Shown: positions 1-36,768 of the stretch, in pieces
Position numbering within the stretch: the first letter of the stretch is position 1
Layout of the letters: each line of letters starts with the position of its first letter
Origin: a bacterium
Lineage (GTDB): Bacteria > Zixibacteria > MSB-5A5 > WJJR01
DNA length: 36,768 nt
Assembly: GCA_021813505.1 (NCBI GenBank)
Contig: JAKAKI010000050.1
Coordinates: 1 to 36,768, forward strand
Direction of reading: 5' to 3'
Notes under the pieces: model-generated
The model's database searches: none
What the model saw: only the letters and a program-made list of their open reading frames with translations
What the model was told of the DNA's origin: nothing
Position numbers and translations under genes: made by a program

Positions 1-233
1 GGATGGTATCGGTGGGGCACATCCTGCCCTTCACCTATTGGCTGGAGGCACTGCGGCGCAGCCTCCTGCACACGCCGTACATCGGTTCGCTGTCGCACTT
101 GAGCGACGCGCAAATCCTGTTGCGGCTATCGTGGACAACGGCGGCCACCGTGATCATCTGCTGGGCGCTCTTATCGGCCGCGGAGCATTACGCCGTCTCC
201 AGCGGGAAGCTGGATCAGCGGACGGACCATTAG
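1..233 (+). CDS. ABC-2 type transporter permease, C-terminal fragment
   Basis: The frame is open from the left edge (first complete codon at position 3) and ends at a stop at 231-233, so only the last ~76 residues are present. The fragment has the P-F-T-Y-W-L-E-A-L-R block that is typical near the end of ABC-2 membrane subunits, followed by a hydrophobic helix (TAATVIICWALLSAAEHYAV) and a short polar tail. ABC-2 permeases pair with an ATPase to export drugs, polysaccharides or lipids across the inner membrane. The ATPase is not visible and would lie upstream. The call rests on a short fragment, so the substrate cannot be guessed. The ATG at position 3 is most likely internal. Confidence 0.6.
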   Translation, partial: MVSVGHILPFTYWLEALRRSLLHTPYIGSLSHLSDAQILLRLSWTTAATVIICWALLSAAEHYAVSSGKLDQRTDH

Positions 234-266
234 CCGCCAGGACGCCGCACGTTTCAGACCAATCAC

Positions 267-313
267 CAGCCCCGGAGGGGTGAAAGAGAATAGCCCACGG
301 CGCAAGCCATGGG
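267..313. repeat. Dispersed palindromic repeat (REP-like)
   Basis: The stretch holds two small palindromes: GCCCC-GGA-GGGG near 270-280, and a hairpin with arms 294-301 and 306-313 (7 of 8 pairs) around a GCAA loop. This layout resembles palindromic intergenic repeats that are common in planctomycete and FCB-type genomes. Only one copy is in this window, so the family assignment comes from memory. The rest of 234-442 shows no gene, and no clear terminator for either flanking gene. Confidence 0.35.
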
Positions 314-442
314 TGACAAGCGACCCCGATCCTCAACCAAAAACGAAGCCCCGCCGCACTACGAGCAGAGCGCGGCAGGGGTTCCCCCTGTGCGATCCTG
401 CGAAGCCCTACTTCAGCAGGACCACTCAACATCAACATTGGA

Positions 443-1204
443 CTACGGATTGCACGGATCGGCCGGCGTAGGCCCTCCGCTGAATGCATGGTCGATGAGG
501 TAGATCACGTCGAAGACGTCAGTCACTGTGTCATTGTTCACATCGCCACGTGTCGTCGGGCAGAATGGGTCATAAAGATCAGGTTCCCCGCTGAACGCAA
601 TCGCGATCTCCGCGATGACATCAAACACGTCAATGACGCCGTCGCCTCTATTTTGCGCTAGGTCGCCCTGATGGATGCAGTTGCAGGGATATTCTACTAT
701 GAAAGACGCTTCATTCGGCCCGACGCAATCCGCAACATCATTCCATGTGCCCGGGAAGGAAGCGGCACCATGTGCAAAGATCGTGAGATAATTCTCCACA
801 CCACCACTATTATTAGGTTCTCCTACGTTCCAGTTGCAATATCCAGAGCAGTCCCCATTTACGTAGAAAGTGTCGCCACAAACCCAAACCCATACACCAT
901 TGTTTTGAGGCTCGTATCCTCCGACCAAGGCCGCAATCGGAGGCGGGTTCAACGAGTCGACAATGAAGGAGTCCTCCTGGGCGGAATTAATGCAGGCCAA
1001 GTACCCGCCAAGTGCAACTGCTGAGTCTCTGCACTGTGTCCAGCAAAGCGGGGACGACATCGTGATTACCTGATACCAGTGCCCGTTGCCACCCCATTGC
1101 ACTGGAACGGTGGTCGCGGATTGACTTTCGGTCGCGGTGGCCAGGGACAGCACGACGGCAATCAGAGCGACTGCGATGTCTGCGGGATGGTTCTTTGTGG
1201 ACAC
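443..1204 (-). CDS. Secreted C-type lectin-like domain protein with dockerin-like repeats (module 1, gene D)
   Basis: A GTG start at 1204 is chosen over the ATG at 1249 because GGAGG (1211-1215) sits six bases before it and the protein then opens directly with a signal peptide (cleavage likely after ~Ala30). The product is 253 aa. Residues ~36-173 form a C-type lectin-like domain with paired Cys, an E-P-N motif (129-131) and W-N-D (154-156); in this family these coordinate calcium and sugar. Residues ~179-243 hold two dockerin type I-like repeats, GDLAQNRGDGVIDVFDVI and RGDVNNDTVTDVFDVIYLI. Dockerins normally bind cohesins, but none is visible here. It lies 100 bp downstream of the Lon-like/FG-GAP gene and is the last gene of a four-gene module repeated at 29.6-35.5 kb. 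Export to the surface or periphery is inferred; the glycan target is unknown. Confidence 0.8.
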   Translation of the reverse strand: MSTKNHPADIAVALIAVVLSLATATESQSATTVPVQWGGNGHWYQVITMSSPLCWTQCRDSAVALGGYLACINSAQEDSFIVDSLNPPPIAALVGGYEPQNNGVWVWVCGDTFYVNGDCSGYCNWNVGEPNNSGGVENYLTIFAHGAASFPGTWNDVADCVGPNEASFIVEYPCNCIHQGDLAQNRGDGVIDVFDVIAEIAIAFSGEPDLYDPFCPTTRGDVNNDTVTDVFDVIYLIDHAFSGGPTPADPCNP

Positions 1205-1304
1205 GAAACACCTCCGATTAAGCTCATTCCCCCCCGGCGAACCGCTCATCGGCTCCCGGTCTCAACCGTAAATGGGTGCATCGCGGACTTGCTGCAGAAA
1301 GATT

Positions 1305-3479
1305 CTACGGGTGGGACTGAACTCGAAGTTGCAACTCGCCGACCCAAGAGCCAGAGCACCAGTGAAGCACAGAGTCTCGGACGTCATCGGCATACTGACT
1401 CCAATCAACTGACGTAAGTCTGCCTTCCCGCACGAGGTCATTTCGGCGTTTGCGGAACTGATCGCTAAAGGTCACGCCTACCACTCGTAACGAAAAGTCC
1501 AGAGAGTAGATCGCCCGGACATCATCAGCGTGAGCGGATTCACCGACGTAGACGTTAATGATGCCCTTTGTGTTCTCTCGGACGCCTTCCGTCCCCGGGG
1601 CGTTATAGGCGTTCGCCAAGTCCAGCTTGCCAAGATCAGTGACCGGGAAGAGAGCATACTGCGCCTGACTGCCAGGCCTTACCCGGGACAGATCATAGAC
1701 TGAATCCTGATATGGCGGTGACACCCCCACGACGTTCGAGTCAAGGTCGAGAACCAGGAGGGCGGTGCAGTTCATGCGGTTATTGAAGTTCAGGAACAGT
1801 AACTCCTCACGGCCATCGGCGTCGAGGTCCTGTGTCTTGACAAACCTGCTTGCCCCAGCGTTAATGTACCACCCCAACGAATCACCACACGCATCCCACA
1901 AGCGAATGTGTGATCGGCCCGGGGAATTTCCGGCCACTTCGGTGATGATGACGGATTTTCCCGCTACACTGACAATATTAAGGTGTTCTGGGTCGTAGGA
2001 GACTCCTGCCGTGTCGCCCGGATATTGACCGCGGATGGCACAGTACCGCTTGAAGCGCAGTTGATGATCGGCGGAGAAGCAATACAGCCAGTCTCGCTGT
2101 GATGATGCTTCTGTTGTAAGCGGCATGAAGAGGACTTCGTTCATCCCGTCGCCATCCAAGTCGCGGACAACTATCAGTTCCGACCAGCCTGCCGCAGACA
2201 GTTTGCACTGGAATGGTTCGGACCATATCAGCAGGGAGTCGCGATTGCGGGCTTCCAGGCTGTTCTCAGCCTCATTGAAGCCTGCGTAGGCCGGGTTACG
2301 GTCAAACCAAGGCATGTACCGGGGAGGAATCACCAAGTAGAGCAAGAAGTACAGAGCAGCCACCAGCGCTGTCACTTCCACTGCCGGTGCCCGCTTCGCG
2401 TTCCACATCCTTCGGGCGGTGTACCCCAGCGGTGAAAGGCGTGATCCCGGCACGACACGCGGATCACCAGCCACAGTATCGAGAGTATCCGCGCCGACAA
2501 GCTCCAGCTTTCGGCCTGGACAGCGTGATTCCAGTTCGGATAGGCATTCCCACGCTCTGGTCATGTTCTCGCGGGGGACGACGAGATACCTCAGTCGCGA
2601 GAAGAACGCGCGGTCGATCTTGCGCTTGAGCGCATCGCCATCGACGGGACTGAGGTCGCCGCCGACCAAGAGTGCGCCGGAGAATGCGGCACCCGGGAGC
2701 ACCGTTACACGTTCGCGGAGGACTTCGATCCTTGCCACAGCGGCAATCGCCCCGATCGCGAACGCCACGCCCAACGAGTCGCCGGTGAATCGGGCACCCG
2801 TGGAATCGACGGCAAAGTCCAAGCGATATCGTTTCGAAAGTTGCAGGCCGTACCGCCGGTGCATGTACTCACGCGCGGCCCGCACCGAATCGCGCGCCTG
2901 CGCCAGAAAACGGTCGTCGGGCTTGGTTACCGGATTGCGGACCACGATGTCATCACTGCCCGTCTTCGCCGGTATCCTGGTCGCGGTCACGGTGAGTTTC
3001 AGAAGCCTTCCGCGGGGCGGCAGGTCGAGATCAGGAAAGTGCTCGACAAAAAGGCAGTTGAGCGCCACCGCGGCAGCACCATCGGCAGCGCCGCGTGCGG
3101 GCGATTCGTGGGCCTCATCCGCGGCCACGGAATGCAGGCACTCACTCAGGAAGTTCTGCGATGCCGTCGCGACTTGCAGTACTGCCGTCATCGCGGCCTT
3201 GTGAGCTTCCCCTCCGACACGCCCGACCCACTCCGCGAAGCTGGCGAGTTCATCGGCCTCGTCGGGAAAGAATTCCTCGGGATCCGCCAGGGCTGCCGCA
3301 TTCCCCAGCCGCGGCATGAATTGCGTGAGGTAGGAATCCGGCCCGCATGGACAGGAGGCGTCGCGCAGCAGACCGAAGAACTCCAACCCCAGTAGGATTT
3401 GAACCTCCGGCGACAGCCCCATCGCCAGACAGCGCTCCAGACGTTGCGCCGCGCGCTCAATGTCGAATATGCTGATCAC
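1305..3479 (-). CDS. Lon/S16-like peptidase domain - TM helix - FG-GAP-like membrane protein (module 1, gene C)
   Basis: 724 aa. Residues 1-~160 are helical and unassigned. Residues ~195-330 resemble the proteolytic domain of Lon (S16): GDSLGVA places Ser235 at the nucleophile, and SGALLVGGDLSPVD followed by DALKRK places Lys285 at the catalytic lysine; YLVVPREN matches Lon's ILPxEN segment. There is no AAA+ ATPase. One membrane helix (~367-385) follows a basic stretch (ARRMWNAKR), predicting the peptidase in the cytoplasm and the C-terminal half outside. That half has two DxDxDGxxE calcium-type loops (440-448, 551-559), as in FG-GAP/VCBS propellers. The start overlaps the stop of the B gene (ATGA), so translation is coupled. 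It is a diverged paralogue of the gene at 31657-34155; the last ~200 residues are the best conserved. Protease activity is inferred from motifs only. Confidence 0.7.
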   Translation of the reverse strand: MISIFDIERAAQRLERCLAMGLSPEVQILLGLEFFGLLRDASCPCGPDSYLTQFMPRLGNAAALADPEEFFPDEADELASFAEWVGRVGGEAHKAAMTAVLQVATASQNFLSECLHSVAADEAHESPARGAADGAAAVALNCLFVEHFPDLDLPPRGRLLKLTVTATRIPAKTGSDDIVVRNPVTKPDDRFLAQARDSVRAAREYMHRRYGLQLSKRYRLDFAVDSTGARFTGDSLGVAFAIGAIAAVARIEVLRERVTVLPGAAFSGALLVGGDLSPVDGDALKRKIDRAFFSRLRYLVVPRENMTRAWECLSELESRCPGRKLELVGADTLDTVAGDPRVVPGSRLSPLGYTARRMWNAKRAPAVEVTALVAALYFLLYLVIPPRYMPWFDRNPAYAGFNEAENSLEARNRDSLLIWSEPFQCKLSAAGWSELIVVRDLDGDGMNEVLFMPLTTEASSQRDWLYCFSADHQLRFKRYCAIRGQYPGDTAGVSYDPEHLNIVSVAGKSVIITEVAGNSPGRSHIRLWDACGDSLGWYINAGASRFVKTQDLDADGREELLFLNFNNRMNCTALLVLDLDSNVVGVSPPYQDSVYDLSRVRPGSQAQYALFPVTDLGKLDLANAYNAPGTEGVRENTKGIINVYVGESAHADDVRAIYSLDFSLRVVGVTFSDQFRKRRNDLVREGRLTSVDWSQYADDVRDSVLHWCSGSWVGELQLRVQSHP

Positions 3480-4297
3480 GCGAACAGATAGATATCCAGT
3501 GTGCCGGGCATACCAAAGTGGTCGAGAACCATGACTGGTTCGAGTTTCAGGACCTGGCTGTTGTTGTCGGATTGCACCGCGACGCGCAGGGGTTTGCCGG
3601 CCAGATCGGGCGCCAGCGCCACAATCTCCAACCGGAGCCGGCGGGATGTTTCTGTCGTCGACATCGAGACTTTGAGCAGGTCGTCATGCCCCGAGCGGAC
3701 GAGAGTAGAGGATTGCACTTCCTCCGGCAATACGGTGACGTTCAGTGAGAATGTCGCCGCCGGCATGACTACGGACACCTCAGGTTCGTTGCCTACGGGC
3801 CACCGCGCCGAACCAAGGTCGACACAGCCTTTGGAATCTGTCAGGTAATCCGTGGTCAATCCGGAGAGTCGGATCAGCAGTCCAGCAACCGGCTCGCCCT
3901 CGCTCGACAGCAGGTACAGTTTTTCATGCCCCGTGCTGGAATCCCATACAACTTTGACCATCCACCGACGGTCCTCGGATGCGAAAGTCGATGCCGTCGG
4001 CGTGGATGCTTCGGCTGGTCCTTCGGCAGCCAGAACGCTCTCCACCTGGGATGGAATCTCCACGAGATTGATCGGTGTTAATCTCACCGGCGGCGGGAGC
4101 ATGCGTGCGATTGTGTCCGTGGGCAGTTCACGCGCCACCGCGGCAAGGCTGGAGTAGTAAGCTCGCCGGTCAGAAACGAGCAGTTGACAGTCCTCGCATG
4201 TTTTCAAATGCTCTGCCAGGACCGGCACGTCAACACCGGTCAGACCCAGGACAAACGCGTCCCACACACGGCCCTTTGGGCAGGTACTGAGTGTCAT
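3476..4297 (-). CDS. HX3CX2C zinc-motif protein, anti-sigma-like N-terminus (module 1, gene B)
   Basis: 273 aa. Residues ~10-45 contain AEHLKTCEDCQLL, giving His30-Cys34-Cys37, the HX3CX2C arrangement of zinc anti-sigma (ZAS) domains. A linker of ~60 residues follows, then a beta-rich domain (~110-273) with MVKVVWDSSTGHEKLYLL and TDYLTDSKGCVDLG. No membrane helix or signal peptide is visible, so it should be cytoplasmic, unlike many anti-sigma factors. The matching protein at 30768-31649 shares the zinc motif position and the beta domain. The gene overlaps C by four bases and follows A after 190 bp. It could be an anti-sigma-like regulator of A, or a substrate or adaptor for the Lon-like protein; neither is shown. 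Confidence 0.6.
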   Translation of the reverse strand: MTLSTCPKGRVWDAFVLGLTGVDVPVLAEHLKTCEDCQLLVSDRRAYYSSLAAVARELPTDTIARMLPPPVRLTPINLVEIPSQVESVLAAEGPAEASTPTASTFASEDRRWMVKVVWDSSTGHEKLYLLSSEGEPVAGLLIRLSGLTTDYLTDSKGCVDLGSARWPVGNEPEVSVVMPAATFSLNVTVLPEEVQSSTLVRSGHDDLLKVSMSTTETSRRLRLEIVALAPDLAGKPLRVAVQSDNNSQVLKLEPVMVLDHFGMPGTLDIYLFA

Positions 4298-4487
4298 CTG
4301 GCAACCCGACGTTGGTTTGGCCCGGTTTGCGCTAACAGGACAAATACCTCACGAGGCACCACCCCAGGGATAATGGAGTGTATCAGTAGTCCGGCTCGTC
4401 GATCAGGCACGCCGGAGAATGTCCGGCCCATCCCCCTCCCTGCCATTGCCTCATGGGCGCCCGAACCTGACCCTGCAGAATTCTCCA

Positions 4488-5513
4488 TCATTCTTCCTTG
4501 GCTCGCCATTGATCGACAAATCGCTTCCAAGCCACTTTGACCACGTATTCAAACCGTTCTCGAATGCTCTGGTCCTGGCGGTATTGATCTCTCGTTAGGC
4601 CGGGCCAAAACTCAGCCAGACATTCGTGCTGGACCGGTTCTTGTCCTATGGCCGTTAATTTCAGGAATTGCCCAGCCCCCTGCCGCATCCAACCGCATTG
4701 TTGCGGCGTCTGTCTCCCACGCTGGCAATATCCATTCAATACCGGATCGACGGCGGCAAGAGACTCCGCGATCGACCGCTCAAGTTTCAATTCAAATGCC
4801 GGATCCCGATCATGCCGTTGGGAGCGGAGTTCCCAGTCGGTCCGGTCGACCTCTTGTTCCCGAATCAGGACAGCTTGGCACAGCAAAGAGAATGGAATGA
4901 GCCCGCTGCGATTGGGCAACTCAGTGAGCAAATTCACGACTGCTTCGAAGTTCTCGACATCACTTGAGTCCGGCTGCCAACTTCGCTCTACTGCTCTCTG
5001 GACATCGTCCAGGGACACCAATTGCTTGTTGTGATTCCCTTCCGTGAGATTACGGCGCTGGACATACTCCAGACGATCCGATGGAAATCCGATTAGCAGC
5101 GAGCTGGCGCGAACCGCCTCCCGGATGCGGCGGCGTACCCTGCTGCGGGCGCGGTATCCATCGATGTCACGCCGCGCCAGCCGCCGAACTCCCGTCACGA
5201 ACACGATAGACTCCAGCCAGGACACAACGCCGGGTGGAGTGTCCTGAGGGGGGTTGTTCCGCCAGGAGCGCCCAATTTGGGACTGCGGTCCGGGCGGCTC
5301 TCCGAATACCGAGTTCAGCAACGAGATTGCCAGCGTGGCAGGATCAGTCCCCTCAACTCGCGCCGCGGAACAGAGCTCGCCTCCCAGCCGTCTTCGGGCA
5401 ATCAGACCCGCCACTCTGACCAGACTGTCGATTTCCAATGAACTGATTGACCCATCCACCCATCGATGGACCAGTTCCGAGATCTGCGCTAAGTCGAGGG
5501 CGTCTGATGACAT
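4488..5513 (-). CDS. Unrecognised cytoplasmic protein (module 1, gene A)
   Basis: 341 aa, soluble, rich in Arg and helical segments, without signal peptide or membrane helix. I do not recognise the family. Its length, order of blocks and context match the gene at 29559-30587: a short N-terminal helix, a TPP-x-x-V anchor near residue 90, a basic helical stretch (RARSRVRRRIREAV), and a C-terminal RFEYVVKVAWKRF aligning with RYKYVWEALVSRC. Because a zinc anti-sigma-like gene follows in both modules, a very diverged sigma-factor-like regulator is conceivable, but no convincing region 2 or region 4 can be read. No strong ribosome-binding site precedes the ATG, so the start is uncertain. It is divergent from glnA. 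Confidence 0.5.
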   Translation of the reverse strand: MSSDALDLAQISELVHRWVDGSISSLEIDSLVRVAGLIARRRLGGELCSAARVEGTDPATLAISLLNSVFGEPPGPQSQIGRSWRNNPPQDTPPGVVSWLESIVFVTGVRRLARRDIDGYRARSRVRRRIREAVRASSLLIGFPSDRLEYVQRRNLTEGNHNKQLVSLDDVQRAVERSWQPDSSDVENFEAVVNLLTELPNRSGLIPFSLLCQAVLIREQEVDRTDWELRSQRHDRDPAFELKLERSIAESLAAVDPVLNGYCQRGRQTPQQCGWMRQGAGQFLKLTAIGQEPVQHECLAEFWPGLTRDQYRQDQSIRERFEYVVKVAWKRFVDQWRAKEE

Positions 5514-5663
5514 CGTTGGCGTTTCGGCTACGCGCCAAGTGCCCCATGCTCCACCTCAAGGATGGACGTGTCGGAGGGCACAACGTAAACTCACTGTATT
5601 CCGGCTACCCACGCGAGGCTGATGATCCGTCAAAGGTGACCTGGGTATCCGGCGGATAGACAA

Positions 5664-5692
5664 AGTATATACGGCTGTTGGCATAATTCCAA
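5664..5692 (-). promoter_or_regulatory. Candidate sigma-70-type promoter for module 1
   Basis: On the minus strand TTGGAA (5692-5687) and TATACT (5669-5664) are separated by 17 bases, a good spacing and a strong -10. Transcription would start near 5657, giving a leader of ~145 nt before gene A. The site lies in the 292-bp divergent region shared with glnA. It was recognised by eye only. Confidence 0.35.
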
Positions 5693-5805
5693 GCAGCGGT
5701 CCCTATCTGCGACCTATTGCCACCTTTTTCTTGCGTGATCGGCCATATTGTTCTGATTGGGATGTGAGGGGCATCACGAAGATGCCGTGGAACGGATGGA
5801 GAATC

Positions 5806-7218
5806 ATGACACTCGAATCACTTTCAAGCTTTGCTAAACAGAAGAGCGCGGAATTCATCGATTTGAAATTCTGCGACCTGGCCGGAAGCTGGCACCATAT
5901 CACCTTGCCCATCTCGACTTTGGGGCAGAGTCTGTTCAAGACCGGCGTGGGCGTCGACGGTTCATCGTTGCCGGGATTCTCCTCCATCGAGCGCGGCGAT
6001 ATGCTGGTCCTCCCCGACCCATCAACCGCGTTCATCGATCCGTTCTTCGATCGTCCGACATTATCGCTGCTTGGCGACATCATGGAGTCGTCGGACAAGG
6101 TCGCGCCCTATTCGCGCAATCCCCGCCGGGTCGCGGCCGATGCCGAGCGTCATCTGACGCGGTCGGTCAAGGGCGCCACCGCGGTTTTCGGGCCTGAGTT
6201 TGAATTCTATGTCTTCGACAAGGTCAATTTCTTCCAGGGGCCACAGCACGCGTACTACTCACTCGACACCGCCGAGGCTGTCTGGAACGCCGGGCGCGAC
6301 GATGAAGGCCTCGGGTACAAGATCCCATACAAGAAGGGGTACCACGTTTCACCGCCGATGGACCGCACCTACAACCTGCGGTCTGAGATCTCGGTGCTCT
6401 TGGCCGAGGCTGGGGTCAAGCTCAAGTACCATCATCACGAAGTGGGTGGCGGTGGCCAGCATGAGATCGAAATCGAGTTCGCTCCGCTGCTCAAGCAGGC
6501 GGACAAGACAATGCTGGTCAAATACGTGGTCAAGAACCACTGCTTCCGGTCCAACAAGTCGGCGACGTTCATGCCCAAGCCGTTGTTCAACGAACCCGGT
6601 TCCGGGCTCCATGTGCACCAGTACCTTTCCGACAGCAAAGGATCGATGTTCTTCGAAAAGGATGCACTCTGCCGGTTCTCCAAGACCGGGATGTATTACA
6701 TCGGCGGGGTGCTGGCTCATGCCGATTCGCTTTTGGCACTGACCAATCCCTCGACCAATTCCTACAAGCGGCTGGTTCCCGGTTTCGAGGCGCCGGTCGC
6801 GGGAACATACTCGGTTGGCAACCGGACCGCGTGTGTTCGCATCCCCGGCTATCAGCGCGACCCGACTCGGATGCGGTTTGAATTCCGTCCCCCCGACGGC
6901 ACCATGAATCCCTATCTGGCGTTCGCCGCCATGCTCATGGCGGGGATCGATGGGATCAAGAACAAGATCGACCCCGGTCTGCCCCTTGACGCCAATCTCG
7001 ACAAGCTTTCGAAAGCCGATCTCGCCAAGATCCACCAACTGCCGACCTCGCTGACCAAGGCGCTAAACGCCTTGGAAGCCGACCACGATTACCTGCTTGA
7101 AGGCGGGGTCTTCACTGAGGATTTGCTGGAGAACTGGGTGGAGATCAAAAGGCGGGAGGTGGACCAGATTCGGATCCGTCCGACGCCCTATGAATTCGAG
7201 ATGTACTACGACGGTTGA
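5806..7218 (+). CDS. glnA: Glutamine synthetase type I
   Basis: The ATG at 5806 is preferred over the upstream in-frame start at 5731 because GGAG (5798-5801) precedes it and the resulting 470 aa matches GSI length. The enzyme makes glutamine from glutamate, ammonia and ATP. Visible landmarks are VDGSSLPGFSSIERGDM (~50-66, the Asp50 loop), FGPEFEFY (128-135, metal-binding Glu), HHEVGGGGQHE (210-220), GLHVHQ (267-272), NPSTNSYKRLVPGFEAP (314-330) and RFEFRPPDG (357-365). At the position of the adenylylated Tyr397 in enterobacterial GlnA (NLYDLPPEE), this protein reads NLDKLSKAD, with Asp399 instead of Tyr. Control by GlnE-type adenylylation is therefore unlikely. It is monocistronic as far as visible, divergent from module 1. 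No glnK or ammonium transporter is nearby. Confidence 0.95.
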   Translation: MTLESLSSFAKQKSAEFIDLKFCDLAGSWHHITLPISTLGQSLFKTGVGVDGSSLPGFSSIERGDMLVLPDPSTAFIDPFFDRPTLSLLGDIMESSDKVAPYSRNPRRVAADAERHLTRSVKGATAVFGPEFEFYVFDKVNFFQGPQHAYYSLDTAEAVWNAGRDDEGLGYKIPYKKGYHVSPPMDRTYNLRSEISVLLAEAGVKLKYHHHEVGGGGQHEIEIEFAPLLKQADKTMLVKYVVKNHCFRSNKSATFMPKPLFNEPGSGLHVHQYLSDSKGSMFFEKDALCRFSKTGMYYIGGVLAHADSLLALTNPSTNSYKRLVPGFEAPVAGTYSVGNRTACVRIPGYQRDPTRMRFEFRPPDGTMNPYLAFAAMLMAGIDGIKNKIDPGLPLDANLDKLSKADLAKIHQLPTSLTKALNALEADHDYLLEGGVFTEDLLENWVEIKRREVDQIRIRPTPYEFEMYYDG

Positions 7219-7530
7219 GCCAGTCTCGCGATCTTGGCATCAACTGAGCCGCACGAAGGAGTCCCCCTCAATTTCTGTTCTATCCCGCCGATAATCCCAA
7301 TAGAGGTGGGCGTAACCTGTGGAGTTAAAATCAATTACACGAGCTTGTCCGAAGGCGCATTCGCGCATTTCGCTTCGTAATTTATATGAGCAAATGTGTT
7401 GCGGTGACAGGTCGCGAGGGTATATTAGAAATGGAGAGTTGACGGAGGCGCGCAGGCTGATACTCTCGCCAATTCCCTGTGGTACAACAACCTACCGGGT
7501 GCGCCGACCGTCCAGAGAGCAGAGGGTGAT
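7219..7530 (+). other. 312-bp intergenic region between glnA and rpoN
   Basis: I see no credible gene here; small open frames lack family motifs or ribosome-binding sites. The second half has AT-richer DNA than the surroundings and a possible promoter for rpoN (7399-7426), listed separately. No clear glnA terminator hairpin was found. Confidence 0.5.
7399..7426 (+). promoter_or_regulatory. Candidate sigma-70-type promoter for rpoN
   Basis: TTGCGG (7399-7404) and TATATT (7421-7426) are 16 bases apart, about 105 bp before the rpoN GTG. Recognised by eye only; the -35 is weak. Confidence 0.25.
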
Positions 7531-9132
7531 GTGAGACTTGAACTGGGACTGCGCCTCAAGCAGACGCTGGCACCACAGCTGATTCAATCGTTGAAGATGC
7601 TGCAGATGCCGGTGCTCAAACTTGAGCAGGTTCTCCGGCAAGAGTTGTCGACCAACCCTATGCTTGAAGAAGTCGATACGCTCGAAACGGTTGATGAATC
7701 CGAACCGGCAACCGCTGAGATCGTCGAGCCGCCAGCAGAATCCGACAAAGACGAGAAGATCGACTGGGAGAGCTACCTCGGTGAAGATTCCGAGTTTGTA
7801 CCCCACCATTTCTCGGAGCAATCCGAAGAGCAATGGGAGCGGGCGCCGGTTTTCGAGCTGACACTTTACGACCATCTGGTGGAGCAGTTGAATTTCTCGA
7901 AGCTGACTCCCGAAGAGGTCGAAATCGGTGAGTTTATCATCGGGAATCTCGACCCCGCCGGCCTGCTCGGCATGTCTGTCCCTGAATTGGCCGAGGCGCT
8001 CAAAGTCCCGGTCGAAAAGGTCGAGCATGTCCTCAAAGTCGTGCAGGGTTTTGACCCACCGGGCGTCGGTGCCCGTGATTTGCAGGAATCGCTCTTGATC
8101 CAGTTGGGTCAGCGCGGTGCGGGCGAAAGTCTGGAAGCCCGTATTGTCAAAGAGCATTGGCACGAGCTCGACCGCAAGACCCACATGCAGTTGGCAAAAG
8201 CCCTCGACGTTTCGATTGAACGGGTGAAAGAGGCGATGGAGGAGTTGCGCACGCTGTCACCGCGTCCCGCGCAGGGCCGGTTCACCTCTGCTGCCATGCC
8301 GGTCATTCCCGATCTGATCGTCGAGCGCCTTGACGACGAGTATATCGTCTTTCACAACGACCGCAATCTGCCCCGGCTTCGGGTCACAGCCGCGTACCGT
8401 GACGTTCTGCGTCGCGGGAGTACCTCCGAAGAGGAGATCAAGAAGTACGTTAAAGACAAACTGGAGCAGGCGCGCTGGCTCATCAACGCTATCAATCAGA
8501 GACGGTCGACCATGATCAAAGTCATGGAAGCGATTGTCGAGGAGCAGAAGGAGTTCTTCGAAAAGGGCGCCAGCTTCCTTAAGCCTCTGCGGATGAGCGA
8601 CATTGCGACGCGCGTCAATATGAACGTCGCGACCGTATCCCGCGTCTCCAAAGAGAAGTATGTCCAGACGCCCCAGGGCGTGTTCGAGATCAAAGCGTTC
8701 TTCACGGGTGGCGTCGAGCGGTCCGACGGTGACGCCATGACCCGGCGCAGCGTCAAGACCCGTATTGCCGAGATGATTCAGGCGGAAGATCCGGCGAATC
8801 CGCTCTCGGATCAGGATATCTACAAGAAGCTTCAAACCGATGGCATCCAACTGGCCCGGCGTACCGTGACCAAGTATCGCGAAGAACTAAAAGTGCCATC
8901 CGCCAGATTCCGTAAGCGCGTATTCGGGCGTGAAGGCGCTCATGCCGTTCACGCGGTTGCCAGGCCCGATGCGGAGCCACCCCCGCTGCCGGAAGACGTT
9001 GAAATCAACGACGGTTTCACCATGACCCGCGAACCGGAATCTGTCGATGATCGCGCCATCGGGCACACCAGGCTCCATCCGGCAGCACCCAAGGGAGCAT
9101 CGGGACCGACGGTCACGACCGGGAGAGTTTGA
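7531..9132 (+). CDS. rpoN: RNA polymerase sigma-54 factor RpoN
   Basis: 533 aa from a GTG start preceded by AGAGGGTGAT. RpoN directs RNA polymerase to -24/-12 promoters and needs AAA+ activators. Region I is the Gln/Leu-rich start (LKQTLAPQLIQSLKMLQMP, residues 9-27), followed by an acidic region II (~47-100), the core-binding domain (~108-250), a helix-turn-helix (MSDIATRVNMNVATVSR, ~355-371) and the RpoN box ARRTVTKYRE (442-451). Typical RpoN proteins end about 15-20 residues after this box; here a Pro/acidic tail of ~70 residues (463-533) continues. A terminator hairpin follows. In many bacteria rpoN sits beside hpf and PTS-Ntr genes; hpf and hprK lie just downstream here. No activator gene was seen in the window. 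Confidence 0.95.
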   Translation: MRLELGLRLKQTLAPQLIQSLKMLQMPVLKLEQVLRQELSTNPMLEEVDTLETVDESEPATAEIVEPPAESDKDEKIDWESYLGEDSEFVPHHFSEQSEEQWERAPVFELTLYDHLVEQLNFSKLTPEEVEIGEFIIGNLDPAGLLGMSVPELAEALKVPVEKVEHVLKVVQGFDPPGVGARDLQESLLIQLGQRGAGESLEARIVKEHWHELDRKTHMQLAKALDVSIERVKEAMEELRTLSPRPAQGRFTSAAMPVIPDLIVERLDDEYIVFHNDRNLPRLRVTAAYRDVLRRGSTSEEEIKKYVKDKLEQARWLINAINQRRSTMIKVMEAIVEEQKEFFEKGASFLKPLRMSDIATRVNMNVATVSRVSKEKYVQTPQGVFEIKAFFTGGVERSDGDAMTRRSVKTRIAEMIQAEDPANPLSDQDIYKKLQTDGIQLARRTVTKYREELKVPSARFRKRVFGREGAHAVHAVARPDAEPPPLPEDVEINDGFTMTREPESVDDRAIGHTRLHPAAPKGASGPTVTTGRV

Positions 9133-9157
9133 TTGCGAGTTATCATTGCACCGATTT

Positions 9158-9195
9158 GGGGACGGACTTATCATAAGCCCGTCCCCTTATTTATT
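9158..9195 (+). terminator. Rho-independent terminator after rpoN
   Basis: GGGGACGG (9158-9165) pairs with CCGTCCCC (9179-9186), the interior extends the stem (CTTAT/ATAAG), and TTATTTATT follows. It separates rpoN from glpX. Confidence 0.7.
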
Positions 9196-9261
9196 CTGGG
9201 GTTCGTTGATTGATCTGCGATAAACGATTTTCACATATCACATGATGATCCGGGGAGGCGC

Positions 9262-10227
9262 ATGGACCGCAACCTTGCCTTGGAAATGGTACGTGTAACC
9301 GAAGCAGCGGCTTTGGCGAGCGCCCGTTGGCTCGGGAAGGGAGATGCCAACGCCGCCGATGGCGCCGCTGTCAACGCCATGCGGACGGTTTTCAATGCCG
9401 TCGAGTTCGACGGGACGGTGGTGATCGGTGAAGGGGAACGCGATGAAGCCCCGATGCTCTACATCGGTGAGAAGGTCGGCACCGGGAATCCGCCACAGGT
9501 CGATATCGCCCTGGACCCGTTGGAATGCACCAATTCGGTAGCTTATGCCCGGCCCAATGCCCTGGCGGTTGTCGCCATCGGAAAACATGGCCACTTTCTC
9601 CACGCCCCGGACACGTATATGGAGAAGATAGCCGTCTCGGAAAAGGCACGCGACGCGATCGATATGACGCAAAGTGCCTGTGTCAACTGCCGGAATATCG
9701 CCGACGCACTGGGCATTAGCCTGGAAAACATGACCGTGGTGATCTTGGACCGCGAACGCCATAAATCACTTATCGATGAAGTGCGAAGCTGCGGCTGTCG
9801 CATCCAGTTGATCGCCGATGGGGACGTTTCCGCCGCCATCGCGACCGCCCTGCCGGATACCGGCGTCGATGTGCTCATGGGTACCGGTGGCGCCCCCGAG
9901 GGGGTGCTGGCCGCCGCCGCCCTGCGCTGCGTGGGCGGTGTCATGCAGGCACGGCTTAAGCCACGAAATGACTTGGAGATCCAGCGCGCCAGGAAGATGG
10001 GCGTGACTGACATCAATCGCATTTTCACCGAAAAAGAGCTGGCCCAAGGGGATGATATCATGTTCGCCGCCACCGGGGTGACGAACGGGGACCTGCTCAA
10101 AGGTGTGCAATTCAAACCCGGAGGTGCTCTGACCCATTCTATCGTCATGCGTGCTCGAACGAAGACAGTACGGTTCCTGGAAACACATCACTCGTTTGCC
10201 AACAAACCGGCGTTCGATCAGTTCTGA
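9262..10227 (+). CDS. glpX: Fructose-1,6-bisphosphatase class II (GlpX)
   Basis: 321 aa, ATG preceded by GGGGAGG. It hydrolyses fructose-1,6-bisphosphate to fructose-6-phosphate for gluconeogenesis; some homologues also take sedoheptulose bisphosphate. Visible landmarks are Asp33 (NAADG), VVIGEGERDEAPMLY (53-67, Glu57), LDPLECT (84-90, Asp85 and Glu88) and NALAVVAIG (99-107), then the GTGGAPEGVLAAAALRC loop in the C-terminal half. The usual DP(L/I)(E/D)GT motif has Cys89 in place of Gly. The gene lies between rpoN and hpf, beside the carbon/nitrogen regulators, and has its own strong ribosome-binding site. Confidence 0.93.
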   Translation: MDRNLALEMVRVTEAAALASARWLGKGDANAADGAAVNAMRTVFNAVEFDGTVVIGEGERDEAPMLYIGEKVGTGNPPQVDIALDPLECTNSVAYARPNALAVVAIGKHGHFLHAPDTYMEKIAVSEKARDAIDMTQSACVNCRNIADALGISLENMTVVILDRERHKSLIDEVRSCGCRIQLIADGDVSAAIATALPDTGVDVLMGTGGAPEGVLAAAALRCVGGVMQARLKPRNDLEIQRARKMGVTDINRIFTEKELAQGDDIMFAATGVTNGDLLKGVQFKPGGALTHSIVMRARTKTVRFLETHHSFANKPAFDQF

Positions 10228-10275
10228 CCCGCGGCATGTGTGTGCGGGGCCGCTTTTCAGAAAGGAGTCGTGGTG

Positions 10276-10632
10276 ATGAAAGTCCGAATGACAGCCCGGC
10301 ACTTCGACCTCAAAGAAGGACTCAAGGAACACGTGGAAGGACGCTCCACTCAATTGGAACGGTTCTTCGACAACATCATCGACCTCCATTGGGTGATGGA
10401 GATGGACAAGCACCGTCACTCGGCCGAACTCAGCGCCCAGGTGCACGGCTCGGTCCTGACCAGCCGTGCGGAGACCGGCGATATGCGCAGTTCGGTCGAT
10501 GAAGTCACGACTAAGATGGAAGCACAACTCAAGAAATATAAAGAACGGCTGAAAGACCGAGACCAACGCGGCGTCGCCAATGGCAAGACGTCGTTCACGT
10601 TCGGGTCGCCTGGTGAAGAAAGCGCGATCTGA
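10276..10632 (+). CDS. hpf: Ribosome hibernation promoting factor, short form (HPF/RaiA family)
   Basis: 118 aa. The ATG at 10276 is chosen because AAAGGAG (10261-10267) precedes it by eight bases; the GTG just before is possible. The protein has the beta-alpha-beta-beta-beta-alpha pattern of the family, beginning MKVRMTARHFDLKEGLKEHV and ending with the helix VDEVTTKMEAQLKKYKERLKD. Its length fits short HPF, which binds the decoding centre of idle 70S ribosomes and promotes 100S dimers together with RMF in gamma-proteobacteria; it lacks the C-terminal dimerisation domain of long HPF. It lies 48 bp after glpX and is followed by a strong terminator. The position near rpoN is conserved in many bacteria. 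Confidence 0.9.
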   Translation: MKVRMTARHFDLKEGLKEHVEGRSTQLERFFDNIIDLHWVMEMDKHRHSAELSAQVHGSVLTSRAETGDMRSSVDEVTTKMEAQLKKYKERLKDRDQRGVANGKTSFTFGSPGEESAI

Positions 10633-10641
10633 GAGGGGATG

Positions 10642-10673
10642 GCAGGGGCGGCCGACTCGGCCGCCCCTGCTTT
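10642..10673 (+). terminator. Rho-independent terminator between hpf and hprK
   Basis: A perfect 12-bp GC-rich stem (10642-10653 with 10659-10670), a five-base loop and a short T run follow hpf immediately. It should end or attenuate transcripts before hprK. Confidence 0.75.
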
Positions 10674-10711
10674 AGAAGCCGCACCACGATAGCATTCGCG
10701 GCGGGGGCGCA

Positions 10712-11680
10712 ATGGACACTGTCACAGTAGAGCGATTACTTGAGGATCGGCGCAATCAGTTCGAATTGGCGGTGCTCGCCGGCCGCACCGGACTGAAACG
10801 TAAGATCCTCAACGCCGAGATCCACCGGCCCGGTCTGGCCCTTTCCGGTTTTGTCGAACGGTATCCCAATAAACGCACCCAAGTATTGGGCGAGACCGAG
10901 CTGGCATATCTCAATTCGCTCGACTCTGATTTGCGCCGCGAAGTCCTGGAGCGGCTATATCGTCTCGATCTCACTTTGGTTGTCTTATCCAAGAATCTGC
11001 CCCCGCCGGAGGAGATGGTGGCGCTGGCAGACCAGTACCAGACAGCGCTCCTGAGTACGCGTCTTTCCACCACGGAATTCATCTCGCGTCTTTCGGTCTA
11101 CCTTGATACCAGGTTTGCGCCATCGACCCAGATTCATGGCACACTGGTCGACGTCTACGGTGTCGGTCTGCTGTATACGGGAAAATCCGGGATCGGCAAA
11201 TCCGAAGTGGCACTCGACCTAGTCGAACGCGGCCACCGGCTGGTTGCCGACGACGTGGTCCGAATCACGCGGCGTTCAGCGGAGGTGATTATCGGAACCG
11301 CCGGGGAACGGCTCGGGCACCACATGGAGATCCGGGGGATCGGCATCGTCAATGTCGAGAAGCTCTTTGGTATCCGCGCGGTTCGGCAGCAGAAACGTAT
11401 CGAGGTTGAAGTCCGGCTGGAAATGTGGAAGGATGAAGTCGAGTACGAACGCCTCGGGCTGGAGGACAAGTTCACCACTGTCCTGGGAACGGAAATCCCG
11501 CTCGTGACAATTCCCCTGTCGCCCGGCAAGAACATCACGGTGATCTCCGAGGTGATCGCCATGAACCACATGCTCAAAGTCTATGGCGTTCATACACCCC
11601 GGGAGTTCTCGAAGGCGCTGGCCGACGAAATGATGCGCCGCCATGCCACGGCGCAGTATCTCGAGTCGGATACGGAGTGA
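10712..11680 (+). CDS. hprK: HPr kinase/phosphorylase
   Basis: 322 aa, the usual length. HprK phosphorylates or dephosphorylates the regulatory Ser of HPr-type proteins, linking carbon state to gene control. The N-terminal domain (~1-130) precedes a P-loop kinase domain with TQIHGTLVDVYG (139-150, catalytic His142), Walker A GKSGIGKS (157-164), VADDVV (178-183) and the family signature MEIRGIGIVNVEKLFGIRAV (205-224). It belongs to the rpoN-hpf-hprK neighbourhood seen in many Gram-negative bacteria that use a PTS-Ntr-like or incomplete PTS. No HPr, EI or EIIA gene is within this window, so its substrate must be encoded elsewhere. Confidence 0.95.
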   Translation: MDTVTVERLLEDRRNQFELAVLAGRTGLKRKILNAEIHRPGLALSGFVERYPNKRTQVLGETELAYLNSLDSDLRREVLERLYRLDLTLVVLSKNLPPPEEMVALADQYQTALLSTRLSTTEFISRLSVYLDTRFAPSTQIHGTLVDVYGVGLLYTGKSGIGKSEVALDLVERGHRLVADDVVRITRRSAEVIIGTAGERLGHHMEIRGIGIVNVEKLFGIRAVRQQKRIEVEVRLEMWKDEVEYERLGLEDKFTTVLGTEIPLVTIPLSPGKNITVISEVIAMNHMLKVYGVHTPREFSKALADEMMRRHATAQYLESDTE

Positions 11681-11785
11681 ACGGCGCATCTCTCCCCGAC
11701 CCTATGGGACATTGGCCGAGAGAGCGATTCCGCCGATAATTGAAATATGGGAATTTCGAGATTGGCGCAAAATATCGAGGGTCCA

Positions 11786-11857
11786 AGGGAGGGCAAGGCC
11801 CCCGCCGAGCCTCTTGTCCGCGCGGAAACATGGCTCGGCGGGAGCCTTGCCCTCCCT
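11786..11857. repeat. Palindromic repeat, family 1, copy 1
   Basis: Two 26-base arms (11786-11811 and 11832-11857) match as an inverted repeat at 25 of 26 positions around a 20-base loop. A second copy with the same core lies at 17286-17355. The element occupies most of the 238-bp gap between hprK and the MCE-domain gene. It resembles the widespread GC-rich repeats whose translation reads GEAPAEP. Confidence 0.75.
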
Positions 11858-11918
11858 CACCACTTCGTTTCCCTGTAACTTGGGCACCTAACCCGCAAAC
11901 TCTGAAATCGACCAGGCC

Positions 11919-12821
11919 ATGGAAGGCTCACGCACAGAACTCAAAGTTGGTCTGACCGTCATCGCGGCGGTGGCGATATTCGCCATCGCGTTGTTCTGGG
12001 TCAAAGGTGTGCGCCTCCATCGCGACTATTATCGCGTGGATGTCTGGTTTCCGAATGTGGGCTCACTGGAGATTGGTGACCCGGTTTCTGTATCGGGCGT
12101 TCGTCGTGGCAAGGTCGAAAACGTCGCTCTGGACCGGGGCGGTGTGCGGGTGGGCGTGTCGCTCGGCAGCGATGTCAAGCTGCGCTCGGATGCCGTGTTC
12201 ACGATCAAAAACGTGGGGCTGATGGGGGAGCGATTCATCGACGTCGCCACTGGATCGGCGGCTGAGCCGTGGCCCACCGATTCCGTTCCGCATGGGGTGT
12301 ATGACACCGGCATCCCGGAGGTCATGGCCCTGATCGGCGGCGTCACGGGAGAATTGCGCGAACTGGTGATTGCCGTGCGCTCGTCAATCGGGTCGGACAC
12401 GACGTTATCGCGATTGGCGCGCGTTTCCGAGAACCTTGAGCATCTCTCCCAGCAGGTAACCGGTCTGGTTGAGGAACACCGTGGCGGTATCGGGGAGACG
12501 ATGGGCAACTTGCGGACGGCCTCGCAGGAGTTGCGCCGCACGATCGAGGACAACAGTGCCTCGGTGACCCGGACCGTGCATCACTTCGACTCGGCCGCCA
12601 CCAAACTCAATATCTTCGCCGACCGTCTCGACACACTGTCGCACACGGTGCGCAACATCGTCGACAGCATCAGCACCGGCAACGGCAGCATCTCCCGGCT
12701 GATTAAAGATGACCAACTTGTCCGCCGTTGGGAATCCGCGGCTAAGGAGATCGACGCCCTCGTCGCCGACATCCGCGCCAATCCCAAGAAATACCTGAGC
12801 GTGCAGGTAAAGCTGTTCTAG
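11919..12821 (+). CDS. MlaD/MCE domain lipid transport protein
   Basis: 300 aa. A single N-terminal membrane helix (~9-27, LTVIAAVAIFAIALFWVKG) anchors the protein with the rest in the periplasm. The MCE domain (~38-115) has YYRVDVWFPNVGSLEIGDPV and VSGVRRGKVENVAL, typical of MlaD-like substrate-binding subunits that form hexameric rings and move phospholipids between membranes. The remainder (~130-300) is helical, with coiled-coil character, as in longer MCE proteins that bridge the periplasm. The usual partners (MlaE permease, MlaF ATPase) are not adjacent in this window, although such a system is expected to need them. It could be a separately encoded subunit. Confidence 0.85.
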   Translation: MEGSRTELKVGLTVIAAVAIFAIALFWVKGVRLHRDYYRVDVWFPNVGSLEIGDPVSVSGVRRGKVENVALDRGGVRVGVSLGSDVKLRSDAVFTIKNVGLMGERFIDVATGSAAEPWPTDSVPHGVYDTGIPEVMALIGGVTGELRELVIAVRSSIGSDTTLSRLARVSENLEHLSQQVTGLVEEHRGGIGETMGNLRTASQELRRTIEDNSASVTRTVHHFDSAATKLNIFADRLDTLSHTVRNIVDSISTGNGSISRLIKDDQLVRRWESAAKEIDALVADIRANPKKYLSVQVKLF

Positions 12822-12894
12822 TTAGGTGGCCGCGATCTCAGGGGCTGTTGATAAAGCCATAGCATCCATCGTGACGTGATGATCCTTGGGGTGC

Positions 12895-13016
12895 CACGGA
12901 CAAGGAAGGCCGAGCAGCTCTTTGCTCGGTCTTCCTTGTCCGTGTCTGTTGGGGGCTAATCAAAAGGACACGGACAAGTTGATTCTCCAAAGAGCCGGAG
13001 AATCAGCTTGTCCGTG
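12895..13016. repeat. Paired hairpins with shared 10-bp outer arms
   Basis: Hairpin 1 spans 12895-12944 and hairpin 2 spans 12969-13016. Both start with CACGGACAAG and end with CTTGTCCGTG, but their inner stems differ (GGAAG/CCGAGCA versus GATTCTCC). The pair lies in the 260-bp gap between the convergent MCE and Mut7-C genes and could also serve as a bidirectional terminator, although no clear T run follows. Confidence 0.7.
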
Positions 13017-13081
13017 GTACCCTGAACTTGGACTGGACTATTAGAAACGACCTAAAGATCGCTACCTCGCGTAATGCCACT

Positions 13082-13558
13082 TCACACGGGCAACCCGATT
13101 CCCCTCAACCTCTCCACCATCCGCGTTAAGTGCGTGCCCTCCCAGTACACGCGGCCGCAGACGCTGCACGTTTTGAACTCAGTCCTAGTCTTCTGGACGT
13201 ACGGCGGGATGCGGTCCCAAATGTCCGTTGCGGCTACCGGGGTGATCGGCGAATTGCACATGGTGCAGCGGGTAAGAACTCTGGCTTGGTCGATCACAAG
13301 AGATAGACTGTCGATCACTTCCCGGAGCTGCCCCACCGGATCTGAGGATTGCAGCAGGATGGCTTGCCGTGCCAGAACCATCGCGGCGAGATGATGGTCA
13401 CGCGTCAGGATGATGCGGTCCTCGTTCCCTGCGATCATCAAAACTGTTGCGTCGGTGGCGGACTGATCATGCCGGCAATCGAATCCTACGAACCTGAGCC
13501 AGCGAGCCAGGCGTCCACAGTGGTCATCACAAAGGAACCTCGGATCCTGAACTTCCAT
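13082..13558 (-). CDS. Mut7-C RNase domain protein with zinc ribbon
   Basis: 158 aa. The N-terminal ~95 residues fit the Mut7-C domain, a PIN-like fold with acidic residues at Asp11/Asp12 (FLCDDHCGRLARWLRFVGFD) and Asp54 (IILTRDHHL). The C-terminal half contains a zinc ribbon, C98-x2-C101 (RCTMC) and C131-x2-C134 (TCSVCGRVYWEGTH), which is the standard bacterial architecture. The domain is related to toxin-type and exonuclease RNases; a cellular RNA target is not established. GGAAAG lies six to seven bases before the ATG. It is encoded alone, convergent with the MCE gene and divergent from the ABC exporter. No antitoxin partner is evident. Confidence 0.85.
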   Translation of the reverse strand: MEVQDPRFLCDDHCGRLARWLRFVGFDCRHDQSATDATVLMIAGNEDRIILTRDHHLAAMVLARQAILLQSSDPVGQLREVIDSLSLVIDQARVLTRCTMCNSPITPVAATDIWDRIPPYVQKTRTEFKTCSVCGRVYWEGTHLTRMVERLRGIGLPV

Positions 13559-13667
13559 GTCATCTTTCCGTGCTGGAACTTCTCAAAACCCGAAAAAGGT
13601 CCAACGATGGTACGATTGAGGCGTTAAATTACGCTGCTGCCGCGCGAGCAGGCGCGGCACCGTAGGT

Positions 13668-15416
13668 ATGTTCAAGAATCTCGATCTCATATGGCCCTAT
13701 CTCAGGCGGTATCGCGCTTACATGTGGTGGGGGTTCGGCGCCACGGCGGCCTCCAACGGCCTGTCGCTTTTGATGCCGATCGTGCTGCGCTCCGCCATTG
13801 ACAGAATTTCCGATCACAACGACGCCTCGCATCTCCTGACCGATGCCGTGATCATCGTCGGCCTGGCCGCCTTCGCCGGACTGTTTCGATTTTGGATGCG
13901 CCGTACAATCATCTGGGCCTCGCGCAAAGTAGAATACGATCTGAGGGCCGACCTCTTCGCGCACATTTTGCGCCTCGATGCCGGATTCTTCGACAGGACG
14001 CCAACCGGCGACATCGTGACCAAAGCCTCCTCCGACGTGGAGCAGGTGCGCATGATGGTCGGTCCGGCGGTGATGCAGGGGATGAACACGCTGGTGACCG
14101 CGGCGGTGGCGGTCCCGATGATGGTGTATCTCGACGCACACCTGGCGCTGATTGTCCTGCTTCCCCTGCCCATTCTGGCGTTGGTGACCCACCTGATCGG
14201 CTCCGTGGCTCATCAAAGATTCATGGCCATCCAAAAGCGTTTCTCGGAGTTGTCGGCCTCGGTGCAGGAGACGCTTTCGGGAATCCGCGCCGTAAAGACT
14301 CATGTGCGCGAGAGCGAAAAGGAGCGGACGTTCCGCGAAGACAACCTGGACTATTTCAAACTGAACATGGGCTTGATCAACATCTCGGCGGGATTCTTCC
14401 CCTTCCTGGGCATGATCTCCGGCGCCACCATTCTGTTGGTGCTGTATTTCGGCGGCAAAGGTGTCATCGCCGGCGAAATCGGCCTCGGGACATTTGTGGC
14501 GTTCATGATTTACATGGGAATGCTGATCTGGCCGATGATCGCGCTGGGATGGGTCGTGTCGTTGTATCAGCGCGGTACAGCGTCGTTGCGCAGGTTGGGA
14601 ACGATCTTCAACACCAAGCCCGCGGTCAATGATCCGCCGGCCGACGTTGCCAAGCATCTCGCTGCCGACGGTACTCTGGAAATGCGGAATCTGACATTCT
14701 CGTACAATGGCAACGGTCACTCCGCCCTGCGCAACATCACGTTCTCGATCTCCCCCGGCGAAACAGTCGCCATTGCGGGACCGACCGGTTGCGGCAAATC
14801 CACAATCGGCCACCTGTTGTGGCGGCGTTACGCGGTCGGCGATGGGGCGATGCTCCTTGGCGGCGTCGACGCCAACCGAGTCTCGGTGGCCGAATGGCGG
14901 TCACAGATTGCGATGGTTCCCCAGGAGCCATTCTTATTCTCGGAGACGCTGCGCGCCAACATCGAATTCTCGGGGCACCCGCTGGATGAAGGCCGTTTGA
15001 ATCAGCTCGGTGAGTATGCCGCGCTCAACAAGGACGTGGCGGATTTCCCGGAGGGCTACGATACGATTGTCGGCGAACGGGGAATCACCTTGTCCGGCGG
15101 GCAGAAGCAACGCGCGACCCTCGCACGCGCCCTCGCCTCGCCGGCGGGCATTCTCGTATTGGACGACGCGTTTAGCGCCATTGATGCGCAGACCGAAGAG
15201 GAGATCCTGGGACGGTTGAGCACGCTCTTCGGCAGCCGGATCATCATCCTGATCACGCATCGGATTTCCACACTCCAACGCGCCGATCGCGTGCTGTTCC
15301 TCGACGAAGGCCGTCTGGCCGACAGCGGTACCCACAATGAAATGGTGACCCGGGGCGGGCCGTATGCCCGTTGGGTGGCGCGTGAGGCCCTGAAAGAAAA
15401 GCTGGAAGAACTGTAG
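13668..15416 (+). CDS. ABC exporter half-transporter, degenerate Walker B subunit
   Basis: 582 aa, fused membrane domain (six helices, ~1-315) and ATPase domain (~335-582). Walker A GPTGCGKST (371-379), signature LSGGQ (475-479), Walker B ILVLDDAFSA with Asp500 where the catalytic Glu should be, and H-loop His531. It ends six bases before the next exporter gene. The partner has an intact Walker B Glu but an altered signature, so the two should form a heterodimer with one active and one degenerate ATP site, as in BmrCD or TM287/288. Such exporters pump drugs, lipids or peptides across the inner membrane. Substrate unknown. Confidence 0.93.
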   Translation: MFKNLDLIWPYLRRYRAYMWWGFGATAASNGLSLLMPIVLRSAIDRISDHNDASHLLTDAVIIVGLAAFAGLFRFWMRRTIIWASRKVEYDLRADLFAHILRLDAGFFDRTPTGDIVTKASSDVEQVRMMVGPAVMQGMNTLVTAAVAVPMMVYLDAHLALIVLLPLPILALVTHLIGSVAHQRFMAIQKRFSELSASVQETLSGIRAVKTHVRESEKERTFREDNLDYFKLNMGLINISAGFFPFLGMISGATILLVLYFGGKGVIAGEIGLGTFVAFMIYMGMLIWPMIALGWVVSLYQRGTASLRRLGTIFNTKPAVNDPPADVAKHLAADGTLEMRNLTFSYNGNGHSALRNITFSISPGETVAIAGPTGCGKSTIGHLLWRRYAVGDGAMLLGGVDANRVSVAEWRSQIAMVPQEPFLFSETLRANIEFSGHPLDEGRLNQLGEYAALNKDVADFPEGYDTIVGERGITLSGGQKQRATLARALASPAGILVLDDAFSAIDAQTEEEILGRLSTLFGSRIIILITHRISTLQRADRVLFLDEGRLADSGTHNEMVTRGGPYARWVAREALKEKLEEL

Positions 15417-15422
15417 GATCGA

Positions 15423-17240
15423 ATGAGCGAACCCTTTTTCGAAGATGAAGCGTTGGGCAAAGCGTACGATCACCGCCTCATGCGGCGGCTGCTCGGATAC
15501 TTGCGCCCATATCGCTGGAGCGCTGCGGCTGCCGTCTTCCTCCTGCTGCTTTTGGCGATCCTTCAGGTTGCCGGGCCATGGGTAATGGCGAAGGCGATCG
15601 ACGGCCCCGTTCAGTCGCACGATATTCCCGGCCTGCTCAAGTGGATCCTCATTTATGCGGCGGTGCTCGCCGGCACATTCGCGGTGCAGTATGTGCAGAC
15701 AATCATGACGCAGTGGATCGGCCAGCGGGCGATGCTCGATCTGCGGGCTCAGGTCTTCAATCATGTCCTGACCATGGACATGCGCTTTTTCGACCGCAAT
15801 CCGGTCGGCCGCCTGCTGACGCGAATTACTTCCGATGTCAACGCGCTCAACGAGTTGTTCGCCTCGGGCGTAGTAACGATCTTCGGCGACGTCTTTACCC
15901 TGCTTGGGATCATTGGCGCGATGCTCTACCTCAACGTGAAACTGGCGCTGGTGACCTTCGCCGTTCTGCCACTGCTCGTTGCAGCCACGCTTATTTTCAA
16001 AAAGAAGGTGCGTTTCTCTTATCGCGAAGTGAGGCGCCTTGTCGCACGGATGAACTCCTTCTGGCAGGAACACTTGACCGGGATGTCGATCGTGCAGGGA
16101 TTCAATCGCGAAGCCGCAACCATGGCCAAACATCAGGAGGAGAACGCCGAACTGCGGCGCACCAATCTGCAATCGATTCTCTACTATGCCGTCTTCTTCC
16201 CGGTGATCGAATTGATCGGTGCGATTTCGCTCGCACTCATCGTCTGGTACGGCGGAGGACACGTGGTGGCCGGCATCCTGACCTTCGGCGCCCTGACGGC
16301 CTTCGTGCAGTACGCCGAGAGATTCTACTCTCCCATCCGTGATCTGGCGGAGAAGTACAACATACTCCAGGCAGCGATGGCCTCCTCAGAGCGTGTTTTC
16401 AAACTTCTCGACACCAAACCGGGGATCACGATTCCTGCAGCGTCAGTGGACAAAGGCGCCAAAGCGAAAGACGGCGAAGTCGTTTTTGATCATGTCTGGT
16501 TTGCCTATCAGGGCGAGGATTGGGTTCTCAAGGACGTATCGTTCACGGTCTCACCCGGCGAAACAGTGGCGTTGGTGGGAGCGACCGGCGCCGGCAAGAC
16601 ATCGATCGCCAATCTCATCACCCGACTCTACGATTTCCAGCAGGGGCAGATCCTTGTCGATGGCATCGACATCAGGCAATGGGATCCCCACGTACTGCGC
16701 CAGCGCGTGGGCACTGTCTCGCAAGATGTGTTCTTGTTCTCCGGCTCGGTCGCCGACAACATTCGCATGGGTCGGGACGAGATGACCGGGGAGACCGTGG
16801 CGGCGGCGGCGGAGAAAGTCGGTCTGGCGCGGTTGGGACGCGATCAGGAGGACGGACTCGCCCGGATGGTTGGCGAACGTGGCTCCGGACTCTCGGTCGG
16901 CGAGAAGCAGTTGGTCGCGTTCGCGCGCGTCGTCGCCGATGATCCGGGGATTCTGATTTTGGACGAAGCGACGTCGTCCGTTGACCATGAAACAGAGGCC
17001 CGCATTCAGGCTGCTTTGGAGCTGCTCTTTGCGAATCGTACCAATATCGTGGTCGCCCATCGCCTCTCCACCATCCGCAACGCGAACCGGATCCTCGTCC
17101 TGCACAAAGGCCGTGTGCGTGAAGAGGGAACGCACGATCAGCTAGTCGCACAGCGCGGAATTTACTATTATCTGGACAGCCTCCAGACGCCATCGTTGGA
17201 ACCGGAGTCGGGCGAAATCGCACCGCGAATGGTGGGATGA
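15423..17240 (+). CDS. ABC exporter half-transporter, catalytic Walker B subunit
   Basis: 605 aa. Six membrane helices (~30-320) precede an ATPase domain with Walker A GATGAGKTS (386-394), a deviant signature LSVGE (490-494, instead of LSGGQ), Walker B ILILDEATSS with Glu515 and H-loop His546. With its upstream partner it builds one consensus site (its own Walker A/B plus the partner's LSGGQ) and one degenerate site. The start codon lies seven bases after the partner's stop, so the two are surely co-transcribed. Substrate unknown; MsbA-like lipid export or drug efflux are both possible. Confidence 0.93.
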   Translation: MSEPFFEDEALGKAYDHRLMRRLLGYLRPYRWSAAAAVFLLLLLAILQVAGPWVMAKAIDGPVQSHDIPGLLKWILIYAAVLAGTFAVQYVQTIMTQWIGQRAMLDLRAQVFNHVLTMDMRFFDRNPVGRLLTRITSDVNALNELFASGVVTIFGDVFTLLGIIGAMLYLNVKLALVTFAVLPLLVAATLIFKKKVRFSYREVRRLVARMNSFWQEHLTGMSIVQGFNREAATMAKHQEENAELRRTNLQSILYYAVFFPVIELIGAISLALIVWYGGGHVVAGILTFGALTAFVQYAERFYSPIRDLAEKYNILQAAMASSERVFKLLDTKPGITIPAASVDKGAKAKDGEVVFDHVWFAYQGEDWVLKDVSFTVSPGETVALVGATGAGKTSIANLITRLYDFQQGQILVDGIDIRQWDPHVLRQRVGTVSQDVFLFSGSVADNIRMGRDEMTGETVAAAAEKVGLARLGRDQEDGLARMVGERGSGLSVGEKQLVAFARVVADDPGILILDEATSSVDHETEARIQAALELLFANRTNIVVAHRLSTIRNANRILVLHKGRVREEGTHDQLVAQRGIYYYLDSLQTPSLEPESGEIAPRMVG

Positions 17241-17285
17241 CCTGGAATATGGGGACGGAACTGTCCAGGGAATTCGGCGGTGCCC

Positions 17286-17355
17286 GGGAGGGCGAGGCTC
17301 CTGCCGAGCCTCTTGTCCGCGCGGTCAAGAGGCTCGGCAGGAGCCTCGCCCTCCC
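17286..17355. repeat. Palindromic repeat, family 1, copy 2 (perfect 30-bp arms)
   Basis: Arms 17286-17315 and 17326-17355 are perfect 30-base inverted repeats around a ten-base loop TCCGCGCGGT. The core matches the repeat at 11786-11857. It ends 35 bp before the next start codon, so transcripts would carry a very stable hairpin in the leader. Confidence 0.85.
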
Positions 17356-17390
17356 GGTTGAAGACCCTCTCCTCCAAAGCGAAGGTGTGA

Positions 17391-18212
17391 ATGACTGAAC
17401 CGACCGTCCCTGCATCCGATCCCGTATGGCGGGAGTATCTTGATGCGGCGCTCCCGATCGCGAAGGCCGCGGGCGACATGCTGGCCGAAAACTTCGGTCA
17501 GTCCCGCACGATCGAATTGAAGGGCGTGATCGATCTGGTCACGGAGATGGACCGCCGGGCCGAAGAATTGATCGTGACCCGGCTCGCCAGTTCGTTCCCG
17601 AATGTTGCCATCATCGCCGAAGAGGGATCGAGCCGGAGTTCAACGAGTGACCTGGCGTGGTATGTCGACCCGCTCGACGGCACGACCAACTACGCGCATG
17701 GCCTGCCGATCTTCTGTGTCTCGCTGGGGCTGCTCAAGGGCGTGACGCCGATCTGCGGGATCGTCTACCACCCAATGGGCCGCGAGATGTTTACCGGGGT
17801 CCGGGGACAGGGCACTTTCCTTGACGATCACCGCCTTAGGGTTTCGACGACGACCGAGCTCTCCAACGCGATCCTCGCGACAGGATTTCCGTATGACATT
17901 CGGAAATCCAAACTCGACAACCTCGATCACTTTGCCCGTTTCGCGAAAAAGGCACGCGCGATCCGCCGCATGGGCGCCGCCGCGCTCGATCTCGCCTGGA
18001 CTGCAGCGGGACGATACGATGGCTTCTGGGAAATGAAGCTCTCCCCGTGGGATTGCATTGCCGGCGCATTGATGGTTCAAGAGGCCGGAGGCGTGGTGAC
18101 CGATTTCTCGGAGCGACCATTCGACCCGCTCAAAGGACAGGCTATCGCCGCGAATGCCACACTGCATCCCCAAATCGCGCAGGTTGTCGCTCAGGGCAGG
18201 GTTCCGGACTGA
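17391..18212 (+). CDS. Inositol monophosphatase family protein
   Basis: 273 aa, the size of SuhB-like enzymes. Metal-binding motifs are visible: IIAEEGS (75-80), WYVDPLDGTTNYAHG (90-104, Asp93 and Asp96) and the late SPWDCIAGALMVQEAGG (218-234, Asp221). The family removes phosphate from inositol-1-phosphate or related sugar and nucleotide phosphates using magnesium. Nearby genes do not fix the substrate. It lies 150 bp after the ABC exporter, with a large palindrome just upstream. Confidence 0.92.
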   Translation: MTEPTVPASDPVWREYLDAALPIAKAAGDMLAENFGQSRTIELKGVIDLVTEMDRRAEELIVTRLASSFPNVAIIAEEGSSRSSTSDLAWYVDPLDGTTNYAHGLPIFCVSLGLLKGVTPICGIVYHPMGREMFTGVRGQGTFLDDHRLRVSTTTELSNAILATGFPYDIRKSKLDNLDHFARFAKKARAIRRMGAAALDLAWTAAGRYDGFWEMKLSPWDCIAGALMVQEAGGVVTDFSERPFDPLKGQAIAANATLHPQIAQVVAQGRVPD

Positions 18213-18323
18213 TCAGAACATGGGGCTCGTGGAGTGGTGGACCACCAGTGGACGGTGAAATAGCCAGTAGCGAGTGTCATTCGCCCTCGGTACTGACCCG
18301 GTAATTGTCCTCAGATGTGTCAG

Positions 18324-19088
18324 CTAGATTGTCGGGGCCGCAGGGTTTTCCAGCGACTTGAGGATTGTCCCGATGCGGTCGATACGGAACGGCTTCATCA
18401 GGAACGCATCAGCGGCGCCATCGGCGAACTCACGGCCGGAAATGCTGGGCGCGTAGCCGGTGATGAGCACAATCGGCAGATCAGCATGAGTTGACTTGAC
18501 CGCGCGAATGAGATCCTCACCCGACATAGTCGGCAGCTTGTAGTCGGTAATCAGGGCATCGGGGCAGCGCTGGCTGATCTGGCGCACCGCCGACTCCGCG
18601 TCGGCGACACTCATGGGATTATAACCCAACGCCTCCACAATCTCTGCGAGCAGCACACGGAACTCCACGTCGTCCTCGACGATCAAGATGTCGCGGATCA
18701 CGCGCGTGGGGGCGGAGGCGGCGCGCGCGCGCGTCAGTACCCGGTGCAGCACTTCTTCGATCTTCTCGAGCCGGAATGGCTTGACCAGAAATCCATCCGC
18801 GCCCTCGTGGGTGGCCTGCTCACGATGCTGATGGAACGCGAAACCGGTGATCATGATCACCGGCATGGCGGGATGCTCGGCCTTGATATGATGCAGCAGA
18901 TTCAATCCATCCAGCTCGGGCATCTTGATGTCCGAGACGACGCAATCGATGGGTTGAGTGCGGACGGTGGCGAGGGCTTCGTGTCCGTCGCTGGCAGCGA
19001 TGGTCTGATAACCGATCGCGTTGAGCGATTCGGTTAGCAGTTCCCTTATGCGGACATCATCATCGACAATAAGAATGGTTTCATTCAC
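18324..19088 (-). CDS. Two-receiver-domain response regulator without output domain
   Basis: 254 aa, GTG start preceded by a G-rich GGGGGGAG site and overlapping the end of the phosphomannomutase gene by eight bases, so the two are co-translated. Two complete REC domains occur in tandem: first with Asp9-11 acidic pocket, phospho-acceptor Asp53, Thr81 and Lys103; second with IVEDD (~136-140), Asp182, Thr210 and Lys232. About 15 residues link them and no DNA-binding or enzymatic domain follows. It likely acts in a phosphorelay or by protein contact. No histidine kinase is encoded in the window. Confidence 0.92.
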   Translation of the reverse strand: MNETILIVDDDVRIRELLTESLNAIGYQTIAASDGHEALATVRTQPIDCVVSDIKMPELDGLNLLHHIKAEHPAMPVIMITGFAFHQHREQATHEGADGFLVKPFRLEKIEEVLHRVLTRARAASAPTRVIRDILIVEDDVEFRVLLAEIVEALGYNPMSVADAESAVRQISQRCPDALITDYKLPTMSGEDLIRAVKSTHADLPIVLITGYAPSISGREFADGAADAFLMKPFRIDRIGTILKSLENPAAPTI

Positions 19089-20526
19089 TTGACTCCCCCC
19101 GTCCCTTTCGGCGACCCGCAGACTGGCGCTTCGGCTTCACAGCCGCTTTCCGACGACCTCGAATGACCGCGAGAAGGTCCGCAGTCTTCTCTTCTAATAG
19201 GTCGGCGGAATTGGCCTCAACATTGAGCCGCAGAAGGGGTTCGGTGTTGGAGGGGCGAACGTTAAACCACCATTCGTCGAAAACGAGAGTGATTCCATCC
19301 GTGTGATCCGGCAAGGCGCCTGGGAACGCTTCAATGATCTTGTCGAGCGTTTTGGTGATGTTTTTAACCTTGGTATTGAGTTCGCCGGACCGGAAATACG
19401 GATCAACCGACGCCACCAGGGACGACAGCGGTTGCTCCGCTAAGGCAAGGACTTCCATGGCCATAAGCATGGCGATCAGTCCCGAATCGGCGTACCAATT
19501 TTTCTGGAAATAGAAATGCCCGGAGTGCTCACCGCCGAAGACCGCTCCCTCACGCTTCATGAGTGGCTTAATGATGGCGTGACCCACGGGGGTGCGAATG
19601 GCCCGCCCGCCCATGCGTTCGATCATTTCGGGTACCGCCTTGGAACATATGAGGTTATAGAGAATCGCGGCTCCGGGGTTCTTTTCCAGGAGATTCTTGG
19701 CGACCAACAGCATGACCATGTCGCCACCCAACGGCTTTCCCGTTTCATCAATCAGGAACATCCGGTCGGCGTCACCATCGAAGGCCACGCCCAAGTCTGC
19801 CTTCTCGGCCAATACCCGTTTTTGAAGATCCGCGATGTTGTCCGGCTCGATCGGATTGGCCAGATGGTTGGGGAATGTGCCGTCCGGTTCGAAATACATC
19901 GGAATCAAAATGCACGGCAGCCTGTTGAAGACTGCCGGAAGCACCGCCCCGGCCATCCCGTTGCCCGCGTCGACGACCACTTTGAACGGCTTCATCCTTG
20001 TGGTGTCGATGAAGGAAAGCACATGCTCCACGAATTGCGGGAGGATGTCGCTGGCGCTACAGGTTCCCGTCCCTCTTTCCAGGATGTAATCGTCCATCTC
20101 GATGGCCATTCTCATACGCTCAATGCCATCGGTGCCCGATAGCGGCTCCGCCATCGAGCGGCAGAGTTTGAAGCCATTATATTCCGGGGGATTGTGGGAG
20201 GCGGTGATCATCACTCCCCCATCGGTGCCCAAGTGCCCGACCGCAAAATAAAGGGCGTCAGTGGACACCCGGCCTACGTCGACGACGTTGCAGCCGGAAT
20301 CCATCAGACCACCGATCAGTGCTTCGGCGAGAATATCCGAGTGGATTCGCATATCGCGGCCCACGGCGAAGCGTTCGCCTTTGACCTCGGTCGCGAACGC
20401 CCGTCCAATCAAACGGGCAACTTCCGGATTCAATTGATCGGGGACGGTTCCGCGAATGTCATAACTCTTGAAAATGTCTGCTGCTACTGATGTTGTCGGG
20501 GCATTGGTCTTCTTGACAGTCTTCAT
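19081..20526 (-). CDS. Phosphomannomutase/phosphoglucomutase
   Basis: 481 aa from the ATG at 20526, chosen because GGAG lies about ten bases upstream and the family start (DIFKSYDIRG) follows soon after; the longer form from 20577 adds 17 unrelated residues. It interconverts hexose 6- and 1-phosphates for nucleotide-sugar synthesis. Motifs are TASHNP with phospho-Ser110, DGDADR (250-255, magnesium), GGEHSG (331-336, sugar) and RPSNTEP (424-430, phosphate). A basic ~25-residue tail (RRKAAVKPKRQSAGRRKG) extends beyond the usual end. It overlaps a double-receiver gene. Confidence 0.93.
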   Translation of the reverse strand: MKTVKKTNAPTTSVAADIFKSYDIRGTVPDQLNPEVARLIGRAFATEVKGERFAVGRDMRIHSDILAEALIGGLMDSGCNVVDVGRVSTDALYFAVGHLGTDGGVMITASHNPPEYNGFKLCRSMAEPLSGTDGIERMRMAIEMDDYILERGTGTCSASDILPQFVEHVLSFIDTTRMKPFKVVVDAGNGMAGAVLPAVFNRLPCILIPMYFEPDGTFPNHLANPIEPDNIADLQKRVLAEKADLGVAFDGDADRMFLIDETGKPLGGDMVMLLVAKNLLEKNPGAAILYNLICSKAVPEMIERMGGRAIRTPVGHAIIKPLMKREGAVFGGEHSGHFYFQKNWYADSGLIAMLMAMEVLALAEQPLSSLVASVDPYFRSGELNTKVKNITKTLDKIIEAFPGALPDHTDGITLVFDEWWFNVRPSNTEPLLRLNVEANSADLLEEKTADLLAVIRGRRKAAVKPKRQSAGRRKGRGESSE

Positions 20527-20683
20527 GTAGTTTCGTCTCCAGCAATCGTGCGACAATTCGCCGCAGCGAACCATCAAAAAACCACCTAAGTTTCCCTCAG
20601 GTCAACGGCTTTCCACGTTCTGGTGTATTGACTGCCGCCAGTTTTAGTCCCAATTTCCCCAGATTGGCAGAAGTTGTTGCGCT

Positions 20684-21760
20684 ATGGCCACCATCCAATT
20701 CGAGAAAGTCTGCAAAACTTTTGGCCCAACCGCGGCCTTGCGGGACGTGGAGTTTTCTGCGGGTGACGGCGAGTTTGTGGTTCTGGTGGGCCCATCTGGG
20801 TGCGGCAAATCGACGGCGCTGCGCCTGGTCGCCGGCCTGAGTGAGCCTGACGCCGGCCGTGTCCTGATCGACGGGCGCGACATGACCGGAGTGGCGCCGA
20901 AGGACCGTGGGTGCGCCATGGTCTTTCAGTCGTATGCTCTCTACCCACACTGGACTGTCTTCGACAATCTGGCGTTCCCGCTCAAACTGCGGCATCACCC
21001 TAAAGCCCACATCGAAGAGCGCGTGAACAAGATCGCATCCGAACTGCGTCTGACAGACGTTTTGACGCGCCGCCCCAAGGAACTGTCGGGCGGGCAGCGC
21101 CAGCGGGTAGCGGTCGGACGCGCGATGGCCGCCGACCCGGGGATATTCCTTTTTGATGAGCCGCTGTCCAATCTCGATGCTCCCCTGCGCGCCTCCATGA
21201 GGGTCGAGATCGTCACTCGCCAGAAGTCGATGCACAAGACGACCCTCTACGTAACCCATGACCAGGCCGAGGCGCTCACCATGGCGGACCGCGTGGTAGT
21301 GCTGGATCAGGGTCGTGTCCAGGGAATCGGCCACCCTGAGCAGCTCTATCGTAATCCACCCAATCGGTTCGTGGCTGCGTTTCTGGGACGTCCGACAATC
21401 AACCTGCTGACCGGCGAGATCATTGAAGCCGACGGCAAGTTTCTGTTGAGTCCATTTGAATGGGCCTTGCCAGGCGAGGTAGTGTCACGGCTGCACCTGA
21501 AACAGAATCAGCCCGTCCAGGTCGGAATCCGGGCGGAGGATCTCAAGCTTACCACAGGTGACGGCCGGGTTATGTGGAATGTGCTCAGTCGGGAGTTCCT
21601 CGGGGACAAGCTGCTCTACCACACCCAGTCCGGCGAATGGAATATTGCTTTGCTGGCATCTCCCGATCACTCACTCCAGCCGGGCGCGGCGGTTTCCATC
21701 AGCCCCGAGCCGGCCAAAATCATGTTCTTCGATGTCGGCGATGGCCGCCGGCTGGTCTGA
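20684..21760 (+). CDS. MalK/UgpC-type sugar ABC transporter ATPase
   Basis: 358 aa. Walker A GPSGCGKST (36-44), LSGGQ (134-138), Walker B FLFDEP (156-161) and a switch His in YVTHDQAEAL are intact. The C-terminal ~120 residues form TOBE-type beta domains, as in MalK, UgpC and MsmK. These ATPases energise uptake of sugars or glycerol-phosphate. No permease or binding protein lies next to it, so it may serve several distant permeases, as MsmK does. It is divergent from phosphomannomutase and lies 19 bp before mutM. Confidence 0.92.
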   Translation: MATIQFEKVCKTFGPTAALRDVEFSAGDGEFVVLVGPSGCGKSTALRLVAGLSEPDAGRVLIDGRDMTGVAPKDRGCAMVFQSYALYPHWTVFDNLAFPLKLRHHPKAHIEERVNKIASELRLTDVLTRRPKELSGGQRQRVAVGRAMAADPGIFLFDEPLSNLDAPLRASMRVEIVTRQKSMHKTTLYVTHDQAEALTMADRVVVLDQGRVQGIGHPEQLYRNPPNRFVAAFLGRPTINLLTGEIIEADGKFLLSPFEWALPGEVVSRLHLKQNQPVQVGIRAEDLKLTTGDGRVMWNVLSREFLGDKLLYHTQSGEWNIALLASPDHSLQPGAAVSISPEPAKIMFFDVGDGRRLV

Positions 21761-21779
21761 TCTCGCGTAAGCATTTCCC

Positions 21780-22598
21780 ATGCCCGAACTACCCGAAGTT
21801 GAAACCGTGGTGCGTGGATTGCGCCGGCACATTCTCGGCGAAACCTTCGGAGCTGTGTCGTTTGCGTCGCGAAGAGTGGGTTTGGCCAACGCGCGAGGTT
21901 GGAAATCCCGAACGAACGGCGAACAAGTCGGGCAAATCGCTCGTCTGGGGAAGTACATCATCGTCAGATTCACAAGTGGCAACGCGCTGGTCATTCACCT
22001 GCGGATGACAGGCCGCCTGTGGATTAAGCCACCGTCATATCACCGCGAACGTCACGACCGATTTGTCCTGCCACTGACCGATGGCCGCCAACTCGTGCTC
22101 TCTGATGCACGCCAATTTGGCAGGATCGATTGGCTCGAACCGTACCTTCTGGAACGGCACCGGGGGATCAGCAAACTCGGCCCGGATGCGCTGACAATCA
22201 CGAAGGCCCAGTTTGCCGCGATCTGCTCAAAGTCGCACCGGCCCATCAAGTCCTTTCTGCTCGATCAAACCCGATTGGCGGGATTGGGCAACATCTACGC
22301 CGACGAATCCCTATTTGCCGCCCGCATTCATCCGGAGGCGTTTACGGATTCGATTTCGCCGCACCGTCTAGAACGTCTGCGGTTAGGGATGATCACCATA
22401 CTGCAGAACGCCATCGACGCGTGCGGAACGACTTTTGATACGTTCTCTGACCTTGAAGGTGAGGCCGGCGGATTTAGCCCGCAACTTAAGGTCTATCAGC
22501 GCACCGGGATGCCTTGCGCGGACTGCCGCTCAGCGATTCGGCGGATTGTGCTCTCGGGGCGGAGTACTCACTTTTGTCCTCGTTGTCAGAAGTTCTGA
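21780..22598 (+). CDS. mutM: Formamidopyrimidine-DNA glycosylase
   Basis: 272 aa, typical length. It removes 8-oxoguanine and ring-opened purines in base excision repair. The N-terminus MPELPEVETV gives the catalytic Pro2 and Glu3; Lys58 sits in RLGKYI; the H2TH region includes LAGLGNIYADESLF; the C-terminus carries a four-Cys zinc finger (C246-x2-C249, C266-x2-C269). PELPEVE favours MutM over Nei. It probably shares a transcript with the upstream ATPase gene. Confidence 0.95.
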   Translation: MPELPEVETVVRGLRRHILGETFGAVSFASRRVGLANARGWKSRTNGEQVGQIARLGKYIIVRFTSGNALVIHLRMTGRLWIKPPSYHRERHDRFVLPLTDGRQLVLSDARQFGRIDWLEPYLLERHRGISKLGPDALTITKAQFAAICSKSHRPIKSFLLDQTRLAGLGNIYADESLFAARIHPEAFTDSISPHRLERLRLGMITILQNAIDACGTTFDTFSDLEGEAGGFSPQLKVYQRTGMPCADCRSAIRRIVLSGRSTHFCPRCQKF

Positions 22599-22749
22599 AT
22601 TCGGAAATCAAGATCGCGTAACCTGATAACTCTCAGTCGATTCCACCCGCTCGACGGTCCTGCATACGATCGCTTAATTGAAAAGGAATCTCGTCAGCAT
22701 TTAACTGCGATGCCACGAATGCCGACCTATCAGTAGGAGCGGATGTCCA

Positions 22750-23160
22750 GTGGAAGCACCCTCGAACCTGATGGGAACAGATAACGGGAGACTCATCGAC
22801 GTATTGATCGTCGATGATGAACGGATGATTCTGGGCGTTGCCCGTGAGATCATCAGTGAATTCGGTCACCGTGTCACCGTGGCCGAGAGTGCCATTGTCG
22901 CGCTCGATATCCTCGCCAAATCACCGGTCGATCTCATCATCACCGACGTCATGATGCCGCAAATGAACGGCATCGAGTTGTCCCGTGAGGTGCGCCAGCA
23001 TTTCCCGACCGTCCATGTGGCGTTGATGACCGGGTATTCCAGCCTTTCGCTGCTCGAGGAGGCCGAGGGCATGGGTATCACGGAATGCCTGAAGAAGCCG
23101 TTCAAGACCTGGGAATTGATGGGAATCGTGAATCGGGTTGCTGCTACGGCAGCCGCGTAG
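22750..23160 (+). CDS. Single-domain response regulator (CheY-like)
   Basis: 136 aa from a GTG at 22750, with AGGAG (22735-22739) ten bases upstream; ATG at 22771 is a possible shorter start. One REC domain with IVDDER, phospho-acceptor Asp66 (LIITDVMMP), Thr94 and Lys116 (LKKPF) and no output domain. It may act in a phosphorelay or bind a partner. No kinase adjoins. A terminator follows. Confidence 0.92.
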   Translation: MEAPSNLMGTDNGRLIDVLIVDDERMILGVAREIISEFGHRVTVAESAIVALDILAKSPVDLIITDVMMPQMNGIELSREVRQHFPTVHVALMTGYSSLSLLEEAEGMGITECLKKPFKTWELMGIVNRVAATAAA

Positions 23161-23187
23161 ATTGCGGGTATGCGAATCCAATAATCA

Positions 23188-23222
23188 ACCGGCCGGATGG
23201 CATTGCCCTCCGGCCGGTTTTC
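23188..23222. terminator. Bidirectional-type terminator hairpin
   Basis: ACCGGCCGGA (23188-23197) pairs perfectly with TCCGGCCGGT (23209-23218), followed by TTTT. It lies between convergent genes (the receiver gene and the lipoprotein gene) and can serve the plus strand; the minus strand has only a short T run (from AA before the stem). Confidence 0.7.
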
Positions 23223-23233
23223 ATTCTGCAAGT

Positions 23234-23764
23234 TTATTTTCCTGCTGAGAAGGTCACGAGGAGCTGACTGCCACTCATGATCTCAATGTTGAATGGCGTG
23301 TTCTCGGCAATTCCATAGAGGTAGAACTTGCCGTCTTTGACCAGGCTGAGAAGCTGGTCGAGATTCTCCCGATACGCAGCGGATTCATCAAACCCAATCG
23401 TCACCGTGGCGCCGGGTGCAACCGAGATGCCATGCAAAACACGAGTGGCGTGCGCCCGAACATCCGCCAAGGTCGTATACAACACGGTCGAAACGTACAC
23501 CTCGCCGGTGGCCGCGCTGCCTGCGTTATTCTTGATGGTCACTTTGAACTTGACGTCGATAATGTCTTGGATCTCGTCCTTGTGTTCTTCCCACGTGGAA
23601 TTGGTCGTCAGATCGACGGTCTCCTTGTTGAGACTGGTGTCAGTCGATGCGAATCCTCCCCAGACGATCACCACGACGAACTGGCCTGAGACAATGCAAC
23701 CTGCGACCATCAGCCCGGCAGCAAGGACGGCCATCCCCAAAGGTCTTCTGAAATAGCGTTTCAT
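23234..23764 (-). CDS. Putative lipoprotein of unknown function
   Basis: 176 aa. The second ATG (23764) is preferred because GGAGAGG sits six bases before it and directly against the first. A basic N-terminus and hydrophobic stretch end in the lipobox VAGC with Cys23. The mature part is beta-rich (VKFKVTIKNNAGSAATGEVYV, VAPGATVTIGFDES), like small immunoglobulin-type or CARDB-like folds. It follows the barrel gene by 13 bp, so they form an operon. I do not recognise a specific family; envelope location is well supported. Confidence 0.75.
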   Translation of the reverse strand: MKRYFRRPLGMAVLAAGLMVAGCIVSGQFVVVIVWGGFASTDTSLNKETVDLTTNSTWEEHKDEIQDIIDVKFKVTIKNNAGSAATGEVYVSTVLYTTLADVRAHATRVLHGISVAPGATVTIGFDESAAYRENLDQLLSLVKDGKFYLYGIAENTPFNIEIMSGSQLLVTFSAGK

Positions 23765-23777
23765 GGTCATCCTCTCC

Positions 23778-24326
23778 TTACAGTGCCCCGAAGTAGTAGT
23801 TCAATCCCGCAGTAATGTGAGCCCACTTCCGCGAACCCTTGGGCTTGAGCTTCATAAGTTCACCGGCAGCGCGCGCCTCAATCCCGAGATTGCCGATACC
23901 GAATTCCAGCCCCACGCCAAGATTCCAACCGATCTGGCTGTCACTATTCAACTCGGGTTTCTTGAGATTGTAGATTTTCCCACCGATGAACGGGAAAAAT
24001 CGGACTCCGGCGAACGGCCCCGCCCCGCCGAGAATGAGATTGACCCCGTAGGCACTCACCTTTGAGCCCTTGAACGTCACGCCGGGCAAATCGTCCACTT
24101 TCCAATCACCATCTTTCATGTAGGTGAAGTTCGGCTCGACTCCGAGCATGCCGATTAGCGATAACCGGACGTGCGCGCCGGCGACGATTCCCTGGGCGGC
24201 GTCCTTCTGAACGATCGGAATACTGACTCCCCCGAATGCACCCACGCCCAGACCGGTCGCCTCGACCGTGGGGGCCACAAGCAGGGCGGACACGAGCAGA
24301 AGTAATACCACCATCCATTTTCTCAT
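23778..24326 (-). CDS. Small outer-membrane beta-barrel protein
   Basis: 182 aa, ATG at 24326 preceded by AAAGGAGT. Signal peptide 1-~23 (hydrophobic core VVLLLLVSALLV). The mature chain alternates glycine- and aromatic-rich strands (GLGVGAFGGVSIPIV, IGWNLGVGLEFGIG) and ends HITAGLNYYFGAL, a barrel-type C-terminus. The size fits an eight-stranded OmpX/OmpA-like barrel. It is upstream of a lipoprotein gene in the same operon. Function unknown. Confidence 0.75.
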   Translation of the reverse strand: MRKWMVVLLLLVSALLVAPTVEATGLGVGAFGGVSIPIVQKDAAQGIVAGAHVRLSLIGMLGVEPNFTYMKDGDWKVDDLPGVTFKGSKVSAYGVNLILGGAGPFAGVRFFPFIGGKIYNLKKPELNSDSQIGWNLGVGLEFGIGNLGIEARAAGELMKLKPKGSRKWAHITAGLNYYFGAL

Positions 24327-24478
24327 GGGTACTCCTTTTTGATAGCGTTGGACTTCCATGCTGGAAAGGAGGGCGTGCCTTCGGACCCCGTCAACCGGAA
24401 AATCGGCGCTTCTGGCAGAAGCGAAACCGAATTCTAAACTCGAGGCGTTGGGACTCGGAGTGACGGCTCACGTTAGTG

Positions 24479-25429
24479 TCAGGGCAGGAGAATCCGAGCC
24501 CGCTGGTCTTCCGTCAATTCCAATGACCGCGAGAAAACATCGAACTCGTGCGCGGCGAGATTCTCCAGCAGGGCAACGTAGGTGGCGATCAAAGTCGAGA
24601 GCGCACGGGCGTTCTCCGCAGGGACTATGGGCAGGATTTCGTCAAGATGGGCACGGCCGCGGTCGAGATGAAGGCGGGCTCGCTGGGCCTCGAATTGGGC
24701 GAGCCGGACATAGGCTGCCGATGTCCGCCCCAGTTTTCTCATTTCGTGCAGATGATCAACCGACAGCCCAAAAGCCTCAAGATCCGCCTGCGGCAGATAG
24801 ACCAGACCTGTGTGACCCACCGACAGATCATTGGCGACATCCCGGAGGATGTGGACCCAGTAACAGAAGATCGCCAGATCCTCGGTGGCCAGGGCGACCC
24901 GCTTGTGATCCCACGGATTCAGGAATCGTCCCTTTGCACCTGTGGGCTGCATCATGACCAGGTGCATGAACACGACAGCCGGAGCCACCGACGCCCCGTT
25001 CATGTAGGCGCGCAGATGGTCCCAGTCCCGGAACACGGGTGCGTACAGATCGCTCTCCATGGCCCGTGCCAGATCTTCCCACGGCTCCAGAGGCAACGCA
25101 AAAAGCGAGAATGTATGCGCCAACGCTGTCCAGACCGGCCCCGGTCCCTCACGACCTGCCTGGGCATCCCGCACCAATTGCAGCCACTTGCCGATCGTCT
25201 CCGCAGCCACGCGCCTCGTGCGGTCACTCAGTTCGGCGCGATTGGGGATATTGTCGACGAAATCGTCGATGAGCCGCATCGACGCGTAGGTGGCCGCGAA
25301 GGCACGCCGTGTCTCCGGATAGGCGAAGTACTGCGCGGCCGCATGGAGATGCGGCTTGTCCCTCCGGGCCACGCGGTCGCAAAGGCCGTACGCCCCTTCG
25401 AGGTCCGCCGTGAGTTGTTCGGTTGGCAT
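24479..25429 (-). CDS. Squalene/phytoene synthase family protein
   Basis: 316 aa from the ATG at 25429; a TTG at 25465 would add 12 residues but lacks a better ribosome-binding site. Both Asp-rich motifs of head-to-head prenyl synthases are present: LIDDFVD (53-59) and HILRDVANDL (193-202), followed by GLVYLPQADLEAFG (208-221). The enzyme should condense two prenyl diphosphates to squalene, hydroxysqualene or phytoene. Only one member is here, without a hopene cyclase, desaturase or HpnC/E partner, so squalene versus phytoene cannot be decided. A terminator upstream isolates it from selW. Confidence 0.88.
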   Translation of the reverse strand: MPTEQLTADLEGAYGLCDRVARRDKPHLHAAAQYFAYPETRRAFAATYASMRLIDDFVDNIPNRAELSDRTRRVAAETIGKWLQLVRDAQAGREGPGPVWTALAHTFSLFALPLEPWEDLARAMESDLYAPVFRDWDHLRAYMNGASVAPAVVFMHLVMMQPTGAKGRFLNPWDHKRVALATEDLAIFCYWVHILRDVANDLSVGHTGLVYLPQADLEAFGLSVDHLHEMRKLGRTSAAYVRLAQFEAQRARLHLDRGRAHLDEILPIVPAENARALSTLIATYVALLENLAAHEFDVFSRSLELTEDQRARILLP

Positions 25430-25463
25430 TGTTCCAAAGAAATGCAATTCGGCCACGAGGATC

Positions 25464-25495
25464 AAACAAAACGGCCCCGCTCATTCAGGGCCGTT
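25464..25495 (-). terminator. Rho-independent terminator after the SelW-like gene
   Basis: On the minus strand AACGGCCC (25495-25488) pairs with GGGCCGTT (25477-25470) around a ten-base loop, and a T-rich run (TTTTGTTTG) follows. It ends the M16-SDR-selW transcript before the prenyl synthase gene. Confidence 0.7.
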
Positions 25496-25516
25496 GACAA
25501 ACTCTGATCTTTCAGG

Positions 25517-25738
25517 CTACTGCGGAAGAAATTCGAGAATCTCGTCTTCCTCGGGGAATCGACCGGCAACCTTCTTCGAAAAGATCAGTTTGCCATCGAC
25601 TTTGACCTCGAAAACGCCTCCGGAACCTCTGATCAGTTCCGGATCAATCCCACGATTCTTCTTGAGCACGGCCGCCAAACTGGAGGCCCGGGGCAGGTAG
25701 TTTCATTCACCACAGTACGTTATCTGGATTCTCGGCAT
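25517..25738 (-). CDS. selW: SelW-like (Rdx family) selenoprotein with in-frame UGA
   Basis: Read through one UGA, this minus-strand frame encodes 73 residues: MPRIQITYCGE-U-NYLPRA at the start, then SSLAAVLKKNRG, IRGSGGVFEVKVDG, KLIFSKK and GRFPEEDEILEFLPQ. These match the Rdx/SelW thioredoxin-like family, including the strongly conserved GxGGVFEVxVDG and the C-x-x-U redox motif (Cys9, Sec12). The UGA is at 25705-25703. GAGG lies six bases before the ATG. A compact hairpin follows the UGA (see separate entry). The protein is full length and there is no frameshift. It lies 95 bp after the dehydrogenase gene and before a terminator. The family is thought to act in redox regulation; the partner is unknown. 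The Sec machinery is not in this window. Confidence 0.85.
25670..25705 (-). promoter_or_regulatory. Candidate bacterial SECIS element
   Basis: On the minus strand, 21 bases after the UGA, there is a loop AGTTT closed by CC/GG, one mismatch, and GGCC/GGCC (25688-25685 with 25673-25670). A short stem with a small loop containing GU at this distance fits known bacterial SECIS elements that bind SelB. Folding was done by eye. Confidence 0.6.
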
Positions 25739-25833
25739 CGGTTACCTCAGGTTTTGCGTTCCACGTCATCAACTTCATCAAATACGTGGGATTTCGTCCT
25801 TATTGTTGGATCACCTCGGCGTGAACTGAATCT

Positions 25834-26607
25834 TCACGGCTCCCGGTGCACCATCGTCGTCGACGACTGCGCCGTCGGCATGATGACCATCTCGATAATG
25901 TCCACGTGTTCGGGCCGGTTGGCGCACCAGACAATCGCCTCGGCGATATCCTCGCCCGTCAGCGGTTTGACTCCCTTGTACGGCTGCGCCGCCCGCTCCT
26001 TGTCGCCACGAAAACGCACGAGGCTGAACTCGGTTTCGGCCAGCCCCGGATCGACCGAGCTGACCCGGATCGGAGTCCCGTGCAAGTCCATCTTCATTCC
26101 GCGGGAAATCGCACGGACGGCGTACTTCGTGGCGCAGTAGACATTGCCGTTGGGATAGACTTCATGCCCCGCGATCGATCCGATGTTGATGATATGCCCG
26201 CGATTCCGCTTCAGCATCCACGGAATCACGGTGCGGCTGACAGCGAGCAGCCCCTTCACGTTCGTGTCGATCATCTCGTCCCAGTCAAAGAAGCCGCCCT
26301 CGTGAAGCTTCACCAAACCTCGCGACAACCCGGCGTTGTTGACCAGAACATCAATCGCCTTCCACGCCTCGGGCAGTTTCTCCAACTCGGCGCCAACTGA
26401 CTTGTGCTGGCCGACATCCAGCGCGAAGCAAAACGACTCGGTCCCGTACGCCTTCTTCAATTCCGCGGAAATCTCCGTAAGGCGTTCCAGCCGGCGGGCG
26501 GCCAGAATCAGCCGGGCGCCCTCGCGGGCGAAGGCCCGCGCCGTGGCAGCGCCGATCCCCGATGACGCCCCCGTCACGAAAACGCATTGCCCCTTCAATT
26601 CGGCCAT
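25834..26607 (-). CDS. Short-chain dehydrogenase/reductase, YdfG-like
   Basis: 257 aa from the second of two adjacent ATGs (26607), five bases after GGGGAG. Classical SDR motifs: VTGASSGIG (11-19, NADP binding), NNAG (90-93), Ser144, Tyr157 and Lys161 (YCATK). The block AGHEVYPNGNVYCATK and SVDPGLAETEFS resemble YdfG-type NADP-dependent 3-hydroxy acid/serine dehydrogenases. It begins 29 bp after the M16 peptidase gene and precedes selW, all likely one transcript. The actual substrate is unknown. Confidence 0.9.
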   Translation of the reverse strand: MAELKGQCVFVTGASSGIGAATARAFAREGARLILAARRLERLTEISAELKKAYGTESFCFALDVGQHKSVGAELEKLPEAWKAIDVLVNNAGLSRGLVKLHEGGFFDWDEMIDTNVKGLLAVSRTVIPWMLKRNRGHIINIGSIAGHEVYPNGNVYCATKYAVRAISRGMKMDLHGTPIRVSSVDPGLAETEFSLVRFRGDKERAAQPYKGVKPLTGEDIAEAIVWCANRPEHVDIIEMVIMPTAQSSTTMVHREP

Positions 26608-26636
26608 CATTGCTCCCCGTTGTCCGTAACCAAAGG

Positions 26637-29273
26637 CTACTCCAAATTGCCGACGGTCGCCAGAATGTAGTTCGCGGGATCGAAGTACTGTTTCACAACC
26701 CGCTGCACATCGGCGGGCTTCACCGCGCGCACCAATTCCGCGAGGTGATCCGCACGGTCATAGCCGGTACCGATGAATTCATCCATGCCCATGTAGTACG
26801 CCTGCGTGATCCGTGAAAGCTGGGCCGTCAGCGTCGATCCCCAGATCGAATTCTGCGCGATTGTGACCTCATCGGCACTCGGGAGTTCGTCGCGCAGCCG
26901 CTGGATTTCCTTCAGGATTCCATCCTTTGCGGTCGGGTAGTTCTTCTTGCCGGTTCCCATCGCGCAGACATACCAGCCGAAATCCTTATCGAATCGGACA
27001 GACGATCCGACCGAGTATGCCAGACCCTGCTTCTCGCGCAGTTCCCCGCCCAACCGTGAGGACAGAATCTGGTTGGCCACCATGATCGCCGGTGCGTCCG
27101 GATTCCCTGCACCCGGCAACAGGCCGCCGAGGTAGATGTAGACCTGTTCTTTTTGCATTTGCTTGTGGGTGGTGACCACTCCTGCCGGCGCCGACGGCTG
27201 TTGGATTGTCACCGTGGGCGGTGTCCCCTCGGAGATCTTCCCAAGGGTATTCTCCAGCAAGGCGAATGCGCTGTCGGGGCTCAGATTCGTGGCACAGGTG
27301 ACGATGACATTCTTCGGTGCATACAGAGTGTGCAGATGCTTCTTGAGCGCATCGCTGCCAAAACCCATCACACTGGCCTGAGAACCCATGATCGTGCGCG
27401 CATACGGTGCGCCGCTGAACATCTTGCCGAGGTAGAGTTCGCGGCAGGTCTGACCGGTCGATCCCGATGCCATTCCCAGTATTCCCATCACCTGCTTCTG
27501 CGTCTTGACAACCTCGTCGGCCGGGAAGCTGGAGTGATCGAGCATATCCGCCAGAAGGGCCATACCCTTCGGGGCGTATTCGTCAATCGTGCCGAACTTG
27601 ATGAAAGTGAATTGCGGCGTCGTGTAGTGATCGTCGTAGGGGATGTAGGGGTTGTCATTGGTGGTCAAGTCACCGCCGATGGCCGTCAGCTCCCGGTCGA
27701 TTTGATCGGCAGTGCGCGTCTCGGTTCCGCTGACCAGCATGCGATTGACGAAATCGGAGATCCCCGTGGCGCCCTCGGGTTCGCACGCCGAGCGGTACTT
27801 TCCGAGCACATTGAGACCGAACACGCGCGAATCGGGGTTGCTCTTGACAATCGCGACCATGCCGTTCGAGAGCGTCCGCTTGGCATAGGTGGCCGCTTTT
27901 GCCGGCGCCGTGGCGGCTGAATCCGACGACGCCTGCGCCTTCGGCGTAATGACCGTGGCGACATAGTTCTCCGCCGACAGATATTTCCCTGCGGCCTGGC
28001 GGATTTCGGCCAGACTCACCCGGCTCATCCGGTCGGGGAGCTGGTCCACGAATTCGTATCCCGTGACCACGAGCATCGGGGCTTTCATCATCGCATAGTA
28101 ATGGAGCCGCTCGCGCAGGAACAAATCCTGCACCCGAAGACGCGTGACCAGGGCCTGCAGATCGTCAGCCGTCACATTGAGTGAGGGAAGTTCGCGCACA
28201 ATTTTTCCAGTCGCCGCCAGAATCGCCGAGGCTTTCTCCGCACTGTCGGTCTTGATGGAAATGTGGAGTGCACTGAATTCACTTTGCGTTTCCAGGGACA
28301 CACTCACTTCCGTCGCCAGCGGCTTCTCCCCTTCAGTCAGGGCCTTTTGCAGAGGCGACAGAGCGCGGGCATTGAGAATCTCGGTCAGGAGACTGAACGG
28401 CAGATACGAGGGATCCGTGTATGCCGGCAAACGGAACTGGAAGTCGACGTGCGTCTCCGGGATTTCGGCCTCGGTGAACTTGACCAGTGTCCCCTTGATG
28501 GCCGGCACCGTGATGGTCGCCCGTGGCGGGATCGGCTGGGCAGCGTGGCGGCCGAACGTGTCCTCCAGAAGCCTCTGCATCGCCGGCGTCTTGAAATCGC
28601 CGATGACCAGAAGAATCATGTTGTTCGGTTGATAGTATGTGTGATAATAGTCAATGACTTCCTGGCGCGGGATCGTGGCGATGAGATTCTCGTACCCCAG
28701 GACGGGCCGGGCATACGGGCTGCCCTGGTAGGCCCAGGTATCATAGAATTGCTCGGCGATGTAGTCCGGGCTGTCAGTATCCTTGCGGATTTCCTCGATA
28801 ACGATTTTGCGCTCCTTGGGAAAACGGTCGTCGGGGAAGATGGAATTGAAGAGCATGTCCTGCTGGATATCGAGCGCCTCGGCGACATATTCGGCGGGAA
28901 TCAGGGACAGGTACCCGGTCAGCTCTTTGCGTGTAAAGGCATTGATGTAGCCGCCGAGATTCTTGATCCGGTCGGAGATTTGCTCCTGGGTGCGCGTGGC
29001 GGTGCCGTCGAACAGCAGGTGCTCGAGGAAATGCGTAACGCCGTTGTTGTACTCGGTTTCGTATTTCGCCCCGGACTTCACAAACACGATCGAGGCGATC
29101 ATCGGGCTGGAGTGGTTCTCTTTGAGAATCACGTCCATCCCGTTGGACATCTTGTATGTGGTCGTCCCGGCGCTGGAATTCGGAACCGCTTTCTCCGCGC
29201 GGGCCGAGGGCGCCACCGCCAGGATCAGGAAGCCGACTGCCAAAATAATTGCACCACGAAGAATTGACCGCAT
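26637..29273 (-). CDS. Secreted M16 zinc peptidase, tandem domain
   Basis: 878 aa, ATG after AAGGAGGG. An N-terminal signal peptide (1-~26, cleavage after ARA) sends it to the periplasm or outer membrane. The first half carries the inverted zinc motif HxxEH (His81-Glu84-His85 in HFLEHLLFDG) and the distal Glu in VIEEIRKD (~158-165). The second half (~450-878) is a homologous M16 unit whose equivalent site reads GISDFVNRML, so it is catalytically dead, as is usual in these two-domain clam-shell enzymes. The family cleaves unfolded peptides. It heads the minus-strand run with the dehydrogenase and selW and is divergent from module 2. Confidence 0.93.
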   Translation of the reverse strand: MRSILRGAIILAVGFLILAVAPSARAEKAVPNSSAGTTTYKMSNGMDVILKENHSSPMIASIVFVKSGAKYETEYNNGVTHFLEHLLFDGTATRTQEQISDRIKNLGGYINAFTRKELTGYLSLIPAEYVAEALDIQQDMLFNSIFPDDRFPKERKIVIEEIRKDTDSPDYIAEQFYDTWAYQGSPYARPVLGYENLIATIPRQEVIDYYHTYYQPNNMILLVIGDFKTPAMQRLLEDTFGRHAAQPIPPRATITVPAIKGTLVKFTEAEIPETHVDFQFRLPAYTDPSYLPFSLLTEILNARALSPLQKALTEGEKPLATEVSVSLETQSEFSALHISIKTDSAEKASAILAATGKIVRELPSLNVTADDLQALVTRLRVQDLFLRERLHYYAMMKAPMLVVTGYEFVDQLPDRMSRVSLAEIRQAAGKYLSAENYVATVITPKAQASSDSAATAPAKAATYAKRTLSNGMVAIVKSNPDSRVFGLNVLGKYRSACEPEGATGISDFVNRMLVSGTETRTADQIDRELTAIGGDLTTNDNPYIPYDDHYTTPQFTFIKFGTIDEYAPKGMALLADMLDHSSFPADEVVKTQKQVMGILGMASGSTGQTCRELYLGKMFSGAPYARTIMGSQASVMGFGSDALKKHLHTLYAPKNVIVTCATNLSPDSAFALLENTLGKISEGTPPTVTIQQPSAPAGVVTTHKQMQKEQVYIYLGGLLPGAGNPDAPAIMVANQILSSRLGGELREKQGLAYSVGSSVRFDKDFGWYVCAMGTGKKNYPTAKDGILKEIQRLRDELPSADEVTIAQNSIWGSTLTAQLSRITQAYYMGMDEFIGTGYDRADHLAELVRAVKPADVQRVVKQYFDPANYILATVGNLE

Positions 29274-29444
29274 CGTCCCTCCTTGGGTTACCGCAAAATC
29301 GCGGATCAGACAATATACCCCGCCGGGATTTGCCGATGCAACCCGTTCAGAGGCTCGCAGCAGGCTGGGATGTCAATTCCAATCCAAACTGAAGCCACGT
29401 ACAGTCACCCTCGTGGCACAGCCCCCCGGCTGCAGCCTGGCGAA

Positions 29445-29474
29445 TTGACAAGCCGACTTGTTCAGACATATCAT
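29445..29474 (+). promoter_or_regulatory. Candidate sigma-70-type promoter for module 2
   Basis: A consensus TTGACA (29445-29450) and TATCAT (29469-29474) are 18 bases apart, giving a start near 29481 and a leader of about 78 nt before gene A'. The leader has GGGTGTT and AACACCC that could pair over ~60 bases. Recognised by eye only. Confidence 0.45.
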
Positions 29475-29558
29475 GGGTGTTGAGAGTGCTCGCGGGGACT
29501 GTTCGCGGGCTATCTAAGTATCGCCTGACAGGAAAACACCCAGAGGGTTTGATCGGCG

Positions 29559-30587
29559 ATGATCGACAAGTGCGATACGGCGCGAGCGGTTAGAGCGTTC
29601 CTTGATCACCCGACCGATCGCAGGGCATTCAACGATCTATTCGAGCTCTCCTCCAGGATGGCGCATTCCTACATAGCCATCCGGGTTCGCCGAGGGACTC
29701 TTCACGTTCCATCTAACGAGTTCCCTCAGTCCACTGCCATCGAGGACTGCGCCTGCGAATGTCTCGGCTCCTTGTTCGCCAGCAAACCTGGCCGGCCGTT
29801 CTACTTCATTATTGACTACTTCCGCAGCCGTATCACCGATCAAACACCTCCAGACCGAGTCCATGCGCTTCTGCAGGGTATGATCGCGGGGCACATCGAC
29901 CAGGAACTGATGCAACTCAATCCCCAAGGAGTCTCCATCAGGCGGGCCATTCTTCGCTCCATGGGGGATGATTCATTCGAGGTGCTCCGGGTCGATGGAC
30001 GCGACCATTGGGCCATTCGATCAAGTGCCGGGTCCCGGCGGGAGCACTTACCACAAGTGGACGATTCGACACTCCAGCATTTCATCCATACGGCCTGCCG
30101 CAGCTTTCCAGACATGCCACGACGATGTCGGAGCATCTTCGAACAACTCGACGGGGATGACCGCTTCCAGAATCGGCTTGAGTGCAAGAAGTTCATGCCG
30201 GCCTTGCTGAGGGTCCTCACAAACCATGACGACGCCCGGCCGTCGGCTACTTCCAACCCCCGATCGGAATACGTGCGCCGGACGGTGCAGCTACTCGCCG
30301 CCAATGCCGTCGATCTGGCAGTCGATCAGGTGCTTACAAACCAAGCCCGGAAGCGAGGGTTTTCGGAGGATGAAACAAGCACCTTCCGCCGAGCCCTGGC
30401 CAACTTGATGGACGATTTCGGCCAGGATGGCGATCATGATCTCCTGCCCGGGTACCTGAAGGAGGCCATGACCGCGTGCGACGAATCCGCCTACTTGCAG
30501 CGATACAAATACGTCTGGGAAGCGCTGGTTTCAAGATGTAAGGAACTGCTGCGGGACATGTTGCGCGAGGAGGGACTGGCGCCGTGA
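29559..30587 (+). CDS. Unrecognised cytoplasmic protein (module 2, gene A')
   Basis: 342 aa, soluble and helical, without signal or membrane segment. Family not recognised. It aligns by block order and length with the gene at 4488-5513: an N-terminal helix (FNDLFELSSRMAHSYI), an acidic helix (IEDCACECLGSLF), a TPP-x-x-V anchor near residue 96, and the C-terminal RYKYVWEALVSRC. The acidic helix faintly recalls sigma region 2 (AEDLVQEVF-type), but a region 4 helix-turn-helix is not visible. A consensus-like promoter lies upstream. It is followed after 180 bp by the zinc-motif gene, as in module 1. Similarity to gene A is low at sequence level; synteny is the stronger argument. Confidence 0.5.
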   Translation: MIDKCDTARAVRAFLDHPTDRRAFNDLFELSSRMAHSYIAIRVRRGTLHVPSNEFPQSTAIEDCACECLGSLFASKPGRPFYFIIDYFRSRITDQTPPDRVHALLQGMIAGHIDQELMQLNPQGVSIRRAILRSMGDDSFEVLRVDGRDHWAIRSSAGSRREHLPQVDDSTLQHFIHTACRSFPDMPRRCRSIFEQLDGDDRFQNRLECKKFMPALLRVLTNHDDARPSATSNPRSEYVRRTVQLLAANAVDLAVDQVLTNQARKRGFSEDETSTFRRALANLMDDFGQDGDHDLLPGYLKEAMTACDESAYLQRYKYVWEALVSRCKELLRDMLREEGLAP

Positions 30588-30640
30588 ACGGTAAATGCCC
30601 CTCAGATTGCGATGCAAGGTCGAATTCACGACCACCTGCC

Positions 30641-30680
30641 CCCCTCTCCCTCTTCGGGAGAGGGGCTGGGGGTGAGGGGC
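30641..30680. repeat. Palindromic repeat between A' and B'
   Basis: CCCCTCTCCC (30641-30650) pairs perfectly with GGGAGAGGGG (30656-30665) around TCTTC, followed by CTGGGGGTGAGGGGC. This looks like a common dispersed bacterial repeat. It lies in the A'-B' gap, so the long frame that reads through it into B' probably does not mark the real start. Confidence 0.65.
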
Positions 30681-30767
30681 GACGCCGGGACCGCGACTGA
30701 CATTTTCAACAATGACACACCTTGGCCGCTACTTACAATGATGTCTGGCGATCAAAGGGCAGGGACC

Positions 30768-31649
30768 ATGCACCCAACTCCGATTGAATTGAGGCAGTTC
30801 GCCAACTCGGGACCTGATGCGCGCACCCAGGATGCTGAGGTCAGCCGACACCTCGCAGCATGCCCGCTGTGCCGCGAGTACGTCGAGCTGATTGCGGAAT
30901 GGAACCGAGGATCAAACTCCATTTCAGCACCCTCTCCCTCGGCGCGAGTAGTTGCCGAGGACGTGTTCGCCGGGGCCGTCGACGCCGCCAATCGTGTTGT
31001 CCCACATATCATTGAGTTGATCCCCCTGGCGTTCCAGAGTGAGCCAGCTCCCGTCCTATTAGCTGCCGATGGTCAGACCCCGGACCGCCCTGGTGACGGA
31101 CTGGAGCATGCAGCAACTCTTTATGCGGCGGATCCCGAGATGGTGTTGCGCGTTATGCGGGATCGCCGAACCGGTGAGGAATTGCTGCATCTGATTGGAA
31201 CCGACCCGGACCTCACATCCAACGTCCTGATCCACATCGTTGAACCGTCGATGGATTTCATGACTGACGGTCAGGGTGTAGCACACCTGGGTCCACACCA
31301 CTTGCAAAATCCCGAATCGCTCCACTGGCAGGTTCGTCTGCCAGAGGCCGTGTTTGCGCTCTCGCCTCTGCAATACAATCCGGAGCAGCCGGGAGCCAGA
31401 CGTGGGTTCGAACTGGAGGCCGACGCTGATAATCGTATCCGCGTAGAACTGGAGAGCCGCACAGAGGGAATCATGCTTCACCTGACGCTCCTGCGCATCG
31501 GGGGTAGCGAGTCTCTCCAGCGGGCGCGCCTCGTCATCACCCAGGGAGCATCAAGGTCGCAGACTGTCGAGACCAAGGGACCGGCGCCATGCACTGTTAC
31601 CGGTCTGTCGGCGACGGAACCTATCGGGATCCGGGTCTTTGCGGAATAG
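30768..31649 (+). CDS. HX3CX2C zinc-motif protein, anti-sigma-like N-terminus (module 2, gene B')
   Basis: The ATG at 30768 is preferred: AGGGCAGGGA precedes it, and the zinc motif then falls at residue 28, matching residue 30 of gene B. Starts at 30738, 30741 or 30612 are possible but cross a repeat. The 293-aa product has SRHLAACPLCREYV (His28-Cys32-Cys35), a linker, and a beta-rich domain whose RVMRDRRTGEELLHLI and MDFMTDGQGVAHLG align with gene B. No membrane segment. It ends eight bases before C'. A cytoplasmic regulator or protease substrate is inferred from context. Confidence 0.6.
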   Translation: MHPTPIELRQFANSGPDARTQDAEVSRHLAACPLCREYVELIAEWNRGSNSISAPSPSARVVAEDVFAGAVDAANRVVPHIIELIPLAFQSEPAPVLLAADGQTPDRPGDGLEHAATLYAADPEMVLRVMRDRRTGEELLHLIGTDPDLTSNVLIHIVEPSMDFMTDGQGVAHLGPHHLQNPESLHWQVRLPEAVFALSPLQYNPEQPGARRGFELEADADNRIRVELESRTEGIMLHLTLLRIGGSESLQRARLVITQGASRSQTVETKGPAPCTVTGLSATEPIGIRVFAE

Positions 31650-31656
31650 CAATCAG

Positions 31657-34155
31657 ATGAATCATCCTAACCTTCCACGAAGCGCCATTTCCCCTCTGGC
31701 GTTCACCCTCGCCTATCAGCAGTATCGCAGCGAAGCATCGAGGAATCCCTTTGCCGATACGCGCTTACTCACGGCCGCACGATTCTGGAGAGCCAACGAA
31801 GCGGCGCTGCACAGTCCTGCGTATGCGACTTACCGGCTGGAGGACATCCCGCCAGTCTTGGACGCACTGAATCCAGATCAACTCGACGACCTCCGCCCCT
31901 CGGAGTTGGAGGAAGTGGCTAGGTTTGTTGAGCGGGCGGGATTGGTGGTTTCATATTCCCCGCCTAAGGATCCGCCGACTTCTGATTCGGATGACGTTGG
32001 AGCAACGCAGTCATCCAAATCCGCGAAAATCTGGGACCACGCCGCCAGGAAGTGGCTCTACATTGGCGAAGCATCAAACGCCGTCGACGCCCTTCTTCGG
32101 GGAGGGCTTCCTTTCGTTATTGCCACGGATGAACTCGCCTCAATCCTCGCGGACTGCAGTGCCAGCGACGCTACGGAAATCCCTGGGATTATCGCAACAC
32201 AGGTGGAATCATCGCATCCCGCGTTGGCCCACTGGTTGCGCGCGTTCGAGGCCGCATGGAAAACTCAGCGCGAGGGCGGTGACGCAAATCGGGCCCAGTG
32301 CGTTCTGGTCGAGTATGACGCCAACGGCCTGCCCGTGCGCGGGCGTTTGCGCCTCCTGGAAGGAAAAGTCGAGACACTCAAACGCGACGCCGAGTCGGAC
32401 GAAGTCATTTTCCATCATCAGGTGAAGAGCCCCGACGATCCGTTCGTGGGGACGGTGTACGCGGCATTCGAGGCGCTTCGAAGTCTAACTTTCTCAAGCC
32501 AGCGACGCCGCCTGAGTATCGGCTCCAATCTCGAGCCGGTGGCCGACCCGTGTCATCCTGAGGAGCGAAGCGACGAAGGATCTGCTGTCCGTCCCCGGCC
32601 CAATGAACGCCCCTATAGGAACAAAGCCGATCCGCGCTACCGCGGCCGTTTCACCTTCAATCGTGACGGAGTCGAGATGTATTCCGGCGACTCGATCGGA
32701 TTGTCAGCCTTTGCAGTCGCCTTTGGCGACCAATGGAGCCACGAAGTCCGCGCGGAGCGCCGACTGATCGGCCAGACTGTCGCGTTCACAGGAGGAATCG
32801 GCCCAAACGGTTCTCTCCAGCCAATTTCTGCCGACTCGCTGGCACTCAAAGTCGAGCGGGCGTTCCATTCGCCAATCACACACCTTGTTGTCCCCGAATC
32901 CAATAGAAAGGCCGTGGAGGGTGCGGCCGAGCTCTTGCGGGAGGCCCACCCGCGCCGCCGACTTCACATCATCGCCGTCGAGCGGCCACCAGACATCATA
33001 GCCGACAAGAACATCTTCCATGCCGAGAAGCTCTGGCCCGGCGAATTCGTTGTCCGCAAGGCGGCAAGGTATTCGCGGAGCGTGAAGGTGCAGGTGCCGG
33101 TACTGGTGGTGCTCGGGTACTTGCTACTGAGTCTCATCTACCCGAAGGCGTGGATCGGTTTTGACAGAGAACCAAGAAGTCTCCGGTTAACAGGGCATGG
33201 ATTCGTGGCCCAGAATTCCGATGGTGACCGCCTGTGGGAGAAGGAGTTCGACTGCGACTGCGATACCACTAAATCATTGTGGACGGTTGGGGACCTCGAT
33301 GCTGACGGTCATGCGGAAGTGGCCTACCTCCTGAATAACAGTGAGCAGCGTCTCTGCGACCTCATCGGAACTCTCTTCGTTTACGACCACAACGGGATGG
33401 AACGATTCCGCCGACGCTGCTGCATCAAGAATGAGTACCCGGGGGACACGGTGTTTCCTCAGCAGTACACGATGAGCGGGTTGTCGATGATTCGAATGAG
33501 GGGCAGGCCCTTGATCATGACATGTGTAGTGAATTCTTACCCGGCGCGAAGTCACATACGATTTTGGACAGCGCGGGGAGACTCGCTTGGGTGGTACATA
33601 AACGCCGGATACGCTGCGGGCAATGGATTGTGGGTAATCTCGCCCGAGCGCGACGTTTTGTATGGCACGGGAATCAACAACCGCGTTGCTTCGGCGTGCC
33701 TGTTTGCGATTTCAGCCGATTCGAGCTATGGGGCATCACCTCCGTACACCGACTCAACATTGGATCTTTCTAAGGTGCACCGTGGAAATCAGCTTCACTA
33801 TCTCATCTTTCCACAAACCCCCCTCTGCCGGGTGCGCGCCATCTACAATGGCGTGTTTGGGATCTTCGCCGAGGCCGGAGGTGTAATCCGGGTCGACGTC
33901 GATGAGTTCGGCGGACAGCGAAACACGGGCGACTCAACCGCTCCCGTAAGCTACTATCTCAATTTGGACTGCCAACTACTGAGAGTACGTTGCACAGACA
34001 ATTTCATCGCAGCTTGGAACAACAGAGTAGCGCGGGGTGAACTCTCGGCAGTCGATTGGAGTACATACACCGATCAACTGATGGGCAACGTCACTCATTG
34101 GACAGACTCGGGATGGGTGACTGAATCACAGCTACGTGCGGTAACCGTTCGATAG
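31657..34155 (+). CDS. Lon/S16-like peptidase domain - TM helix - FG-GAP-like membrane protein (module 2, gene C')
   Basis: 832 aa from ATG 31657 (a TTG at 31639 would overlap B'). The N-terminal ~250 residues are longer than in C and include a polar linker (PPKDPPTSDSDDVGATQ). The Lon-like domain (~330-435) has YSGDSIGLS with Ser346, TGGIGPNGSLQPIS, then SLALKVERAF with Lys398, and HLVVPESN. One membrane helix (~479-495) follows basic residues (RKAARYSRSVK), so the C-terminal half should be outside; it has one DxDxDGxxE loop (546-554). The blocks RSHIRFWTARGDSLGWYINA and VDWSTYTD closely match gene C. A palindromic repeat is inserted in frame near residues 298-310, in a stretch of ~40 residues absent from C. 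Confidence 0.7.
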   Translation: MNHPNLPRSAISPLAFTLAYQQYRSEASRNPFADTRLLTAARFWRANEAALHSPAYATYRLEDIPPVLDALNPDQLDDLRPSELEEVARFVERAGLVVSYSPPKDPPTSDSDDVGATQSSKSAKIWDHAARKWLYIGEASNAVDALLRGGLPFVIATDELASILADCSASDATEIPGIIATQVESSHPALAHWLRAFEAAWKTQREGGDANRAQCVLVEYDANGLPVRGRLRLLEGKVETLKRDAESDEVIFHHQVKSPDDPFVGTVYAAFEALRSLTFSSQRRRLSIGSNLEPVADPCHPEERSDEGSAVRPRPNERPYRNKADPRYRGRFTFNRDGVEMYSGDSIGLSAFAVAFGDQWSHEVRAERRLIGQTVAFTGGIGPNGSLQPISADSLALKVERAFHSPITHLVVPESNRKAVEGAAELLREAHPRRRLHIIAVERPPDIIADKNIFHAEKLWPGEFVVRKAARYSRSVKVQVPVLVVLGYLLLSLIYPKAWIGFDREPRSLRLTGHGFVAQNSDGDRLWEKEFDCDCDTTKSLWTVGDLDADGHAEVAYLLNNSEQRLCDLIGTLFVYDHNGMERFRRRCCIKNEYPGDTVFPQQYTMSGLSMIRMRGRPLIMTCVVNSYPARSHIRFWTARGDSLGWYINAGYAAGNGLWVISPERDVLYGTGINNRVASACLFAISADSSYGASPPYTDSTLDLSKVHRGNQLHYLIFPQTPLCRVRAIYNGVFGIFAEAGGVIRVDVDEFGGQRNTGDSTAPVSYYLNLDCQLLRVRCTDNFIAAWNNRVARGELSAVDWSTYTDQLMGNVTHWTDSGWVTESQLRAVTVR
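32552..32584 (+). repeat. Palindromic repeat inserted in frame in gene C'
   Basis: The DNA encoding CHPEERSDEGS starts with TCATCCTGAG and ends CGAAGGATCT, with ATCCT/AGGAT complementary ends and an internal GAGCGAAGCGA. This is the well-known dispersed repeat that reads HPEERSDEGS when translated. It keeps the frame and lies in a segment without counterpart in gene C, just before the Lon-like core. Confidence 0.75.
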
Positions 34156-34281
34156 CATTTCCACAAATTCCCCCGTTCGTTCCTACTACTATCCAGAGAA
34201 TGAGGATCGTGCGGATGGTGGCACCTGCGCCACTCCCATCCGGGTACGGCAACAGGAGGCGCAAATCGGGAGGATTCGAAC

Positions 34282-35481
34282 ATGAACGCACTTGGCAGTC
34301 ACATTCAAGCTAAGGCAGCCATACCATCCGGACCAGCGCGGCGACACTCCGTGGTTACATATGTCGCAGCAACATTTATTTGCGCTACGCTTATTGTGTC
34401 ATCCTCAGTCTCGGCGCAGACATCCCATTCCCGCTGCACTTTCGATCCCGGTGCGACGACACCGAGTTGCGTAGCAGTCACACCAGACGGCACGGAGCTC
34501 TGGGTCGGGTCAGGTACAGGAGTCGTGACCGTGGTCCGTCTCAGCGATCACGCGGTCGTCGCTACGATTCCAGTAGGATATGGAGCGCTGGAAATCGCAA
34601 TCAGCCCAGATGGTGCCTATGCGATTGTCACCAATACCGTAAACGGGTTCAACTCAACATGGATCGCCACGGCGACTCGCACCGTCGTGTGCAATATCTC
34701 CGGCGGCGTGGATCCTAGTGGTGTCGTCTTCACGCCAGATGGCGATACTGCCCTAATCGTTGCCCATTGGTCCGGAATCCTTCAAGGTGTGTCCAAGGGC
34801 GCGTGCGCGGCCGACTACACAATCGGGGGGCTGGGAAATGGCTGCTACGATGTCGTTGTGACTCCAGACGGACGCTTCGCCTATGCAGCAGGCCGCGCAA
34901 CCGGACCAAATCCGGGCCCCTATGTCACCTACAAAGTCGACCTCCCCGCTCGCGCCGTGGTTGGCACGGTGCCGACAACTGGCGAGGGTATCGACATAAC
35001 CCCCGACGGGAGTTTCATCCTAGCTTGCGGGACAAATACCGCGAATCCTTCCGATCATTATGTGCGAGTGGTTGCTACTGCGACTGACGCCGTTGTGGAC
35101 AGCGTCTTCATTGGCGGATTTCCCAATAAAGTTAGGATTTCTCCTGACGGCCTCTATGCGTACGTGACGATGCAGAACGACAGTTCAATGGCCGTGTTGT
35201 CAATTGCCGATAGGGCGGTTATTGCTGTGCTCCCTGTTGGGCATAAGCCTAATGGCGTCACAGTTTCCCCTGATGGACTGCACATCTTCGTCGCGAATTA
35301 TGACAGCGATTGCATAACGGAGATTACGACCAGCTGCGTCTGGATTCCGGCGGCCCCGCCGTGCATGGACAGGAAGTCAGACCTCAACTGCGACGCGGTC
35401 GAAGATGTATTCGACGTGATCTATCTCATCGACTACGTGTTCGGTGGTGGTCCTCAGCGCGTCGCGTGCCCGCAAGAATAA
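34282..35481 (+). CDS. Secreted YVTN-type beta-propeller with dockerin-like repeat (module 2, gene D')
   Basis: 399 aa, GGGAGG upstream of the ATG. A long N-region and hydrophobic stretch end in VSAQ (signal cleavage ~45). Residues ~50-350 hold repeated VxPDGxxxxV units (VAVTPDGTELWVG, ISPDGAYAIVTN, VTPDGRFAYAAG, ISPDGLYAYVTM, VSPDGLHIFVAN), typical of YVTN/cytochrome-D1-type seven-bladed propellers. Residues ~362-399 carry one dockerin-like repeat, DLNCDAVEDVFDVIYLIDYVFGG, almost the same as the second repeat of gene D. The gene lies 126 bp after C', in the same position as D in module 1. The propeller may bind ligand or protein outside the cell; target unknown. Confidence 0.82.
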   Translation: MNALGSHIQAKAAIPSGPARRHSVVTYVAATFICATLIVSSSVSAQTSHSRCTFDPGATTPSCVAVTPDGTELWVGSGTGVVTVVRLSDHAVVATIPVGYGALEIAISPDGAYAIVTNTVNGFNSTWIATATRTVVCNISGGVDPSGVVFTPDGDTALIVAHWSGILQGVSKGACAADYTIGGLGNGCYDVVVTPDGRFAYAAGRATGPNPGPYVTYKVDLPARAVVGTVPTTGEGIDITPDGSFILACGTNTANPSDHYVRVVATATDAVVDSVFIGGFPNKVRISPDGLYAYVTMQNDSSMAVLSIADRAVIAVLPVGHKPNGVTVSPDGLHIFVANYDSDCITEITTSCVWIPAAPPCMDRKSDLNCDAVEDVFDVIYLIDYVFGGGPQRVACPQE

Positions 35482-35526
35482 CGGTCCCGCCAAAGTAGGG
35501 CTTTGCGGGGCCGCATCAGGGGGAAC

Positions 35527-35566
35527 ACCCCGCCTCCCGGCCGAAGCCGGAGGGGCGGGGTTTCCG
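35527..35566 (+). terminator. Terminator after gene D'
   Basis: ACCCCGCCTCCCGGC pairs with GCCGGAGGGGCGGGGT around CGAA with one or two irregular positions, followed by TTTCCGTTT. It closes module 2. Confidence 0.65.
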
Positions 35567-35595
35567 TTTGGGGAGGACGACCACACCGCACCGGC

Positions 35596-35997
35596 TTCGT
35601 AGCATAGCCCCTTGTGGGCGTTGTTGGAATTTGCTACCACGCTTCGATTCAAGCGGCCCTGGTTCAAAAGGAATCCCTGTGCCTGCGGAGAACGGGCACA
35701 AGGCCCTATGCTACGAAGAACCGGACGATTTGATTTCGTAGCATAGCCCCTTGTGGGCGTTGTTGGAATTTGCTACCACGCTTCGATTCAAGCGGCCCTG
35801 GTTCAAAAGGAATCCCTGTGCCTACGGAGAACGGGCACAAGGCCCTATGCTACGAAGAACCGGACGATTTGATTTCGTAGCATAGCCCCTTGTGGGCGTC
35901 CGTCGTTTGAGCTGCCGCGCTGTGGAATCGCGCGGCCCTGGCCCAAAAGGCGATCGCGGTGCCCACGGTTAACGGGCACAAGTACCTATGCTACAAA
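35596..35997. repeat. Three tandem RAYT-associated palindromic repeats (139-bp period)
   Basis: Units start at 35596, 35735 and 35874, exactly 139 bases apart. Each is a ~122-bp imperfect palindrome whose head TTCGTAGCATAGCCCCTTGT is the inverse of its tail ACAAGGCCCTATGCTACGAA. Units 1 and 2 are nearly identical; unit 3 keeps the ends but has a diverged centre. A tail-only copy lies at 36586-36626, beyond the transposase gene. This is the pattern of REP elements next to their RAYT. Confidence 0.85.
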
Positions 35998-36069
35998 AAC
36001 TGGCGTGGAGCTGGGGGACTGCGAAAATGATTGTCGTTTGCCATACGTTCAGTGATAGTTTGATCTGTC

Positions 36070-36555
36070 ATGGGATGGGAAGACCCATATGTTCCGCCGC
36101 GGAACAAACGGCTCGACGCGGAAATCTACGCGCGGGCGGGCAGTGTTTTCTTCATCACCATCCGGGCTGCGAAGACCAGTTCGCCGTTCGTCCAGGACGC
36201 ACTCAACAAGCTCGTGGTGGATACCCTGCGCGAGGAGTCGCTGAGTTGCGGGTGCACTGTTCTCACCTACTGTCTGATGCCGGATCATTTGCATTTCCTG
36301 GCGGGGCCGCGAGAGGACGGGCGATCGCTTCTACTGTTCATAAACCGATTCAAAGGGAAGACTACGAACACCGCATGGAGAGTCGGACGGAGCGGACGGC
36401 TTTGGCAGCCACGCTTCTATGACCATGCGTTGCGCTCGGATGAGAACCTGCGGAAAGTCGCAGAGTACATCATGCTGAATCCGGTGCGCAGAGGATTGGT
36501 GATCCACCCAGAGGAGTGGCCCTGGAGTGGGGAAATGAATCCGTTGCCCATTTAG
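36070..36555 (+). CDS. REP-associated tyrosine transposase (RAYT, Y1_Tnp/TnpA_REP)
   Basis: 161 aa. HUH motif MPDHLHFL (70-77, His73 and His75), putative catalytic Tyr117 in LWQPRFYDHALR, then YIMLNPVRRGLV (133-144) and EEWPWSG, all typical of RAYTs. These single-stranded-DNA transposases are thought to excise and spread palindromic REP sequences. It sits directly between three full repeats on its left and a half repeat on its right, so it probably acts on them. All key residues are intact. Confidence 0.92.
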   Translation: MGWEDPYVPPRNKRLDAEIYARAGSVFFITIRAAKTSSPFVQDALNKLVVDTLREESLSCGCTVLTYCLMPDHLHFLAGPREDGRSLLLFINRFKGKTTNTAWRVGRSGRLWQPRFYDHALRSDENLRKVAEYIMLNPVRRGLVIHPEEWPWSGEMNPLPI

Positions 36556-36585
36556 TGAACGACGTCAAACCAAGAAGATGGGCCG

Positions 36586-36626
36586 GTGCCCACGAGGGAC
36601 GGGCACAAGGCTCTATGCTACAAGAA
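36586..36626 (+). repeat. Half copy of the RAYT-associated repeat
   Basis: GGTGCCCACGAGGGACGGGC followed by ACAAGGCTCTATGCTACAAG matches the tail half of the 139-bp units, especially unit 3 (CGGTGCCCACGG). The head half is missing. Confidence 0.75.
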
Positions 36627-36643
36627 GGCCGAATCGATCGGTC

Positions 36644-36708
36644 TGAAGTGTCCCCGAATCGGTTGACACCTGCTAAGCGCGGGTTGATTTTCCCGCAGGA
36701 GGTGTTCG
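36644..36708 (+). mobile_element. Probable left end of an IS3-family element
   Basis: The sequence TGAAGTGTCCCCGAATCGGT opens just before an IS3-type transposase frame, and IS3 elements often begin TGA with a CCCC-rich inverted end. The right end is outside the window, so the inverted repeat and target duplication cannot be confirmed. Confidence 0.45.
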
Positions 36709-36768
36709 ATGACGGGGAAGCGTCGGAAGTTCACGGCGGAGTTCAAGGCGGAAGCGGTTCGGCTGGTG
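36709..36768 (+). CDS. IS3-family transposase OrfA, N-terminal fragment
   Basis: AGGAGGTG lies just before an ATG at 36709 and the 20 codons before the window edge read MTGKRRKFTAEFKAEAVRLV. This is the standard start of OrfA proteins with an HTH_Tnp_1 domain, which bind the element ends. The gene is cut by the window edge; whether it is intact is unknown. Confidence 0.8.
   Translation, partial: MTGKRRKFTAEFKAEAVRLV

Follow-up and report, generated by a model that had tools for sequence, protein, structure and literature searches.

The window, by which we mean the whole stretch of DNA analysed here (36,768 nucleotides of one contig from a bacterium of the phylum Candidatus Zixiibacteriota), carries four neighbouring genes, named A, B, C and D, and a second complete A-B-C-D cassette lies at its other end (29559-35481), in the opposite orientation (Table 1). 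Gene C encodes a protein in which the sequence blocks GDSLG, DALKRK and VVPREN are all found, together with a single hydrophobic segment and two DxDxDGxxE loops. A domain-model search found no match to an AAA+ domain in C or in 30 homologues, and no PDZ domain was matched in these proteins either. A preliminary description, made from the sequence alone, had reported the open reading frame, the motif blocks, one membrane helix, the DxDxDGxxE loops and the lack of an AAA+ domain, all of which held. The architecture that it proposed, a Lon peptidase domain (P-domain) without AAA+, located inside the cell and joined through one helix to a calcium-type outer domain, is likewise supported. Four copies of C are present in this genome, two in the window and two on other contigs. 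No NCBIfam or PADLOC model matches the window proteins; membership of a known defence system was considered and set aside for want of any PADLOC match among them.

Table 1. Positions of the cassette genes and of the features of gene C within the window.
Feature	Position	Strand	Description
Gene D	443..1249	-	C-type-lectin-like secreted protein, dockerin-like tail
Gene C	1305..3479	-	724 aa, GTG start; helical N-terminal region, Lon-type peptidase, membrane helix, FG-GAP outer domain
Outer FG-GAP-type domain of C, residues 390-724	1308..2312	-	FG-GAP_3 in 13/30 members; occurs on histidine kinases too
Calcium-type loop DLDADGREE of C, residues 551-559	1803..1829	-	Sequence motif
Calcium-type loop DLDGDGMNE of C, residues 440-448	2136..2162	-	Acidic positions invariant in 11 Lon- and histidine kinase-type proteins
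Membrane helix of C, residues 366-384	2328..2384	-	Hydrophobic segment after peptidase, 38/38
Lon P-domain core of C, residues about 189-340	2460..2915	-	AlphaFold2 and Foldseek, hhalign
Catalytic Lys287 codon of C (second K of DALKRK)	2619..2621	-	K in 50/50 homologues
Catalytic Ser235 codon of C (GDSLG)	2775..2777	-	S in 50/50 homologues
Gene B	3476..4297	-	Anti-sigma-like; zinc motif H30-x3-C34-x2-C37, Ala90-Ala91; 4-base overlap with C
Gene A	4488..5513	-	Mostly helical family, unknown fold; slot of ECF sigma factor in other phyla
Gene A'	29559..30587	+	Second cassette
Gene B'	30612..31649	+	Zinc motif HLAACPLC; LAA motif
Gene C'	31639..34155	+	Ser352, Lys404, spacing 52; membrane helix 482-500
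Gene D'	34282..35481	+	Beta-propeller, dockerin-like tail

Computation shows that C belongs to the Lon P-domain fold (peptidase family S16) and carries a conserved Ser-Lys dyad; its proteolytic activity is an inference. A profile built from three sequences, C and two of its paralogues, retrieves the genome's own Lon and also Lon proteins of the PDB (E 2e-4), a 30-sequence profile of the C family matches LonB of A. fulgidus (E 7.5e-6), and a cross-phylum profile of eight sequences gives a Lon match at 4.1e-8. When the C family was compared by hhalign with an alignment of the Lon proteins of the phylum, the match stood at 96.3% (E 1.7e-9). With the Pfam model Lon_C, C itself does not attain the cut-off of 21.1 bits, which is passed by a paralogue (26.8) and by a distant homologue (31.5). 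The structural comparison with the Lon P-domain that had been suggested in the preliminary description gave a Lon-like fold: residues 1-350 of C, modelled with AlphaFold2 from a four-sequence alignment (pLDDT 77, pTM 0.79), have Lon proteins as all of their best 50 Foldseek matches in the PDB, and the E. coli Lon P-domain is matched with a TM-score of 0.79, normalised to the target. This is a model, our structure models rest on four sequences each, and the distance between Ser235 and Lys287 was not determined. Because the profile, hhalign and structural matches all point to Lon, the likeness is not one of chance.

The dyad had been assigned beforehand to Ser235 and Lys285; the serine held and the lysine failed. 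Lys285 is a lysine in only 9 of the 38 phylum homologues and is ruled out as the catalytic residue, whereas Ser235 and Lys287 are invariant in all 38, and still in 50 of 50 after the addition of 12 homologues from outside the phylum. Once Lys287 is taken as the lysine of the dyad, C, C' and all 38 phylum homologues have one and the same Ser-Lys spacing, 52, and the earlier discrepancy between C (50) and C' (52) vanishes. An alignment of eight proteins, sharing 16-21% identity with the first of them, retains only 12 invariant columns, the serine and the lysine included. In the hhalign alignment Lys287 pairs with the second lysine of the LKEK-type motif of Lon; its counterpart is what we take to be K722 of E. 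coli, counting from S679 in the E. coli sequence, and the numbering of the E. coli Lon catalytic dyad is that of PMC2605481. The idea that C' and one paralogue (L003) had lost the dyad was considered and dropped, the catalytic lysine being the second of LKEK, 43 residues past S679. Three residues beyond the catalytic lysine of C lies Arg290 (window 2610-2612), an arginine in 46 of 50 homologues; a role in activation or substrate binding is possible.

The orientation of C in the membrane, with the peptidase in the cytosol and the FG-GAP domain outside, is shown by computation through charge and through a domain swap. The hydrophobic segment follows the peptidase in all 38 homologues, and in 36 of these its N-terminal flank is the richer in lysine and arginine, so that the positive-inside argument put forward earlier for an internal peptidase held; there is no hydrophobic segment at the N-terminus. 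The stronger argument comes from seven histidine kinases of the same phylum (L074, L075, L076, L077, L139, L140 and L141, in genomes G102, G103, G107, G108, G121 and G122), which have the same membrane helix and outer domain as C. Their order is histidine-kinase ATPase domain, membrane helix, then FG-GAP outer domain with the shared invariant acidic loop; the match to HATPase_c was tested for three of them and the others were read by eye. Since the kinase ATPase works in the cytosol, the outer domain must lie outside and the peptidase of C in the cytosol, and since the outer domain is also found on histidine kinases, it is best seen as a sensor module. Response regulators of the NtrC type adjoin the kinases in three loci (L075, L140 and L141; family match tested for L075). 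In L075 the gene after that of the kinase encodes a small protein, secreted and ending in a dockerin-like tail, and the gene of the NtrC-type regulator comes next. Neither A nor full-length B is present in any of the histidine-kinase genomes carrying the outer domain. The cytosolic output thus consists of a kinase and a response regulator in one case, and of a protease, B and A in the case of C.

Protein B, in which no membrane helix was found, contains a HxxxCxxC motif whose residues (H30, C34 and C37) are invariant in 30 of 30 members, as is the pair Ala90-Ala91. Among PDB structures the B profile best matches anti-sigma domains, those of RslA, RsiW and DdvA (E 8e-4 to 9e-3), and 11 of 30 members match zf-HC2, at E values up to 0.1. 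The motif is shown by computation; that B is an anti-sigma-like inhibitor is inferred, as is any binding of a sigma factor by it. The preliminary description had guessed that B is the substrate of C, a proposal strengthened by the anti-sigma-type zinc motif and by the ECF sigma factors that neighbour B in two other lineages, although cleavage itself remains an inference. The invariant Ala90-Ala91 pair (window 4025-4030), flanked by the zinc motif on one side and by a carboxypeptidase-regulatory-like region on the other, could be where B is cut.

The association of A, B and C is shown across the phylum, in which the A-B-C-D cassette occurs in about a quarter of the genomes (33 of 132), and four times in the genome studied here. 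Of the 132 genomes, 38 have gene A, 35 have full-length B and 33 have C; A and B occur together in 35, A and C in 32, and B and C in 31. All three co-occurrences are significant (Fisher p about 2e-23 or lower, uncorrected for relatedness); several of the exceptions are contig ends, and the genomes surveyed are mostly in many contigs. In one locus (L130, genome G117) A and B are kept, C is absent and the downstream genes resemble RHS/YD-repeat proteins; the cassette there is apparently broken. A search of viral contigs returned one bacterial-looking locus (L129), with the full cassette on an 83-kb contig classed as viral in IMG/VR, beside a restriction-type helicase gene; the contig is probably bacterial. 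A plasmid search returned no relatives. The product of the gene after C is in most cases a secreted protein: among the 31 loci with such a gene, it ends in a T9SS-type tail in 15 and in a dockerin-like tail in 8 (read by eye), or 23 of 31 combined, and D and D' of the window both end in a DVFDVIYLID tail.

The nature of A, which represents a widespread family, is less clear. No Pfam match to sigma-70 regions 2 and 4 was found in 27 members of the family, hhalign gave no match to them, and a structural search with the model of A, which is poor (pTM 0.36), found no matching fold. The possibility that A is itself an ECF sigma factor is therefore unsupported by Pfam, by hhalign with controls and by the fold search. 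Outside the phylum, a search of 386 relatives recovered the full A-B-C-D cassette in G301, while G229, G367 and G279 have forms that have diverged; more members are present in the two small phyla to which G367 and G279 belong. A-like genes persist in G229, G389 and G390. In two genomes A is absent beside B and C and an ECF sigma factor stands there, the gene order being C, ECF sigma and B in G367, and ECF sigma, B, C and D in G391 (L154). These sigma factors score 49.5 and 36.8 bits against a Pfam cut-off of 25.7 for sigma-70 region 4, and the B proteins of G367 and G391 are recognised by the B profile with E values of 8e-10 and 2e-21. Gene C of G367 is split by an in-frame stop (L145, 5721-5723), reflecting either a pseudogene or a sequence error. 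The replacement of A by an ECF sigma factor is shown, in two loci only, each from a single genome, and it places A in the slot of a sigma factor. It is mainly for this reason that we regard B as an anti-sigma-like inhibitor and A as an output regulator held by B, which is an inference and not a demonstration.

On balance we favour, with moderate confidence, a reading in which C is a single-pass transmembrane receptor-protease that cuts B to free A; the peptidase activity, the substrate and the signal are all inferred. The FG-GAP domain, propeller-like and outside the cytoplasm, would sense a ligand or the state of the envelope, the identity of the signal being a matter of inference. Signalling through the membrane helix would then switch on the cytosolic Ser235/Lys287 peptidase, perhaps by oligomerisation, and activated C would cut the soluble, zinc-containing B, plausibly in the linker with Ala90-Ala91. 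Cleavage of B would free A, the putative output regulator, which would in turn switch on genes such as that of the secreted protein D, a target that is equally inferred. The reading is limited by the absence of activity data, by the failure to recognise A as a sigma factor and by the existence of Lon-fold proteins that are not proteases.

Three other explanations may be envisaged. In the first, which we consider unlikely, the Lon-like domain of C is a non-cleaving scaffold within a receptor, and B is held and released by binding only, in a partner switch. RadA and ComM/YifB, whose Lon-fold domains are not known as proteases, match the same Pfam model in this genome, and the overlap of genes B and C suggests a stoichiometric complex; B could act through partner switching in place of cleavage. 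Against a scaffold, the dyad serine and lysine are invariant in all 50 homologues, which come from several phyla and differ over most of the domain. The second explanation, also unlikely, holds that C is an active protease on another target, such as A or a broader group of proteins, with B as its adaptor. It draws on the fact that A is not recognisable as a sigma factor, which leaves the sigma/anti-sigma logic unproven for the window; against it stand the zinc motif of B, the anti-sigma factors that are its best PDB matches, and the occurrence of B and C with an ECF sigma factor and without A in G367 and G391. The third, that the peptidase of C lies outside the cytoplasm and processes envelope proteins, as proposed for YlbL/DdcP of B. 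subtilis, a membrane-anchored, AAA+-free Lon-domain protease thought to act outside (PMC6051672), is very unlikely given the charge bias in 36 of 38 homologues, the same helix and outer domain following a cytosol-acting kinase ATPase domain, the lack of an N-terminal hydrophobic segment in C and the solubility of the linked partner B.

The receptor-protease reading resembles a type III CRISPR system in which the cutting of an anti-sigma factor by a Lon domain is proven: CalpL, once its sensor domain is engaged, cuts CalpT and frees CalpS (PMC11417357, PMC12751052). Like C, CalpL joins a Lon-type peptidase with a sensor domain. It is linked to an anti-sigma and a sigma factor, where the cassette of the window has the anti-sigma-like B and the non-sigma A, an ECF sigma factor being present only in G367 and G391. 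CalpL senses cyclic tetra-adenylate through a SAVED domain, whereas in C a membrane helix leads to an outer FG-GAP domain; no SAVED domain was matched in the C family, where the FG-GAP domain takes its place. The CalpL system is linked to CRISPR and no such link was seen in the window. The partner also differs, being the sigma factor CalpS in one system and the non-sigma protein A in the phylum of C.

Other known proteins share some of these features. YlbL/DdcP of Bacillus subtilis is a membrane-anchored Lon-type Ser-Lys peptidase without AAA+ (PMC6051672), so that membrane-anchored AAA+-free Lon-like proteases were already known and the preliminary description, which knew of no protein with such an architecture, has to be corrected on novelty; the YlbL peptidase is, however, thought to lie outside. 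YlbL has an N-terminal helix, then a PDZ domain and the putatively extracellular peptidase, whereas C shows the reverse order, with its helix (366-384) after the peptidase, and no PDZ domain. No activity was seen with YlbL that had been purified lacking the helix (PMC6051672), which calls for care in designing assays on C. The ATP-dependent Lon proteases (LonA/LonB) carry in the same chain the AAA+ ATPase that C lacks. In the RsgI/SigI systems of Clostridium thermocellum, sensing of the outside is coupled to a sigma factor's control over secreted proteins of the dockerin type; their anti-sigma factor itself bears the outer domain, and in the C cassette it is on the protease, with B soluble. 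In a survey of S16 architectures from 2008, the partners are AAA+, sigma-54-activator, Mg-chelatase, DnaB-type and PDZ, with no combination of a membrane helix with FG-GAP (PMC2605481). Neither the A-B-C-D cassette nor such a receptor-protease was found described in the open-licence literature searched, subscription papers being mostly outside its scope, and C may possibly represent a new class of receptor.

Bacteria convey outside signals to anti-sigma factors mostly through serial proteases, or through a sensor placed on the anti-sigma factor. In C, the sensor and the cytosolic protease appear to be joined in one molecule, and since histidine kinases carry this sensor as well, outputs have seemingly been exchanged by domain shuffling. 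A bolder reading, which we could as readily see refuted as confirmed, is that of a new class of one-protein transmembrane signalling, in which a receptor with an AAA+-free Lon-type protease at its cytosolic end, able over evolution to trade places with a histidine kinase behind a shared outer sensor, would directly cut a soluble anti-sigma-like partner and, in this phylum, release an undescribed type of regulator, A. The C cassette extends the theme of AAA-free Lon proteases and anti-sigma factors beyond CRISPR and offers a testable single-step signalling device, and with A this little-studied phylum seems to hold a class of regulator as yet unknown.
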